A stretch of 64,000 nt of DNA. It comes from Sulfurimonas autotrophica DSM 16294. GTDB lineage: Bacteria > Campylobacterota > Campylobacteria > Campylobacterales > Sulfurimonadaceae. Below, piece after piece: positions 1 to 64,000 of the stretch. The stretch lies in assembly GCF_000147355.1 (NCBI RefSeq), contig NC_014506.1, positions 1-64,000 of the forward strand, in the 5' to 3' direction. A model generated the notes under the pieces. It was not told the origin of the DNA, did not search any database, and saw only the letters and a list, made by a program, of their open reading frames with translations. The position numbers and the translations under genes are program-made. Position 1 is the first letter of the stretch. Each line of letters opens with the position of its first letter.

Positions 1-11
1 AAAAGTATAAA

Positions 12-117
12 TATTCACATAAAGCAAATTTAGTTATTCACATCCATTTAACCCTGTTTTATGGAAAAAAAAAGTACTATTCACATATAAATAATTAAAT
101 AAGGTTTTATGTGAATA
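12..117. other. oriC1: oriC1: DnaA-box cluster upstream of dnaA
   Basis: Three copies of TATTCACAT lie on the plus strand at 12-20, 35-43 and 78-86, and one inverted copy (ATGTGAATA) lies at 109-117, overlapping the GTG start of dnaA. This core matches the TTATTCACA-type box of Campylobacterota. Between the boxes the DNA is very AT-rich. The position right upstream of dnaA is that of the first half of the bipartite origin described in Helicobacter. The inverted box on the start codon suggests DnaA autoregulation. The boxes are seen directly; origin function is inferred. Confidence 0.8.
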
Positions 118-1418
118 TAGGTCAAGAAGTATTAAAAGCTCTCAAAGAGGAGATAAGTGAACTGGAATATAACAGGTATATCAGACATTTATCTTATGAT
201 ATAAAAAAATCAACAGGGGATGCAGCTATATTTTATGCACCCAATGCCTTGGTAGTTAATTGGATTAAAAATAAATATAGAGAAAAAATTGCCCATCTTT
301 TTGAAATTAAAAATGGTTCCAAAGTAAATATAAAAATTACACTCAAAAATACAATAGAAAAAAGAAAGACAAAAAAAAATGTAGAAGTTAAACAAAACAG
401 CTCACTTTTAAACCCTTCACACTCTTTTGACAACTTTATGGTCGGCGGTTCCAACCAGTTTGCCTATGCTGCCGTAAAAAGTGTCAGTGAAAATGCAGGA
501 AAGGTTTATAATCCTCTCTTTATATACGGTGGTGTCGGTCTTGGTAAAACTCACCTTATGCAGGCAGCCGGCAATGTTTTTCAAAATGAAGGTAAAGTTG
601 TTATTTATACAACAGTCGAACAGTTTTTAAATGATTTTATTCGACACGTAAGAAACAAGACTATGGAACGTTTTCAGGAAAAATATCGTAAATGTGATGT
701 ACTTCTGATAGATGATATTCAGTTTTTAAGCAATAAAGAAGGAATTCAAGAAGAATTCTTTCACACTTTTGAAGCATTAAAAGGTGCAGGAAAACAAATA
801 ATCCTCACAGCAGATAAACATCCTAAAAAAATCGGCGGTCTTGAAGCTCGTCTGCAAAGCAGGTTCGAGTGGGGACTCGTGGCTGATATACAACCACCGG
901 AACTTGAAACAAAAATAGCCATTATTAAGAAAAAATGTGAAATCAATAAAGTAAAACTCTCTGAAGACATAGTCAACTATATAGCAACCGTTATAGATAG
1001 TAATGTAAGAGAAATAGAAGGCATACTCTCAAAACTACATGCCTATTCACAACTTATGCATGTTGATATTGATTTAGATTTTACGAAAAATGTGCTCAAA
1101 GACCAAATGAATGAAAACAGAGCAAACCTTACAATGGAAACTATAACCCAAATCGTAGCTAAAGATTTAAATATAAAACCTAGTGAAATACGCTCAAAAG
1201 GCAGAAGTAAAAATATTGTTTATGCCCGCCGAATATCTATATACATCTGTCGTGAACTCACACAAAATACAATGCCTCAGCTTGCCCAGTATTTTGGAAT
1301 GAAAGATCATACCGCCATCAGTCATACAATTAAAAAAATCAACAGTTTAATCAAAGATGATGAGGATTTTAAAGTAAAAATTGATGAACTTACAAATAAA
1401 ATAACATCATCATCCTAA
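111..1418 (+). CDS. dnaA: Chromosomal replication initiator protein DnaA
   Basis: DnaA binds origin boxes, oligomerises with ATP and melts the origin. The 435-residue protein has the usual length. Domain I is at about 1-80, a short basic linker follows, the AAA+ domain carries Walker A GGVGLGKT at 140-147 and Walker B LLIDD at about 198-202, and the C-terminal box-binding helix includes KDHTAISH near residue 400. The start is GTG at 111; the ATG two bases upstream is out of frame and stops at once. A DnaA box overlaps the start codon. dnaN follows after a 182-base gap that holds the second origin half. Identity is certain. Confidence 0.98.
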   Translation: MNIGQEVLKALKEEISELEYNRYIRHLSYDIKKSTGDAAIFYAPNALVVNWIKNKYREKIAHLFEIKNGSKVNIKITLKNTIEKRKTKKNVEVKQNSSLLNPSHSFDNFMVGGSNQFAYAAVKSVSENAGKVYNPLFIYGGVGLGKTHLMQAAGNVFQNEGKVVIYTTVEQFLNDFIRHVRNKTMERFQEKYRKCDVLLIDDIQFLSNKEGIQEEFFHTFEALKGAGKQIILTADKHPKKIGGLEARLQSRFEWGLVADIQPPELETKIAIIKKKCEINKVKLSEDIVNYIATVIDSNVREIEGILSKLHAYSQLMHVDIDLDFTKNVLKDQMNENRANLTMETITQIVAKDLNIKPSEIRSKGRSKNIVYARRISIYICRELTQNTMPQLAQYFGMKDHTAISHTIKKINSLIKDDEDFKVKIDELTNKITSSS

Positions 1419-1447
1419 TTTTATTTTAAAAGCATTAAAAAAAAAGA

Positions 1448-1453
1448 TATAAT
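1448..1453 (+). promoter_or_regulatory. Possible -10 element for dnaN
   Basis: TATAAT lies in the dnaA-dnaN gap, about 150 bases before dnaN. Campylobacterota sigma-70 promoters rely mainly on the -10, so this may drive dnaN. It sits just upstream of the oriC2 boxes, so transcription would run through the origin. No clear -35 is seen. Confidence 0.4.
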
Positions 1454-1460
1454 TGTAAAA

Positions 1461-1600
1461 GTGAATAGATGTGAAAGAAGCCTTGACTCTTATTCACATC
1501 TAGAAAAGTAAGCCTGTAGGCGTTTAAATGAATTTGTCACATATTCACTCGATACTACTACTACTTACTAAAATTATATAAATATATAGGGATTTAAAAA
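1461..1600. other. oriC2: oriC2: DnaA boxes, DnaA-trio and AT-rich unwinding region
   Basis: Plus-strand boxes TATTCACAT at 1491-1499 and TATTCACTC at 1542-1550, and an inverted GTGAATA at 1461-1467, are visible. Directly after the last box come GAT and then repeated ACT/CTA triplets at 1554-1570, which fit the DnaA-trio motif (3'-GAT-5' triplets that guide DnaA onto single-stranded DNA). An almost pure AT stretch at 1571-1600 follows, a good candidate for the unwinding element. The box-trio-AT order is the arrangement expected of the melting side of a bacterial origin. The sequence pattern is seen; unwinding here is inferred. Confidence 0.85.
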
Positions 1601-2668
1601 ATGAAAATTACCGTCTCAAAATCTATATTGGAAAACATACTCATTCATGCTTCACCTTTTTTAGAGAAAAAAGATACATCGCAGATTACTTCACATGTAT
1701 ATATGAATGTATCTAATTCAGAGTTAACTCTTAAAGCTACTGATTATGAAATAGGATTTTTAGTATCAACCGATAATTTAAAAATTGAAAAAGAAGGAAG
1801 CATTACTGCTAACGGTAAAAAATTCTTAGATATTGTCAGAATATTAAAAGATGATGAAATTAATTTAGAAGTAAAAAATGACAATCTTTTAATATCACAA
1901 GGTCATTCAAACTTTAAATTACCTACATTTTCATATAATGAATTTCCTGAATTTCCAGCCTATGAAGGAAAACCAAGAATTTCCATTGAATCACATACAC
2001 TTATCGAATCATTAAAAAAAATAACACCGGCTATTGATACAAATAACCCTAAATTTGAACTCAATGGTGCCTTAATTGACATACAAAAGAATTCTATTAA
2101 CTTTGCAGCAACAGACACTAGAAGATTAGCAGTTGTGACTATAGATAATCAAAGTGATAATGAGTTGTCTATTATAATTCCAAAAAAAGCAATAGTTGAG
2201 ATTCAAAAACTCTTTTTTGATAATATTGAACTTTATTATGATGAAACAAATCTTATAATACATTCACAACAATACACTTTTTTCACTAAACTCATCAATG
2301 GAAAATTTCCTGAATATTCAAGAATTATTCCCAAAGAAACAAAATACAATTTAGTTTTACCTAAAGCTATTATGATTGATTCTATAAAACAAATTACTAC
2401 TATATCTACAGATTTAAAAATTACTTTTATGAACGACATTATCAGTTTTGAAAGTTTAAGTGATGATAATATTGAAGCAAAAACTGAGATCAGTTACAAT
2501 ACAGGTTTCAGTAAGCCTTTCTCAATAGCAATTAATTCAAAATATTTACTCGATTTTTTAAATTCTATAAACTCTTCTGAATTTACAATCGGACTCAATG
2601 AAGGAAATCTTCCTTTTATTTTAAAAGATCAAAACTTCATCACAGTCGTAATGCCTATAGTTATCTAA
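1601..2668 (+). CDS. dnaN: DNA polymerase III sliding clamp, beta subunit
   Basis: The beta clamp forms a ring dimer on DNA and tethers polymerase III. The 355-residue protein has the normal length and three-fold repeated clamp domains; typical stretches are the LIDIQ and AATDTRRLAVV region near 160-180 and a C-terminal VVMPIVI tail close to the family MPMR/L ending. The ATG start at 1601 lies immediately after the AT-rich origin half. A strong hairpin terminator overlaps its stop codon, separating it from gyrB. Identity rests on sequence pattern and the dnaA-dnaN-gyrB order. Confidence 0.96.
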   Translation: MKITVSKSILENILIHASPFLEKKDTSQITSHVYMNVSNSELTLKATDYEIGFLVSTDNLKIEKEGSITANGKKFLDIVRILKDDEINLEVKNDNLLISQGHSNFKLPTFSYNEFPEFPAYEGKPRISIESHTLIESLKKITPAIDTNNPKFELNGALIDIQKNSINFAATDTRRLAVVTIDNQSDNELSIIIPKKAIVEIQKLFFDNIELYYDETNLIIHSQQYTFFTKLINGKFPEYSRIIPKETKYNLVLPKAIMIDSIKQITTISTDLKITFMNDIISFESLSDDNIEAKTEISYNTGFSKPFSIAINSKYLLDFLNSINSSEFTIGLNEGNLPFILKDQNFITVVMPIVI

Positions 2669-2681
2669 ACTATAGGTTTTT
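2654..2681 (+). terminator. Rho-independent terminator of dnaN
   Basis: A perfect 9-bp stem, CCTATAGTT at 2654-2662 and AACTATAGG at 2668-2676, encloses a 5-base loop and is followed by TTTTT. The dnaN stop TAA (2666-2668) lies inside the hairpin, so coding and termination signals overlap. Confidence 0.8.
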
Positions 2682-2754
2682 CACATAAAACTTATCATAA
2701 GAATATTTTAGATAAAATAACTACAATTATGCCAAAATGGCAATGGAGTATTAA

Positions 2755-5073
<2,319 letters not shown>

Positions 5074-6465
5074 ATGATGCTGTCTCAAACTAAAGAGAGG
5101 GAATACCGTTTTAAGTTGGCACTTAGAATGGGTTTGCCTATCTTTGCTCTTATACTTGCTTTAATTTTTCACACACTCATCACTAATTATACAACGTTGC
5201 AAACTTCATTTTATATAGAAGCAATTTTACTTTTGCTTGTAAGTGTCTATTTTATTTTTTTTCTGATATACAGAGGCTTTGATGTAAAAATAACCGACAG
5301 CGTGACAAAAACCTTTACAAGAGAATATCTGTATCAATATCTGCAAAAAGAGATAAGACATAAAAAAGATTGCACACTTATTCTTATAAGCATAGATAAT
5401 TTAAATGACATCAATATTCTTTATGGAATAAAAAATGGTGATAAAGTTTTAAAGTATGTTGCTGATTGGATAATGGAGTATTTAAAAAAAGAGGGCATTG
5501 AAAATATTCCAATAGGTCATATAAAAGGTGGTGATTTTATTATAGGACTTGAAGGTTTCAAAGATAAATACAGCACTTTATTGGAACTTTTATGCTTAAA
5601 ATCAAATAACTTAAATATAGATGATATTGAAGTCAAAATATCAGGGGTAATTACTGATACAAGTTATTCAAAAGATTTGAATTATTTAATTGAAAACCTT
5701 TTTGAACTTCAAAATAAAAATAAAAATAGCAAATATGAAGAAGAAATTATCAATCCAAACGAATTGGAACTGTTAGTTATTGATGCTATTGAAAATAAAA
5801 ACCTGCTCATTATGTCACAAGAAGTTTATAATAATGCAGATGGTATAGTATTTAGAGAGTGTTATGTAAAACTTAAAGGTCAAAATAATAAAATAATTCA
5901 TCCTAAAACATACTTGAAAGTTATTAATAAATTAGGACTTGGTGTTAGTTTTGATTTGATGGTTTTAGAGGAAATACTTAAGAACTGTATATATGAAGAA
6001 AATATTTATGCAGTAAATATTCTGCCGACATCGTTAAGAAATGATAAATTTCTTGCAAAAACAAAAGAACTTTTAAAAGAGTATGCCGGTACACAAGTGA
6101 TGTTTGTTTTGAATGAAATGCAATATTATTCTTATATAAGCAGGTATAACAGTATTATTAAATCATTAAAAAGTTTGGGTGTGCTTATAGCAATAGACAG
6201 ATTGGGGGCTATTCATACCAGCTTTTTGTATTTGAGAGAATTAGATATTGATGTTGTTAGATTCGATACATATTATTCAAATATAGACAAAATAAGCCAA
6301 AATCGTAGTATAATCGATGGTTTTAATGTTATGGCTCATGAAAATGGTGTAAAAACGTGGATAAAAAATATAGAAGATGAAGCAACATACATTCTAGTCA
6401 AAGAGATGGATATTGACTATGTAGAAGGAAAATATTTGTCAAAGATTCAAAATAATGCAAATTAA
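5074..6465 (+). CDS. Membrane protein with degenerate GGDEF and EAL domains
   Basis: 463 residues. Two N-terminal membrane helices (about 16-34 and 45-65) precede a GGDEF-like domain with the signature reading KGGDF, and then an EAL-like domain. In the EAL part the catalytic EAL and DDFG motifs are replaced (the latter reads DRLG), and the E of the metal site is not recognisable, so both activities are probably lost. Such proteins usually act as c-di-GMP receptors or as scaffolds. It begins directly after gyrB and is followed 16 bases later by a small gene, suggesting one transcript. The exact role is unknown; another possibility is a family-specific polar or cell-cycle factor. Confidence 0.7.
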   Translation: MMLSQTKEREYRFKLALRMGLPIFALILALIFHTLITNYTTLQTSFYIEAILLLLVSVYFIFFLIYRGFDVKITDSVTKTFTREYLYQYLQKEIRHKKDCTLILISIDNLNDINILYGIKNGDKVLKYVADWIMEYLKKEGIENIPIGHIKGGDFIIGLEGFKDKYSTLLELLCLKSNNLNIDDIEVKISGVITDTSYSKDLNYLIENLFELQNKNKNSKYEEEIINPNELELLVIDAIENKNLLIMSQEVYNNADGIVFRECYVKLKGQNNKIIHPKTYLKVINKLGLGVSFDLMVLEEILKNCIYEENIYAVNILPTSLRNDKFLAKTKELLKEYAGTQVMFVLNEMQYYSYISRYNSIIKSLKSLGVLIAIDRLGAIHTSFLYLRELDIDVVRFDTYYSNIDKISQNRSIIDGFNVMAHENGVKTWIKNIEDEATYILVKEMDIDYVEGKYLSKIQNNAN

Positions 6466-6481
6466 AATGTAAGGAATATAT

Positions 6482-6949
6482 ATGTTTGCTAAGATATTTG
6501 GTAAAAAAAATAAAAGTCAAGATGAACAAACAGATTCACATTTAATTGAAAAAATATTAAAAATGAATCTTACAGAGATGCGTTCTTATGTAAAAAACAG
6601 TATGAAAGACTTTAAAGTCAGTGTTGATGGAATTAACGAAATTATGAAAAAGCTTACTTCACTTGATGAAAAAACACAAACATATTATATTAAAAGTGAT
6701 GATATGGATGTAAAAAAGAAAAAAGCTTTTGATTTATTTATTGCTATATTGTCAAGTAAGCAAATAGATATACAAACAATTGAACTGGCTCAAAAATTTT
6801 TAGAAAATTACAAAGAGATTGTAGATGATTTTGATACACGAAACAAACAAATATATGCCTCAAAGCTTGCCGATACTCTTAACACAGCCATAAATACTAT
6901 AAATCAATATGTCCAATTGCAAAAAAAAATGAATGTTTTAGGAAAGTAG
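6482..6949 (+). CDS. Hypothetical helical protein
   Basis: 155 residues, soluble, lysine-rich and predicted by eye to be almost all helical, with no signal peptide, membrane segment or metal motif. The ribosome site AAGGA sits 7-11 bases before ATG. It follows the degenerate GGDEF-EAL gene by 16 bases and is likely cotranscribed with it, so the two may form a functional pair. Its 3' end overlaps the convergent CCA-adding enzyme gene by 12 bases. I do not recognise the family. Confidence 0.6.
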   Translation: MFAKIFGKKNKSQDEQTDSHLIEKILKMNLTEMRSYVKNSMKDFKVSVDGINEIMKKLTSLDEKTQTYYIKSDDMDVKKKKAFDLFIAILSSKQIDIQTIELAQKFLENYKEIVDDFDTRNKQIYASKLADTLNTAINTINQYVQLQKKMNVLGK

Positions 6950-8176
6950 ATTCTTTTTAAGCCAGGACAGAGCACTTGGTTTATCTTTAAAAGCATTTCG
7001 AATTTGCGCCTGATAAGTATACTCAAGTATCTTTGAAAATTCTTTTGATGGCTGCAGACCCAGTTTTATTAAATCTTTTCCCTTTATAAGAGGGGGGATT
7101 GGTTGGTGTAAGACACTCATCTTTTTTGCTTTTTTGAGTAAATACTCTATCTTTTCTTTTTTATTTTGTGTTACATGTAAGTAATGTGAATAAAACTTAA
7201 TATTTATTTTTCTAGCAAGTGTATATATATCATAATCATTCAAGCTTTCTAGATTAAAATTAATTTGATGGAGTGTAAAAACTTTTTCAATTATTATTTT
7301 TTCATTTGTTATTCTATTTAAAAAAGTTTGAGTTTGTATATCTGAAAACTTTGATGTTATAACAGCTAAAGCAAGTATAACAAATTCTTTATCACTTGTT
7401 ATTTGAAAGGTTTTTAGTTTTTTCAGGGCATTTAAAATTTCTGCATACTCTTTTTCATCAAGTGTGTTAAATTCTTGGAAAAATGAAAATGCTCCTAAAT
7501 CTTTGAGCAGATAAAATCCGCAGGAAGGGTTGTTTGATTTGAGCAGAAGCTTTTTTATCTCCTGAAAAATTCGCTCTTTGGGCAGTTCATTAAGGAGTTT
7601 GTTTTGTATCATATGTTTACATGTAAACTCAAGGGATTTGTCTAGTTTCATATCAAAGCGTGATGCAAAAACTACAGCACGAAGCACTCTTAGCGGGTCT
7701 TCTTTAAATTTTTCATTATCTACCGCTTTTAATATCTTTTTATCTAAATCTTCTCTGCCGTGATACGGGTCTAATATTTTTTTATTTTTGACATCATATC
7801 CGATTGCATTAATTGTAAAATCTCTTCTGCTTGCAGCCGTTTTAAAATCTAAATTTGTATCAACAGTTATTTTAAAACCTTGGTGTCCAGAAGCAATTTT
7901 ATTGTCTTGTCTTGGCAGTGAAAAGTCCAAATCTAAATTATTATATAACAATTTACACACACCAAAACTTTTACCGACACTGTTTACATCTCCAAATTCC
8001 TGTAAAATGTGTTCTACTTCATCAAGAGATGCAATACCGTATAGTTCAATGTCAATATCATTTGAGGGTATATTTAAAATTACATCACGAATATAACCGC
8101 CGACAATAACAGGTTTTATATTATGTTTGTACAGTTTGTTAAAAATCGTATCAAGACTCTCTGGATATTTAATCAT
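6938..8176 (-). CDS. cca: CCA-adding enzyme / tRNA nucleotidyltransferase family protein
   Basis: Adds or repairs the 3' CCA end of tRNAs. The class II nucleotidyltransferase head is clear: GGYIRDVIL near the N-terminus, then the metal-binding DIDIELYG, followed by RRDFTINAIGYD and the DPLRVLRAVVFASRF helical region. The open frame reaches a TTG at 8182, but the ATG at 8176 is the more likely start, giving 412 residues. It stands alone on the minus strand and overlaps the preceding gene tail to tail. CCA- versus A-adding specificity cannot be decided from sequence alone. The gene contains two copies of the repeated TTACATGTAA palindrome. Confidence 0.88.
   Translation of the reverse strand: MIKYPESLDTIFNKLYKHNIKPVIVGGYIRDVILNIPSNDIDIELYGIASLDEVEHILQEFGDVNSVGKSFGVCKLLYNNLDLDFSLPRQDNKIASGHQGFKITVDTNLDFKTAASRRDFTINAIGYDVKNKKILDPYHGREDLDKKILKAVDNEKFKEDPLRVLRAVVFASRFDMKLDKSLEFTCKHMIQNKLLNELPKERIFQEIKKLLLKSNNPSCGFYLLKDLGAFSFFQEFNTLDEKEYAEILNALKKLKTFQITSDKEFVILALAVITSKFSDIQTQTFLNRITNEKIIIEKVFTLHQINFNLESLNDYDIYTLARKINIKFYSHYLHVTQNKKEKIEYLLKKAKKMSVLHQPIPPLIKGKDLIKLGLQPSKEFSKILEYTYQAQIRNAFKDKPSALSWLKKNLLS
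7171..7180. repeat. TTACATGTAA palindrome
   Basis: A 10-bp perfect palindrome inside the cca gene (coding LHVT on the minus strand), one member of the dispersed palindrome family discussed in the findings. Confidence 0.6.
7615..7628. repeat. GTTTACATGTAAAC palindrome
   Basis: A 14-bp perfect palindrome within cca, containing the TTTACATGTAAA core. It is the second copy in this gene, about 440 bases from the first. Confidence 0.65.
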
Positions 8177-8223
8177 AAGCAAAGTATATCATGAATTTTA
8201 CAAGGATATAATAATTATTTGGG

Positions 8224-8229
8224 TATAAT
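8224..8229 (+). promoter_or_regulatory. -10 element of typA
   Basis: TATAAT preceded by GGG, 33 bases before the typA start, which has a good AAGGA ribosome site. Spacing gives a short normal leader. Confidence 0.6.
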
Positions 8230-8262
8230 CACGAAAAATTTTCCCAAGAAGGAAACCCCCTA

Positions 8263-10065
8263 ATGCAAAAAATTAGAAATATTGCCGTTATCGCTCACGT
8301 TGACCACGGTAAAACTACACTGGTTGATGGTTTACTAGAACAATCTGGTACATTCGGTTCTCATGAACAACATGATGAAAGAGCTATGGATAGCAATGAT
8401 TTAGAAAAAGAGCGTGGTATCACGATTCTTTCTAAAAATACAGCTATTCGTTATAAAGATTACAAAATTAACATTATTGACACTCCGGGTCACGCCGATT
8501 TTGGTGGAGAAGTTGAACGTGTACTTAAAATGGTAGATGGTGTTTTAGTACTTGTTGATGCCTATGAAGGTGTTATGCCGCAAACAAAATTCGTTGTTAA
8601 AAAAATGTTAGCACTTGGTAAAATGCCAATCGTTGTTATTAACAAGATCGACAAACCTTCAGCTGATCCTGAACGTGTTGTAGATGAAATGTTTGACCTT
8701 TTTGCGGCGATGGGTGCTACTGATGAGCAACAGGATTTTCCTATTATTTATGCTGCTGCTCGTGATGGCATGGCAAAATTAGATATGGAAGACCCGGATG
8801 GAAATTTTGAATGTATTTTTGAAACAATTATAAACAATATTCCTGAACCGGAAGGTGATGCTGCAAATCCTTTGCAAGCACAGGTATTCACACTTGATTA
8901 TGACAACTATGTCGGTAAAATTGGTATTAGCCGTATTTTTAATGGTACAGTGAACAAAGGCGACAATGTTATGCTTGCAAAAGCTGACGGTGAAATGGTA
9001 AAAGGGAAGATTTCTAAACTTATCGGTTTTCTTGGGCTTAACCGTATGGAAATTGATCAAGCAGAAGCTGGTGATATCGTAGCTTTTGCCGGTATGGAAA
9101 CTGTTGATGTTGGAGATACTGTTTGTGACCCTACTAATCCGGTTGCACTTGATCCTATGCATGTAGAAGAGCCTACGCTTACAGTTGTATTTGCCGTAAA
9201 TGATTCTCCACTTGCGGGTAAAGAAGGTAAACACGTTACTTCAAACAAACTTCGTGAACGTCTAGAATTTGAAATGAATACAAATGTTGCCATGAAACTT
9301 GAAATAATCGGTGAGGGTAAATTTAAAGTTTCAGGTCGTGGAGAACTTCAAATTACAGTTCTTGCTGAAAATATGCGTCGTGAGGATTTTGAATTTTCAA
9401 TCTCCCGTCCGGAAGTTATCGTGAAAGAGATTAACGGTGTTAAATGTGAGCCGTTTGAGCATTTGGTAATTGATGTTCCTGAAGATTTAAGCGGTACAGT
9501 AATTGAACGTTTAGGTAAAAGAAAAGCTGAAATGAAATCAATGCTTCCAATGGGACAAGGTTTTCAACGTATAGAGTTTGAAATTCCGGCTCGTGCATTA
9601 ATCGGATTCCGTGGACAATTCTTGACAGACACAAAAGGTGAGGGTGTAATGAATCACTCTTTCTTGGAATTCCGTCCATTTACAGGTGAAGTTGAATCAC
9701 GCTCGTACGGTGCACTTGTGTCTATGACAGCAGGTTCTACACTTGCATTCTCACTATTTGGTATTCAAGACCGCGGTGTTCTTTTCATCGGTGTTCAAAC
9801 TGAAGTGTATGAAGGTATGATTGTTGGTGAACATTCACGTTCAAATGACCTTGTTGTTAATCCTATTAAAGGAAAAGCACAGTCAAATGTACGTTCAAGT
9901 GGAGCTGATGAAGCCATCAAACTTGTTCCGCCTCGTGATATGTCATTAGAGCGTGCATTAGAATGGATAGAAGATGATGAACTTCTAGAAGTTACACCTA
10001 AAAATGTGCGTATTCGTAAGAAATATCTTACTGAGAGTGAAAGAAAACGTCACGCTCGTAAATAA
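8263..10065 (+). CDS. typA: Ribosome-associated GTPase TypA/BipA
   Basis: A translational GTPase related to EF-G that helps 50S ribosome assembly and stress adaptation. The 600-residue protein has the normal length. G motifs are at the N-terminus: AHVDHGKTT (G1), RGITI (G2), DTPGHADF (G3) and NKIDK (G4). The C-terminal part has the BipA-specific [18 protein letters not shown] stretch. The ATG follows AAGGA closely. It is monocistronic: its own promoter is upstream, and a hairpin shared with the convergent hydrolase gene is downstream. Confidence 0.97.
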
Positions 10066-10070
10066 AAAAA

Positions 10071-10100
10071 AAGAGTTTCAAGTTTTTTCTTGAAACTCTT
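10071..10100 (-). terminator. Terminator between typA and the hydrolase gene
   Basis: A 12-bp perfect stem, AAGAGTTTCAAG at 10071-10082 and CTTGAAACTCTT at 10089-10100, with a T6 loop. Read on the minus strand it is followed by a run of U, so it ends the hydrolase transcript, whose stop codon overlaps the stem. It may also stop typA messages. Confidence 0.8.
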
Positions 10101-11070
10101 ACTCCAAAAATGTTTTACAAAATTTTACAATTCTTTTTTCCATCCAATACTCAGGATGAAATAAACTTCCCGATATAAATCCTACATGACCTCCATATTC
10201 GCTGATTTCTAACTTAATAGTAGGTGATATTTCATTATGTGTCGGTAATATATCAGAGGGCATAAAAGGGTCATCTTTTGCATGAATAATAAGAGTGGGA
10301 ATTGTAATAAATTTCAAAAATTGTCTACTGCTTGATTTTGTATAATAATCCTGCGCAGAAGAAAAACCGTGAATCGGTGCAGTATAGGCCTCATCAAATG
10401 CCCAAAAAGTTTTTAATTTTTTTATATCGCTTCTTTTAAGATGTATGAGTTTTTGCATTGGAAATTTATCATATTTTTTGTCTAAATCCCTTTTTAAATC
10501 TTTAAGTAGAAGTTTCTGATAAAACTTTGAAAAGCCTTTGTTCATATGTGCGGCACAAACGTCTAAAAGCATAGGTGCAGATACGGCAACAGCGGCACTA
10601 AGAATACAGTCACTTTTTCTCTCACCTAAAAGCTTTAAAAGCATATTTGCTCCAAGCGAAAAACCGACGGCAAATAGTTTTGCCTGTGGGTATCTTTTTT
10701 TGACACTGTTTATAAATTCATAGGCATCTTGCGTATCGCCGCTGTGATATGATCTTGGCTTGAGATTCTCTTTGCCGGAACAGCCTCTAAAATGCATCAC
10801 TACACTACTGAACCCTGCCTCTTTGAGCTCTTGCATTGTGCCTTGAACATAAGGAGATTTGTAAGAACCGGCCAGTCCATGAAAAAGAATGACAATAGGA
10901 GTGTCTTTTTGATGATTATCAATCTTTTGCCAGTAACATTCAAGAAAATCTCCGTCGCTGAGTCTGAATTTTTCTATTTCAAAATTTTTAATAGGAAGTC
11001 TTCTGAAGAGGCTGGCATACACAGTTTGTAGGTGTCTGTTTTTTAATAAAAATGATGGTTTAAAATTCAT
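10099..11070 (-). CDS. YheT-family alpha/beta hydrolase
   Basis: 323 residues with an alpha/beta hydrolase fold of the YheT/UPF0017 type. Visible signs are the N-terminal LKNRHLQTVYASLFRR, the oxyanion strand ILFHGLAGS, the nucleophile elbow GFSLGANM with the likely catalytic Ser, an Asp in the HAKDDPFMP region and a His in YGGHVGF near the C-terminus, so the Ser-Asp-His triad is present. The family contains hydrolases of uncertain substrate, possibly short-chain esters. It stands alone on the minus strand and ends in the strong terminator above. Confidence 0.85.
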   Translation of the reverse strand: MNFKPSFLLKNRHLQTVYASLFRRLPIKNFEIEKFRLSDGDFLECYWQKIDNHQKDTPIVILFHGLAGSYKSPYVQGTMQELKEAGFSSVVMHFRGCSGKENLKPRSYHSGDTQDAYEFINSVKKRYPQAKLFAVGFSLGANMLLKLLGERKSDCILSAAVAVSAPMLLDVCAAHMNKGFSKFYQKLLLKDLKRDLDKKYDKFPMQKLIHLKRSDIKKLKTFWAFDEAYTAPIHGFSSAQDYYTKSSSRQFLKFITIPTLIIHAKDDPFMPSDILPTHNEISPTIKLEISEYGGHVGFISGSLFHPEYWMEKRIVKFCKTFLE

Positions 11071-11105
11071 ACTCTTATCTTATCAAAAATTTATCTATAG
11101 ATGGT

Positions 11106-11111
11106 TATAAT
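11106..11111 (+). promoter_or_regulatory. -10 element of nrdB
   Basis: TATAAT 31 bases before the nrdB ATG, with a GAGGG ribosome site between. The divergent hydrolase gene begins only about 35 bases away, so the two promoters are back to back. Confidence 0.55.
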
Positions 11112-11142
11112 CATATACTAATAATTAATTTGAGGGAACCAC

Positions 11143-12165
11143 ATGAATAGAAAACAGATATACAATCCTGACTCAACTGAAAATGTTAATGATAGAAAAG
11201 TATTTGGTGGAAACCCAACGGGTATTTTTGAACTGAATAATATAAAATATCAGTGGGCATATAATCTGTGGGAAATGATGCTAAACAACACATGGTTTCC
11301 CAAAGAAGTAGATATGACACGGGATGTCAATGATTACAAACAGCTTACAGATGCTGAAAAAACAGCCTATGATAAAGCACTTTCACAGCTTATTTTTATG
11401 GATTCACTTCAAACTAACAACCTGATTGACAATGTTAATCCCTATGTAACTGCACCTGAAATTAATCTTATTTTAGTTCGTCAGTCTTTTGAAGAGGCGC
11501 TGCATTCACAAAGTTATGCCGTTATGGTTGACAGTATTTCTACAAACTCAGAAGAGATATATGATTTGTGGCGTAGAGATATGATGCTAAAACACAAAAA
11601 TGATACGATTGCCGCAGTGTATCAGGAGCTTGCAAAAAATCCGACTGACAGTAACTTTGTAAAAGCATGTTTTGCAAATCAGATACTTGAAGGTATCTAC
11701 TTTTACAGCGGATTTACTTATATATATACACTTGCACGCTCTGGAAAAATGCTCGGTTCTGCACAGATGATTCGTTTTATACAACGTGATGAAGTAACAC
11801 ATCTGGTGCTTTTTCAAAATCTTATCAATACACTCAGAAAAGAGCGACCTGACCTCTTTACTGATGAACTTAGAGCAGATGTAATTGAGATGTTTAAAGA
11901 AGCGGTAAAACTTGAAACAGAGTGGGGCAAATATATCACTCAAGGGCAGATTCTTGGTCTTACGGATGAAATAGTTGAACAGTATATTCAGTATCTTGCT
12001 GATGACAGATTGAACTCTGTCGGTTTTGATAAACTCTACAATGTCTCAAATCCTATAAAATGGGTTGATGATTTTGCAAAATTTAATGACCAAAAAACAA
12101 ATTTCTTTGAAGGAACAGTAACAAACTATTCAAAAGGCAGTCTCTCTTTTGATGATGACTTCTAA
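11143..12165 (+). CDS. nrdB: Ribonucleoside-diphosphate reductase beta subunit
   Basis: The small subunit of class I ribonucleotide reductase; it houses the di-iron site and radical used to make deoxyribonucleotides. 340 residues. The motif EALHSQSY supplies iron ligands Glu and His and, four residues after His, the Tyr at the radical position of class Ia/b enzymes. Other iron ligands lie in [10 protein letters not shown] and RDEVTHL. The large subunit is not nearby. The nitrilase gene begins inside its 3' end in another frame, indicating translational coupling. Confidence 0.95.
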
Positions 12166-12892
12166 AACCTCTGAGCATACTCTATGCTCATTGTTGTTTG
12201 AAACAACAGATAATTACGAACATAACTTACAGACACTACTAACACTGCTAACACAAACACAAGAAAATTCTATTATTGTTGCACCTGAGGTTTGTTTGAC
12301 TTCCTATGATTATGAGCGTATGGATGAAATGCTTTTCTTTGCTTCTAAAGCAACAGCAGCTATAAAAAAGGCTTCTTATAACAAAATAATTATTCTTACA
12401 ATGTTAGAAGAAAAAGAGGGGAAAGTCTTTAATTTTGCCAAAGTTTTTTATAATGGTGAGGTTGTGTTTCAAAGAGCAAAAGCGAAACTCTTTAAGTTCG
12501 GCGATGAAGACAAGTACATGCAAGCAGGGAATGATGAAGATTTTAAAATAGTCGAAGTTGCAGGCATTAAGTTAGCTGTGTTTGTTTGTTTTGAACTGCG
12601 TTTTAAAGAGCTGTGGCAAAAGTCAGAGGGTGCAGATGTTATTGCCGTGCCTTCATGGTGGGGAGAGTTAAGAACGGAGCATTTTAAAATTTTAACACAG
12701 GCGCTGGCTCTGATGAATCAATGTTATGTTATTGCAAGTGACAGCGCAAACAAAGAATGTACTGCAATGAGTGGCATTATTACACCGCAGGGTGAGGCGT
12801 TTAGAAATGGGAATAAGCCTTGCTTAAAAGTAGAATATAATAAAAAAGAGATAGCATTAATGAGAAGATATATGGATGTAGGGATACGATAA
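12152..12892 (+). CDS. Carbon-nitrogen hydrolase (nitrilase superfamily)
   Basis: About 246 residues. The Glu-Lys-Cys triad of the superfamily can be seen: Glu in [10 protein letters not shown], Lys in AKAKLFKFG and Cys in VFVCFELRF. These enzymes cleave amides, for example omega-amidase or N-carbamoyl substrates; the substrate here is unknown. The frame opens at a TTG at 12149, but two ATGs follow directly and are better starts. It overlaps the end of nrdB by 14 bases and is followed by pcm after one base, so nrdB, this gene and pcm are probably one operon. Confidence 0.85.
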
Positions 12893-12893
12893 C

Positions 12894-13532
12894 TTGGATA
12901 GAATAACAGCGACAAAAACAGCCCGTTTGGCAAATGAGTGTGATGCAAAATTTAAGTTGAGCGATGAAGTAAAAAAGGCTATTGCTTCAACAAATAGAGA
13001 AGCATTTGTGCCGACAGGATTTAAACATAATGCTTATAAACTTGATGCTCTGCCTATAGGTGCTGATCAATACATCAGTTCCCCTTTAACAGTTGCAAAA
13101 ATGACAGAGTATCTTTTCCCTCGCGGAGCAGACAGGGTCTTGGAAGTCGGATGTGGAAGCGGCTATCAGGCAGCCGTTCTTTCGCACCTCTTTCGTGGGG
13201 TATTTACCATAGAGCGCATAGAACCTTTGATACTTGAAGCAAAAAAAAGATTCCGTGAGCTGGGTATAAATAACATACATACGCGCACGGATGACGGACA
13301 AAACGGATGGATTCAATATGCACCTTATGACAGGATTCTTTTTTCTGCAACGGCAAAAGAGATTCCAACAAAACTGTTTGAGCAGTTAGCTGATGGAGGA
13401 ATACTTGTGGCCCCTTTACAAAAAAGAAACACGCAGGTGATTACCCGTTTTATAAAAAATGGTGACTATATTGAAGAAGAAGAGCTTGAAGATTGTGATT
13501 TTGTCCCTATACTTGACGGTGTGCTTAAGTAG
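12894..13532 (+). CDS. pcm: Protein-L-isoaspartate O-methyltransferase
   Basis: Methylates abnormal isoaspartyl residues with S-adenosylmethionine so they can be repaired. 212 residues, usual length. The SAM-binding motif I reads VLEVGCGSGYQAAVL at about 83-97, preceded by the family stretch around GADQYISSPLTVAKM. The start is a TTG one base after the nitrilase stop; there is no ATG early in the frame, so a weak start and coupling to the gene before it are likely. Belongs to the nrdB operon. Confidence 0.93.
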   Translation: MDRITATKTARLANECDAKFKLSDEVKKAIASTNREAFVPTGFKHNAYKLDALPIGADQYISSPLTVAKMTEYLFPRGADRVLEVGCGSGYQAAVLSHLFRGVFTIERIEPLILEAKKRFRELGINNIHTRTDDGQNGWIQYAPYDRILFSATAKEIPTKLFEQLADGGILVAPLQKRNTQVITRFIKNGDYIEEEELEDCDFVPILDGVLK

Positions 13533-13593
13533 CTTTATAAGCTTTTTTATATTTTTATAGTAGAATAGTATTAATTCAATTTAGGGCGTGATT

Positions 13594-14427
13594 ATGGAAG
13601 ATATGTATGGCATAAAGTATTCAAAGCCGGAAGTTGTTCTGCTTCAAGAGACTGGTATTGGAGTGGCTGAAACGGCTGCGCGCACATGTTATGACAGCTT
13701 TTGCAACAGTGAGAATGAAGTTGTTCAAGAGATTGAAAATATACTGCCTGATACGCAAATGTGCGAGTCTCTTAACAATATAGAAGAATCGCAGCTGCTT
13801 GATGATTTGGCATGGACTTACTTTCACCATTCTATTTTGGAACATGCAAATCTTAGTTATCTTATTCGCTCAACAAGCAGAGGTGTTTTACAAGAGCATG
13901 CAAGACACCGTATACAGGCCATTAGCGTAAGAAGCACTCGCTATACTATGAGCTCTCTTATTAATGCTTTTGTAGCATCAAAACATGGCGAAGATAAAGA
14001 GTTTTTTATAAATAAAGTTTTGGAATTTGATATGTTTGTAACTGCAGATGAAGCGTATAACAGACTTGAAATCGGGGGAATGTATGAGAAGCTTGATTTT
14101 CAGTCAAAAAAAGTAGAAAATTTCCATGATATTGCCGTAGCTAAAAGTTCACTTCATTTGATTAAAGAACTTCAAGGCAAATCTCAAGAACTCTATAATG
14201 CTTTGCAGGCAGGAAAAAAGAAAAGAAACGTAGGCGATGCTTTTAAGCACATTATTACAGACAATGTCAAAGTAGATATGGTGGTGACATTTAACCTCAG
14301 AAGTTTGAAAAACTATCTTACATTACGTGACAGCGGTGCCGCATATTTTCAAATACGCTGGCTTGCTCAGGAGATGATGAAAGTTACTCCTCAGAAATAC
14401 CTTGATTTAATTATCAAGAAAAAATAG
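13594..14427 (+). CDS. thyX: Flavin-dependent thymidylate synthase
   Basis: Makes dTMP from dUMP with FAD and methylene-tetrahydrofolate. The diagnostic ThyX motif RHRxxxxxxxS is present as RHRIQAISVRS, followed by RY. The frame opens at GTG 13588, but the AGGG site fits the ATG at 13594 better, giving 277 residues, a little longer than many ThyX proteins. ThyX replaces ThyA in many Campylobacterota and avoids the need for separate DHFR. A small lipoprotein gene follows after 8 bases. Confidence 0.95.
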   Translation: MEDMYGIKYSKPEVVLLQETGIGVAETAARTCYDSFCNSENEVVQEIENILPDTQMCESLNNIEESQLLDDLAWTYFHHSILEHANLSYLIRSTSRGVLQEHARHRIQAISVRSTRYTMSSLINAFVASKHGEDKEFFINKVLEFDMFVTADEAYNRLEIGGMYEKLDFQSKKVENFHDIAVAKSSLHLIKELQGKSQELYNALQAGKKKRNVGDAFKHIITDNVKVDMVVTFNLRSLKNYLTLRDSGAAYFQIRWLAQEMMKVTPQKYLDLIIKKK

Positions 14428-14435
14428 GACTTTTT

Positions 14436-14654
14436 ATGTATAAAATTTTAATACTGGCAACACTCTTTTTTACAGGATGCTCAAACATTACTATAACGGC
14501 TGCAATGTGTGATAAGCTCGAGAGTGAACCGGGTGCTACAGTACCACAGGAGTGTAAGGCATACAGTGAAAAAGAAGCCGACAAAGCATTCAACAAAGTT
14601 GTCAATGAGAAAAAAGTATCTGACTCAGATATAGAATTTCACATAGAAAAGTAG
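14436..14654 (+). CDS. Small lipoprotein
   Basis: 72 residues. A short signal peptide ends in the lipobox FTGC (Cys at about 15), so the mature protein should be lipid-anchored. The mature part has two more cysteines (in AAMCDKL and PQECKAY) that may form a disulphide, and is rich in Glu and Lys. It follows thyX by 8 bases and precedes the phnA promoter. I do not recognise a family; the function is unknown. Confidence 0.65.
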   Translation: MYKILILATLFFTGCSNITITAAMCDKLESEPGATVPQECKAYSEKEADKAFNKVVNEKKVSDSDIEFHIEK

Positions 14655-14660
14655 TATAAT
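14655..14660 (+). promoter_or_regulatory. -10 element of phnA-dgt
   Basis: TATAAT immediately after the lipoprotein stop codon, 28 bases before the phnA ATG, with an AAAGGA ribosome site between. It marks the start of a separate phnA-dgt transcript. Confidence 0.6.
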
Positions 14661-14688
14661 TCCAAAAAGATTTATAAAGGAATAAAAT

Positions 14689-15219
14689 ATGGCTAGAAGT
14701 GAAGTATGTGAATTATGTGGAAGCAGTGAAGATGTGAGTCTTTTAGAACTGCCTGTGAGTGACTCAAGTGAAGATCAAAGCGTTTATGTTTGTGCTACAT
14801 GTAAAAATCAAATAGAAAATGATGAGCTTGATGAAACGCACTTCAACTGCCTGAATGACGCAATGTGGAGTGAAGTGCCGGCTGTGAAAGTAATGTCATA
14901 TATTTTATGGAATAAGCTGGGTCGTACAGATATGACAGATATGATGTATCTTGAAGAGGAAGAACAAAAACTTGCAGATGCTGCTATAAATGCATATGCA
15001 AACAAAGTAGTCTTTCGTGATGCAAACGGTGTTGAACTCAAAGCCGGCGACAGTATTGTAATACTCAAAGATTTAGATGTAAAGGGTGCGGGATTCACTG
15101 CAAAACGCGGTACTACTGTAACTCGTATTGCGCTTCCTAATGATATAGATGACCATGTTGAGGGTCGTGTCAACGGAACAAAGATTTATTTAAAAACTGA
15201 ATTTATTAAAAAAGCCTAA
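14689..15219 (+). CDS. PhnA/YjdM family zinc-ribbon protein
   Basis: 176 residues. The N-terminus has a zinc ribbon formed by CELC and, about 24 residues on, CATC; the C-terminus carries the PhnA domain with KAGDSIVILKDLDVKG and ending VNGTKIYLKTEFIKKA. Despite the old name, this family is not shown to act in phosphonate breakdown in general; an E. coli relative protects under stress. Its stop overlaps the next gene's start (TAATG), so it is coupled to the dGTPase. Confidence 0.88.
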   Translation: MARSEVCELCGSSEDVSLLELPVSDSSEDQSVYVCATCKNQIENDELDETHFNCLNDAMWSEVPAVKVMSYILWNKLGRTDMTDMMYLEEEEQKLADAAINAYANKVVFRDANGVELKAGDSIVILKDLDVKGAGFTAKRGTTVTRIALPNDIDDHVEGRVNGTKIYLKTEFIKKA

Positions 15220-16286
15220 TGAAACCATACGAGCGATTTTATAAAATAGAGAAGGATTTTCGCAATCCTTATGCTCGTGATCGAGATAGAATTATTCACT
15301 CCGGTTCATTCAGAAAACTGGAGTATAAGACACAGGTTTTTTTAAATCACGAGGGTGATTTTTTTCGCACTCGTTTGACACACTCTATAGAAGTCTCTCA
15401 AATTGCCCGCTCTATTACTTCTCAATTAGAACTGAATGAATCATTGGCCGAAGCCATAGCACTTGCGCATGATTTGGGTCATACGCCTTTTGGCCATGTC
15501 GGTGGTGATACTCTGGATGAATGTTTAAAAGCTGACGGATTTTCTAACGGTTTTGAGCATAATTTTCAATCGTTTAGAGTTGTTACAAAACTTGAAAAAA
15601 GGTATAAAGGTTTTAACGGGCTCAATCTTACTTTTGCAACACTCGAAGGTATATTAAAACACTCCTATCCATACAAAAAGCTCTTTCTCCCACGTATAAT
15701 AGATGAACAGTTTGATTTAAGCAGACATCCTACTTATGAAGCTATGGTTGTGGATCGTGCTGATGAAATAGCATATATGAGTCATGATATTGATGATGGA
15801 GTTAATTCCGGAATTATTACATTTGAAGATTTAAGAGCGAGTGAATTGGCATGTGAAATATTAGAAAAAGTTGCTGCCGAAGGTGTTACAGATGAGAACG
15901 ATGAGATGTTTCGCTATAGGTTCAGTTCGCACCTTATCAATCATTTAGTTTATTCATTACTTGAATATTCAAAACAAAAAGTTGCTCATCGCGAAGAGAT
16001 GCCTATAGGTTTTGAAAAAGAGCTTGAAACTCAAATCAAAAAGTTGAAAAAAATTCTTTTTGTAAAAATGTATCAGCATAAAAATATAGTTAGAAAAATG
16101 TATGCCGGAAAACAGGCAATAAAAGGTCTATATAAAGGCTTGATGGAACAAGATAAAATGCTTCCGCAATTTTATTATAAGCAGTTACATGTAAGAAATA
16201 AACACCGCGTTATAGCTGACTATATTGCAAGTATGAGCGATAGATACGCAGTGAATTTTCATAATGAAATGTATGCAAATATATAA
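15219..16286 (+). CDS. dgt: Deoxyguanosinetriphosphate triphosphohydrolase-like protein
   Basis: An HD-superfamily enzyme that splits dNTPs (classically dGTP) to nucleoside and triphosphate. 355 residues. The metal ligands H...HD...D are visible in RLTHSIEVSQIARS, LAHDLGHTPFGH and SHDIDDG, after the N-terminal RDRDRIIHSGSFRKLEYKTQ region typical of the family. Start ATG overlaps the phnA stop by one base. The true nucleotide preference is unknown, and many members are regulated by dNTPs. dNTP metabolism genes nrdB and thyX lie just upstream. Confidence 0.9.
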   Translation: MKPYERFYKIEKDFRNPYARDRDRIIHSGSFRKLEYKTQVFLNHEGDFFRTRLTHSIEVSQIARSITSQLELNESLAEAIALAHDLGHTPFGHVGGDTLDECLKADGFSNGFEHNFQSFRVVTKLEKRYKGFNGLNLTFATLEGILKHSYPYKKLFLPRIIDEQFDLSRHPTYEAMVVDRADEIAYMSHDIDDGVNSGIITFEDLRASELACEILEKVAAEGVTDENDEMFRYRFSSHLINHLVYSLLEYSKQKVAHREEMPIGFEKELETQIKKLKKILFVKMYQHKNIVRKMYAGKQAIKGLYKGLMEQDKMLPQFYYKQLHVRNKHRVIADYIASMSDRYAVNFHNEMYANI

Positions 16287-16310
16287 TAAGTGCAATAGTT
16301 TATTATATAT
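16279..16310. terminator. AT-only hairpin between convergent genes
   Basis: An 11-bp perfect stem ATATATAATAA / TTATTATATAT with a 10-base loop lies between dgt (plus) and the chemoreceptor gene (minus) and overlaps the dgt stop. It may serve both strands, but being pure AT it is a weak terminator. Confidence 0.4.
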
Positions 16311-17436
16311 GTGATATTTTAGTAACTAATTCTTTTGTTACATTATCTACATGTAAAAGTTTTTTTCTTATAGTATCTATAAACTTTTTTGTAGTATGCA
16401 TTTTATCAATTTGCTCAGATGTAACATTTACAGAATTTTGTGCCTCACTTTTGATAATTTTTGAATTTTCTGTGTCTGCTAAACTTTTTTGGTATGCACT
16501 CTCTACCTCATGACTTGCTTCACTTAGACTTGATTGTAACTCTTTTGAAATTTCTACAAGTTCAAGAGTAGACTTGGCATTTACTTCTACGCTGCCGCTT
16601 GCATCTGAAATACTTTGCACAATTACATTTACGCTTGCATTAATTTCCGTAAGTGCTCTTTGGGTATTTTCAGCCAGTTTTCTTACTTCATCCGCCACGA
16701 CTGCAAAACCGCGTCCATGTTCACCGGCACGGGCTGCTTCAATAGCTGCATTTAAAGCTAAAAGATTTGTTTTATCGGATATATCGGATATGATATTTAA
16801 AATGCCTTTAATATCTTCGGCATTTTGTGTTAATGATTTAAGATCGTCGTTAACAGTTATCTCTCCGTCATGCGTTTGCATTACCTGATTTTCCAACATA
16901 GACATTTGTGAAACTGAATTGTCTAATTTTTCTGAAACATTATTTAGGCTACTTAACACATCTTCTGAAAATTCAAGATTTTGTTTGGATTCATCTTCTA
17001 TAAGGTTTAATTTCTTAAGAAGATTGTTTGCAGAGTTCGCTGATGCGCTAAAATCATCTTCTAATTGTAAAACACTTTGGTTTAGTTCTTCTAAATCTTT
17101 GTCTATTTTACTGGATGTTGCCGCTAACTGTTTTGCTTCATTTACTTTTGCCGTAAATTTATTAATAAGCTCAACCATTTCTCTGTACTCTTTGGAAAAT
17201 GCCAATTTAATATTTATTGTATCTCCTGCTTTAAAATCAGCCAGTGTAGCTATGATTTTTTTTGCAACATCAACACCGTTTATTTTTTCATCAATATCAT
17301 GTACCAAAATAACAATGGCAATAATTACCTGTACGATTTGAGAGATAATATTATCGGTGAAAACAAAAGCATTTATAAGCAGTAGTACAATGCCAATCCA
17401 GTGAACAAGTCTCATACGGAGAAAAAGTGAAGTCAT
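16303..17436 (-). CDS. Methyl-accepting chemotaxis protein
   Basis: 377 residues. Two short hydrophobic segments lie in the first 50 residues with almost no periplasmic loop, so sensing is probably cytoplasmic or membrane-based. A long coiled coil leads to the conserved signalling hairpin ([20 protein letters not shown], then [14 protein letters not shown]) near 215-255 that contacts CheA and CheW. Unlike most receptors it has no visible HAMP or ligand domain. The gene is alone on the minus strand, upstream reading away from rpsU. Confidence 0.88.
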
Positions 17437-17514
17437 AGATTTATCCTTAAGTAAATATATAAGGAAGTATTATAGCATTAAAATTAAGTTTTGGAAATAT
17501 TTTGTATAAGAAGA

Positions 17515-17542
17515 GAAACGTTCTCCCTAAGGAGAAACGTTT
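17515..17542 (-). terminator. Terminator after rpsU
   Basis: AACGTTCTCC, a CTAA loop and GGAGAA(A)CGTT form a stem with one bulged base just beyond the rpsU stop at 17541-17543. On the minus strand it precedes a T-rich stretch. Confidence 0.6.
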
Positions 17543-17753
17543 ACAGGCGTGATTCGTAACGTCTCATCATATAAAGACGTTTAAGCATTTTTTTACGAGA
17601 AGCAATTTTGAATTTCTTACGTTTTTCAGTCTCTGTTTCATGGAAACGGCGAGCACGAGCTTCTGTAACGATTAAGTTACGGTCAACTTGTTTTTTGAAA
17701 CGTCTGTAAGCAGCATCAAAATTATCATCTGAGCGTAGTACAATACCAGGCAT
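17541..17753 (-). CDS. rpsU: 30S ribosomal protein S21
   Basis: 70 residues, the normal length for S21, strongly basic, starting [20 protein letters not shown] and rich in Arg and Lys throughout. S21 sits at the platform of the 30S subunit and helps base pairing with the mRNA leader. It is monocistronic here, with its own -10 element upstream and a hairpin downstream, not beside dnaG as in many other bacteria (dnaG lies about 18 kb away). Confidence 0.95.
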
Positions 17754-17790
17754 ATCACATCACCCACTTTCTGTTTAAATTTGAAATGAA

Positions 17791-17796
17791 ATTATA
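17791..17796 (-). promoter_or_regulatory. -10 element of rpsU
   Basis: ATTATA on the plus strand reads TATAAT on the minus strand, preceded by TATGG (extended -10), 38 bases before the rpsU ATG. Confidence 0.55.
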
Positions 17797-17889
17797 CCAT
17801 AATTTTTAGTCAGAATGCTATATTTTGAAATTTTTTGTTTTGGAAAATTGTTTTATTTAAAATAGTTAGATTTATTACAATAATTTTAG

Positions 17890-17895
17890 TATAAT
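17890..17895 (+). promoter_or_regulatory. -10 element of the pilus operon
   Basis: TATAAT 28 bases before the first pilus gene, with GGAG before the ATG. From here eight genes run with tight spacing, so this is the likely main promoter of the locus. Confidence 0.6.
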
Positions 17896-17923
17896 CAAAT
17901 ACTTAAAAATTATATGGAGATTT

Positions 17924-19315
17924 ATGTCTAAGTTTTATTCTATATCTGTAGTGAATGGATATGCGTTTATTTTATATTTAGAAAAAAATAATAATAATCT
18001 TAGTATCTTAGATAATGAAGAGATAGAAGTATCTGAACTGGCATCTTTTATTAAAGAAAAAAAGAATCTTTATATAAGTACTTTACAAAAATTTGAATTT
18101 TCTCAAAATATACAAGTACCTGTAGCAATTGCTAAGAGTAGAAATATCAAAAATTATCTTTTATATAAAATAAAAGAGTCTAATCCCGATATAGATGTTT
18201 TGTTTAATTTTCATAAACTTCCAAAACAAAATGATGAAGAAAATATTAGCTACAATATAGAAGTTTTGGATGAAAAAGCTTATTTAAATACTTTGGATTT
18301 TATTGATGATTTTAGTAAAATAAAATCATCAACTACTAGTAAATTTGCACTTTTAAGTTTGGCAAACCGATGTATAGATGAAGATCATTATATTTGTGTA
18401 TATACAACTGCAACAACAATAATAGTCTTAGCTGTAGAGCAACAAGAGTTGATCTTTTCTCGTACTATTGTTGTGGAGCCATCCAGTATGGAAACGATGC
18501 AGATGGATATAACGGAACATATAACACAAACTATCTCTTATATAAATAATCAGTTTAGAGATATAGAGTTTAAAACTTTGGCATTATCTGGTTCAATTGC
18601 ACTTGATGATATAATTCCACAGCACATTGTAATGTTTAATAATTTAAATATATCTGTTTTGTATCCAAATACTTTTATTAAAAATATTAATGCTGAAGAG
18701 TCTCAGGAATATATACTTTCTTTGGGAACTGCATTAGTGTCTAAATCGAATCAATTTTTACCTAAGTTGATTTTAGGAATACGACAATTTAATATTGCAT
18801 CAGCACTTGGCCTTGCAGCATCATTAATATTAGTGTTTTGTATGTTTTATTTTACCTTCAATGAATATGAAAAATATAGTAATTTATCAAATCAAAATAA
18901 AGTTTTGGAAGCTAAATACTCAAAAGTACTTTCACAAACAAAAATGCTTTCTCAAGAAGAACTTGAAAAGTATGTAAATCATATATCTATGGTGGACAAA
19001 TATCTTAAAAATACTCCTGTCAATACACTGGCAATCTTGAAACCTCTTATTAAACTAAGTAAACCGTCTAAGTTTGAATATAAAGATGAAAATGGACTTA
19101 TCTACTTTAAAGTAGATTTTGAAAAAAGCTTTACAGAACTGATAAATTTATATAAATTTGAAAAAGAATTTAATAAGAGATTAAATGATATAAACAGCAG
19201 TATGAAAATTAACAAAAATGTTATAATTGATTATAAAAAACTTATATACAAGGTACAGCTTAGCACACTTAGTAAGAAAAATAAACTAAACAGCACAAGG
19301 GCAAGAAGACCATGA
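17924..19315 (+). CDS. GspL/PilM-MshI-like pilus assembly protein
   Basis: 463 residues. The N-terminal half (about 1-285) looks like the cytoplasmic actin-like domain of PilM/GspL proteins, one membrane helix lies at about 290-312, and the rest is a periplasmic coiled-coil segment ending in a very basic tail. In such systems this protein links the ATPase to the inner-membrane platform. Identity is weak by sequence but strong by context: first gene of the locus, overlapping the next by 4 bases. A fused PilM-PilN-type arrangement, as in MSHA MshI, is a reasonable alternative description. Confidence 0.65.
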   Translation: MSKFYSISVVNGYAFILYLEKNNNNLSILDNEEIEVSELASFIKEKKNLYISTLQKFEFSQNIQVPVAIAKSRNIKNYLLYKIKESNPDIDVLFNFHKLPKQNDEENISYNIEVLDEKAYLNTLDFIDDFSKIKSSTTSKFALLSLANRCIDEDHYICVYTTATTIIVLAVEQQELIFSRTIVVEPSSMETMQMDITEHITQTISYINNQFRDIEFKTLALSGSIALDDIIPQHIVMFNNLNISVLYPNTFIKNINAEESQEYILSLGTALVSKSNQFLPKLILGIRQFNIASALGLAASLILVFCMFYFTFNEYEKYSNLSNQNKVLEAKYSKVLSQTKMLSQEELEKYVNHISMVDKYLKNTPVNTLAILKPLIKLSKPSKFEYKDENGLIYFKVDFEKSFTELINLYKFEKEFNKRLNDINSSMKINKNVIIDYKKLIYKVQLSTLSKKNKLNSTRARRP

Positions 19316-19827
19316 TAAAAATTAGTTTCATTGTCATAAATGTAGTTTTGGCAATATTTTTATATTTTTTAAATACATGGTATGAGCAACAAGATATTAA
19401 AATACAAAAGATAAATAAGAAATATGTAAGTGATACCAGAAAATTAAAAGAGATAAAAAAGATTGACAACTGGCTGAATGAAAATGTAAAACATAATCTT
19501 ATAAAAATACCAAAAAGTACTGAAAATGCAGATATAAACTTGATTCATTTTTTTGATACTCATGCAAAAGAGTATAGTTTTCAAGTTGAAAAATTTATAT
19601 ATAAAGATGAAATGGCACATTTTTTAAATATAAAGTATTCAATATCAAGAGATAACTATAATAATTTATTTAAATTTATGAAACAAGAGTATAAAAATGG
19701 CTATTTATTTATAAAGAGTTTTAATATAGAAAAAACAATATTAAATGGCGAATTGATAGTAGTACAACCATATCCGTCAAAAAATAAAAAAATAAAAAAA
19801 AGGAGTTTAGAAGATGTACCTCAGTAA
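19312..19827 (+). CDS. PilO/MshJ-like inner-membrane pilus protein
   Basis: 171 residues with one N-terminal membrane helix (about 4-18), a short coiled coil, and a small periplasmic alpha/beta domain, the plan of PilO/GspM/MshJ proteins that form the alignment subcomplex with the GspL/PilM-like protein. It overlaps the gene before by 4 bases and the gene after by 14 bases. Very lysine-rich and AT-rich. Assigned mainly by position and topology. Confidence 0.55.
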   Translation: MIKISFIVINVVLAIFLYFLNTWYEQQDIKIQKINKKYVSDTRKLKEIKKIDNWLNENVKHNLIKIPKSTENADINLIHFFDTHAKEYSFQVEKFIYKDEMAHFLNIKYSISRDNYNNLFKFMKQEYKNGYLFIKSFNIEKTILNGELIVVQPYPSKNKKIKKRSLEDVPQ

Positions 19828-20296
19828 TAAGCAAATAATTCAACTTTTAACTCCATTTTTATTAGGAATTATTTTATTATTTTTTCAAGATGAAATATTA
19901 ACTTTCATGCACTCAAAGTTTCCAACGTTTAAAAGTATAAGCAATAAGGATTTTCATAAAAATGTAGATGAATATTTGAGAATTGATCAAGAGATGCACA
20001 CATATAATGATGTTGTTAAAAACGTTAAAGAGAGAAAAAATTCACTTAAATGGATAACTAGCAATGTGCTTTATCAAAAACAACTTACGCAAAGTGAAAA
20101 AAAAGCCAATATAAGTGAGCATAAACAACTTTGGAATTTAGAGGCTGTTTTTCCTAAGTATGATATGGCTATAATAAACTCACAATTTGTTCATAAGGGT
20201 TCTATTATTAACAAAGCGAAGATTATACAAATCAAATTTGACAGTGTATTACTTAAAACAAACAAAGGTTTAAAATGGGTTCATTTATTTCACTAG
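19814..20296 (+). CDS. GspC/PilP-MshK-like periplasmic linker protein
   Basis: 160 residues: a membrane helix at about 8-27, then a linker, then a C-terminal domain with AIINSQFVHKGSIINKAKI followed by a VLLKTNKG strand, which resembles the homology-region fold of GspC/PilP/MshK that binds the secretin. It would join the inner-membrane platform to the outer-membrane secretin encoded next, with which it overlaps by 22 bases. Function inferred from this motif and gene order. Confidence 0.6.
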   Translation: MYLSNKQIIQLLTPFLLGIILLFFQDEILTFMHSKFPTFKSISNKDFHKNVDEYLRIDQEMHTYNDVVKNVKERKNSLKWITSNVLYQKQLTQSEKKANISEHKQLWNLEAVFPKYDMAIINSQFVHKGSIINKAKIIQIKFDSVLLKTNKGLKWVHLFH

Positions 20297-21783
20297 GCTT
20301 AATATTATTGTTAATAAGCGGATGTGCAACTACATCAGTAACTCCAGCGGCAAAGAAAAAAGAGAGTATAAAATCTGCAACAAAAGTTATAAAAAGTTTT
20401 CAGCAATATAATGATGAGAAACAAAATCTTGCTCCTGCTATGATTTTACCTCCTGTATATGAAGAGGTGTCTGTATTTGATGGACAAAACATTACTTTTA
20501 GTGCAGAAAATGCAAATTTATATAAAGTTCTTTATTCTGTATCAAAAATAGCAGGGTTGAATCTTATAATAGACAGGGATGTTGAAAATAATATTCCTGT
20601 GACACTCTCTGTTAAAGATGCAAACCTCGAAGATGTCTTAAGTATTATTATGCAGATGAGCGGATGCTATTACAAATTAGAAGGCAATATCTTACATGTA
20701 AAAGAGTATATGAGAAAAAGATTCAATATATCATATGTGCATTCAAATTCTTCATTTTCAACAAAATTAGGTGGAGATACTTTAAGTTCTGCAACATCAG
20801 GCGGTTCTTCAGGCGGTTCTTCCGGTGGTTCTTCTACACAAGGGATTTCGGGAAAATATTCATTGAAATATGATACACCAAAAGATGCAAATAATTTTTA
20901 TAAACATTTGGATGATAATATTAAGTTGCTAATAAGTAAAAATGGAAAATACACACTCAATAAATTTAGTGGAGTACTCAGTGTTTATGATAAAAAGCAA
21001 AATATTGATGCTATATCTAATCTCATAAAAGATGTAAAAAAACAATTTAATAAACAAGTATTAATTGAGGCAAAAATATTAGAAGTAACATTAAATAAAT
21101 CTCATCAACTGGGGATAAATTGGGATGTTGTCGGTAAAAGTGTTTTTTCACCGGGCGATACATTAAATATACAACAAAGTCTTGGTTTAACAGGTGCTGT
21201 CGCCGGAACTGTTAACTATAGTGCAAATAATTTTAACGCGCTTATAAATGCAATAGATCAAAACGGAAATATAGATACAATTTCAAACCCGCGAATAAAA
21301 GTCCTCAATGGACAGTCCGCGATTATATCATCGGGGAAATTGGTTCCATATTGGGAAAAACAGGTTGATACATCACAGGGTACATCAACCAACAATATAC
21401 TCGTAACCTATAATCGTCGTGATGTTCTTGATGGTGTTACTATGGGAGTAACACCCACCGTAATGGAAAACGGAAGGATTATGTTAAATGTGACACCGAT
21501 TTCATCCAGTATAGAAAGTGAAAAGGTATATCACGATGATCAAGGAGTTTCTGTCGCAACTGCACCAATTATTAACATAAAAGAGGCAGGTACAATTATA
21601 TATGCAAAAAACAATGACTTGGTTTTAATTGGCGGTTTGATGAGTACAAGTATTAAAAAAAATAAGCAAGAAGTTCCATTTTTATCTAATTTACCGCTAG
21701 TCGGTTCTTTATTCACTCAAGTAAACAATACAAAAGAGAAAAAAGAGTTGGTGATTTTATTGAGATTAAAGGTAATTGAGTGA
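20275..21783 (+). CDS. Secretin, MshL/PilQ/GspD type
   Basis: 502 residues. A signal peptide with lipobox ISGC makes it a lipoprotein, like MshL. An STN-like N-domain (NIPVTLSVKDANLEDVLSII), a Gly/Ser linker with repeated SGGS units at about 175-190, and the secretin domain with VLIEAKILEV, the TISNPRIKVLNGQ region and the C-terminal VPFLSNLPLVGSLF motif are all present. It forms the outer-membrane gate of the pilus or secretion system. The start overlaps the previous gene. A repeated palindrome copy lies at 20692-20701. Confidence 0.9.
   Translation: MGSFISLGLILLLISGCATTSVTPAAKKKESIKSATKVIKSFQQYNDEKQNLAPAMILPPVYEEVSVFDGQNITFSAENANLYKVLYSVSKIAGLNLIIDRDVENNIPVTLSVKDANLEDVLSIIMQMSGCYYKLEGNILHVKEYMRKRFNISYVHSNSSFSTKLGGDTLSSATSGGSSGGSSGGSSTQGISGKYSLKYDTPKDANNFYKHLDDNIKLLISKNGKYTLNKFSGVLSVYDKKQNIDAISNLIKDVKKQFNKQVLIEAKILEVTLNKSHQLGINWDVVGKSVFSPGDTLNIQQSLGLTGAVAGTVNYSANNFNALINAIDQNGNIDTISNPRIKVLNGQSAIISSGKLVPYWEKQVDTSQGTSTNNILVTYNRRDVLDGVTMGVTPTVMENGRIMLNVTPISSSIESEKVYHDDQGVSVATAPIINIKEAGTIIYAKNNDLVLIGGLMSTSIKKNKQEVPFLSNLPLVGSLFTQVNNTKEKKELVILLRLKVIE
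20692..20701. repeat. TTACATGTAA palindrome
   Basis: A 10-bp copy within the secretin gene, coding LHVK. Confidence 0.55.
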
Positions 21784-22673
21784 TTCGACTTATACTAGGA
21801 GTTGTATTTTTAGTTTCAGTTGCTTTTGCATCAGATGGTATTTCATTTGGACAAAAAAAAAGAGTTTATAGTATACAGCTTTTTTCTACTAAGAATACTC
21901 ATTCAGAAGAAGAGATTATTAACAAAACGCCTTTAAATTTAAGGGATGAAATTCATTTACATAGAGTAAAAAATCAAATTGTAGCTTGTTATTCTCAGGC
22001 ATCAAAATATGATGAGATACGATCAAAATTACAAAAAGTAAAGAAAGCCGGCTATAAAAGAGCATACATAATCACTACAACAAGATGGTATATGCCAAAC
22101 AAGACGAAGCATCAAAGTCCGAAATTATCAAAATATGTCATCTCCAAAATGATTGCTAAAGCAAATAAAGCGTATAAGAATGCAAATGAGTCCAAAGCTA
22201 TGATGTATTATGAAATGTTACTCTCAGCAGGTGCTAAAAGTGATAAGATAAAAAATAATTTATGTTATTTATATGGAAAGAATGGTGCTTGGGGGCAGGC
22301 TAAAGATATTATAGATAAATCAAAATACGCATCTGGATTGATTTATGCCTACGCTAATGGAGCAGTACAAACATCCCAAAAAACTTTTTATACAGATTTG
22401 ATTGATTATATTATGCTTGACAGAAGCGGACATCTTGCACTTTTAGCAGGCTATTATTTTGAACAAAATGCTAATGGGAAAAAAGCCGGTGAATTTTATA
22501 AAATGGCGTATGGAAAAAATAGAAATGATATTTATAATATGTATGCCTATGCAAGATATTTAGATATAATTGGTCAAAAGATGCAAGCCATAAATCTTTA
22601 TAAAAATGTCTATAACAGGACAGATGAAACCAATGGACTTCATAAAGCTTTAAAATCCAGGTTATATAGATAG
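21780..22673 (+). CDS. SPOR-like / TPR periplasmic protein of the pilus locus
   Basis: 297 residues. A signal peptide ends near AFAS. Next is a short domain beginning YSIQLFSTKN and ending YIITTTRWY that resembles a SPOR fold, then helical pairs from about 120 on that look like TPR repeats. Comparable genes (MshN) sit after the secretin in MSHA loci. It overlaps the secretin stop by 4 bases and ends just before the first prepilin. The SPOR assignment is tentative; peptidoglycan anchoring of the machine is one possible role. Confidence 0.6.
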   Translation: MIRLILGVVFLVSVAFASDGISFGQKKRVYSIQLFSTKNTHSEEEIINKTPLNLRDEIHLHRVKNQIVACYSQASKYDEIRSKLQKVKKAGYKRAYIITTTRWYMPNKTKHQSPKLSKYVISKMIAKANKAYKNANESKAMMYYEMLLSAGAKSDKIKNNLCYLYGKNGAWGQAKDIIDKSKYASGLIYAYANGAVQTSQKTFYTDLIDYIMLDRSGHLALLAGYYFEQNANGKKAGEFYKMAYGKNRNDIYNMYAYARYLDIIGQKMQAINLYKNVYNRTDETNGLHKALKSRLYR

Positions 22674-22685
22674 AGGAGATTTGTA

Positions 22686-23570
22686 ATGAAAAAATCAGCA
22701 TTTACACTTGTTGAATTATCAATAGTATTGGTTATTATAGGTTTGCTAGTCGGAGGATCTTTTAAAGTTCTTAAAATTATGCGAGACAGAGCACAAACTT
22801 CAAGGGCTCAAGATGATGTGCAGGTTGCAAAAGAAGCTGTAATAGGTAATACTGTTCAAAATAGCAATACACTTCCCTCTGTGACTTTTTTTAATCAAAA
22901 TCTTTCTCCTATAAAAAACAATCAACATCAGCTTTTTTATGCAGATGATACAAATTTAGAAAATATCGATGTATGCAGTTTCAACACTACAAACTTAAAA
23001 GTTGTAACAGCGGCAAGAACTATTGATAATGTTGCTTTTGTTATCGCATCCGAATCATCAAACCACAATATGCAGACAGCAATTAAAGATAATGGAGATG
23101 GAACTTTTAGCGTTAAAACTTATGATTATTCTACAAAAGTTGATGATAATACATCCCCTGTAAATATTATTGATTATTATGATGATATTGTAGATTGGGT
23201 GACACTTTCCCAATTACAGCAAGAGGCAAAATGCTCAAATAATTTGCTTCGTATTGTGAACTCATCACTTCCAGATACAGATACACTCAATTCTGCTTCT
23301 TATCAGGCTAAGATAGTCATAGATGGAAACTATTCAGCACCAACTGCAGATAACTGTACATTTTCACCTACTAATAATTTTTCCTATAATAATTTTTCTA
23401 TAACGAATTCAGGGGGTGCTACAGCTGGAACTGTGACGGTAGATTGTAGTGTAAGTGCAGATGGGAAAACTGTGAGAAAGAAGTTCGCTATAACAGTTAA
23501 CCAAGCATCTGGCACAGGTGGCGGTTCTGGTGGCGGTGGTTTTGGCGGTTTTGGCGGTTTTGGCGGTTAA
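22686..23570 (+). CDS. Type IV prepilin-like protein with Gly-rich tail
   Basis: 294 residues. The N-terminus has the prepilin peptidase site: a short basic leader (KKSA) then FTLVELSIVLVIIGLLVGG, so the mature chain starts with Phe and has Glu5. The central region holds several Cys residues. A C-terminal domain near 205-275 looks like a small beta-sandwich. The end is very unusual: a low-complexity tail of Gly with repeated GGF units (about 277-294). Larger than a minor pseudopilin, it may be the major or tip subunit of the MSHA-like fibre. Confidence 0.8.
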   Translation: MKKSAFTLVELSIVLVIIGLLVGGSFKVLKIMRDRAQTSRAQDDVQVAKEAVIGNTVQNSNTLPSVTFFNQNLSPIKNNQHQLFYADDTNLENIDVCSFNTTNLKVVTAARTIDNVAFVIASESSNHNMQTAIKDNGDGTFSVKTYDYSTKVDDNTSPVNIIDYYDDIVDWVTLSQLQQEAKCSNNLLRIVNSSLPDTDTLNSASYQAKIVIDGNYSAPTADNCTFSPTNNFSYNNFSITNSGGATAGTVTVDCSVSADGKTVRKKFAITVNQASGTGGGSGGGGFGGFGGFGG

Positions 23571-23620
23571 TGTCGTGTCTATGAACTATCTTAAATATCT
23601 ATTATAAATAAAGGACACAA

Positions 23621-25276
23621 ATGGCACAAAATAAACCAATAGGAAAACTTTTAGAAGATGCTGGTTTTATTAATGAAAAACAGATTCAGGTTGCTCTGAA
23701 TGTTCAAAAATCAAACCCAATGTTTTTTGGAGAGATTCTTCAGGATTTGGATTTTGTAACTTCCAATGAAATTGCAGAAGCTATTGCTATGCAAAACGGA
23801 CTTGAGTATGTAGATCTCTCAACAATAGTTCCAACTGCAGAAGCTCTAAAACTGGTACCACATGAAATTGCTAAAAATAAAAATATTTTGCCAATTGCTG
23901 TAGAAAACAATACTTTAGTAGTTGCTATGCAAGATGTTAATGATATTATGACACTTGATTATTTAAAAAAAGTATCATCAAAACAGGTTAAATTAGTTGT
24001 AGCAAATCAAGCTTCGATTGCAAGATATAGCGAAATTTACTATTATCAAATGACTAATCCGATTGAAGCTGAAATAGCAGAACTAGTTAAACAAACTTTG
24101 AATAACAAGGAAATAGATGTACCTCATTTGGTTGACTTGATTTTAAATAATGCAATTAAAGACAGAGTTACAGATATTCATATAACACCGGAAAATTCCG
24201 CTATACATGTATTTTACCGTATAGACGGTGTTTTGAGACATTATTTTTCACTGCCGAAAAAATTACATTCACAAATTGTAGCACGTATAAAGATTACATG
24301 TAATCTAGATATTTCAGAGCAGAGAAAACCGCAAGATGGTTCTTTCAGCTACACTTTTTTAAATGAAGATTTTGATTTAAGGGTGTCGACACTGCCGACA
24401 AATTATGGCGAAAATATTGTTATGAGACTTTTGGGAAAAGGGACATCTCTTTTTAGTCTGGCTCATTTGGGGTTAACAGCACAAAACAGTAAAAAAGTTG
24501 AGAATTATTTTTCAAAACCTTATGGTATTGTTCTTATTGTAGGACCGACGGGAAGCGGGAAAACAACAACGCTCTATTCGGCACTTCGAAAAGTGAACTC
24601 TTTGGAAAAGAATGTAATGACCATTGAAGATCCGATAGAGTATAAATTTACTTTTATAAAACAGACGCAGCTTCATGAAAAGGCAGGCTATACTTTCGAT
24701 GCGGCTATTCGTGCTTTTATGCGACAAGATCCAGATGTAATGCTTGTTGGTGAAATACGTGATCCGCAAACTGCAGAGTTGGCTGTAAGAGCTTCAATTA
24801 CAGGGCACTTGGTTCTTTCAACTTTACATACAAATGATGCTATTGGTACGATACCAAGATTGATTGATTTAAAGATTCCGCCATATCTTATTGGATCTGG
24901 TTTATTAGGAGTGATTGCACAAAGATTAGTAAGAAAACTTTGCCATTACTGTAAAAAAGAGCTTGATATAAATAAGAAAGAGCTTATAGAAATGGGTGTT
25001 CCTGAAACAATTATAAATGAGTATTCCGATTATAAAGTTTATGAAGCTGTAGGCTGTCAACAGTGTAAATATACTGGTTATAACGGACGTGAAGTAGTTG
25101 TTGAAATATTAGATGTAGATAAAGAGATAGAGTCTCTCATAACAGAAGAAGCAAGTACATTAGAACTACTTAAAGTTGCAAAACATAAGGGAATGCACAC
25201 CATGAAAGAAGACGGCTATATCAAAGTTTTACAGGGGATAACTTCTTTTTCAGAGATTGATAGGGTTATTGATTGA
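23621..25276 (+). CDS. GspE/MshE-type secretion ATPase
   Basis: 551 residues. The N-terminal MshEN-like domain, which in MshE binds c-di-GMP, comprises about residues 1-150 (starting with the KPIGKLLEDAGFINEKQIQ region). The motor has Walker A GPTGSGKTTT, the Asp box, Walker B with GEIRDPQTAE and the tetracysteine zinc site CHYCKK...CQQC. It powers pilus extension or secretion. The intact N-domain raises the possibility of direct c-di-GMP control. A copy of the ATTACATGTAAT palindrome lies at 24293-24304. Confidence 0.93.
   Translation: MAQNKPIGKLLEDAGFINEKQIQVALNVQKSNPMFFGEILQDLDFVTSNEIAEAIAMQNGLEYVDLSTIVPTAEALKLVPHEIAKNKNILPIAVENNTLVVAMQDVNDIMTLDYLKKVSSKQVKLVVANQASIARYSEIYYYQMTNPIEAEIAELVKQTLNNKEIDVPHLVDLILNNAIKDRVTDIHITPENSAIHVFYRIDGVLRHYFSLPKKLHSQIVARIKITCNLDISEQRKPQDGSFSYTFLNEDFDLRVSTLPTNYGENIVMRLLGKGTSLFSLAHLGLTAQNSKKVENYFSKPYGIVLIVGPTGSGKTTTLYSALRKVNSLEKNVMTIEDPIEYKFTFIKQTQLHEKAGYTFDAAIRAFMRQDPDVMLVGEIRDPQTAELAVRASITGHLVLSTLHTNDAIGTIPRLIDLKIPPYLIGSGLLGVIAQRLVRKLCHYCKKELDINKKELIEMGVPETIINEYSDYKVYEAVGCQQCKYTGYNGREVVVEILDVDKEIESLITEEASTLELLKVAKHKGMHTMKEDGYIKVLQGITSFSEIDRVID
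24293..24304. repeat. ATTACATGTAAT palindrome
   Basis: A 12-bp perfect palindrome with the TTACATGTAA core, inside the ATPase gene. Confidence 0.55.
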
Positions 25277-26484
25277 TGTATTTTTTTGTAAAATTTATTA
25301 CAAAAGATGGAAAAACAGGTTTTGATTTTATAGAGTCACAAAGCTATACTACACTTTTAAAAAAGCTTCAGCAAGACCAGGCTATACCTGTTGATATCAA
25401 AGTACTTCCCGCTTTTATATCCAAAATAATCCCAAAGGGACAGGGCAAAGTGTCACCAGATGAAGTGGTGGAACTTATGGAGAGTTTGCATCTTGTTATA
25501 AAATCAGGATTGCCACTGTATGAAGGTTTGCAAGAGTTGGCAAAAGAGAGTGATAATAAACGTTTTAGAGATATGATGCTTTATATTGCAAATGCTATTA
25601 ACAATGGACAGTCGCTCTCAACTGCTTTTGAAGCATATAAAAATGTAATAGGTACAATAATTTTAAATCTTATTAAAATAGGTGAAGAGACGGGTCAATT
25701 AGAAGTAACTCTCAAAAGAGCAGCTGAGTTTTTAAAAAGAACCATTACTTTAAAGAAAAAGGCAAAAGGGGCTCTTATTTATCCGACATTTGCATTTGTA
25801 GCAGTATTAGGTGCTATGCTTGTATGGATGATATATGTACTTCCTCAAATGTTGGATCTTTTTAAAAGTATGGATATAAAACTACCCGCATTAACACTTG
25901 GTATTATTGCAGTATCAAATTTTTTATCAGCATATTGGATGTATATGATTGCTTCGATTGTAATTTTTATAGTAGGATTTAAAATATTACATAAAAAATA
26001 TCAAAAAGTAAGACTTTTTACAGATAAAATGATTTTAAAAATACCGGTTGTAAAAGAAATTATATCCGGTTTTAATATTGCCTTTATTTCTGAATATCTT
26101 CGTCTAGCACTTGTATCTGGTGTACCAATATTTAATGCATTACAATCATTAACAGATAATTTGAAGAATGAAGTATTTAAACAGGCATTAAGTGTCTCGA
26201 CAGGGGAAGTAAGTAAAGGTTCTCAAATTTCTTCTGCTTTTTCAAAAACAGGTATTTTCACACCATTTACAGTAAGAATGATAGGGGTCGGAGAGTCTTC
26301 AGGAAGTTTGGACTCACAACTGGATTTGATTGCTGAACATTACTATGAGAGAGTGAATTACTATGCTGAAAATATAGGTAAAGTGATAGAGCCTATTGTG
26401 TTAATTTTTGTGGGTGGTTTTATGGCTCTTGTTATTGCCGGATTATTGGGGCCTATGTATGATCTGATATCACAAATAAAATAA
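25276..26484 (+). CDS. GspF/PilC-MshG-type inner-membrane platform protein
   Basis: 402 residues. It has the duplicated T2SSF domain: the first with LVIKSGLPLYEGLQELA, a membrane segment near 170-190, a second in 215-240, then the second T2SSF domain with LALVSGVPIFNALQSL and a final helix at about 375-395. It forms the platform on which the ATPase turns. The frame opens at a TTG at 25273, but the ATG overlapping the ATPase stop (TGATG) is the better start. Confidence 0.9.
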   Translation: MYFFVKFITKDGKTGFDFIESQSYTTLLKKLQQDQAIPVDIKVLPAFISKIIPKGQGKVSPDEVVELMESLHLVIKSGLPLYEGLQELAKESDNKRFRDMMLYIANAINNGQSLSTAFEAYKNVIGTIILNLIKIGEETGQLEVTLKRAAEFLKRTITLKKKAKGALIYPTFAFVAVLGAMLVWMIYVLPQMLDLFKSMDIKLPALTLGIIAVSNFLSAYWMYMIASIVIFIVGFKILHKKYQKVRLFTDKMILKIPVVKEIISGFNIAFISEYLRLALVSGVPIFNALQSLTDNLKNEVFKQALSVSTGEVSKGSQISSAFSKTGIFTPFTVRMIGVGESSGSLDSQLDLIAEHYYERVNYYAENIGKVIEPIVLIFVGGFMALVIAGLLGPMYDLISQIK

Positions 26485-26490
26485 TTTGTG
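26471..26490 (+). terminator. Weak hairpin at end of the pilus operon
   Basis: CACAAAT and ATTTGTG enclose a 6-base loop and overlap the stop codon; AAAATTTT follows. AT-rich and only 7 bp, but placed right before a separate pilin promoter. Confidence 0.35.
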
Positions 26491-26531
26491 AAAATTTTAC
26501 AAATTATTAAATTATTTCAAAAACTATACGA

Positions 26532-26537
26532 TATAAT
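26532..26537 (+). promoter_or_regulatory. -10 element of the second pilin gene
   Basis: TATAAT 33 bases before the pilin ATG, with an AAGGA ribosome site (26560-26564) between. This lets the pilin be expressed apart from the assembly operon, as is common for major pilins. Confidence 0.55.
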
Positions 26538-26570
26538 GAAAGTAAGAAATTAAATATTGAAGGATTTAGA

Positions 26571-27188
26571 ATGAAAAGAAGTGGTTTTACTCTTATAGAG
26601 TTGTCAATTGTACTGATTATTATCGGTTTAATTATAGGCGCAGTGATGAAGGGTAAGGATTTGATTAACAGTGCAGATCAAAAGAAAATATACAATACCT
26701 GGGTTAATCAGTGGCAGGTTACATTTAATACATATCAAGACAGAACAGGTGGCGTTTTGGGTGATGGTATTATAAATGGCGGAACCGCTACAGATCCGAA
26801 TGGACAATGTGATAATGTTAGATTAGATACTACAACGAGTGTGCAAAATAAACTTAAAGCTATTGGGCTAGACATACCGGTAAGTAATATAGCTACATCA
26901 AATGGTGGAGCGTATAAAATAAAAGGTAAGTATACCACTTCAACTGCAACAGCTTATTTATATTGGTTATACAGTCATACAGATGGAACATATAAAAACA
27001 GACTCTATATTACTGGTATGCCAACAGATGTTGCAATTGCATTTGATACAATGACAGATGGTGCGATAAATCCGAGTGCAGGTTCATTTAGAAGATACGC
27101 AGATACATCAACAGGTACTGATGGCACGTCTAATACTTGGCCGGATGCTTCTGTTACTAAAACTGTTAATGTGTCATTAGAATTATAA
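26571..27188 (+). CDS. Type IV prepilin / pseudopilin
   Basis: 205 residues, with the processing site after the leader KRSG: FTLIELSIVLIIIGLIIGAV, Glu5 present. The globular part (from about 45) is Gly/Thr-rich with one Cys (GQCDNVRL). It has its own promoter and lies 87 bases past the platform gene, so it is a candidate major subunit. The two prepilins of the locus share only the hydrophobic N-terminus. It could equally be a minor pseudopilin. Confidence 0.85.
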   Translation: MKRSGFTLIELSIVLIIIGLIIGAVMKGKDLINSADQKKIYNTWVNQWQVTFNTYQDRTGGVLGDGIINGGTATDPNGQCDNVRLDTTTSVQNKLKAIGLDIPVSNIATSNGGAYKIKGKYTTSTATAYLYWLYSHTDGTYKNRLYITGMPTDVAIAFDTMTDGAINPSAGSFRRYADTSTGTDGTSNTWPDASVTKTVNVSLEL

Positions 27189-27198
27189 TTTCTCCTCG

Positions 27199-27220
27199 TT
27201 CCCAAGCTTTAGCTTGGGAA
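27199..27220. repeat. REP-like hairpin / terminator after the pilin gene
   Basis: A perfect 10-bp stem TTCCCAAGCT / AGCTTGGGAA with a TT loop, preceded by CTCG and followed by TTTGATT. It can act as a terminator for the pilin gene and for the convergent DUF2892 gene. The CTCGTTCCCAAGCT motif resembles palindromic repeats scattered in several other bacteria, hence the REP-like label. Only one copy is seen in this window. Confidence 0.55.
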
Positions 27221-27235
27221 TTTGATTCCAAACTT

Positions 27236-27427
27236 TTAATCTTTTTTGCATCCCGTGTTTAATTTAAACAACGGATAAAACGGACAAAACCCGAATACCG
27301 CTGTTAAAAGCGGTATTACACCGATGCCTGCTACTATATAATTTTGTGCTAATAAACCATAGGCGATTAAACCTAACCCTAAAACTACTCTGATAATTCT
27401 ATCAGCTTTTCCTACATTGATACACAT
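27236..27427 (-). CDS. DUF2892 (YgaP-type) membrane protein
   Basis: 63 residues from the ATG at 27427; the longer frame upstream has no supporting motif. It begins MCINVGKADRIIRVVLG, typical of the DUF2892 inner-membrane domain, has two membrane helices and ends in a segment with FGFCPFYPLF and a late Cys. These domains occur alone or fused to rhodanese domains and lie near sulphur or redox genes. It is last in the arsR-crp-DUF2892 direction, about 70 bases after crp. Confidence 0.8.
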   Translation of the reverse strand: MCINVGKADRIIRVVLGLGLIAYGLLAQNYIVAGIGVIPLLTAVFGFCPFYPLFKLNTGCKKD

Positions 27428-27497
27428 AATTGAATCCTTTTTCTTTATTTGTATGGATATTATAAGATAAAAGAATGTATTAGGTCTGTAACATGTG

Positions 27498-28109
27498 TTA
27501 CATAAGCGTAATGCTGCCTCGTCCAAGTTTAACCATGCCGTCATTTTCCAGACTTTTAAGTATCTTTGATATCACTTCACGTGTGCTGCCGAGTTCATTG
27601 GCAATAGCTTCATGTGTTGTCTTGATCTCTTTTTCATTTTTATTTTGAAGCCAGTCTATAATTCTCTGGTCAAGGTTCTTGAATTTGATGTCATTTATGA
27701 GTTTTATCAGATTCCCCATGCGGAGCGTATAAATAGAAAAAAGATATCTTTGATAAACATCAGAATTATGAGCTAGCTCTTTTACACTGTGCATATCAAG
27801 TATATAGCCTTCAACGTCACAAAGTGTTACAGCCGAGCCTATAGCTTCGGTCTGGCTCAGTGTTGAAGCGGTATTGACAATGCACTGTTCACCGGGATTA
27901 AGGTGATAGAGGGTTATTTCATCTGCATTATCAGATTGAATATAAAGGCGGACTTCGCCGGATGTCAAAAAGAGTATGCCGTCACAAATATCCCCTTGAA
28001 AAAAGAGTATGGAATCTTTTGGCACGCTTACAGGTTTTAAATGCATTTGCAAGAAATTTTTTGCCTGCGGTTCGAGTTCTTTATAGAATGGAAAGTTTTC
28101 TAAATTCAT
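27498..28109 (-). CDS. Crp/Fnr family transcription regulator
   Basis: 203 residues from the ATG at 28109; the longer frame to 28190 overlaps arsR. The cyclic-nucleotide-like beta-barrel spans about 1-120 with few cysteines (none in an Fnr-like cluster), and the winged helix has THEAIANELGSTREVISKIL as the recognition region. It probably senses a small molecule, redox state or nitrosative stress rather than oxygen through an iron-sulfur cluster. It starts 2 bases after arsR on the minus strand, so the two regulators are cotranscribed and face a metal-efflux operon. Confidence 0.88.
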   Translation of the reverse strand: MNLENFPFYKELEPQAKNFLQMHLKPVSVPKDSILFFQGDICDGILFLTSGEVRLYIQSDNADEITLYHLNPGEQCIVNTASTLSQTEAIGSAVTLCDVEGYILDMHSVKELAHNSDVYQRYLFSIYTLRMGNLIKLINDIKFKNLDQRIIDWLQNKNEKEIKTTHEAIANELGSTREVISKILKSLENDGMVKLGRGSITLM

Positions 28110-28111
28110 TA

Positions 28112-28423
28112 TTATTCCTTCTCTTGTGCTGCACATGCTATTATTTTTGGCAGTTTTTGTATATCTTTTTTTATTGTTTCTAACAGACACTCTAAAGTTT
28201 TATTTTCATGTAGCGAGTATATTATCCATTTACCACTTTGTTTTGTTTGAACCAGACTCGCTTCACGCATCTGTTTAAGATGGCGTGAAACTAAAGGCTG
28301 TGAAAGTTCTAAAGTGTCACATATCTCGCAAACACAGAGTTCTTTTTCTCTGTGCATCAGTGCTACGATTCTCAGACGGTTACTATCTGAGAGTATTTTT
28401 GCCAAAGTAACTAATTTTTCCAT
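28112..28423 (-). CDS. arsR: ArsR/SmtB family metal-sensing repressor
   Basis: 103 residues, usual size. A winged helix with LSQPLVSRHLKQMREASL and, on the alpha-3 helix, the ELCVCEIC metal site (three Cys within seven residues) typical of As or Cd/Pb-sensing ArsR proteins. Metal binding should release it from DNA. It diverges from the cytochrome-permease-RND genes; a 20-bp inverted repeat lies in the gap. The metal sensed cannot be told from sequence. Confidence 0.9.
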   Translation of the reverse strand: MEKLVTLAKILSDSNRLRIVALMHREKELCVCEICDTLELSQPLVSRHLKQMREASLVQTKQSGKWIIYSLHENKTLECLLETIKKDIQKLPKIIACAAQEKE

Positions 28424-28446
28424 CTAATCTCTTTTGAAGTTTTATT

Positions 28447-28466
28447 ATATAACAATTACGTTATAT
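28447..28466. promoter_or_regulatory. Probable ArsR operator
   Basis: A perfect inverted repeat, ATATAAC-AATTAC-GTTATAT (7-bp arms, 6-base spacer), lies in the 69-base gap between divergent arsR and the cytochrome gene. AT-rich dyads of this kind are usual ArsR/SmtB sites, and binding here would control both directions. Confidence 0.7.
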
Positions 28467-28492
28467 GAATTATATCATAAAAGGATTCAATT

Positions 28493-29044
28493 ATGAAAAA
28501 GTTACTACTTGTATTTATTTTAGGCTTTGTATCACTGCAGGCAAATTCCGGTGAAGAAGTTTATAAAGCAAAATGTGCATCGTGTCATGCTATGAAAGGA
28601 ATGATGGATGAAACTCAGATGAAAGAAATGCGTCAAAAAATGCAAAATGCTTCAAAAGAAGAGAAAATGGCAATGCGCCAAAAGATGATGCAAAAAATGC
28701 AAAAAAGTGATATGAAAGCGCCGCCGATGCCAATGGTCTCAAAACGTTTAAAGATGATGCTTAAATCTCGTGAAGAGTTCATTACATTTGTTGATGATTA
28801 TATTCAAAACCCTTCACAAAAGAAAGGATTTTGTATGCCGATGGCATATAAACGTTTTGGAACGATGCCACCGATTGGTAAGAGCTTAAGCAAAGAAGAA
28901 AGAACGGCTGTTGCTTCATGGTTGTATGATAATTTTAAAGGCTCTTGGGGTGGCTCAATGGGCGGTAAAATGTGTGAAATGAAAAATAAAAATATGAAGT
29001 GCGGTGCAGGAAAATGCGGTGCCGTAAAAATTCAAACACACTAG
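28493..29044 (+). CDS. Met-rich c-type cytochrome
   Basis: 183 residues. A signal peptide (about 1-18) is followed by a class I cytochrome c motif CASCHAMKG, then an insertion with repeated MxxM-type Met residues (about 40-85), then a Met ligand candidate in GTMPPIG, and a C-terminal Cys-rich tail ending with MCEMKNKNMKCGAGKCG. Heme c and copper-type metal ligands on one periplasmic protein suggest a copper-linked electron carrier or a metal sink. First gene of the efflux operon beside the ArsR operator. The metal role is inferred. Confidence 0.82.
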   Translation: MKKLLLVFILGFVSLQANSGEEVYKAKCASCHAMKGMMDETQMKEMRQKMQNASKEEKMAMRQKMMQKMQKSDMKAPPMPMVSKRLKMMLKSREEFITFVDDYIQNPSQKKGFCMPMAYKRFGTMPPIGKSLSKEERTAVASWLYDNFKGSWGGSMGGKMCEMKNKNMKCGAGKCGAVKIQTH

Positions 29045-29048
29045 GTTT

Positions 29049-30194
29049 ATGATGGAATATATTACACTCTTTTTCTCTGCCTTGGTTGATTTAAGCAATG
29101 CCATGGCACCTTATATTTTATTCGGGCTTATATTTGCGGGGTTTTTACATGAGCTGGTACCTGACAGTATTGTAAAAAATCATCTGGGTAAAAATTCTAT
29201 ACTTTCCGTTATCAAGGCGACGATATTTGGTATTCCTCTGCCTGTGTGTTCGTGCGGGGTTATTCCTTTGGCGACAAGTATTAAAAAGAGCGGAGCAAGC
29301 AATGGTTCAACCCTCTCTTTTTTAATTTCTACGCCGATTACGGGAATTGACTCTATGTTGGCAACATATGGAATGTTTGGCTGGGTTTTTACTATTTACA
29401 GGGTTATTACTTCGATGATTATCTCTATTATTGCAGGAATTCTCTCTAATATTTATGCACATGAAGAAAAAGAAGAAACCGTGCAGAAAAAACCTGCATT
29501 TAGTATGGCTGCACCGACAAATAATGCATCGGTTATGAATTTTTCGGCTGTTGCAACAACTTCAAATGAAGAAGCCTGCAGTGAGGGCAGCTGTTGCAGC
29601 GGTGAGAATTGCAATGATAAAAAAAGCTGTATGGTTAAGAGTGCTTTTTCTTATGCGTTTACAACACTTTTAAAAGATATAGCATCGCCGCTTCTCGTCG
29701 GTCTACTTGTCGGTGCTTTAATAACGGTTGCCGTTCCGGATAACTTGAGCGAGATACTCATCAAGTATAACTGGCTCTCTTATATTATAGTGATTGCTAT
29801 TGCCATACCGATGTATGTATGTGCAACAGCATCCCTGCCGATTGCGGCAGGATTGATGCTTGCAGGTGTAAGTCCTGGAGCTGCATTTGTCTTTTTAAGC
29901 GCAGGACCTGCGACAAATACCGTCACAATCGGTGTTGTGAAAAAAATGTTAGGTACAAGAACACTCTATATCTATTTGGGAACTATCATTATCGGTTCTA
30001 TTGTTTTTGGACTCGGACTTGATTATCTGTTTCGTGATGTCAATGTCAAAGAGCTGGTACATATGGATGAGCATGCAGGTTTGATTGCCTGGGCTTCAAC
30101 ATTTATACTTTGGGGATTTGTACTTTACTATGTCGTAAAACCATATTTCTTTAAAGATAAAGAGTGCAGTGACGGCAGTTGCTGCACAGCTTAG
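29049..30194 (+). CDS. SO_0444-type permease, probable metal efflux transporter
   Basis: 381 residues, YraQ/DUF318-type permease with two groups of membrane helices. The conserved IFGIPLPVCSCGVIPLATS segment is in the first half; a Cys-rich cytoplasmic loop with CSEGSCCSGENC and SCMVK separates the halves, and the C-terminus ends CSDGSCC. Proteins of this type are found with ArsR regulators and metal efflux. Two ATGs (29049, 29052) are possible. Follows the cytochrome by 4 bases. Substrate unknown (Cu, Zn or As-type ions). Confidence 0.85.
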   Translation: MMEYITLFFSALVDLSNAMAPYILFGLIFAGFLHELVPDSIVKNHLGKNSILSVIKATIFGIPLPVCSCGVIPLATSIKKSGASNGSTLSFLISTPITGIDSMLATYGMFGWVFTIYRVITSMIISIIAGILSNIYAHEEKEETVQKKPAFSMAAPTNNASVMNFSAVATTSNEEACSEGSCCSGENCNDKKSCMVKSAFSYAFTTLLKDIASPLLVGLLVGALITVAVPDNLSEILIKYNWLSYIIVIAIAIPMYVCATASLPIAAGLMLAGVSPGAAFVFLSAGPATNTVTIGVVKKMLGTRTLYIYLGTIIIGSIVFGLGLDYLFRDVNVKELVHMDEHAGLIAWASTFILWGFVLYYVVKPYFFKDKECSDGSCCTA

Positions 30195-30196
30195 GG

Positions 30197-30202
30197 TATA
30201 AT
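30197..30202 (+). promoter_or_regulatory. -10 element giving a leaderless message for the His-rich gene
   Basis: TATAAT followed by exactly six bases and then ATG at 30209. Initiation at the usual distance would put the first base on the start codon. No ribosome site lies between. Confidence 0.5.
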
Positions 30203-30208
30203 AAAATT

Positions 30209-30526
30209 ATGAAAAACAGACTGCTCACACTTTTTTTACTTTTGTCCATGAGCTTCAATATAGTACATGCTTATGTAATAGAAGCACATGACACACACTC
30301 GTGTCATGTGAGTGAGTATGTACATGATATTAATGATAATCTTAAAAATGATATAGCAGAAGATGATATTTGTCATATGCATCACTTTTTTCATATTGCT
30401 TTTATTCTTCCTGAAACAAATGTAATACTTTCACGCGAAAATTTTGCTGCAAAACCGTATGCAAATAACAAAAAATATGAATACAACTCCACGAAAAACT
30501 TTTTAAAACCCCCTATCAACTCCTAA
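30209..30526 (+). CDS. His-rich secreted protein
   Basis: 105 residues from the ATG at 30209; the longer frame from 30179 overlaps the permease and lacks a signal peptide at its start. The signal peptide ends near VHAY; the mature part is rich in His (EAHDTHSCHVSE, DDICHMHHFFH). It probably binds a divalent metal in the periplasm ahead of the RND pump. It sits between the permease and the TolC-type gene, and has its own possible leaderless promoter. I do not recognise a family. Confidence 0.7.
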   Translation: MKNRLLTLFLLLSMSFNIVHAYVIEAHDTHSCHVSEYVHDINDNLKNDIAEDDICHMHHFFHIAFILPETNVILSRENFAAKPYANNKKYEYNSTKNFLKPPINS

Positions 30527-30597
30527 TTTATTTCAATTTACACTTACGCAAAAAATTAACTCCACAGACTATAAGTCTGTATAAAAAAAGGAAAAAG

Positions 30598-31773
30598 ATG
30601 AAAAGATTATTATTGGTTCCATTTATTGTTTGGAACTTACAAGCGCAAGATTATGAGGGCTTGTTAAAAGATGCCATGCAAACATCACCTTATCTTAAAG
30701 CAAATGCCTTAGAAGTCAAACGCGCGGATGAGCAATCAAGTTTGATACAAAGATATAAAAACCCGACACTTTCACTTGAAGCGTCACAGTTTAGTCCTGA
30801 TATCGGTAAAAGTAAAGCAGGTTACAGAGCAGCACTTTCTCAACCCATCCGTTTATGGGGTGTTGGTGATGACAGAGCAAACTTAGCAGTCGCAACAAAA
30901 GAAGAAGCGCAAGGCTTAGTAACACTTAAGCGTGCTGAATTTGTGAAAGTTTTTTCTCTGCTTTATAATGAGTACATAACACAGACAGCATTATTTCATT
31001 TAGCTAAGGAAGAGTTTGCAATCTCAAAAAATATTGCTGCCATTACTAAAGAAAGATATGAAGCAGGTACTACGGCAAAGGTGAAATATCTTCGGGCAAA
31101 AGTAGATCTTGCAGGCAGTAAAAATGCACTCGATGAAAAAAAGGCAATGCAAATAGCAAGTTATTATAAACTTTTGGCTTTTTCAGGTTTAGAAGATGAA
31201 AAAGCTTTGGATGATAATTATGTTTTTAAACTCTCAAACAGAGCAGTAAAAGAAGCACAAAACAATTCCGCAGAGTTACATTATCTGCAAACTCAACAAA
31301 ACTCTTCATCGGCAAAGGCCAAGCTTAATACAAATAAAATAGAATGGATGAACTTATATGCGGAATATGAAGCAGAGCCGGATCAAAGTATCGCCAGAGT
31401 CGGAGTAGATATTCCACTGGCCGTTTTTAATACAAAAAAAGAAGAAAAGCGCATTGCCGCACTACAGGCAAAAGAGAGTGAGTTTTTACTTCAAAATCAA
31501 AAAATAATTCTCTCAAGTAATCTTACGCGTTTAAAAAAGGAATTACTTATTTTGCAGAGTGTTATTAGTTCAACACAAAAATTATATAACTCTCAAAAAG
31601 AGTTGTTGAAAATGTATGAAGATGGCTATAAAATCGCAAGCATTAACCTGCTGGAATTGCAAAACATTAAAAATCAGATGATACAAACAAAAGAAAAAGA
31701 GATAACTCTTCAAAATAAAATAAATAAAAATATAGTTATCTATAACTATGAAGTAGGAGAATATAATGAATAA
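30598..31773 (+). CDS. CzcC/TolC-type outer-membrane efflux protein
   Basis: 391 residues with a signal peptide ending near LQAQ. Two long coiled-coil halves with the TolC-type pattern (GYRAALSQPIRLWG and a repeat near VGVDIPLAVFNTK) identify an outer-membrane efflux protein. Expected to form the exit duct for the RND pump encoded next but one. Ends 8 bases inside the fusion protein gene. Cation type is not readable from this gene. Confidence 0.88.
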   Translation: MKRLLLVPFIVWNLQAQDYEGLLKDAMQTSPYLKANALEVKRADEQSSLIQRYKNPTLSLEASQFSPDIGKSKAGYRAALSQPIRLWGVGDDRANLAVATKEEAQGLVTLKRAEFVKVFSLLYNEYITQTALFHLAKEEFAISKNIAAITKERYEAGTTAKVKYLRAKVDLAGSKNALDEKKAMQIASYYKLLAFSGLEDEKALDDNYVFKLSNRAVKEAQNNSAELHYLQTQQNSSSAKAKLNTNKIEWMNLYAEYEAEPDQSIARVGVDIPLAVFNTKKEEKRIAALQAKESEFLLQNQKIILSSNLTRLKKELLILQSVISSTQKLYNSQKELLKMYEDGYKIASINLLELQNIKNQMIQTKEKEITLQNKINKNIVIYNYEVGEYNE

Positions 31774-32899
31774 AATATTAATAGCACTGTTAGGACTCGG
31801 GTCAGTTTTACTCGCAGCAGAAGTTCCAATAGCAAAAACACAGATGCACAGTTTTAAAAAATCGGTAGAGCTAAATGCAAAGGTAATACAACTCTCAAAC
31901 GCACAGCAGTCCATTAGCTCATTAGTGAGCGGACATTTAGAAAAATATTTTGTAAAGCCTGCTCAGGATGTAAAAAAAGGGGACAGAATTGCTCTTATAG
32001 AGTCTATACAAGTATCAAAAATGAGTGCAGATTATATTGCACTAAAAAAACAGTACGAAGCAGCACAAAAAAATTATGAAGCGATTAAAAAGCTCTATAA
32101 AAAAGGACTTACATCAATGCAGAGTCTCAATGCCGAGGCAATTAAAACGAGTGAAATTGCAGCAGACTTGACTGCATTACAGTCACAGTTAGAGACTTTA
32201 AATATAGATATAAAAAAATTAAAAAAAGCAACAGCTAATTTTATTTTGTATGCACATAGCAGCGGGCGTGTTTCTGCACTTTTAAAACCTCTACATTCTT
32301 CTGTATCATCTAATGAACCGATTGTTTCAATCGTAAAGAATCAAGCCTATTACGTAAAATCATATTTACCGCTTGAGTATGCTACAAAAGCACGAATTGG
32401 AGACACAATTGTAGTGGACTATGCAGGCAAAGAGATTATTACGCATGCAACACAGATTATGCCAAAAGTAGATGAAACAACACAAAGGGTTGTTGTACTT
32501 TCAAGTGTTGATCAAAAGGTAGATGACCTTTTTATTGATGTGTATGTCAAAGCAACGATTTATTTTGCAGATGCAAGAAGTTATGTCGCTGTAAAAAAAT
32601 CAGCACTCTCGTTTTTTAATAACGAATGGGTTGTTTTTGTTCCAAGTGAAGAAGATCAAGGTGAATTGAGCAAAGCTCAAGAGAGAGACCACCTGGGTGG
32701 CAATGAGAAAAAAGAAGAAAAAGGTGAAGAGGAAGAGGAGATTTCAGTTCCATACGCACCGCAAGTTGTTGAAATAGTTGCACAAGATGATAAATATGTC
32801 GGTGTAAAAGGTTTAGAGTTAGGACAAGAGTATGTGAGTGGTGAAAGTTATTATGTAAAATCAGCACTACTAAAATCATCTCTTGGCGATGGGGATTAG
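31766..32899 (+). CDS. CzcB-type membrane fusion protein
   Basis: 377 residues. A signal peptide (about 1-18), then the alpha-hairpin, lipoyl (SSLVSGHLEKYFVKPAQDVKKGD) and beta-barrel domains of HlyD-type adaptors. A Glu-rich low-complexity stretch (many EE, about 310-330) interrupts the membrane-proximal part, which could bind cations or be a flexible insert. It joins the inner-membrane pump to the outer-membrane channel; its start overlaps the channel gene. Confidence 0.88.
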   Translation: MNKILIALLGLGSVLLAAEVPIAKTQMHSFKKSVELNAKVIQLSNAQQSISSLVSGHLEKYFVKPAQDVKKGDRIALIESIQVSKMSADYIALKKQYEAAQKNYEAIKKLYKKGLTSMQSLNAEAIKTSEIAADLTALQSQLETLNIDIKKLKKATANFILYAHSSGRVSALLKPLHSSVSSNEPIVSIVKNQAYYVKSYLPLEYATKARIGDTIVVDYAGKEIITHATQIMPKVDETTQRVVVLSSVDQKVDDLFIDVYVKATIYFADARSYVAVKKSALSFFNNEWVVFVPSEEDQGELSKAQERDHLGGNEKKEEKGEEEEEISVPYAPQVVEIVAQDDKYVGVKGLELGQEYVSGESYYVKSALLKSSLGDGD

Positions 32900-32908
32900 G
32901 AGTGTCGT

Positions 32909-35900
32909 ATGTTGGATAAACTCATAGAGCTTTCGCTCAAATATAAACTATTAGTACTTGTTGCCTTTATTGCTATTGCAGTATCTGGTTACAGGGCATA
33001 TACACAGATTCCTATAGATGCATTCCCGGACATTACGCCTAAACAGGTTGTAATTTATACGGAAAGCCCGGGTAATTCTGCTGAAGATATAGAAAAGCTC
33101 ATTACTTATCCTATAGAATCTGCAGTTTCGGGTATGGCAGGGGTGAAGCTTATTATGTCAAATTCTATCTTTGGACTTTCATATGTTTCGGTCTTTTTCG
33201 AAGATGATATGGATATATATTTTTTGAGACAGCTTGTTGCAGAACGTCTCTCAAATGTAGATATTCCAAAAGGATGGGGAAAGCCGGTTTTGGGACCAAA
33301 TACAACAGGTCTTGGGCAGGTTTTTTGGTATGAAGTTAAAGATACAACAGGGAAATATTCCCTTCAAAAGCTTAAAGAGATGCAGGAGTACATCGTCAAG
33401 CCGCTTTTTAAAAGTGTCAGCGGTGTTGAAGAGGTCATAGGCTGGGGTGGTGATGAGAAACAGTACAATGTTTTGATTGACACAAAAAAACTCCAGGATT
33501 TTGGCATCACCTATGATGATATAGTCAAAGCCTTACAAAAGTCTAATCAGGCAGCCGGAGGACAGTACTTAGAATTTAATCGTGAGCAGTATCTCATCCG
33601 TGGTGCAGGTCTGTATAAAACACTCGATGATATTAGAAACACGGTAGTAAAACCGACTCAAGGACAGGCTATTACTATTGGCGATGTTGCAAGTGTTACT
33701 CCCGGGGTTGCTCCAAGATTTGGTGCGGTGAGTATAGATAACAAAGAAGCCGTAATGGGTATGGTGCTCCAACGTACAGCTACTAATGCAGCAAAAGTGG
33801 TTGAGCGAATAAAGGAAAAAATTGCAACAGTAAACACGGCACTGCCTGAAGGTGTAAAAATTTCTACAATTTATGACAGAACAGAAATAACACATAAAGC
33901 GGTGAATACTATGACATCAGCACTTTTAAGTGGTGTAATTTTAGTTGCTATTGTGCTCTTTTTATTTTTGTTTGAACTGCGTAGTGCTTTTATTGTTATT
34001 ATATCACTTCCGCTTTCGTTGCTCATTGCATTTTTACTCATGGATTATTACAATCTTTCAGCAAACCTTATGAGTTTAAGCGGTTTGGCTATCGCCGTGG
34101 GAATGATAGTTGATGGTACTATTGTTATCGTAGAGAACAGTTTTAGACTGCTACATGATGAACCGGAGAAAGATAAATTAACAGTTGTAAGTGAAGCTGC
34201 AAAAGGTGTTGCTAAACCAGTAACTTTTGCTGTATTAATTATTGCTGCAGTATTTATTCCGCTACTTTCACTTGACGGACTTGCAGGAAAACTCTACACG
34301 CCTATGGCATTGAACATTGTTTTTGTTATGCTTGGTTCTCTTTTAGTCGCTCTTGTTTTAGTGCCTGTTTTGATTTTGATGCTTTTAAAACCGACAAAAT
34401 CAGCTGAAAATATTGTGATGAAATCTATTAAAAAGTTCTATACGCCTGCTTTGATATTCGCTCTTGATAATGCCAAGAAGATATTAGCTGTAGTTAGTGT
34501 TGTTTTTATAGTACTTGCATACATTCTTACGCAACAGGGGCGTGAGTTTTTACCTACACTTAATGAAGAGTCCATCATGTATAGAGTCATTGCTATCCCT
34601 GGAACAGCACTTTCTCAATCACTTGATGTTTCAAAAGAGGTAGAGAGTTATATACTTAAAAAATATCCTGATGATGTTTCATCAGTTTTAGCGATGATAG
34701 GACGAAGTGAAAAAGGAGAAACAGCACAGCCAAATTATATGGAAATCCTTCTCACTTTAAAACCAAACATTAAAGATTTACCACTTTTAACCAAAGAGAT
34801 GAGTGAAGACTTGGAACACAAATTTCCTTTTGTACAGTTTGTGCCGACACAGCCGATTGCGATGAGAATAGAAGAGTTACTCGAAGGTGTAAAAGCAGAA
34901 CTTGCTATAAAAATCTATGGAAATGATCAAAAAGTGCTTGATAAAATTTCCAAAGATATTCAGAGTGCAATTAAACATGTAGATGGACTTGAAAGAATGG
35001 AAGTAGAGACACAGCTTGGTCAGGCGCAAATCCAAATCATTCCAAATTATCTCTCGCTTGCACGTTATGGTATCAGTGTTGCAGAGGTGATGCAAATTAT
35101 TCGTAACGGTATCGGAGAAGAGGGTATTACGCAAAAGCTAGAGGGCATTAAACGATTCCCTATTGTTGCCAAAGTGCAGGGAGCAAAAAAAGACATCGAC
35201 TCTATAAAAAATGTAACACTGCGTTCTAAAAACGGAAATATTGTCAGACTCAAAGATGTGTGTGACATAAAAATTGTTCAGGGAGCCTCTTTTATAAAAA
35301 GAGAAAATCTGAGCCGTTATATGGTTGTTTCAATGGATGTTGAAGGCCGTGATATGGCTTCATTTGTTGCCGAAGCAGACAAAATCATCAAAGAAAAAGT
35401 AAAAATGCCTGCAGGATACTACATAGGCTGGGCAGGTGATTTTAAAAATATGCAAGAGGCAACACAAAAGCTGATGATTATCATCCCTATTACAATCTTT
35501 TTAGTGATTTTACTGCTTTATACGGCATTTAATTCTCTTACAAAATCGATGATTATTCTTTTAAACGTACCGTTTGGTTTTATAGGTGGAATTATCGCAC
35601 TGCTTATCGGCGGTATATATTTGTCGGTTTCAGCTATAGTGGGCTTTTTGGCAATTTTTGCCATTGCGATACTCAACGGTATTGTACTTGTAAGCTTTAT
35701 AGATGAACTGCGTGCTAAATATCCTGATGTAGATTTGAAGATACTCTTAAAAGATGCAACACTGCTGCGTTTAAGACCTGTACTTATGACAGCATTTACA
35801 ACACTTTTTGGAATTTTACCGTTGTTATATGCGACAGGTGTGGGAAGTGAGATACAGTACCCTCTAGCGGTGGTTATAACAGGAGGAATTATAAGCTCAA

Positions 35901-35965
35901 CACTACTCACATTGCTGATACTGCCATCAACATATCTGCTTTTTTATGAAAAGGAGAAAAGTTAG
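32909..35965 (+). CDS. CzcA-type heavy-metal RND pump
   Basis: 1018 residues, full RND length, with 12 membrane helices and two large periplasmic loops. In TM4 the sequence is AIAVGMIVDGTIVIVEN: the second Asp of the CzcA DFGxxxDGAV motif is kept but the first is replaced, so the class is not a textbook Zn/Co/Cd pump and could favour other divalent or monovalent ions. The MFP gene ends 9 bases before. It uses proton force to export metal through the CBA complex. Confidence 0.92.
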   Translation: MLDKLIELSLKYKLLVLVAFIAIAVSGYRAYTQIPIDAFPDITPKQVVIYTESPGNSAEDIEKLITYPIESAVSGMAGVKLIMSNSIFGLSYVSVFFEDDMDIYFLRQLVAERLSNVDIPKGWGKPVLGPNTTGLGQVFWYEVKDTTGKYSLQKLKEMQEYIVKPLFKSVSGVEEVIGWGGDEKQYNVLIDTKKLQDFGITYDDIVKALQKSNQAAGGQYLEFNREQYLIRGAGLYKTLDDIRNTVVKPTQGQAITIGDVASVTPGVAPRFGAVSIDNKEAVMGMVLQRTATNAAKVVERIKEKIATVNTALPEGVKISTIYDRTEITHKAVNTMTSALLSGVILVAIVLFLFLFELRSAFIVIISLPLSLLIAFLLMDYYNLSANLMSLSGLAIAVGMIVDGTIVIVENSFRLLHDEPEKDKLTVVSEAAKGVAKPVTFAVLIIAAVFIPLLSLDGLAGKLYTPMALNIVFVMLGSLLVALVLVPVLILMLLKPTKSAENIVMKSIKKFYTPALIFALDNAKKILAVVSVVFIVLAYILTQQGREFLPTLNEESIMYRVIAIPGTALSQSLDVSKEVESYILKKYPDDVSSVLAMIGRSEKGETAQPNYMEILLTLKPNIKDLPLLTKEMSEDLEHKFPFVQFVPTQPIAMRIEELLEGVKAELAIKIYGNDQKVLDKISKDIQSAIKHVDGLERMEVETQLGQAQIQIIPNYLSLARYGISVAEVMQIIRNGIGEEGITQKLEGIKRFPIVAKVQGAKKDIDSIKNVTLRSKNGNIVRLKDVCDIKIVQGASFIKRENLSRYMVVSMDVEGRDMASFVAEADKIIKEKVKMPAGYYIGWAGDFKNMQEATQKLMIIIPITIFLVILLLYTAFNSLTKSMIILLNVPFGFIGGIIALLIGGIYLSVSAIVGFLAIFAIAILNGIVLVSFIDELRAKYPDVDLKILLKDATLLRLRPVLMTAFTTLFGILPLLYATGVGSEIQYPLAVVITGGIISSTLLTLLILPSTYLLFYEKEKS

Positions 35966-35980
35966 CCGATGCTGACTTTT
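35957..35980 (+). terminator. Terminator of the metal-efflux operon
   Basis: AAAAGTTAGC, a CGAT loop and GCTGACTTTT form a 10-bp stem with one G-U pair, starting at the stop codon of the RND gene and ending in TTTT. Confidence 0.6.
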
Positions 35981-36053
35981 CGCTGACCTTGTTGCGTGAT
36001 TATGACAAATATGCCACGTTAATGGATATATGAAATTTTAACCAAAGTGCGAG

Positions 36054-36059
36054 TATAAT
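36054..36059 (+). promoter_or_regulatory. -10 element giving a leaderless dnaG message
   Basis: TATAAT, then six bases, then ATG at 36066. No ribosome site lies before the ATG. The spacing matches that in front of cobU and the His-rich gene. Confidence 0.55.
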
Positions 36060-36065
36060 CTTTTT

Positions 36066-37736
36066 ATGATTTCCCAAGACTCTATAGAAGCCCTCAAGGC
36101 ACGACTTGATATTGTTGATGTAGTAGGCAACTATATAGAGCTTAAAAAAGCAGGCGGTAATTTTAAAGCCCCTTGCCCGTTTCATGATGAAAAGTCCCCC
36201 TCATTTGTAGTAAGCCCGCAAAAGCAGATATACCACTGTTTCGGCTGCGGAGCCGGCGGTGACAGTGTGAAGTTTGTTATGGAGTATGAAAAGCTTAACT
36301 ACCCAGAAGCCTTGGAAAAACTGGCAGATTCCTATAACTTTACACTTACCTACACCGATAACAAACATAACAAACCACGCTCACAGGTTATGGACAAACT
36401 CAATGAATGGTATCAAATGCTGCTGAGTAAAAACCAGACGGCACTGAACTATATAAAAGAGCGCGGTATTTATGAGAGCAGTATAGAAAAATTCGGTATA
36501 GGGTATGCTCCCGAGTCACAGGCAACACTCAACTATATACGCTCACAGCAATTTTCTATAAAAGAAGCGATAGATATGGGGGTGGTCGGTTACAATCAAG
36601 AACGCAACCAGACCTATGCACGTTTTGTTGAGCGGATAACCTTTCCTATTTTTTCTGCAAACGGCAGCATCGTCGGTTTTGGCGGCAGAACTATAACCGG
36701 GCATCAGGCTAAGTATGTAAATTCTCCCGAAACTGCTTTTTTTAATAAATCACGTCTTTTGTATGCCTACCATCTGGCAAAACAGAGTCTACACAAAAAG
36801 CAGGAGATTATTATAACAGAGGGTTATCTTGATGTTATTATGTTGCACCAAGCCGGGTTTGATAATGCCGTAGCAACACTTGGAACGGCTTTGACACATG
36901 AACATCTGCCACTACTTCGAAAAGGATCTCCTCGTGTTGTGATGGCATATGACGGAGACAAGGCAGGGCGTGCTGCAGCCCTCAAAGCCTCAAAACTTTT
37001 AAGTGCTTCGGGTTTTAACGGAGGAGTTGTTGTCTTTAGCGGAGGACTTGACCCTGCCGACATGGTTAAAGAGGGGCGTGTTGAAGAGTTGAGTAATATG
37101 TTTCGAGAAGCAAAACCATTTATAGAATTTGTACTTGATGAAATTCTTTCACTTTATAATCTCAAAGATCCAAAAGCAAAAGAATCCTGTATGCAAGAGG
37201 GTATAGCCTATCTTAAAACACTTTCACCCATACTTCAAGAGGAGTATAAAACCTATCTTGCCTCACGTTTAGGAGGACTTGGTGTTTCTCCATCACTCTT
37301 GAAGCTGAATACCCAAACAAACACTAACAGGCAAAATATACCACAACAAAGAAACAGTGCGCATAGAGATATGTGGGAGCTTGCTTTAATTAAAACGATT
37401 TTAGAAAAACCCGAGTATATTGAGCAGGTTTTGGATGTAATTGACCCGAGTCTGCTGCAGTTTCACTCTTATGAATTTTCATTAGTTTTGCAGGGTAAGC
37501 AAGATGCACCGGAAGTTATGGCTATAATGGTAGATGATACTATCACTTCGCTCAAAGACGAAGAAGCCTTAAATGCAGAACTGATTACTTTTTTGACAAA
37601 ATATTATGAAAGAGAATTGAAAAAAGTCAACATTGCTTCAAATATCAGTTTTGAGGAAAAAGCCTTTTATATTCGAAAATTTCGAGGAAAAATTGCGAAA
37701 CTCAAAAGAGGTGAATTAGTAACCCTCAGCGACTAA
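36066..37736 (+). CDS. dnaG: DNA primase
   Basis: Makes RNA primers at the fork. 556 residues. The N-terminal zinc finger reads CPFH...CFGCG, the TOPRIM core has EGYLDVIML and YDGDKAGRAA, and the C-terminal part binds the helicase. Shorter than the E. coli protein (581) but normal for the phylum. Unlike many bacteria it is not beside rpsU or rpoD. The -10 element is six bases before the ATG, so the mRNA is probably leaderless. A secreted-protein gene follows after 15 bases. Confidence 0.96.
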   Translation: MISQDSIEALKARLDIVDVVGNYIELKKAGGNFKAPCPFHDEKSPSFVVSPQKQIYHCFGCGAGGDSVKFVMEYEKLNYPEALEKLADSYNFTLTYTDNKHNKPRSQVMDKLNEWYQMLLSKNQTALNYIKERGIYESSIEKFGIGYAPESQATLNYIRSQQFSIKEAIDMGVVGYNQERNQTYARFVERITFPIFSANGSIVGFGGRTITGHQAKYVNSPETAFFNKSRLLYAYHLAKQSLHKKQEIIITEGYLDVIMLHQAGFDNAVATLGTALTHEHLPLLRKGSPRVVMAYDGDKAGRAAALKASKLLSASGFNGGVVVFSGGLDPADMVKEGRVEELSNMFREAKPFIEFVLDEILSLYNLKDPKAKESCMQEGIAYLKTLSPILQEEYKTYLASRLGGLGVSPSLLKLNTQTNTNRQNIPQQRNSAHRDMWELALIKTILEKPEYIEQVLDVIDPSLLQFHSYEFSLVLQGKQDAPEVMAIMVDDTITSLKDEEALNAELITFLTKYYERELKKVNIASNISFEEKAFYIRKFRGKIAKLKRGELVTLSD

Positions 37737-37751
37737 GAAGGAAAAAATGTT

Positions 37752-38159
37752 ATGAAAATTTTATTGCTAGCATTCTTTACATATACGCTTATTTTTGCAC
37801 AAACACCTTTTGTTCTAACCAAATTTAAAAGCGCTTACCCTCTGGTGGAAATTCACACAGACAAAGTACCGCCCGAATATAAAGTAAAAATCACAAAAAT
37901 ACTTAAATCATACACCGATGAACTCGGTATCAATACAAAAGAATATTCGCAAAGAGCTATGGCTATTGTTATAGATCGTGTTGCCGTTGGAAAAAAACTG
38001 GTACTAAGAACTAAACTTTTAGTCGGTGAAGATGTCAAAAGACTCGATGATGGTGAAGAGGTTTTTGCGCTCACCTACGTAAAATGCGATATTTCAGAGA
38101 TTGAAAATATGGATGAAGATATAATAGATACCGTGGAGTATCTCTTACATGGAGGATAA
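37752..38159 (+). CDS. Hypothetical secreted protein
   Basis: 135 residues with a signal peptide ending near IFAQ. The mature part (about 119 residues) is an alpha/beta pattern with no cysteines and no recognisable motif; the VEIHTDKVPPEYKVKI and LVLRTKLLVGEDVKRL strands hint at a small periplasmic domain. It lies between dnaG and a thioredoxin-like gene with short gaps, so the latter two may be cotranscribed. Function unknown. Confidence 0.65.
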   Translation: MKILLLAFFTYTLIFAQTPFVLTKFKSAYPLVEIHTDKVPPEYKVKITKILKSYTDELGINTKEYSQRAMAIVIDRVAVGKKLVLRTKLLVGEDVKRLDDGEEVFALTYVKCDISEIENMDEDIIDTVEYLLHGG

Positions 38160-38165
38160 TGAAGA

Positions 38166-38561
38166 ATGAGAAAATTACTACTGATTGCACTTTTAGCAAC
38201 ACTCTCTTTTGCACAGTCTTACAAAGATTTTGCAAGAGATTACGGATATGAAACTGTGTATAGTGTAGCTTTTGCCAAAGCAAAAAAAGAGAAGAAGCCT
38301 ATACTGATGGTACAGGTAACAAACTACTGTCCGTGGTGCAGAAAATTGGAAAAAAAAGTACTTGCCAAAGAAAAAATAAACACAGATATACACAAGCGTT
38401 TTATTCCTTTAATTGTTAACCGTGAAGAAGCAGTGTTGCCAAAGAGGTTTACAACACCTATTGTGCCTGTTACCTATATTATTGATTATAAAGATGATAC
38501 AAAATTTACAAAGATTATGGGATATAAAAACAAAAAAGATTTTGCACACCTGATTAAATAG
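38166..38561 (+). CDS. Secreted thioredoxin-like protein
   Basis: 131 residues with a signal peptide ending in SFAQ. It has a thioredoxin fold with the active site CPWC inside TNYCPWCRKLEKKVL and a cis-Pro near TPIVPVTYI. It resembles the YyaL/DUF255-like or SoxW-like periplasmic thioredoxins; it could reduce or oxidise partners in the periplasm. It is 6 bases after the previous secreted protein, hinting that they act together. Confidence 0.78.
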   Translation: MRKLLLIALLATLSFAQSYKDFARDYGYETVYSVAFAKAKKEKKPILMVQVTNYCPWCRKLEKKVLAKEKINTDIHKRFIPLIVNREEAVLPKRFTTPIVPVTYIIDYKDDTKFTKIMGYKNKKDFAHLIK

Positions 38562-38605
38562 TTTTTTTGTTATACTAAAGAAAATTTTGGCATAAGGAAT
38601 TGAAT

Positions 38606-39025
38606 ATGGCAGGGGTGCATTTTTCATTTGATAATTTTAAGAATTTGGTAGATTTGAACATCGGAATATCTGACCGATTGGATGAAAATCGTGCTGAGAG
38701 TTTCACTCTGCTGTATTGCGATTTTTTAGGGATTGAGCAAAGTGTAGTGGATGCCTCTTTGCTTGAAATACTGCGTTCATCTGACTCTATCGCAAACAGC
38801 GGAGGCGATTATTTCTTTGTACTGCCATATACAGATAAATATGGAGCAGAAATTGTAAAAAAGATGTTTGATGATTTTTTTGCCAAGCATTTAGGCTCTT
38901 TTTTACTCAGCTATCCCGTAGACGGTGAAACTTCTAAGTCTCTGCTTGAAAATATGCAAGACAGTGTTAGCACTTTTTTCAAAAAAGAACTGCACTGTCT
39001 CGATAGATTTACCAGAGATTACTAA
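38606..39025 (+). CDS. Short degenerate GGDEF-like protein
   Basis: 139 residues from the ATG at 38606; a TTG lies six bases earlier. The core has an SGGDYFFVLPYTD stretch that resembles the GGDEF signature and the strand after it, preceded by an acidic LYCDF strand where the metal Asp normally lies. The domain is small and the second half of the motif is lost (GGDYF for GGDEF), so cyclase activity is unlikely. No membrane segment. Possibly a stand-alone receptor or a family-specific regulator; confidence is moderate. Confidence 0.55.
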   Translation: MAGVHFSFDNFKNLVDLNIGISDRLDENRAESFTLLYCDFLGIEQSVVDASLLEILRSSDSIANSGGDYFFVLPYTDKYGAEIVKKMFDDFFAKHLGSFLLSYPVDGETSKSLLENMQDSVSTFFKKELHCLDRFTRDY

Positions 39026-39240
39026 AATTTTTTCTTGCTGAATTTATAATATTTGGAGTTTTTGTAAAAAGAGACAGCTTCAGATATTTTTTGCTCTTTA
39101 TAAATCTTTTTATCGCACACCCATCTGCACTTTATTTTGGGGTTATGCATCGCTTCAATATTTTGCTTGGAAGCTTTTGCGGCATATATCGTTTCTGCAG
39201 ATACTAATAATGGTAAGAGCGTAAAAAATATACTTTTCAT
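39022..39240 (-). CDS. Small secreted protein
   Basis: 72 residues. A signal peptide ends near IYAA; the mature part has two cysteines (IKCRWVCDKK) and is very lysine-rich. The stop overlaps the end of the opposite-strand gene by 4 bases. AGGAG precedes the ATG by only one base, which is close for a ribosome site. Function unknown; the signal peptide and start support it being real. Confidence 0.5.
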   Translation of the reverse strand: MKSIFFTLLPLLVSAETIYAAKASKQNIEAMHNPKIKCRWVCDKKIYKEQKISEAVSFYKNSKYYKFSKKKF

Positions 39241-39281
39241 ACTCCTAATATCGACACTTCTTTTAAAATATTAAACATCAT

Positions 39282-39295
39282 GGAACAATAAGTGC
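39282..39295 (+). promoter_or_regulatory. Sigma-54 promoter of fliK-flgD
   Basis: TGGAACAATAAGTGCT has the -24 GG (39282-39283) and -12 GC (39294-39295) separated by ten bases, the sigma-54 pattern. The start site should fall near 39307, downstream of the first possible fliK start (39292), supporting the ATG at 39337. Confidence 0.75.
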
Positions 39296-39336
39296 TGTAT
39301 TTTTTAAAATTCTTTTTAGAAGAACAGGAGCAAAGA

Positions 39337-40839
39337 ATGATTTCATTGGATATAAAAAAAGAGACTTCTTCTTTATTACCGCCTTTAAATATAGCGCCAA
39401 CAGAGCAAAAAGAGGGAGCACTTTCTTTTTCGGCACTACTCAAAGGGACTCAGGAATTAGACGATAAAATTATTCAAAACGGCTCATTAATTCTCGCACT
39501 TAAAGATGAAAAAGCTCCGGCGAATCTACTTTCTACTCAAAATATGCAAGATATGATAGAACTTGAGAGTCTTGAACTTGATCCTAAAGTAAGTGCAGCG
39601 ATGACACCCGAGGATTTGAAGGTTCTTATAAAACAGGCTAAACAGTTTTTAAAAGATAAAATTGTGCAGAGCGAAGGGTTTAAAAAAGCAGAAATTGATG
39701 CCATTCCAAAAACACTGGGCGGGCTTGTTCAGGTTGCAAAAAAAATAGGTATCGACATTTCAAAAATCACGCTTGAAGAGGTTAAAGCTCAAATACCAAA
39801 GGCAAGTATAAAAAGTGTAGAACCTTTACATGTAAAGGCGAACAGTAAAACCACAAAACCCCAAAAAGAGCAAAAAGAACCTTTACATGTAAATAAAGAA
39901 GTCAAGCAGGATGTGGTTCCTGAGAATGAAGAGTTGCCGGTTGAAATTAAAGTAAAAACACACAAAGTACATACTGTAAAAACACAAGAGATAGATACAA
40001 CAGAAGAAAATCTGGATATGGCAAAAAAAGAGACAGTTAAAAATACGCAGCAGGTAAAACAAGAAGTAAAGCTTACCCCTTTATTTAAAGCTCAAAACAC
40101 AATTGCACCGGAAATTACGACTCAGCAGATTGTAAGTACGAAAGTCAATAACCTAACAGCACAAAAAAATCCAAAGCAAAAAGCAGATGAGACTTTGCAA
40201 TTATTGCTGCGTGGGGAAAAAGTATCAAAAAATGACATTGGACTTACGGCTGATTTTTCAGTGGCAACAGCCAAAGTAATTGCACCGCAAGCGACAAAAG
40301 AAGTAGATAAGTCATTGGCATCACTTTTAAAAAATGACGTGAGTGATGATGGTGATATACAGACAAAAACAGATGGATGGAATGTCTCAAAAGCAGACAG
40401 TTTTGAAGTGAAACTTCATGAAGCAAAACAGATGGTAAAGTATTTGTCTCAGGATGTAAAATCGGCAATCGAAGATTACAAATCGCCATTTACAAGAGTA
40501 AAAGTACAGCTTAATCCGCAAAGACTCGGTGAAGTAGACCTAACCATAGTGCAACGTGGCAAAAACCTGCATATAAACCTCAGCTCAAACAACACGGCAA
40601 TCAATACTTTGGCCATGAATGCAAATGATTTGAAAGCACAGCTTAACAATAATGGAATAAATAATGCTTCTTTGAACTTTAACAGCAACGCCCAAAGTGA
40701 GAATTCTCAAGCCGGACAGCAAGAACAGCAAAGGCAAAATCAGCAAAGAGCTGATGAAGAGTATAACTATTTTGAATCAAAAGAGAGTCATGAAGAAGTG
40801 ATAAGCTCTTTAGAAATTATAGTTCCACACTACGCATAA
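39337..40839 (+). CDS. fliK: Flagellar hook-length control protein FliK
   Basis: 500 residues from the ATG at 39337, which has a good AGGAG site; the longer frame from 39292 begins above the sigma-54 start. The variable N-terminal part is Lys/Gln/Glu-rich; the C-terminal Flg_hook domain has SPFTRVKVQLNPQRLGEVDL and NLHINLS, and ends in a Gln-rich tail. FliK sets hook length and switches export to late substrates. Two copies of the dispersed palindrome, coding EPLHVK and EPLHVN, lie only 45 bases apart. flgD and a hook gene follow. Confidence 0.85.
   Translation: MISLDIKKETSSLLPPLNIAPTEQKEGALSFSALLKGTQELDDKIIQNGSLILALKDEKAPANLLSTQNMQDMIELESLELDPKVSAAMTPEDLKVLIKQAKQFLKDKIVQSEGFKKAEIDAIPKTLGGLVQVAKKIGIDISKITLEEVKAQIPKASIKSVEPLHVKANSKTTKPQKEQKEPLHVNKEVKQDVVPENEELPVEIKVKTHKVHTVKTQEIDTTEENLDMAKKETVKNTQQVKQEVKLTPLFKAQNTIAPEITTQQIVSTKVNNLTAQKNPKQKADETLQLLLRGEKVSKNDIGLTADFSVATAKVIAPQATKEVDKSLASLLKNDVSDDGDIQTKTDGWNVSKADSFEVKLHEAKQMVKYLSQDVKSAIEDYKSPFTRVKVQLNPQRLGEVDLTIVQRGKNLHINLSSNNTAINTLAMNANDLKAQLNNNGINNASLNFNSNAQSENSQAGQQEQQRQNQQRADEEYNYFESKESHEEVISSLEIIVPHYA
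39823..39838. repeat. CCTTTACATGTAAAGG palindrome
   Basis: The longest perfect copy in the window (16 bp), in fliK, coding EPLHVK. Confidence 0.7.
39882..39893. repeat. TTTACATGTAAA palindrome
   Basis: A 12-bp copy in fliK, about 45 bases after the 16-bp copy, coding LHVN. Confidence 0.65.
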
Positions 40840-40851
40840 AAGGAATATATT

Positions 40852-41514
40852 ATGGCAATAGATGCAACATCGGCAACAAGTTCGGCTTTAGCAGCTGCAA
40901 CTTCAAGTGAGAGTAATCCAAAAGGTGTACTTGGAAAAGATGATTTTATGAAGCTGCTTTTAGTACAGCTTCAGTATCAAGACCCAACTGAGCCTATGGA
41001 TACTGAAAAAATTCTAACACAAACATCGCAACTTGCTTCTTTGGAATCAGCGGATAACACGAAAACTGCATTGGAAAAATTAGCAGCTTCTTTAGGGAAT
41101 GCACAACAGTTCTCGACAATCTCAGCTATCGGTAAAACGGCAGACCTTGGCAGTGATGCCATCGCACATGATAAGGGAACACAAAGCACTTTTGAAGTTT
41201 ATTTTCCAAATGCAGTTGAACAAGGCACTGTTTCTATAACAGATGCAGATGGTAAGACTGTACAAACTTTAAATGTAGGAACAAATCCAGCAGGAGTGTA
41301 TCAGTTTACATGGGATGGAACAGACAGCTTAGGCAATCAGGCAGACAGCGCAGTATATCATGTAAATGCACAATACAGTGATGCAAACGGTGTAGCGCAG
41401 CAAACAAGACTCGGGGCATACCCCATTGAATCAGTTCGCTTTGATCAGGGAAATACTCTGGTAAAAGTAGGTTCTAACTATGTACCGTTAGATAACATCA
41501 AAGAAGTCTATTAG
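40852..41514 (+). CDS. flgD: Flagellar hook-capping protein FlgD
   Basis: 220 residues. The N-terminus has the secretion signal region and the conserved KDDFMKLLLVQLQYQDPTEPMD; the C-terminal part has the FLG_D1 beta domain (WDGTDSLGNQADSAVYHV). FlgD caps the growing hook and is needed for FlgE assembly. It follows fliK by 12 bases and precedes a hook-type gene by 10 bases, so all should be driven by the sigma-54 promoter at 39282. Confidence 0.93.
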   Translation: MAIDATSATSSALAAATSSESNPKGVLGKDDFMKLLLVQLQYQDPTEPMDTEKILTQTSQLASLESADNTKTALEKLAASLGNAQQFSTISAIGKTADLGSDAIAHDKGTQSTFEVYFPNAVEQGTVSITDADGKTVQTLNVGTNPAGVYQFTWDGTDSLGNQADSAVYHVNAQYSDANGVAQQTRLGAYPIESVRFDQGNTLVKVGSNYVPLDNIKEVY

Positions 41515-41524
41515 AGGTTTTACC

Positions 41525-42787
41525 ATGATGACACAGGCATTTTACACAGGGATATCCGGTATAAAAACCAATTCAACGGGTATTGACATTGTTTCTGATA
41601 ATATGGCAAATATTGATACAATAGGGTTTCGAGGCAATGATTATGAATTTTCTTCTCTTTTTGAAAATATGTTGTCAACAGATACATTAGGTACTCCAAG
41701 TAACAGTAGTATAGGTGTCGGTTCTCAACTTCAAGCCTCTCCTATGGTACAGCAAAAAGGTTCATTTATGATTTCAGATAAGAGTACTGATTTGGCACTC
41801 TTTGAGGATGGATGGTTTGGTATTAAGGGAAATGGGAATACTTTGTATACGCGTGATGGTAACTTTACTTTTGACAAAGATGATGACTTGGTTACGCAAG
41901 ATGGCTTTCATGTATTGGGGACGATGGGTAATAATATAAGTGATAATGATGTATTGATTGAACAGCTTCCAGAAGTTAAATTAAAAGATGTCGTTGAACA
42001 AGAACCGCTTCGTTTTCCAAAGTCTCTTACTTTTCCTCCTGAAGCAACATCTAATGCAAAATTTATTGGAAATCTTGGAACAGAACCGTTTACAAGAACA
42101 ATGAGCGCTAGTGTTGTAGACCCGCAAAATAATAAAAATGATTTGAGATTAGAGTTTTCGTTATCTCAAATACAAACACCTCCCGGTACACAATGGGATG
42201 TTGTTGCAAAAACACAATCATTAGATGGTACCAAGCTCTATGATACCCAAACTGGACAGGTTTCATTTGATGCATCAGGAGCTTTAATATCAAATACTTT
42301 GACAACAATTGATAATAATGGAGCTCCAGTGAGTATTGATTTAGGAAATAATTTTGATGGTGTTGTTTCAATTTCAAATGTTCCTATTAGTGCTTCAAGT
42401 ACGGCAGATGGTACTATAGGTGGTGATTTACAAGGGTATGATATAAATAAAAATGGTGAGGTTATTGCAACATTTACAAACGGTATGCAAAGCAGTGTTG
42501 GAAAAATAGCAGTATATCATTTTCAAAACGATCAAGGGTTAAATAGAATAAGCGGAACACGATTTCAAGAATCTACCAATAGTGGTAAAGCTCTTTTTTT
42601 TAAAGATGAAAAAGGTGAGAATATTATAGGTACCAATATGGCAAACTTTAAGCTTGAAGGGTCCAATATTGAAATGAGTTACGGGTTAACTGAGCTGATA
42701 ATTCTTCAGCGTGCCTATGATGCAAACTCAAAATCTGTCACCACAGCAGACCAAATGATGCAAAAAGCATTAAATATGGACGCATAA
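41525..42787 (+). CDS. FlgE-type hook / hook-basal body protein
   Basis: 420 residues. The N-terminus has the flagellar rod/hook motif SDNMANIDTIGFR and the C-terminus the matching YGLTELIILQRAYDANSKSVTTADQMMQ, which pack together in the axial structure. It is shorter than the second hook protein (709) downstream and lacks the long variable middle domain. Family members include FlgE and FlgF/G; in Campylobacterota two FlgE-like genes are usual. Which one forms the hook filament cannot be decided from sequence alone. Confidence 0.85.
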   Translation: MMTQAFYTGISGIKTNSTGIDIVSDNMANIDTIGFRGNDYEFSSLFENMLSTDTLGTPSNSSIGVGSQLQASPMVQQKGSFMISDKSTDLALFEDGWFGIKGNGNTLYTRDGNFTFDKDDDLVTQDGFHVLGTMGNNISDNDVLIEQLPEVKLKDVVEQEPLRFPKSLTFPPEATSNAKFIGNLGTEPFTRTMSASVVDPQNNKNDLRLEFSLSQIQTPPGTQWDVVAKTQSLDGTKLYDTQTGQVSFDASGALISNTLTTIDNNGAPVSIDLGNNFDGVVSISNVPISASSTADGTIGGDLQGYDINKNGEVIATFTNGMQSSVGKIAVYHFQNDQGLNRISGTRFQESTNSGKALFFKDEKGENIIGTNMANFKLEGSNIEMSYGLTELIILQRAYDANSKSVTTADQMMQKALNMDA

Positions 42788-42802
42788 GAAAGCTTTTCAA
42801 AG

Positions 42803-42820
42803 TTGGAACAATTCATGCTA
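42803..42820 (+). promoter_or_regulatory. Sigma-54 promoter of flgE
   Basis: TTGGAACAATTCATGCTA with GG at 42805-42806 and GC at 42817-42818, ten bases apart. It closely matches the fliK promoter (GGAACAAT core). A start near 42830 gives a leader of about 150 bases. Confidence 0.75.
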
Positions 42821-42829
42821 TATTTTCTT

Positions 42830-42979
42830 ATTGAAATAATTAAAAAAACATAATTGTTTTTGAGCTTCGCGCTGAGCGAAACCAAGTGTTAGCGTAGTTG
42901 TCAGGATTACTCCTGAAAACGTCATAAATAAAGTGGACGAGGTTCCCTTAAATTTATGAAATAAATTAAAGGATAAGAT
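42830..42979 (+). other. Structured leader of flgE
   Basis: The long leader holds TTCGC/GCGAA and CAGGA/TCCTG short hairpins and a longer CATAAAT/ATTTATG pairing. The base content is less AT-rich than other intergenic DNA. It could be an mRNA leader with control elements or contain a small RNA. No known riboswitch motif was recognised. The ribosome site AAAGGA lies right before the start. Confidence 0.35.
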
Positions 42980-45109
42980 ATGTTAAAATCACTTTTCTCC
43001 GGAGTCTCCGGACTACAATCGCATCAAGTTGCGATGGATGTGGAATCAAATAATATTGCCAATGTAAATACAGTGGGTTTTAAATACTCCCGTGCAAACT
43101 TTTCAGACCTTTTAGCTCAGACAAAGGCAATCGCTACGGCTCCTCAAGGACAGCTTGGCGGTAAAAATCCTGTTCAGGTCGGACTTGGTTCTACTGTGAG
43201 TTCTATGACACGTATATTTTCTCAAGGCTCTATTCAAAATTCAGATAAAAATACGGATGTCGCAATTCAGGGTGACGGATTTTTCATCATCTCTCCCGAT
43301 GGCGGAAATACATACAAATATACACGTGCAGGTGACTTTAAATTTGATGCAGGCGGAAACTTTGTTGATAACAACGGTTTTATAGCACAAGGGTGGCTTC
43401 GTGATCCGGTTACGGGAAAAGTGGATTCTACTGCACCGATTGAAAATATTAATATTGCTCCGGGTCTTACAACACCGGCACAACCTACACAAGAAGTTGT
43501 GCTTAAGGCAAACCTCAATTCCGGTGCTATAGTTGAGAGCTTTTCTCCGGCATATCAAGTTCCAACAGGTGCGCCAACAGATCCAGCACTCCCCGCTATT
43601 GATGGAAATGGAAACCCTATAGAGTCAGGCAATGTTGGTGTAATGTTTAATGAATCTGGAGAAGCATTTTCCCTTCAAGACGGACAAGGAGTTTGGGCTT
43701 CATTTATAAGTTCAACATCAACTTCAACAAATAGTGCACAAGGTTCAGATACTGCACTTGCGGCAGATGAGGCGGAAACAATAGTATTTAATCTTGATCC
43801 TGGTTCTTCGCCAGCAACAGCGACAGCATCATATACAATTTTAGCAGCAAATACTGCCGCACAGAATGCTTCAGTAACTGCAGCAGCTATTAATGCCTTG
43901 ACTGCAACAACAGGGATTACGGCTACTATTGATAGTTCTAATAAGATTGTACTAACCAACACAAATGGTAACTCTTCGGCATCACATAATATTGACATTG
44001 CTTCTGTAACAGGAGCAAATAACCCATTTGACGCATCTGAAGATGATACAACAGCATATAAATATAGCTATAATTCTGCAAGTCCTACAGTAGTTGCCGG
44101 TTCAAATAAAGAGTTTACAACCATAGCAGATCTTCGTCAAGCTTTAGAAAATCAAGCTAATTCAGAAGCAGGTGCTACGGGTATTAAAGTAATTGTAAAT
44201 GATCAAGGTAAAATTGAACTTTCTAACACAGATTCCGGAAGTATAGATTTGAACTTCAAAGTAACCGGTATATCGGGGTCTGGTATTACTGAAAATACAC
44301 GCTTTACAAGAAATATGGAAGCATTAAATACTGTTTTAGCGGCAGGAACGACCGGTAAAGCATTTTCACAGGCTTTTAATGCGGCGACACACTCTAGTTC
44401 AATTGATATTTTTGATTCACTCGGTTCAAAACATACACTCAGAATGGAGTTTAGAAAAACAGCACTTGATACAACAACAGGTTCTACTTGGAGCATAGTA
44501 ATAACTGTTCCAGAGCCTGCAACAATTGACACAATTGCCCCAACATATGAGAAAAAAGGTTCAATAAGATTTAATAATGACGGTTCACTTGCAACGTATA
44601 ATCCGCCAAATGTTTCATTTTCAGGAAACAACGGTTCTGCACCTGACCAGCAGGTTAATCTCTCTTTTGGTACGGCTAACAAGTTTGACGGTATGACGAG
44701 TTTTGATTCACGTTCAGCTACTTCGGGAATAAGCCAAGATGGTTATACCGGTGGTGATTTAGTTGGAATCAGAATCGATCAAAGCGGTACTTTAGTTGGT
44801 TCATTTTCAAATGGTCGTTCTTTTGGTCTGGCACAAATCGGAATGGCGAAGTTTACAAATAATGAAGGACTCTCAACCGAAGGCGGTAATGTTTACGTGC
44901 AGACTGCCAACTCTGGAGATCCTATTATCGGAACGGCTGCAACTGCAGGTCGCGGATTTATCCAGTCTGCCGCACTTGAAGCATCAAATGTTGACCTTTC
45001 ACGAGCACTGACGCAGCTTATCATCATCCAGCGTGGTTTTCAGGCAAACGGTAAAACGATTACCACTTCCGATCAGCTTCTTCAGACGCTTATAGGATTA
45101 AAACAGTAA
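42980..45109 (+). CDS. flgE: Flagellar hook protein FlgE
   Basis: 709 residues, long as in other Campylobacterota hooks. N-terminal MLKSLFSGVSGLQSHQVAMD then NNIANVNTVGFK, and C-terminal DLSRALTQLIIIQRGFQANG with TTSDQLLQ, flank a large Ser/Thr/Ala-rich variable middle (about 170-450) exposed on the hook surface. A sigma-54 promoter lies upstream, consistent with middle-class flagellar expression. Monocistronic; purT follows with its own -10. Confidence 0.92.
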   Translation: MLKSLFSGVSGLQSHQVAMDVESNNIANVNTVGFKYSRANFSDLLAQTKAIATAPQGQLGGKNPVQVGLGSTVSSMTRIFSQGSIQNSDKNTDVAIQGDGFFIISPDGGNTYKYTRAGDFKFDAGGNFVDNNGFIAQGWLRDPVTGKVDSTAPIENINIAPGLTTPAQPTQEVVLKANLNSGAIVESFSPAYQVPTGAPTDPALPAIDGNGNPIESGNVGVMFNESGEAFSLQDGQGVWASFISSTSTSTNSAQGSDTALAADEAETIVFNLDPGSSPATATASYTILAANTAAQNASVTAAAINALTATTGITATIDSSNKIVLTNTNGNSSASHNIDIASVTGANNPFDASEDDTTAYKYSYNSASPTVVAGSNKEFTTIADLRQALENQANSEAGATGIKVIVNDQGKIELSNTDSGSIDLNFKVTGISGSGITENTRFTRNMEALNTVLAAGTTGKAFSQAFNAATHSSSIDIFDSLGSKHTLRMEFRKTALDTTTGSTWSIVITVPEPATIDTIAPTYEKKGSIRFNNDGSLATYNPPNVSFSGNNGSAPDQQVNLSFGTANKFDGMTSFDSRSATSGISQDGYTGGDLVGIRIDQSGTLVGSFSNGRSFGLAQIGMAKFTNNEGLSTEGGNVYVQTANSGDPIIGTAATAGRGFIQSAALEASNVDLSRALTQLIIIQRGFQANGKTITTSDQLLQTLIGLKQ

Positions 45110-45126
45110 TTTTAACTCTATTTTGA

Positions 45127-45132
45127 TATAAT
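45127..45132 (+). promoter_or_regulatory. -10 element of purT
   Basis: TATAAT 30 bases before the purT start. A small hairpin (CTTCAAT/ATTGAAG) covers part of the AAGGA ribosome site, so the leader could limit translation, but the stem is short. Confidence 0.5.
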
Positions 45133-45162
45133 TTCTTCAATACAAATTGAAGGAATTATTGC

Positions 45163-46326
45163 ATGCAATTCTCAGCTCCACTCAAATCAAACTCAAAGAA
45201 AATTATGCTTTTAGGCTCCGGCGAACTCGGTAAAGAGGTCATTATAGAAGCACAGCGCTTAGGTCTTGAAACCATAGCAGTTGACAGATACGAAAATGCT
45301 CCGGCTCATCAGGTAGCACATCGCTCTCATGTTGTGAATATGCTTGATAAAGATGCTCTTTTAGAGATTATTTATCGTGAAAAACCTGACTATATTCTGC
45401 CTGAAATCGAAGCTATCAACATTGATGCACTTTTTGCCGCAGAAGACAGAGGCTACAATGTAATTCCAAATGCAAATGCAGTCAGCAAAACAATGAACAG
45501 AAAAAACATCCGTACTTTTGCAGCAGAGGTTTTAGGTCTGAAAACCGGACCTTACAAATTTGTAACAACACAAGAGGGTATGCTCGAAGCTGCCCGTGAG
45601 CTTGGTTTTCCATGTGTGATGAAACCTGTTATGAGTTCATCTGGGCATGGACAAAGCATAGCGAAAAGTGAAGAAGATATTCCCGCTTCTTGGGAAGAGG
45701 CAAAAGAAGCCCGCGGTGATGCGAGTGAGTTAATTGTTGAGGCTTTTGTTGATTTTGATTATGAAATTACAATGCTTACAGCACGTAACGGGAAAGAGAC
45801 TGTTTTTTGTGAGCCGATAGGGCATGAACAGCGTGACGGTGACTATGTCTTTTCATGGCAGCCGATGCAGATGAGTGAAGCAGCAAAACAAAATGCGCAA
45901 AAGATAGCAAAAGAGATAACTGACGGTCTCGGCGGTCAGGGACTGTTTGGTGTTGAACTTTTTGTAAAAGGCGATGAGGTTTATTTTTCTGAAGTCTCAC
46001 CACGCCCTCACGATACTGGAATGGTAACGCTCATCACACAAAGTCAGAGTGAATTTGCACTACACCTTCGCGCTGTTTTGGGACTGCCTTTAGGTTTCAC
46101 TTTTTACGGTGACGGTGCATCTGCGGCATTTAAAAGTGAAAAACACAATTTTGCTCCTGTGGTTGAGGTGGATGAAAGCCTTTTTAGTGACAATTCATTT
46201 GTAAGAGTCTTTGGAAAACCAGAAGCACATAAAGGACGCCGTTTGGCAGTAGCTTTGGTTTTTGACAAAGTAGATGCAGCTTTAGAAAAAGCACGAGAAC
46301 TCATTAGTAAAATAAAAGATATCTAA
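45163..46326 (+). CDS. purT: Phosphoribosylglycinamide formyltransferase 2
   Basis: Formate-dependent GAR transformylase, the third step of purine synthesis, an ATP-grasp enzyme using formate and ATP instead of formyl-THF. 387 residues, usual length. GSGELGKEV near the N-terminus and, in the ATP-grasp core, [40 protein letters not shown] are typical. It stands alone, with a promoter right after flgE. Confidence 0.95.
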
Positions 46327-46342
46327 AGAGGGTAATACGGTT

Positions 46343-47752
46343 ATGGAAAAAGAAAATCTTAAATATATAACTTTTAAACGTTTAGTCAAGATATTTCTTC
46401 TTGCCATAGTGATTATTACAAGTATAAGTTTTCTCAGTTACAGGGAGTTTTTTAAGCATTCTGTTAAGAATAAAGCATTCGAAGTAGCAAAAGTTGTTGA
46501 AGCCGGATTAACGTCACATATGAAAGCCGGCATTATGGACAAACGAGGATATTTTCTTCAAGAGATAAAAACACTAAATGATATTAAATCAATAAAAATA
46601 GACAGAGCTGCTTCGGTCGTAAAGCAGTTCGGAAAATCTACATTAGAAAATGAAAGAAACTATATTTCAGATAAAAATCTTTTAACCTCCAAGCAGCCGT
46701 CCTTTGTATGGAATGATATAGACGGAAAGATTACAGCAACCATCCCTTACTTAGCAATAATTCATGATGATGTAAATTGTCTGCAGTGTCATCATGTGCG
46801 AGAAAATGATTTGCTCGGGGCTATTGAAATTACTATGGATATAAAACAATACCAAAATCTAGTCATACATTATGGATATATTTTCATAGCAATTCTTATA
46901 CTGTTTGCCTTGGTTGTTATATTTAATTTATTTGGTTTTATTGATAATTTTATAATCAAACCTCTGCTGAGAATTATTGATGACGGAAAAAAAGCATATA
47001 AATATAAAAAAGAGATTGATTCCGAAAAATATGAAGTCAAAGAGATGGAAGCCTTGGCGGAAAAAATCAATGATTTTACTCATATGGTCATCTCTAAAGA
47101 AGAAGCATTGGAAAATAAGAATAAAGAACTTGCAGAATTAAATAAGGAGATAGAAGAAACCCTGTGTGAAACGATGTTTACCATGGGCGAGATGGAAGAA
47201 ATACGTTCAAAAGATACTAAAAATCATACAAAAAGAGTGGCAACATTAAGTGCTTTGATTGCTAAGGAGTACGGTTTAAGCGATGAGGACGTTAAAATGA
47301 TTAAGATGACATCTCCTCTGCATGACATAGGTAAAGTAGGTATATCAGACAGTGTATTGCTTAAACCCGGTAAATTAACACAAGATGAATATAAAATTAT
47401 GAAAACTCACGCAGAATTGGGTTATACAGTTTTAAAACATTCAGATAGAAGTATAATAAAGTCAGCTGCTACAATAGCCCGTTATCATCATGAAAAATAT
47501 GATGGAACAGGATATCCAGCCGGATTGAAAGGGGAGGAAATTCCTATATTTGCCAGAATAGTTGCTATTGTGGATGTTTTTGATGCTCTTTTATCCAAGC
47601 GAGTGTATAAAGAGAAATGGAATGATAATAAGACAAAAGAATTTATTGCTTTTCAAAGAGGAAAACAATTTGACCCTAAACTTGTCGATATTATTTTAAA
47701 GAATTTTGACAAGTATGCCAAATTGGTAAAAGAAATGTCAGAAAACAAATAA
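46343..47752 (+). CDS. Heme-binding membrane sensor with HD-GYP domain
   Basis: 469 residues. A membrane helix at about 18-35 and a second at about 177-202 enclose a periplasmic domain with CLQCHH at about 144-149, a c-type heme motif. The cytoplasmic part has a coiled coil and an HD-GYP domain with HDIGK and HHEKYDGTGYP, all main metal and catalytic residues present, so c-di-GMP hydrolysis is likely. The heme suggests redox or gas control of c-di-GMP. purT lies 16 bases before, but no link is evident. Confidence 0.85.
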   Translation: MEKENLKYITFKRLVKIFLLAIVIITSISFLSYREFFKHSVKNKAFEVAKVVEAGLTSHMKAGIMDKRGYFLQEIKTLNDIKSIKIDRAASVVKQFGKSTLENERNYISDKNLLTSKQPSFVWNDIDGKITATIPYLAIIHDDVNCLQCHHVRENDLLGAIEITMDIKQYQNLVIHYGYIFIAILILFALVVIFNLFGFIDNFIIKPLLRIIDDGKKAYKYKKEIDSEKYEVKEMEALAEKINDFTHMVISKEEALENKNKELAELNKEIEETLCETMFTMGEMEEIRSKDTKNHTKRVATLSALIAKEYGLSDEDVKMIKMTSPLHDIGKVGISDSVLLKPGKLTQDEYKIMKTHAELGYTVLKHSDRSIIKSAATIARYHHEKYDGTGYPAGLKGEEIPIFARIVAIVDVFDALLSKRVYKEKWNDNKTKEFIAFQRGKQFDPKLVDIILKNFDKYAKLVKEMSENK

Positions 47753-47760
47753 GGAAGAGA

Positions 47761-48696
47761 ATGAAAATAGTGCTTTTGGATGCCATAACATTTGGCAATA
47801 CGGATTTAAGTTGCTTTAATGAATTTGGAGAAGTTGAGGTTTTTGATTCAACAGAAGCATCGCTTACTAACGTAAGAGTAAAAGAAGCAGAGGTTATAGT
47901 AACAAACAAAGTTGTTATAACGCGTGAACATATGCAAAATGCAAAGAAACTTAAACTCATTTGTGTGGCGGCAACGGGAACAAATAATGTGGACCTCAAA
48001 GCTGCAAAAGAGTTGGGCATCGCTGTGAAAAATGTAGCCGGGTATTCAACTGATTCGGTCATTCAACATACATTTTCAATGCTGTTTTATCTTATAGGGC
48101 ATTCGCGTTATTATGATGAAGTGGTTAAAAACGGTGAGTATTCAAAAAGCGGCATTTTTACCGATGTCAGTCATCCTTTTTTTGAAATAAAGGGTAAAAA
48201 ATGGGGTATCATCGGTCTGGGTGAAATAGGCAGAGGCGTTGCAAACATAGCTAAATGTTTCGGCGCAGAGGTCTGCTACTACTCTACAAGCGGAGTAAAC
48301 CGTACAGAGGATTTTCAAAGAATGAATCTTGATGAGCTTTTAAAAAGCTGCGATATTATAAGCATTCATGCACCTCTCAATGACAAAACCAAGAATCTTT
48401 TAGACTATGAACAGTTGTTAATATGTAAAGAGGGCGCAGTTGTGTTAAATCTTGGACGCGGCGGCATCATTAATGAAGCAGCAGTTGCCAAGGTTGTAGA
48501 TGAAAAAAATATTTTCTTTGGTCTGGATGTATTTGAAAAAGAGCCGCTACCATTAGAAGGCCCACTGTTACATGTAAAGAACAAAAGTAGACTCTATATG
48601 ACACCACACATAGCATGGACATCTGTCGAAGCAAGAGACAAACTCATCGCCGGTGTATGTGAAAATATAAAAAGCAGTTTGACGGAAAACAAATGA
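47761..48696 (+). CDS. D-2-hydroxyacid dehydrogenase
   Basis: 311 residues. NAD-binding WGIIGLGEIGRGVA (GxGxxG) lies at about 147-160, and the catalytic Arg (NLGRGG), Glu (LDVFEKEP) and His (TPHIAW) follow in order. It interconverts a 2-keto and a D-2-hydroxyacid, such as lactate, glycerate or hydroxyglutarate. The last four bases overlap the start of the flavoprotein gene (ATGA), so the two are translationally coupled; the pair may oxidise an organic acid and pass electrons on. One palindrome copy lies at 48568-48577. Confidence 0.9.
   Translation: MKIVLLDAITFGNTDLSCFNEFGEVEVFDSTEASLTNVRVKEAEVIVTNKVVITREHMQNAKKLKLICVAATGTNNVDLKAAKELGIAVKNVAGYSTDSVIQHTFSMLFYLIGHSRYYDEVVKNGEYSKSGIFTDVSHPFFEIKGKKWGIIGLGEIGRGVANIAKCFGAEVCYYSTSGVNRTEDFQRMNLDELLKSCDIISIHAPLNDKTKNLLDYEQLLICKEGAVVLNLGRGGIINEAAVAKVVDEKNIFFGLDVFEKEPLPLEGPLLHVKNKSRLYMTPHIAWTSVEARDKLIAGVCENIKSSLTENK
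48568..48577. repeat. TTACATGTAA palindrome
   Basis: A 10-bp copy in the hydroxyacid dehydrogenase gene, coding LHVK. Confidence 0.55.
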
Positions 48697-50216
48697 AAAC
48701 AGATGTATTAATCATAGGCTCAGGCGGGGCAGGACTTACCGCGGCACTTGCTGCAAAAGATGCAGGCGCAGATGTGCGGGTCATCACAAAAGAGTACCCG
48801 ACACGAAGCCAGACCTGTATGGCACAAGGTGGAATGAACGCAGCTTTAGGCAATGTAAGCCATGACTCTATAGAAGATCATATTCAAAACACGCTTAAAT
48901 CCGCACATGGTGAAGCAGACGAAGAGGCAGTACGTTACATGTGCAGCGAAGCACCGAATGCCGTTGCTTGGCTTGATGAAATCGGTGTCTGCTTTTCTCG
49001 TACACCGGAGGGGAAAATTGCTCAAAGAAGACTCGGCGGAGCATCGGCCCCACGAGCTTGCTATGCACAGGATTATACAGGGCTGAAAATTTTACATACA
49101 CTCTATGAGAGATGTTTGAAAAAAGATGTTGAGATGTTCAGTGAGCGTTATCTAGTTGATTTGCTGACAAAAGAAGACGGCAGCATTTGCGGTGCTTTGA
49201 TACTCAACATGAGAAGCGGCGAACTTGAACACCATTTTGCCAAGTGTGTTGTACTGGCATCGGGCGGCTATTCCCGTATTTATGATAAATATTCTACGAA
49301 CTCTACGGCTTCAACAGGCGATGGCATTGCTGCAGCTTCAAGAGCAGGGGCAAAGCTTCTTGGTATGGAGTTTGTACAGTTTCATCCTACAGGACTCAAA
49401 AATTCTTCTATACTTATCAGCGAGAGTGCCAGAGGAGAGGGCGGGTATCTGCTAAATTCCAAGGGAGAGCGTTTTACGAATGAGCTTGCACCCCGAGATG
49501 AAGTCAGCCGTGCTATAAATGAGCAGATTGTAGCAGGAGAAGAAGTCTTTTTGGATATTCGCCATTTGGGAGAGAGGTTTATAGATGAAAATCTGCCTCA
49601 AGAGAGAAAGTTGGCACTGTTGTATGAAAATGTTGACCCGGTGAAAGATTTAATACCTATAAAAGCTGTTGCACACTACACAATGGGCGGTATAGAGGTT
49701 GATAACAAATCACAAACAAGTGTGAGCGGTTTGTTTGCCTGTGGTGAGTGCGCAAATCATAAAGTCCACGGAGCCAACCGTTTAGGGGGCAACTCTTTGC
49801 TGGAGATTATTGTTTTTGGACGTGAGGCGGGGAAAAGCGCTGCAAATTTTGTATTTTGTGATGAGAAATGCCAAAATGATTTTGATTTTAAAAAGGAAAA
49901 AAGTTTTTTAGATGCACTCATAGAGTATAAAAATGAGATTGATTTTTATCAAAAACGTACTGAATTAGGCGAGCTATTTTATAAAAAAGTTGGAATCATA
50001 AGAAAAGAGAGCCAACTTCAAGAAGCAAAGCAAGAGATAGAATTGCTAAAAAAACAATTGCCTTTGATGGGCGTCAAAGATACTTCAAAAGTTTATAATA
50101 CCAACCTTATGGAATTTATAGAGTTTAGAAATATGCTTGATATATGCGAGAGAGTAGTTTCGAGTGCATTGGCAAGAAAAAAGAGCTGCGGCGCTCATTT
50201 TGTGGTAGAGGAATAG
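48693..50216 (+). CDS. Fumarate reductase/succinate dehydrogenase-like flavoprotein
   Basis: 507 residues, shorter than classical FrdA/SdhA. FAD-binding IIGSGGAGLTAALAA at the N-terminus, then TCMAQGGMNAAL, EFVQFHPTGL, ESARGEGGYLLN with the catalytic Arg zone, AVAHYTMGGI and VHGANRLGGNSLLEI. All core catalytic regions are conserved, so a dicarboxylate oxidoreductase is likely. It is coupled to a hydroxyacid dehydrogenase upstream and to an iron-sulfur subunit downstream, but no membrane-anchor gene lies nearby. It could be a soluble or peripherally attached enzyme. Confidence 0.85.
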   Translation: MKTDVLIIGSGGAGLTAALAAKDAGADVRVITKEYPTRSQTCMAQGGMNAALGNVSHDSIEDHIQNTLKSAHGEADEEAVRYMCSEAPNAVAWLDEIGVCFSRTPEGKIAQRRLGGASAPRACYAQDYTGLKILHTLYERCLKKDVEMFSERYLVDLLTKEDGSICGALILNMRSGELEHHFAKCVVLASGGYSRIYDKYSTNSTASTGDGIAAASRAGAKLLGMEFVQFHPTGLKNSSILISESARGEGGYLLNSKGERFTNELAPRDEVSRAINEQIVAGEEVFLDIRHLGERFIDENLPQERKLALLYENVDPVKDLIPIKAVAHYTMGGIEVDNKSQTSVSGLFACGECANHKVHGANRLGGNSLLEIIVFGREAGKSAANFVFCDEKCQNDFDFKKEKSFLDALIEYKNEIDFYQKRTELGELFYKKVGIIRKESQLQEAKQEIELLKKQLPLMGVKDTSKVYNTNLMEFIEFRNMLDICERVVSSALARKKSCGAHFVVEE

Positions 50217-50221
50217 GGATA

Positions 50222-50929
50222 ATGAAAGTACATGTAAAAAGAGAATCAGATTTTGTAGCGTATGATGTCGAGTTGCCCGATGCCACTTTGCTTGAAGTTT
50301 TAAGCTCTATAAAAACCGAACAAGACAATTCATTGGCTTTTAGCAGCGGATGTCGAAGCTCTGTGTGCGGGAGCTGCTCTATGCGGGTCAATGAAAAAGA
50401 GGTCCTTGCCTGTGCCTATAAAGTGCAGGATGGCGATGTAATAGAGCCGCTTAAAAATATCGAAGTGATACGGGACTTGGTTGTCAATATGGATAAAGCT
50501 CTAGAGACGAAAAAGCGTGCAAAAACATGGCTGCAAACATATAACAAAGAAGCAAAACTTACCCATGAAGATGAAAAAATAAATGCGTTGCAGAGTGACT
50601 GTATCTTATGCGGTTCATGTTATTCTGCCTGCCCTGTTTATGCTGTAAATGAAGAGTTTTTAGGACCATTTGCTCTTACGGGTGTTTGGAAATATGTGAG
50701 TGATAAACGTGAAGCGCAACCAAAAGAAAAGATAGACACCATTCAGACAAACGGTGTGTGGGATTGCACTTTGTGCAACGAGTGTACTTTAGTCTGTCCT
50801 CAAGGTATATCATCAAAAGCAGACATAGAAAAACTTCGTATGAAGTCAACAATGGCAGGATACGCAGACCCAAGTTTCACGCAAAGCTTCGATGGCGGTT
50901 TTGGATTTGACGGGAGTCCTAGCTTTTAA
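50222..50929 (+). CDS. FrdB/SdhB-like iron-sulfur subunit with extra Cys
   Basis: 235 residues from the ATG at 50222; the longer frame overlaps the flavoprotein gene. The 2Fe-2S site is SGCRSSVCGSCSMRV plus a later Cys; the first 4Fe-4S is CILCGSCYSACP; the third reads CTLCNECTLVCP. In classical subunits the second Cys of that last motif is replaced, giving 3Fe-4S; here all four cysteines are present, so a second 4Fe-4S is expected, as in E-type SQR or MfrB. Follows the flavoprotein by 5 bases. Confidence 0.88.
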   Translation: MKVHVKRESDFVAYDVELPDATLLEVLSSIKTEQDNSLAFSSGCRSSVCGSCSMRVNEKEVLACAYKVQDGDVIEPLKNIEVIRDLVVNMDKALETKKRAKTWLQTYNKEAKLTHEDEKINALQSDCILCGSCYSACPVYAVNEEFLGPFALTGVWKYVSDKREAQPKEKIDTIQTNGVWDCTLCNECTLVCPQGISSKADIEKLRMKSTMAGYADPSFTQSFDGGFGFDGSPSF

Positions 50930-50934
50930 GCACG

Positions 50935-52650
50935 CTATCTGACATTAACTCTTTTTATCGGTGGTTTGTAGTGGGGGTCTTTTCCTGCTACTGTCCATAG
51001 CTCTTTTGCCAGAGCGCTCACTGTTTTTTTAAAATCATCTTCTACAAGTGCAACGTCTGCAAAACTCTCAAAAAGCAGTTTTTCTTCTTCTTTACATGTA
51101 AGGGCATTGTCTTGTTTTGGAAGTGTTAGCGATGTTTTGTTCTTAAGATTGTAAAGATGCCAGAGACTTAAAAAATCTTCAGAGTATTTGTTTAAAATAT
51201 GATGTGCGTACAACTGAAAATTTTTACATTTGCTTTTTTCAAAAAGCCCTACAATGAGTGTTATTGTCTCTTTTAAGTGCACAAAAGGCACCATGGAAAA
51301 GAGCTGTCTTGCCACACTCTCTCCGCTGTCATGCTCTGCACCTATAAAAACTCTCGCACCACCGTCTGTGTCTCCGAAGTTATTTGTTTTGAGCCCTATA
51401 AGCCCTATATCTGTATGACGGTGGCGTCCGCATCCTTTTGCACAGCCTGAAAACCCGACCTTTATTTTATGTTTATAGATTTTTTCTAAGGGCAGATACT
51501 CGGCACTCTCATCTTTAATGCTCCAAACAGCGTAAGGGCAAAGGTTTCCAGCACATGCAACAATAGTTGAGCTCAGAACCGGTGAGGCAAAAGGAGCCAC
51601 TTTTTCATCTATACCGATAATGTATATATTTTGGTCAATACCCAAACGAACTTCGGCATTGTGTTTGTTAGCATAGTCACTGATTTTGCGTATCTCTTTT
51701 GGCGAGAGACGTGCAAAATCTGTTTGATAGCAAAAGGCGTATTTATTATTATTTAAAACTTCAAACTCATTAAACTCACCATGTAAGAGCTGTAGTTCGC
51801 CGGCACGGTTAAATTTTTTGCCATATACATCCTCCATAAGCTCTTTGAGTTTGTCCAAACCAAGTTCTTCTATCATATAAAAAAGTCTGGTTTTTGAGCG
51901 TGAAAATCGTGAGCCATGCGTATAAAAAGTTTCAACAAAGGCTGTAAAAAAATCAAATACTTCTTCATAAAGTAAAAATATGTCCGCGTCTTGCGCTATT
52001 TCGGTGTTTTTTCCGCCCATATAGACATTGAAACCATAAATATTATTTTTTTTGGCCAATGCAAAGTAGATGTCATTTGCAAAAAATGAATTGACATTGG
52101 CGGAGTTTCCGGAGATGCCGATACTGACACGGCGAGGCAGCATACCGACATATTTCGGATTTTTTATAATGTAGTTTTGCATCTGCTCTATAAGCGAGTA
52201 GACTTCGATTTTTGCATATTGATTCACACCATCATATACATCGGTTACGATATTTCTGATATTATCGCCAAAGCTCTGCCAGGTAATGAGCTCGTTGTCG
52301 TTTAAAAGTTTAAAAAGCTCATGTACATCATCAGCCTGGACATCATGCAGTTGAAAGCCTGCACGCGCAGTTACAACAAGGGTTAAATCATATTCATTTA
52401 CTATGTCTGCGAGAAAATTAAACTGTTTTGTACTGATTCTACCACCGGCAACACGGACACGGATGGTAAATTCATCTTCCAAAAAATCGGTATTAAAAAT
52501 ACCGAAATCCTGCAGATAATACCTATCGCCTTCACCCAGACTTTCAAAATCAATAGTATCAAACTCTTTGATAAAATAATCATACGGTTTAAGTCTGGCT
52601 TTGTAGCGTTCGCGTTTATTGAATTTTTTTTCCAAATCGTTTTCTTGCAT
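50935..52650 (-). CDS. Siroheme nitrite/sulfite reductase-family protein
   Basis: 571 residues from the ATG at 52650; the frame upstream to 52689 lacks support. Two ferredoxin-like halves and the siroheme/4Fe-4S site are visible: CAGNLCPYAV for the first Cys pair and GFSGCAKGCGRH for the second (C-x3-C). The first pair is C-x4-C, one residue shorter than the usual C-x5-C. It may be an assimilatory sulfite or nitrite reductase. It converges on the FrdB-like gene with only 5 bases between. Confidence 0.82.
   Translation of the reverse strand: MQENDLEKKFNKRERYKARLKPYDYFIKEFDTIDFESLGEGDRYYLQDFGIFNTDFLEDEFTIRVRVAGGRISTKQFNFLADIVNEYDLTLVVTARAGFQLHDVQADDVHELFKLLNDNELITWQSFGDNIRNIVTDVYDGVNQYAKIEVYSLIEQMQNYIIKNPKYVGMLPRRVSIGISGNSANVNSFFANDIYFALAKKNNIYGFNVYMGGKNTEIAQDADIFLLYEEVFDFFTAFVETFYTHGSRFSRSKTRLFYMIEELGLDKLKELMEDVYGKKFNRAGELQLLHGEFNEFEVLNNNKYAFCYQTDFARLSPKEIRKISDYANKHNAEVRLGIDQNIYIIGIDEKVAPFASPVLSSTIVACAGNLCPYAVWSIKDESAEYLPLEKIYKHKIKVGFSGCAKGCGRHRHTDIGLIGLKTNNFGDTDGGARVFIGAEHDSGESVARQLFSMVPFVHLKETITLIVGLFEKSKCKNFQLYAHHILNKYSEDFLSLWHLYNLKNKTSLTLPKQDNALTCKEEEKLLFESFADVALVEDDFKKTVSALAKELWTVAGKDPHYKPPIKRVNVR
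51092..51101. repeat. TTACATGTAA palindrome
   Basis: A 10-bp copy inside the siroheme reductase gene, coding LTCK on the minus strand. Confidence 0.55.
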
Positions 52651-52760
52651 AAAAATACCTACATGTAAAAATAGTGTAGATAATAGCAATTTTTTCTTTA
52701 TATATTGATGATATGTATCAAGTTTTTATTTAGTGTTTTTTACTAACAAACAAACTATGT

Positions 52761-52766
52761 TATAAT
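52761..52766 (+). promoter_or_regulatory. -10 element of yajQ
   Basis: TATAAT 21 bases before the yajQ ATG, followed by an AAAGGTG ribosome site. Short leader. Confidence 0.55.
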
Positions 52767-52787
52767 TAAAACAAAAAAAGGTGAACC

Positions 52788-53285
52788 ATGGCAAAAGAGC
52801 ACTCATTTGATATAACGGCAAAAATAGATATGCAAAACTTGAAAAATGCTATTAACTTGGTAGAGAGAGAAGTTTCAAATCGTTATGATTTTAAGGGAAC
52901 TACTTATGAAGTCAATTTAAAAGAGAAAGATAAAGTGTTGGTGCTTGTAGCTTCAAGTGACAATAAACTCGATGCCCTAAAAGACATTGTTGTAGCAAAA
53001 CTGCTTAAACAGGGACTCTCATCAAAAGTGTTGGATGAACTTCGTGTGGAAGATGCCAGTGGCTCAACACGTAAAGCAACTTTTAAAATAGTTGACTATA
53101 TAGAATCAAAAGAGGCCAAAAAAATTACGGCAGACATTAAAAAGATGAAACTCAAAGTAAATGCACAAATAGAAGGAGATTCTATTCGTGTAAAAGGAGC
53201 AAAACTTGATGATTTGCAAAAAGTGATGAAAATGGTAAGAGAGGGTGAATGGGAAGCTCCTCTGGTTTTTGAAAATATGCGATAG
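52788..53285 (+). CDS. YajQ family nucleotide-binding protein
   Basis: 165 residues, the normal length for YajQ/UPF0234. It begins MAKEHSFDITAKIDMQNLKNA and has the family SNRYDFKG motif at about 30-38, which is part of the two ferredoxin-like domains. Homologues bind c-di-GMP or nucleotides and affect gene expression in some bacteria. It has its own promoter; the HTH protein gene starts 14 bases after it. Confidence 0.9.
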   Translation: MAKEHSFDITAKIDMQNLKNAINLVEREVSNRYDFKGTTYEVNLKEKDKVLVLVASSDNKLDALKDIVVAKLLKQGLSSKVLDELRVEDASGSTRKATFKIVDYIESKEAKKITADIKKMKLKVNAQIEGDSIRVKGAKLDDLQKVMKMVREGEWEAPLVFENMR

Positions 53286-53299
53286 CAGAGGGAAAACAG

Positions 53300-53977
53300 A
53301 TGAAAAAAATGAGTGTAAATGATGCAGCGGAGTATTTTGGTGTTTCAAAAGAGGCAATACATAACCGCATAAGACGCGGTTCACTGCAAAGTGTGCTGCA
53401 AGAGGGCGTGAAGATGGTAATGGTGGATGAGAAACAGGTGAAAACAGGAGCAAGAAAACCTGCTCAGCCCAGACGCACTGCAGTAAATAATGACAGATAT
53501 TATAAACTCCTTGAAGAACAAAATAAAAAATTGCAGTCACGTGTAGATACGTTAGAAAGTGAAACACGAAGCCTTAGAGACCAAAAAGAGCAGATGCTTA
53601 TAGAAGAACGTGAAAAGATAGAAAGAATCTACAAAGAAAAAGATGAGCAACTCAAAAATATTCTCAGCAGTATTTCGTCTCAATTTATGCTCAATGCACC
53701 GCAGAAAACAGCACTAGAAGAAGAGATGCTTGAAGCAGAAATTGAAGCAGAAATTGAAGCAGAGATTGAAGCAGAGATTGAATCAGAACTTGTAGAGACG
53801 AGTAAAGTCATTTCTTTAAATAAGCACCTTAAAAAGTATGATTTTTCAGAGAAAAAGATCAAAAAAATTAAAACCAGGTTTAAAAAGAGTGCAAAAAAAG
53901 ATGAGAGAATTATTGTTGTGGGAAAAAAATATTATATAGATACCAAAAAATATGACTATAGTGATATAATTGGCTAA
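53300..53977 (+). CDS. HTH and coiled-coil protein with EAEI repeats
   Basis: 225 residues. The first 50 form a MerR/excisionase-like helix-turn-helix (NDAAEYFGVSKEAIHNRIRR). A coiled coil spans about 75-125. A tandem repeat of the four residues EAEI, four and a half times, lies near 145-163, encoded by 12-base units. A compact basic C-terminal domain follows. Likely a DNA-binding protein that may affect nearby trkA or yajQ, but the target is unknown. It lies 14 bases past yajQ and 21 bases before trkA. Confidence 0.65.
   Translation: MKKMSVNDAAEYFGVSKEAIHNRIRRGSLQSVLQEGVKMVMVDEKQVKTGARKPAQPRRTAVNNDRYYKLLEEQNKKLQSRVDTLESETRSLRDQKEQMLIEEREKIERIYKEKDEQLKNILSSISSQFMLNAPQKTALEEEMLEAEIEAEIEAEIEAEIESELVETSKVISLNKHLKKYDFSEKKIKKIKTRFKKSAKKDERIIVVGKKYYIDTKKYDYSDIIG
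53728..53784. repeat. 12-bp tandem repeat encoding EAEI
   Basis: About four and a half tandem copies of a 12-base unit (GCAGAAATTGAA or with G for A) in frame within the coiled-coil gene. Slippage would add or remove four residues without changing frame. Confidence 0.75.
53965..53970 (+). promoter_or_regulatory. Possible -10 element of trkA
   Basis: TATAAT inside the last codons of the HTH protein, 28 bases before trkA, which has an AAGGA site. Confidence 0.4.
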
Positions 53978-53998
53978 TCTTTTTTAAGGAACTGTTGT

Positions 53999-55312
53999 AT
54001 GAATATTATTATTGCCGGTGCCGGAAAAGTGGGTTTTAATCTTGCTAAAACGCTAAGCATTGGGCATAACGTTACGGTAATTGATAAAAATTCGCAAGCT
54101 TTGGACAGAATACAAGAGAGTTTGGATATTTTACCGCTTCGGGGAGATGTAGAAGATGCGAATACCTACAAGAGTTTTACAGGTCAGGAAATCGACCTGT
54201 TTATAGCAGTTACAAATATTGATAATGTCAATCTCGTCTCTGCGATGATGGTAGATGCTACTTTACATGTAAAAAGAAAATTCGTAAGAGTGCAAAAATA
54301 TTTTTTTCAAGAACAAATTATTCAGAAGAAACTTGATATTGACAAAGTTATTTTTCCTTTAAAGCTTGCTTCTAGGGCAGTGTCATCACTTCTTAAATAT
54401 CCAAAAGCCAATAATGTAAAATTTTTTAAATATACACCGTATAAGCTTATTTCTGTAATGGTTTCAAGTATAACCCTCCCTCAAACTATACATTCTGATG
54501 TTTTTAAAATAGTAGGTATTGAGCGCAAGAAAGATTTTTTTATTCCTGATGAAAATATTGAAATACTTCCTAATGACCTTGTCTATTTCTTCGGTGATGA
54601 GAAGGAGATTAAGCAGGTGTGCCAAAAACTGGATCTGGATAATATGCTTGATATTCAAAAATGTGTTGTTTTTGGCGGAGGTGAACTAGGTATCGAAATA
54701 GCAAGAGAACTCCTCAAAGTTGACAAAGATGTCAAACTTGTGGAAAAAGATTTAAAACTTTGTGAAATAGCAGATGAAGAACTTAGGGGAAAAGTTTCTA
54801 TAATTAATTACAAATATGGTTCGCATGATATCTTTGAAGACGAAGGCTTGGAAAGTGCAGATATTTTTGTAGCGGCTACGAATAATGATGAGTACAATAT
54901 AATAAAATGTCTTGAAGCAAAAGAGAGCGGAATAAAAAAAGTTGTTGCTATTAACAATGAAATGGAATATTACAATCTGATGCACTCTTTGGGCATAGTA
55001 GTAGTCAGAGGCCCTAAAATGAGTGCATACAATACAATTATGGAAGAGATTAGTTCTACCGGTGTTGTTATTCAAAAAAGTTATTGCGGAGCAAAGGCTG
55101 TAGTCTTTATGCGTAAAGTTTTTCCATCATCCAAACTCATTGACAAAGTTATAAAACCTTTACATGTAAAAGAATCAGGCGTGTTTTATATACGAGAAAA
55201 CGTGATGCACAGCCTTAAAGAAAAGATTAAACTTCAAGAAAATGATTTGATTGTAGCATTTTCAGCGGTAAAGATAAGTTCTAAAGTGAAAGAATGGATT
55301 TATGAACTATAA
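53999..55312 (+). CDS. trkA: Trk potassium uptake, cytoplasmic NAD-binding subunit
   Basis: 437 residues with two RCK domains. The nucleotide-binding motifs are GAGKVGFNLAKTL at the N-terminus and GGGELGIEIAREL near 224-236, each followed by an RCK_C part. TrkA gates the TrkH channel using NAD(H)/ATP. It overlaps trkH by 11 bases. Two palindrome copies (54262-54273, 55159-55170), both coding LHVK, lie in it. Confidence 0.92.
   Translation: MNIIIAGAGKVGFNLAKTLSIGHNVTVIDKNSQALDRIQESLDILPLRGDVEDANTYKSFTGQEIDLFIAVTNIDNVNLVSAMMVDATLHVKRKFVRVQKYFFQEQIIQKKLDIDKVIFPLKLASRAVSSLLKYPKANNVKFFKYTPYKLISVMVSSITLPQTIHSDVFKIVGIERKKDFFIPDENIEILPNDLVYFFGDEKEIKQVCQKLDLDNMLDIQKCVVFGGGELGIEIARELLKVDKDVKLVEKDLKLCEIADEELRGKVSIINYKYGSHDIFEDEGLESADIFVAATNNDEYNIIKCLEAKESGIKKVVAINNEMEYYNLMHSLGIVVVRGPKMSAYNTIMEEISSTGVVIQKSYCGAKAVVFMRKVFPSSKLIDKVIKPLHVKESGVFYIRENVMHSLKEKIKLQENDLIVAFSAVKISSKVKEWIYEL
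54262..54273. repeat. TTTACATGTAAA palindrome
   Basis: A 12-bp copy in the first half of trkA, coding LHVK. Confidence 0.65.
55159..55170. repeat. TTTACATGTAAA palindrome
   Basis: A 12-bp copy near the end of trkA, coding LHVK. Confidence 0.65.
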
Positions 55313-56744
55313 AAATGTGTTGAAAATTCTTTCTCTTATAGGCATAACTGTTTCTGTGATTTTTTTGCTTGATGCATTGATTGGCATTATATATAAAGAA
55401 CAGTATGAAAATTTTTTGCTTTATGACGGTTTATTTTTTTTGGTAAATCTTGCTGTATGGCAGTGGCTGAGAAATCATGAATTTGATTTAAAAATAAAAG
55501 AGAGTATATTGGTGGTAAATCTGCTTTGGGTACTGCTTGGAGTCGCCGGAGCCATACCGCTGTTTTTATATACCGATATATCTTTTGCATCTTCATTCTT
55601 TGAAGCCATCAGCGGGTTTACGACTACAGGAGCAACAGTTTACACTGATATAGAAGCTTTACCGCATTTGATACTCTTTCATAGAAGTTTGATGCACTGG
55701 CTTGGAGGACTTGGCGTTATTGTTCTTGGCGTGGGACTTTTGTCTGTTATAAATCCTACGGGAAGTCTCTCTCTCTTTAAAGCCGAATCAACAGGTGTTG
55801 TGCTTGAAAAACTAACACCGAAAATAAAAGATACAGCGCTGAGTCTGTGGATAGTATACACGTTATTGACACTTGTTGACATGATGCTTTTGAAGTTTTT
55901 TGGTATGAGTTGGTTTGATGCGATAAACCATGCTTTTTCAACAATTTCAACAGGTGGGTTTTCTACAAAAAACGACTCTTTGGGCTATTTTACTAATGAC
56001 GGTATTATTTGGACAACTACAATTTTTATGATGCTTGCGGGTATAAACTTTTTAGCACATTTAAAACTTTATTATAAAGATGCCGGCGGTTATAAAACAG
56101 AAGAGGTAAAATGGTATTTTATTATTTTTATAGTGTTGAGTATTCTTTTGAGTCTTGTGCATGTAGATATAAGCGGAGATTCTTTTTATGATGCCTTGAA
56201 GCACTCATCATTTACAATAGCTTCTGTAATGACAACGACAGGCTTTGCGACTATTGATTATGGCTCCTGGTCTCATTTGGCTATAGCAATTATATTTATA
56301 GGGCTTTTAATGGGTGGTAATGCAGGTTCAACGGCAGGTGGTATTAAGATCATCCGTCATGTTATTATTTTTAAAACATTGGCTTCGGAACTCAAAAGAA
56401 TACTGCACCCAAATATGATTATTTCTGTTTTTATTGACGGGGTAAAACAAAAAGAGAGAATTTTATCCTCTACTTTTGGTTTTTTTACTCTTTTTATGAT
56501 TACTGTGGCCATTGTAACCGTCTATATTTATGCACGGGGATATGATGCTATGACTTCAATTTCCGGTGCATTTGCAATTGTCGGCAATGTCGGCCCTGGA
56601 TTTTCTATGGTCGGTCCTGCCGATAATTTCTCCTTTTTTTCCGATTTTGATAAAATCTTTCTTTCAGTGGCTATGATTATAGGCAGATTGGAGTGTTATA
56701 CCGTTTTTGTGCTGCTAAGCAGCTCTTTTTGGAAAAAATTCTAA
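55302..56744 (+). CDS. trkH: Trk potassium uptake, membrane subunit
   Basis: 480 residues, a membrane protein with four channel repeats. The selectivity-filter regions are visible: SGFTTTGATV, STGGFSTKN, TTTGFATIDY and GNVGPGF. It should carry K+ inward with TrkA. It overlaps trkA by 11 bases, so they form an operon. The ClC channel gene follows after 57 bases with its own -10. Confidence 0.93.
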   Translation: MNYKNVLKILSLIGITVSVIFLLDALIGIIYKEQYENFLLYDGLFFLVNLAVWQWLRNHEFDLKIKESILVVNLLWVLLGVAGAIPLFLYTDISFASSFFEAISGFTTTGATVYTDIEALPHLILFHRSLMHWLGGLGVIVLGVGLLSVINPTGSLSLFKAESTGVVLEKLTPKIKDTALSLWIVYTLLTLVDMMLLKFFGMSWFDAINHAFSTISTGGFSTKNDSLGYFTNDGIIWTTTIFMMLAGINFLAHLKLYYKDAGGYKTEEVKWYFIIFIVLSILLSLVHVDISGDSFYDALKHSSFTIASVMTTTGFATIDYGSWSHLAIAIIFIGLLMGGNAGSTAGGIKIIRHVIIFKTLASELKRILHPNMIISVFIDGVKQKERILSSTFGFFTLFMITVAIVTVYIYARGYDAMTSISGAFAIVGNVGPGFSMVGPADNFSFFSDFDKIFLSVAMIIGRLECYTVFVLLSSSFWKKF

Positions 56745-56764
56745 GAAACAGACCTAAAAAGTGT

Positions 56765-56770
56765 TATAAT
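56765..56770 (+). promoter_or_regulatory. -10 element of the ClC channel gene
   Basis: TATAAT 31 bases before the ATG, between trkH and the ClC gene. Confidence 0.5.
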
Positions 56771-56801
56771 CTTTTTAAAGACTTTAAAGTAGAAAAATCA
56801 G

Positions 56802-58175
56802 ATGATACAAAAACATATAACCGAACAAACGGCCATTCTTTTCAGTGTTACAAAATGGGTATTTCTATCCTCTATTATAGGCATTTTAATTGGTGCGACT
56901 GTAACGGGATTTTTAAAAGTCTTGGCATATAGTGAATCCTCTCGTTCACTGCTGCCTTTTGAATATTATTATACGCTTCCTTTTGCGCTTGTTTTGACTG
57001 TCTGGCTTGTAAAAACTTTTGCTCCTTCTGCTGAGGGACACGGAACAGAAAAAGTAATATCAGCTGTGCATAAATATGACGGAAAAATCAATGTTTCTGT
57101 TATTCCTGTAAAAACACTAGCAACCGTATTAACAATTTTTGCAGGTGGTTCAGTCGGTAAAGAGGGTCCGGGTGCACAAATCGGAGCAGGGGTGGCTTCA
57201 TATTTGTCTACTCTTTTAAAATTTCATAAACAAGACAGAAAAAAATTGGTAATCTGCGGAATCAGTGCCGGTTTTGCAACAGTTTTTGGGACACCTATTG
57301 CAGGGGCTATATTTGGTGTTGAAGTTTTAATTATCGGCGTTATTATGTATGATGTGCTCTTGCCTTCATTTATCGCCGGTTTTGCCGCATTTACAACAGC
57401 CCAGTTCTTAGGTATTGAATATACATATTATGATTTGCACTTTTTTCAAGATGTCTCTTTGGACTTTTGGCTTATCATGAAAGTGGTCCTTGCCGGACTC
57501 TTTTTCGGTTTTGTCTCCGATATAGTTATCACCTCTGTCTCTTATACGCATAGTCTTGTCAAAAGTATTAAAGTAAGCACATATATAAAAGCGTTCGTCG
57601 GTGGACTTCTTATTGTCGCTTTAACGCTTGTGTTCGGTGAGCAGTATATAGGTTTGGGACTTGGTACAATCGCTGATGCCCTTAACCCGCATGTAGCAGC
57701 TTCTCAAGATATTCACTGGTATACTTTTCTTTTAAAAACAGTTTTTACATCACTTTCTCTTGCAGCAGGCGGTAGTGGTGGAGTCATTACACCGATTTTT
57801 TACATAGGTGCGACAAGTGGGCACTTCTTTGGTTCTATTATTTCCCCTGAACATATTACACTTTTTGCGGCACTCGGTTTTGTGAGTGTTGTTTCGGCTA
57901 CTACAAACACGCCTATTGCCTCAACTATTATGGCTGTGGAACTTTTTGGTATAGATATAGCGCATTATGCAGCACTTGCAGCGGTAATCAGCTTTTTGAT
58001 TTCAGGGCACAGAAGTATATTTTCTTCACAGATTTTGGCCATGAGAAAATCTGAGATGTTAAGTGTAAAAATAGGTGAAGAGGTGGAAAATATAAACATT
58101 TCGCTAGAAGAGCATGAGATGGATAAAATAGAAAAATTTCGCAGAAGACTCCATAAAAAAAATAAAAAGCGTTAA
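56802..58175 (+). CDS. ClC-family chloride channel/antiporter
   Basis: 457 residues with the ClC fold. The ion-path motifs are GKEGPGAQIGAG (gating Glu) at about 120-131 and GGSGGVITP near 328. No CBS domains are present. It could act as a Cl-/H+ antiporter in pH and ion balance next to K+ uptake by TrkAH; alternatively it may be a fluoride-type channel, which is less likely given the GKEGP motif. It converges on a DUF1538 gene with 14 bases between. Confidence 0.9.
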   Translation: MIQKHITEQTAILFSVTKWVFLSSIIGILIGATVTGFLKVLAYSESSRSLLPFEYYYTLPFALVLTVWLVKTFAPSAEGHGTEKVISAVHKYDGKINVSVIPVKTLATVLTIFAGGSVGKEGPGAQIGAGVASYLSTLLKFHKQDRKKLVICGISAGFATVFGTPIAGAIFGVEVLIIGVIMYDVLLPSFIAGFAAFTTAQFLGIEYTYYDLHFFQDVSLDFWLIMKVVLAGLFFGFVSDIVITSVSYTHSLVKSIKVSTYIKAFVGGLLIVALTLVFGEQYIGLGLGTIADALNPHVAASQDIHWYTFLLKTVFTSLSLAAGGSGGVITPIFYIGATSGHFFGSIISPEHITLFAALGFVSVVSATTNTPIASTIMAVELFGIDIAHYAALAAVISFLISGHRSIFSSQILAMRKSEMLSVKIGEEVENINISLEEHEMDKIEKFRRRLHKKNKKR

Positions 58176-58189
58176 GAAAAAAAGAATTT

Positions 58190-60112
58190 TTACAAATCAC
58201 CCAGTTTTAATCGTAAGCCTTTTATGTGAGAAACCGGATAGGCGAAAGTAAGTCCTCTTCCGTCTCCTGTAATGTCAAGTTTTGTTATTATTTCTTTTAT
58301 TATCTTATCTACATTTTTTGTCTGGGTAATAAACATTAAGTTTGCATCCGTTGCATCAGAATGGAGCCTGTCATAAAAATTCTCCATATGTTCAAGACCC
58401 ATACCGTGTGCACTCATAATCGTCACACCTCTCCCACCCGCATCTCTTGCCGCTATAAGTGCTTCTTCTTGTTTATTTTGCGGTACGATTACATGTACAG
58501 CCGAAAAGCTCATAAGGTAGGAGTGTCGGGAATTTGTGTCTGATACGGTTACAGTTGAGAGTTCCATATTGTTAACATCTTCTAAGGCATGGCGCAGTTC
58601 ATTTAGCTGAATCTCTTCTTTTTCAGACTCTCCTTTTACCCCCATTTTTTCTGTGATGATGCCATATAACATGACTGTTATCATAGGAAACAAAGAAGCA
58701 AAGGCGATGAGCCCGAAACCGTCTATAAGAGGATCTCGTCCGGGAATATTTGTAGCAAGACCGAGTCCGAGTGCGGCAACAAGAGGCACTGTCACCGTTG
58801 AAGTTGTGACACCGCCACTGTCGTAGGCGATGGGAACAATATACTTAGGTGCTAAAAAAGTGAGAACAATTACGAGCATATATCCAGCCATAATGTAGTA
58901 AACAATTTCACCGCCTACAACGATTCGGTATGCACCAAGCGCAATACCTATAGCAACTCCAAGAGCAACAAAAAGACGCAGAACAAAGTCATTGATTTTT
59001 TCATCACTTATCTCTTTGGCTTTTCGTGCGATTGCTGTCAGTGCGGGTTCAGCCATAGTTGTTGAAAAACCAATTAAAAAACCGAAAGAGTAAATGATAA
59101 GCTCACTGTCATATTGCGTAAGTTCGGCAGCCATCGTCTCGCCAACAGAAAAAAGTCCCATCTCCAGACCGACTATAAATGCATCAAGACCGAGTATGAC
59201 AAGTCCGAAGCCTATAATGACATTTTTAATATTATCTATAGGTTTTTTTAAAATAATGTACTGGAAAAATAAAATAACGCCTAAAATTGGAATAACATCG
59301 CTGATAACACCAAGTAAGCCTTGTAGAACAGAAATGATGTCAAAGTGCATTTTTACAGCTTCGATTTCTTCTATAACAGGCGGTAAAACAGAAGTACTGG
59401 CATCAATTAACTGATAAACTGCAATACCGTAAAACTGTACAAATATCATAGGAGTAAGTGAAGCGAAGGCAATGAGTCCAAAGCCGTCCAAAACAGGATT
59501 GCGCCCTTTAATGGTTGAAGCCAGACCTATTCCCAAAGCTGCGACAAGAGGAACGGTAACGGTTGAAGTGGTTACACCGCCTAAATCATACGCAAGTCCG
59601 ACTATCTCTTTTGGGGCAAAAGCTGTAGCGGAGACAACTAAAATATAGCCTGCAATAATGTAGTATTGGATAGGGTGCCCTTTTATGATTCGCCATACGC
59701 CTAAAACTATGGCAAAACCGACAGAAAAAGCAACGACGGTTCTTAAAATGGTGGCATCAATTCTACCAGAACTTATGCTGGCTGCCTTGTCAGCGATGAC
59801 AATGAGGGCAGGCTCTGCGATGGTCGTTCCAAAGCCTATCATAAATCCAAAAATCAAAATCCAAAAAGTAGAACCTTTATGGGCAAATTCGCTTGCGAGC
59901 CCTTCACCAACCGGGAAAATTCCGACTTCAAGACCAAGTAAAAATACCGCAAGACCGACACCGACTATGGCCAAACCTATGGCAGTGCTTAGCCAGTTTG
60001 GCGGTACACTTTGAATGATTGCAAGCTGGAAGAACATGATAACGAGTATGATAGGTAAAAGGTCGCGAAAAGACTCTTTTAAAAGCTGTAAAAAAGTTGA
60101 AATACTCAGCAC
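58190..60112 (-). CDS. Duplicated DUF1538 membrane protein with PII-like tail
   Basis: About 640 residues. Two halves repeat the same membrane domain: [12 protein letters not shown] and [12 protein letters not shown], each followed by an [21 protein letters not shown] segment, showing internal duplication. The last 110 residues form a soluble PII-like domain ([17 protein letters not shown]). GAGGGG-like site GAGGGG is 9 bases before GTG 60112, so that start is preferred over TTG 60142. A transporter whose activity is set by its own PII-like domain is a reasonable guess. The substrate is unknown. Confidence 0.8.
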
Positions 60113-60169
60113 GTTATATGTCCCCTCATTATTTTTATGCAATAATATCGAAAAATATTATAAAACTGC

Positions 60170-60175
60170 TATAAT
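60170..60175 (+). promoter_or_regulatory. -10 element giving a leaderless cobU message
   Basis: TATAAT, six bases, then ATG at 60182, the same spacing as for dnaG. No ribosome site is present before the ATG. A reverse TATAAT at 60157-60162 may drive the divergent DUF1538 gene. Confidence 0.55.
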
Positions 60176-60181
60176 TTTAAA

Positions 60182-60676
60182 ATGAAAACATTATTTATAG
60201 GCGGCATTAAGAGTGGCAAATCTCACAATGCCGAAAACTACATAAAAAAACTCTCAGGTGCAAAACCTGTTTATCTTGCAACGACTGAATTTATAGATGA
60301 TGAAATGCAAGAGCGGATACAGCAACATCAACAACAGCGTGCAGATGATTTTATTACAGTCGAAGAGGCGATTAATCTCAAAGAAAAAATAGCGCTGCAA
60401 GAGGGTGCCGTACTGGTTGAATGTTTGAGTATGTGGATAAACAACATGCTCTATCATGAAAAAACCTATGAGGAAATGGAAGCAGAAATAGCTACTGTAA
60501 TGGAACTAAAACAGGATATCGTATTTGTTGTCAATGATGTAAGTTGCGGTATTATTCCTGATAACAAACTTGCACGTCAGTTTGTAGATATCAGCGGAAA
60601 GCTTTCTCAGATGGTTGCCCAAAAATGTGATGAAGTATATCATGTAGTCGCTGGAATCAGTACAAAAATAAAATGA
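60182..60676 (+). CDS. cobU: Adenosylcobinamide kinase / guanylyltransferase
   Basis: Phosphorylates adenosylcobinamide and then adds GMP in the late cobalamin pathway. 164 residues, usual length, with P-loop GGIKSGKSHNAE near the start and the VNDVSCGIIPDN motif near 120. The stop overlaps cobS by 4 bases. cobU-cobS-cobC form a late-B12 operon; the expected cobT is absent nearby. Divergent from the DUF1538 gene. Confidence 0.93.
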   Translation: MKTLFIGGIKSGKSHNAENYIKKLSGAKPVYLATTEFIDDEMQERIQQHQQQRADDFITVEEAINLKEKIALQEGAVLVECLSMWINNMLYHEKTYEEMEAEIATVMELKQDIVFVVNDVSCGIIPDNKLARQFVDISGKLSQMVAQKCDEVYHVVAGISTKIK

Positions 60677-61398
60677 ATAAACTTTTCAAAGGCTTCGCTC
60701 TGGCTTTGTCAATGTTGAGTATTTTACCCTTTTTTAAGGTACATGATTTTTACAAAGGCATCAATGGCTATGCCGTGATGTTTTACCCGCTTGTAGGGTT
60801 TTTACTCGGTCTTATTTTATACGGCGCCTTTATTCTGCTTACACCATATTTGCCGCCTTTACATGTAAGCATTATTATTTTTTCTTTATGGGTTGTGCTT
60901 ACGGGGGCTTTGCATCTTGATGGCTTTGCCGACACAGTGGATGGGCTGTTTGTTGATAAAAAAAGAGCTCTGGAAGTGATGAAAGACCCGCATAACGGTG
61001 GAATGGGTATAACATTCTCCATTGTTTTTTTACTGCTTAAAGCTTCTTCCCTGGCGGCGCTGGATGCGGTGTATCTACTGCCTGTGATTCTCATGCTGTC
61101 ACGGCTGAGTGCTGTATTAGAGATATATTTGTATCCTTATATTTCGCAAAACGGTATGGGAAGTTTGGCAAAAGCAGAGTTTAATCGCTGGCAATTATTT
61201 GTAGCACTTGCTTACTCATTTATGGTTTTGGTGTTATTTGAGAGTTATATCTTGATGTTTGTGTCATTGTTAGTTATGTTTGTGCTCAAGAGTTTCTTTA
61301 TTAAAAGATATGACGGTTTTACGGGAGATATTTACGGTTTTAGCATTGAAATGACAGAACTTGTTTTGCTCAATGCTGTTATAGTTGGTCTGCAGTGA
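60673..61398 (+). CDS. cobS: Adenosylcobinamide-GDP ribazoletransferase
   Basis: Joins adenosylcobinamide-GDP to alpha-ribazole to make the corrinoid, in the membrane. 241 residues with several hydrophobic helices and the conserved GALHLDGFADTVDGLF and DPHNGGMG motifs. It overlaps cobU and cobC by 4 bases each. A palindrome copy (60859-60868) lies in it. Confidence 0.93.
   Translation: MNKLFKGFALALSMLSILPFFKVHDFYKGINGYAVMFYPLVGFLLGLILYGAFILLTPYLPPLHVSIIIFSLWVVLTGALHLDGFADTVDGLFVDKKRALEVMKDPHNGGMGITFSIVFLLLKASSLAALDAVYLLPVILMLSRLSAVLEIYLYPYISQNGMGSLAKAEFNRWQLFVALAYSFMVLVLFESYILMFVSLLVMFVLKSFFIKRYDGFTGDIYGFSIEMTELVLLNAVIVGLQ
60859..60868. repeat. TTACATGTAA palindrome
   Basis: A 10-bp copy inside cobS, coding LHVS. 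Confidence 0.55.
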
Positions 61399-61958
61399 AA
61401 ATTACACTCATTCGTCACGGTGAGGTTGAGGTGCCTTACATCGGAAAATATAACGGACACAATGATATAGGGCTCTCTAAAAAGGGAGAAAAAGAAGCAA
61501 AAAAGTTAGCCGAACTCTTTACATGTAAAGAATTTGATTTGGTGTACTGTTCAGATTTGAGACGTGCAAAAGAGACTTTGAAGCCCTTTACCCAGGCAAA
61601 AAATGCTCTATATACACCAAAATTACGGGAAAAATCATGGGGAAAACATGAAGGATTCGATTTTGATGAAATAACAGCTCAGGGTGTAGTGTATAAAAAT
61701 TTTTCACAATGGATAGAAGCACTTGATGGGGAGAATTATAAAGAGTATGTTCAAAGAGTAAAAAAATTCTTTTTTGAAGAACTCGCAGTACAAAAAGCTG
61801 ATAACGTTTTAGTTATAACACATGCGGGCGTTATAAGAGTTTTAATGGCAATAGTGCAAAACTTATCACTTGAAGAAGCCTTTACACTTGCTTTGCCTTA
61901 TGCATCTTATACGCTTTATGACACAGATTTAAAAACTTTTAGCACGATTAAAACTTAG
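61395..61958 (+). CDS. cobC: Alpha-ribazole-phosphate phosphatase (histidine phosphatase)
   Basis: 187 residues. The histidine phosphatase motif LIRHGEVE at the N-terminus and ITHAGVIRV near 140 supply the catalytic His pair. In its context it should remove phosphate from alpha-ribazole-P for the cobalamin loop. Overlaps cobS. It carries a CTTTACATGTAAAG palindrome copy (61517-61530). The tRNA promoter follows right after its stop. Confidence 0.87.
   Translation: MKITLIRHGEVEVPYIGKYNGHNDIGLSKKGEKEAKKLAELFTCKEFDLVYCSDLRRAKETLKPFTQAKNALYTPKLREKSWGKHEGFDFDEITAQGVVYKNFSQWIEALDGENYKEYVQRVKKFFFEELAVQKADNVLVITHAGVIRVLMAIVQNLSLEEAFTLALPYASYTLYDTDLKTFSTIKT
61517..61530. repeat. CTTTACATGTAAAG palindrome
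   Basis: A 14-bp perfect copy inside cobC, coding FTCK. Confidence 0.65.
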
Positions 61959-61964
61959 CTTGGC

Positions 61965-61970
61965 TATAAT
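61965..61970 (+). promoter_or_regulatory. -10 element of tRNA-Ser
   Basis: TATAAT with TGGC in front (extended -10), 18 bases before the tRNA. Overlaps the end of the cob operon. Confidence 0.6.
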
Positions 61971-61987
61971 ACCGCTCCTACAACAAA

Positions 61988-62075
61988 GGACAGCTGGCCG
62001 AGTGGTCGAAGGCGCTCGCCTGGAACGCGGGTGTAGAGCAATCTACCTAGGGTTCGAATCCCTAGCTGTCCACCA
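61988..62075 (+). tRNA. tRNA-Ser (anticodon GGA)
   Basis: A class II tRNA. Acceptor arms GGACAGC (61988-61994) and GCTGTCC (62065-62071) pair, followed by the discriminator A and an encoded CCA at 62073-62075. The anticodon loop reads CTGGAAC, giving anticodon GGA. A long variable arm and a TTCGAAT T-loop follow. The discriminator A is not the usual G for serine tRNA, but the anticodon and the long arm are clear. It is a likely attachment site for the accessory DNA after it. Confidence 0.93.
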
Positions 62076-62340
62076 CTTTAACGGTAAACCCCTAAAACAA
62101 CCGCTACTACGAAACAAACAAAGAGACAAAAGCAAAATTGATACACTATACGACAAAAACCAATACGGTTTGAGACTATTAAGTCAGCTTATGAGGAAAA
62201 TACATTTACAAGAAATTAAGTGTGAAACAGTTAAAGCAAAGATATTGGCAAAAGCTCCAGAACTTCATTATTTAATAAAAGAACTAAATGAGGAAGACAA
62301 GAAGCTATATAGACTATTTAATAGATATAGATTTGAATAA
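62076..62340 (+). pseudogene. Gene remnant after tRNA-Ser
   Basis: An open frame runs through the tRNA and ends at 62340, but the part over the tRNA is not protein. After the tRNA, about 88 residues of Lys-, Leu- and Glu-rich helical sequence (KAPELHYLIKELNEEDKK) remain in frame without a good start or ribosome site; an ATG at 62191 would give only 50 residues. This looks like the C-terminal piece of a lost gene. Position and loss of the 5' part fit an integrated element edge. Confidence 0.45.
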
Positions 62341-62347
62341 AGGGGAG

Positions 62348-62367
62348 TGATAGGATTTCTCCTATCA
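62348..62367. terminator. Hairpin between the remnant and the large minus-strand gene
   Basis: A perfect 8-bp stem TGATAGGA / TCCTATCA with TTTC loop, followed by GAATTATTTT. Convenient as a terminator for either direction. Confidence 0.5.
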
Positions 62368-62413
62368 GAATTATTTTGACACGAAATATTTAACGGTCTC
62401 GAATAAAGACATA

Positions 62414-64000
62414 TTAAAAGAGCATTTTTCCTCGTTTTTGTTCGAAGTTCTCAATGATTGTCGTTAGTTCATTTAATAAGCTTTCAAATTCCAATATTTG
62501 TCGTTTCTCTACTAAGTATTGAAGTCTACTTTGTAAGCTATATAAACCACTAGACATAGATTTTCCGTCTTCATATTGTGAAATTTCTTCTTTAATTTTT
62601 TCACTTAAATCTTCTATGTCAACTGACTGAAATTCAGTTATTAATAAAAATAGTTGGAAGTCTATCTGTTCGAATAGACTTTCAATATTTTTATACTCAA
62701 TATTATTTATAAATGTTTTAATTTCTTCCTTAATTTTCTCATTTGATATGTGATACAAACTTATTAAGAAGTATTGTGAAATTTCAACCTTTTGAGCCAA
62801 CTCCCAACTGTTAAATTCAAACAGCAACTTTTGAACTAACTTTAAGTTGTCATAATTAAAATTTGTGTCCATTTCTAAATAGGCATAAATATTATTAATA
62901 TAATTTGATTTTATCGCATATAATTCACGTCCATTATAGTTTTGATAGATAATCTTATTTAAAACCAATTCTATTAAGCTTATAAGTTTAGAACTATCAA
63001 ATTGCTCTTTATATAAGCTATATTGTAGTCCAAGAAAAGTATTAATTGTTTGGTAAGTTGAAATAGAGTTGTTTGAAGTATTTAAAATAAAAGTAAAACC
63101 TTCTAAAATATTTTCCATTATTTCTTTTTCTAACTTAGATATTGAAAGTAAATACATTGTTTTTTTCCAACTGTTTTCAAAAATTGAAAAATTGTTTGTA
63201 TCGTTGTTTCTAATATGCTTGACAGTGTTAGCAAGGACTTGTAATAAGTATTTTTGATTTTCAGTATCAAGCACTAGTCTTTTTGAAGACTCTTTATTGC
63301 TATAAGATTCAAAAATTCGTTTCAAGCTTTTTTCTTTTAAAAACTTTATACAAGAAAATATTTCCAATTGATTCAGAACAATATTTTCTTCTTGAACTTG
63401 CCTTACCAAACTAATATTTATGAAATATTCAATTATAGTTTGAAATTCACGATACCTGTCAATAGCTAGTCCATTCCCAAGTATGAAATAAATTAAGTTT
63501 TTATGCCTTAATTCTGCTTCAAATGAGTTATTTGAAAAAATGATACTTCCGCTTTCAATCGATTTTTTTTGTTCTTCTTTTTCTTTGAGTAAGGAAGAAA
63601 TAGTAAAAGCAAAACTATAAATAAAGTTAAAATCTTTAAAAGTTGAAATTATTGGTGAGATAGTTTGTTTAATATTATTTGGGACATCTTGATATTTTTC
63701 TTCTATGTCATATTCTTCAACTGTTTCATATTTAGAATAGTCTATTGAAAAATCATATTTTAAAAATGACAATAACTGGTTTCTATTAAACATTGAAAGG
63801 AATAAATCTATATAGTTTTTTGATTTTAAAGAGCTTTTTATATTGTTTTCATAAAGCTTATAAGCCTTTTCATTATTTTCTAAAAGATAAAAAATGAATG
63901 CCTCGTTTGCATTCTCATTGGTATCAAGCTTAAAACTAAGTATATTACTTAAATCAAGGGCATTATAAAGTGGAAACTGAAACTTATAGTATTCTTTATC
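62414..64000 (-). CDS. Large helical protein, C-terminal part only (partial at window edge)
   Basis: The frame continues without a stop from its end at 62414 to the window edge; 528 residues are seen. The ATG at 63793 is internal: the 69 codons before it are open and of the same composition. The visible part is almost all helical with Asn-, Ile- and Lys-rich sequence, no membrane helix, and no enzyme motif. The pattern recalls the C-terminal halves of large SIR2- or STAND-type phage-defence proteins, but the N-terminal domain is outside the window. Very AT-rich compared with neighbouring core genes, and beside a tRNA. Confidence 0.6.
   Translation of the reverse strand, partial: DKEYYKFQFPLYNALDLSNILSFKLDTNENANEAFIFYLLENNEKAYKLYENNIKSSLKSKNYIDLFLSMFNRNQLLSFLKYDFSIDYSKYETVEEYDIEEKYQDVPNNIKQTISPIISTFKDFNFIYSFAFTISSLLKEKEEQKKSIESGSIIFSNNSFEAELRHKNLIYFILGNGLAIDRYREFQTIIEYFINISLVRQVQEENIVLNQLEIFSCIKFLKEKSLKRIFESYSNKESSKRLVLDTENQKYLLQVLANTVKHIRNNDTNNFSIFENSWKKTMYLLSISKLEKEIMENILEGFTFILNTSNNSISTYQTINTFLGLQYSLYKEQFDSSKLISLIELVLNKIIYQNYNGRELYAIKSNYINNIYAYLEMDTNFNYDNLKLVQKLLFEFNSWELAQKVEISQYFLISLYHISNEKIKEEIKTFINNIEYKNIESLFEQIDFQLFLLITEFQSVDIEDLSEKIKEEISQYEDGKSMSSGLYSLQSRLQYLVEKRQILEFESLLNELTTIIENFEQKRGKMLF

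Follow-up and report, generated by a model that had tools for sequence, protein, structure and literature searches.

A two-subunit fumarate reductase-like gene pair with no adjacent membrane anchor in Sulfurimonas autotrophica, with a probable role in the reductive TCA cycle

The window analyzed here, a 64,000-nucleotide stretch of the genome of Sulfurimonas autotrophica DSM 16294 (NC_014506.1, positions 1 to 64,000), carries an frdAB-like gene pair on its forward strand. The flavoprotein gene, frdA (48693–50216), encodes a 507-residue FrdA/SdhA-like protein, identified from its open reading frame, domain matches, tree position and structural model. Its stop codon is separated by 5 bases from the start of frdB (50222–50929), which encodes a 235-residue FrdB-like iron-sulphur subunit, identified from its open reading frame, domain matches and AlphaFold model; if an in-frame ATG further upstream, at 50144, were used as the start, the product would have 261 residues. 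On the other side, a gene for a D-2-hydroxyacid dehydrogenase (47761–48696, forward strand; open reading frame with a PRK08410 domain match) overlaps the start of frdA by 4 bases and is perhaps co-transcribed with the pair. The first-pass annotation had taken this dehydrogenase for the partner of the iron-sulphur subunit; directly upstream of the iron-sulphur gene, however, lies the FrdA-like flavoprotein, which is the partner instead. The convergent neighbor on the reverse strand (50935–52689) is NirA/sulphite-reductase-like, with two NIR_SIR stretches, and stays below cut-off with each of the nine NCBIfam models listed for it. A NirA-like gene adjoins the pair in several close relatives too.

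The iron-sulphur subunit matches the Pfam domains Fer2_3 and Fer4_8 and scores well over the cut-off of TIGR00384 (dhsB; 189.5 bits vs 88). Its AlphaFold model has a mean pLDDT of 90.2, with values below 50 for residues 226–234, and a search of the PDB with this model returned E. coli FrdB (1kf6_B) as the top match, with a TM score of 0.82. Residues C44, C49, C52 and C64 (50351–50413), which we take to be the [2Fe-2S] ligands, are invariant across the 37 rows of alignment A1. The second cluster motif, CILCGSCYSACP (50600–50635), was placed by the same alignment. The third cluster motif, CTLCNECTLVCP (50765–50800), matches CTFVGYCSEVCP of E. coli FrdB column for column. In the gap-free alignment of the surrounding segment, NGVWDCTLCNECTLVCPQ, with ngvwsCTFVGYCSEVCPk of 1kf6_B, an extra Cys stands opposite a Val, presumably V207 of the E. 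coli protein. In E. coli FrdB, this Val decides between a [3Fe-4S] and a [4Fe-4S] cluster, and conversion between the two in E. coli fumarate reductase was reportedly the subject of work by Manodori et al. in 1992 (cited in PMC10238741). Both C-x2-C-x2-C-x3-C-P motifs are present in all 69 window-type FrdB rows, of which 60 are distinct and two are the window itself. The first-pass annotation had claimed that four cysteines occupy the 3Fe-4S position, as in E-type and Mfr enzymes. That reading is borne out: the motif aligns with the 3Fe-4S site, the Cys that replaces the E. coli Val is kept in every row, and the E-type SdhB of the same genome likewise has four cysteines there.

The C-terminus follows a different pattern from that of E-type subunits. 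A short tail rich in Gly, Phe and Asp (50867–50926), recognized from alignment and model, replaces the E-type extension; it is alike across Sulfurimonas relatives, and model confidence at its end is poor. Past the last CP we counted 34–47 residues in window-type FrdB (69 rows) and 24–43 in classical FrdB/SdhB (13 rows), compared with 101–144 in E-type SdhB encoded beside a CCG gene (20 rows, 16 distinct, five of the 20 being the gene of this same genome). In a tree of 41 FrdB rows, the window type forms a clade of 24 with support of 100/99; 12 of the 38 inner forks of this tree have support below 80, and the placement of two long rows, L191 and L187, is unsure. (Here and below, L denotes relative loci, G genomes and f families.)

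The flavoprotein matches FAD_binding_2 (357 bits) and Succ_DH_flav_C (77 bits), falls just under the TIGR01812 cut-off (561.3 vs 567.3), and gives an AlphaFold model with a pLDDT of 89.7. By alignment, the codon at 48810–48812 specifies Gln40 at the position of the His that carries covalent FAD in E. coli FrdA; the FAD motif reads RSQT, compared with RSHT in E. coli. The residues H231, T233, E244, R247, R268, H328 and R363, which we take to form the dicarboxylate site, are all kept, and position 243 is Ser where E. coli has Thr. As a match of sequence, these residues do not prove that fumarate is the substrate. Neither subunit contains a long hydrophobic stretch or a Tat-like motif; FrdA starts with MKTDVLIIGSGG and has no RR in its first 45 residues.

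We then placed the flavoprotein in a tree of 56 rows chosen from the fetched loci. It falls within a Campylobacterota clade of 26 rows (support 99/98) that has 22 Gln, 3 Asn, 1 Ala and no His at the flavinylation position. With midpoint rooting, the neighboring clade of 15 rows, which includes SdhA and FrdA of E. coli, the SdhA of this genome, Vibrio/Aeromonas FrdA, Eremiobacterota SdhA and a MfrA, has His in 13. The comparison with SdhAB, MfrAB and TfrAB that the first-pass annotation had called for was achieved in part: each subunit forms a clade of its own, that of FrdA standing apart from SdhA/MfrA, in trees that leave out TfrAB and the Hydrogenobacter proteins.

Among the window open reading frames of at least 80 residues, read by eye, none beside the iron-sulphur gene encodes a CCG protein or a membrane anchor. 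We also searched 30 relative loci flanked by 1.5 kb or more of sequence to either side. BLAST of open reading frames of at least 100 residues found no SdhE- or GlcF-like gene at any of them (0/30), so the earlier statement that no SdhE/MfrE or anchor gene adjoins the pair stands for the window and, as regards SdhE/GlcF-like genes, for its relatives. A loose CCG letter pattern picked out two small open reading frames in those 30 loci, one antisense (L042) and one of 110 residues with no Pfam match (L070). No gene for an electron donor was recognized next to the pair in the open reading frame maps of the window and of the relative loci that were read.

The hydroxyacid dehydrogenase gene is a less constant neighbor. 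Among the 34 relative loci that reach 2.5 kb or further upstream, 16 have it no more than 1.5 kb upstream, and in 13 of those 16 a gap of 334–508 bp separates it from frdA. Because it is absent within 1.5 kb upstream in the other 18, we set it aside as a candidate subunit. Where the gap was read, it often holds an open reading frame of about 65–136 residues. In many Sulfurimonas relatives (e.g. L042–L062), one of about 80–136 residues that appears hydrophobic by eye stands between the dehydrogenase gene and frdA; the window leaves no room for one. The sole gap open reading frame searched (L079:5502-5909) had no Pfam match, nor did a different open reading frame, of 149 residues, in L189.

The genome of S. 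autotrophica consists of one contig of 2,153,198 bases, and CCG-domain matches occur in two of its genes. One lies inside a complete sdhABE operon and encodes a 293-residue SdhE-like protein, which matches the CCG domain with 86 bits but does not reach the equivalog cut-offs for Mfr or Hdr. The SdhB of this operon has 326 residues and a four-Cys third cluster, CVKCFECAEACP, and its SdhA keeps the flavinylation His (RSHS). The first-pass annotation had suggested that an anchor gene elsewhere might make the pair an ordinary complex; a CCG anchor does exist, but within sdhABE, and it does not make the pair ordinary, because the FrdB C-terminus is short and the FrdA belongs to a separate, His-less clade. 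The pair in the window thus makes up a second set, one with no anchor, beside sdhABE with its own SdhE. The other CCG gene (C1:1539269-1540549, reverse strand; L006:5267-6550) encodes a 427-residue Fer4+CCG protein, labelled GlcF-like, that reaches no NCBIfam cut-off and has TfrB among its best models. The two halves of TfrB are matched by different proteins, both below the cut-off of 385: the CCG half (positions 243–487) by the C-terminal part of this protein, with 171.7 bits, and the rest (positions 1–222) by the window FrdB, with 164.5 bits. The 427-residue protein is present in 258 of 298 genomes of the phylum, including families that lack the pair; its presence does not track the pair, so that it is no more than a possible specific partner. 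L-Aspartate oxidase, NadB, is encoded by a separate gene (TIGR00551, 465.2 vs a cut-off of 452.75).

To follow the distribution of the pair, we used the window FrdB as query and called the window type at 187 bits or more, the next score being 148.6. It is present in 50 of 60 genomes of the genus and 70 of the 298 phylum genomes sampled. ATP-citrate lyase (PF16114, 259–295 bits) is present in 75 of the 298, a count that leaves out five genomes with 23–27 bits; three of these (G262, G295 and G309) pass the PF16114 cut-off of 26.8, and two of the three have the pair. Pair and lyase occur together in 61 genomes, the pair alone in 9, the lyase alone in 14 and neither in 214 (Fisher p 9e-40, relatedness ignored). 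By family, both are found in f1 (25 genomes), f4 (18), f8 (8), f11 (4), f7 (3), f9 (2) and f13 (1), the pair without lyase in f7 (7), f4 (1) and f10 (1), and the lyase without the pair in f5 (7), f10 (5), f1 (1) and f12 (1). The link is largely a family-level trait.

Eleven of the 14 lyase-only genomes have another His-less FrdA clade instead, and one or the other flavoprotein type is present in 72 of the 75 lyase genomes, with neither in G040, G143 and G162. This second clade (8 rows in the tree) has Asn at the flavinylation position. Scoring the best five candidates per genome and taking matches above 600 bits, we found it in 12 of the 298 genomes. None of these 12 belongs to the 70 that carry the pair, and 11, all but G294, have the lyase. 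The gene has mdh and the two lyase genes as neighbors in G284, G166 and G290, and malate dehydrogenase in G251; in G118 and the two f5 loci read (L183, L186) it is not beside mdh or lyase genes. Such stand-alone His-less frdA genes lie at L178:8121-9695, L179:8762-10369 and L180:6109-7674 next to mdh and two ATP-citrate lyase genes, and at L181:7076-8689 next to mdh. No FrdB is encoded beside the second clade in the loci read.

Further FrdA- and FrdB-like genes were noticed in the relative loci. A third FrdA-like clade (KSNS/KTNS motif, 547–566 residues; L091, L101, L102, L104, L105 and L191:5962-7659) has no window-type FrdB beside it; matches of 41–45% and like length elsewhere, some in genomes with a window-type pair, may belong to it judging by sequence. 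Locus L191 also contains a reduced SdhB/SdhE-like pair (L191:1337-2866; weak Fer2_3 plus DUF5644, and an HdrB-like C-terminal domain), in whose first protein no Fer4-type Cys motif was found. In an f5 member of the same order (L184:5939-11039), a RIO-domain open reading frame and a second FrdB-like protein, of 238 residues, come after an SdhABE set. An SdhABE-like set from Peregrinibacteria (L095:1248-4448) reads RSQTCM, with no flavinylation His, and in its third cluster motif, CAHCEKSSENCP, the third Cys is replaced by Ser.

By its domains, with a FAD_binding_2 and Succ_DH_flav_C flavoprotein adjoining a Fer2_3 and Fer4 iron-sulphur subunit, and by its FrdB fold, the window pair is a member of the complex II superfamily. 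Its two subunits probably form an anchor-less fumarate reductase of the cytoplasm that works one way, from a soluble donor, as part of the reductive TCA (rTCA) cycle. The retained dicarboxylate residues, the lost His and the co-occurrence with ATP-citrate lyase speak for this; the nine genomes that have the pair and no lyase, and the three that have the lyase and neither flavoprotein type, speak against it. Since neither an anchor nor a CCG subunit adjoins the pair and FrdB has no docking extension, the electrons should come from a soluble source. A soluble low-potential donor would deliver them to the third cluster of FrdB, the most likely candidate being reduced ferredoxin and the next NAD(P)H acting through an unlinked oxidoreductase; ferredoxin is our first guess because two steps of the rTCA cycle already use it. 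With four cysteines, the third cluster would be expected to be [4Fe-4S] and not [3Fe-4S], and electrons would pass on through the other [4Fe-4S] and the [2Fe-2S] cluster to a non-covalent FAD in FrdA, where fumarate would be reduced to succinate. Three clusters, two of them [4Fe-4S], would be predicted by analogy with MfrABE. In the absence of the flavinylation His, the enzyme should be essentially one-way.

The precedents for this reading come from one study. There, Wolinella MfrABE, with Ala in place of the His and non-covalent FAD, reduced fumarate and did not oxidize succinate, E. coli and yeast mutants of the flavinylation His lost succinate oxidation, and the E-type Cys pattern was read as a second [4Fe-4S] cluster (PMC2680327). 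The same study reports that mutations near the flavinylation site of the B. subtilis enzyme led to loss of flavin and activity, and that MfrA A86H regained covalent FAD yet still did not oxidize succinate (PMC2680327). It follows from the A86H result that the mode of FAD binding does not alone set direction, and the missing His points to a direction but does not prove it. Against a soluble enzyme, according to a review, fumarate reduction in the Campylobacterota cycle falls to menaquinone-linked FrdABC (PMC6682613), and another source names quinones for Aquifex (PMC3917532). A bolder extension is possible but tentative: that the enzymes of the soluble Campylobacterota clade, each with a non-covalently bound FAD and two [4Fe-4S] clusters, take electrons directly from ferredoxin, and that in some families a stand-alone His-less FrdA with no iron-sulphur subunit, encoded in some genomes next to mdh-aclAB, does the same job. 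If this were true, fumarate reduction in the rTCA cycle would bypass the quinone pool.

Could the pair instead dock on a CCG protein encoded elsewhere, either the SdhE of sdhABE or the 427-residue Fer4+CCG protein, and so be quinone- or thiol-linked? The genome does offer an SdhE-like protein, the third cluster has four cysteines as in E-type enzymes, and the 427-residue protein (171.7 bits) and the window FrdB (164.5 bits) match complementary halves of TfrB, both below 385. We nevertheless consider docking unlikely: window-type FrdB lacks the C-terminal extension seen in the 16 distinct E-type rows, an SdhE/GlcF-like gene is missing at 30 of the 30 relative loci with enough flank, the FrdA clade stands apart from the SdhA of the same genome, and the 427-residue protein, being in 258 of 298 genomes, does not follow the pair. 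That the two subunits form a TfrAB-type thiol:fumarate reductase, oxidizing thiols, is highly improbable, since both are far under the cut-offs (TfrB 164.5 vs 385, TfrA 405.1 vs 718) and no CCG half exists in the protein or beside it, even though, for the iron-sulphur subunit, TfrB ranks third among the NCBIfam models.

A different substrate has also to be weighed. The pair could use an unsaturated dicarboxylate other than fumarate, or serve a step tied to the neighboring 2-hydroxyacid dehydrogenase, whose gene overlaps frdA by 4 bases and lies upstream in 16 of 34 loci; in nine genomes, moreover, the pair occurs with no ATP-citrate lyase. The other 18 loci, however, lack the dehydrogenase gene in the 1.5 kb upstream, the dicarboxylate residues match those of FrdA/SdhA, and the pair co-occurs with the lyase; such a role seems to us distinctly unlikely.

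That anchor-less pairs exist, and roughly what they do, is already known. The 2008 study by Sievert et al. is said to be one of S. denitrificans. As cited in PMC4674564, which describes a two-subunit copy beside a three-subunit copy, Sievert et al. 2008 proposed that the two-subunit enzyme is cytoplasmic and acts in the rTCA cycle. According to PMC2628731, S. denitrificans has two complexes that, unlike those of Nautilia, do not both have an anchor. Fumarate reductase is named among the rTCA enzymes, with no detail, in the portions available of PMC10066037 and PMC5441870; fumarate figures only as a growth substrate in those of PMC4584964; and term look-ups gave no occurrence of the enzyme names in the text available for PMC7952632 or PMC6908604. 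In the accessible parts of the open-licence literature on such pairs, we found no mention of the missing His, the four-Cys site or the missing extension, and none of the complementary stand-alone clade or its place beside mdh-aclAB. The matter has consequences for metabolism: whether quinol, NADH or ferredoxin supplies the fumarate step sets the energy cost of CO2 fixation in vent Campylobacterota. A probably soluble enzyme encoded by just two genes lends itself to expression in E. coli, which makes the question testable.

Finally, we compared the window pair with known systems. NadB was rejected, since the window FrdA scores 395.1 against the TIGR00551 cut-off of 452.75 and the NadB of this genome lies apart in the tree. 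The classical QFR/SQR types A–D were rejected as well: the pair has no anchor gene beside it, no flavinylation His, and a Cys in the third cluster. It resembles E. coli FrdABCD in the FrdB fold (TM 0.82) and the active-site residues, and differs from it in that the E. coli enzyme has Val in place of the extra Cys, the covalent-FAD His and membrane anchors. With E-type SdhABE, including that of its own genome, it shares the four-Cys third cluster, but it lacks the CCG subunit in the operon and the long SdhB C-terminus, as well as the His of RSHS; His-to-Gln together with four cysteines is the signature that tells the pair from the organism's SdhABE. MfrABE of Wolinella and Campylobacter likewise combines a four-Cys third cluster with the lack of a flavinylation His (Ala in Mfr), yet differs by its Tat signal, CCG subunit and long SdhB. 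Assignment to MfrABE was rejected on scores of 419.2 of 1100 and 139 of 600 for NF042982 and NF042952 and on the lack of a Tat signal; the positive control, L187 of the same order, passes both equivalogs, a control that serves Mfr and not Tfr. By analogy, the chemistry of the window enzyme should be most like that of MfrAB, but in a soluble, cytoplasmic protein. TfrAB was rejected on its scores (TfrA 405.1 vs 718, TfrB 164.5 vs 385) and on the lack of a fused CCG half, which TfrB carries and the window FrdB does not. The methanogen TfrAB and the Hydrogenobacter enzyme are similar, by description, as soluble fumarate reductases off the quinone pool; an NADH-dependent soluble fumarate reductase of Hydrogenobacter was reportedly described by Miura et al. 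in 2008. The closest parallels in gene content are the Zeitz epsilonproteobacterium and, likened by description, S. denitrificans, where the published accounts place an anchor-less FrdA and FrdB beside a separate three-subunit complex. The locus of the Zeitz record (Sulfurovum sp. enrichment clone C5, L083) carries a window-type pair.
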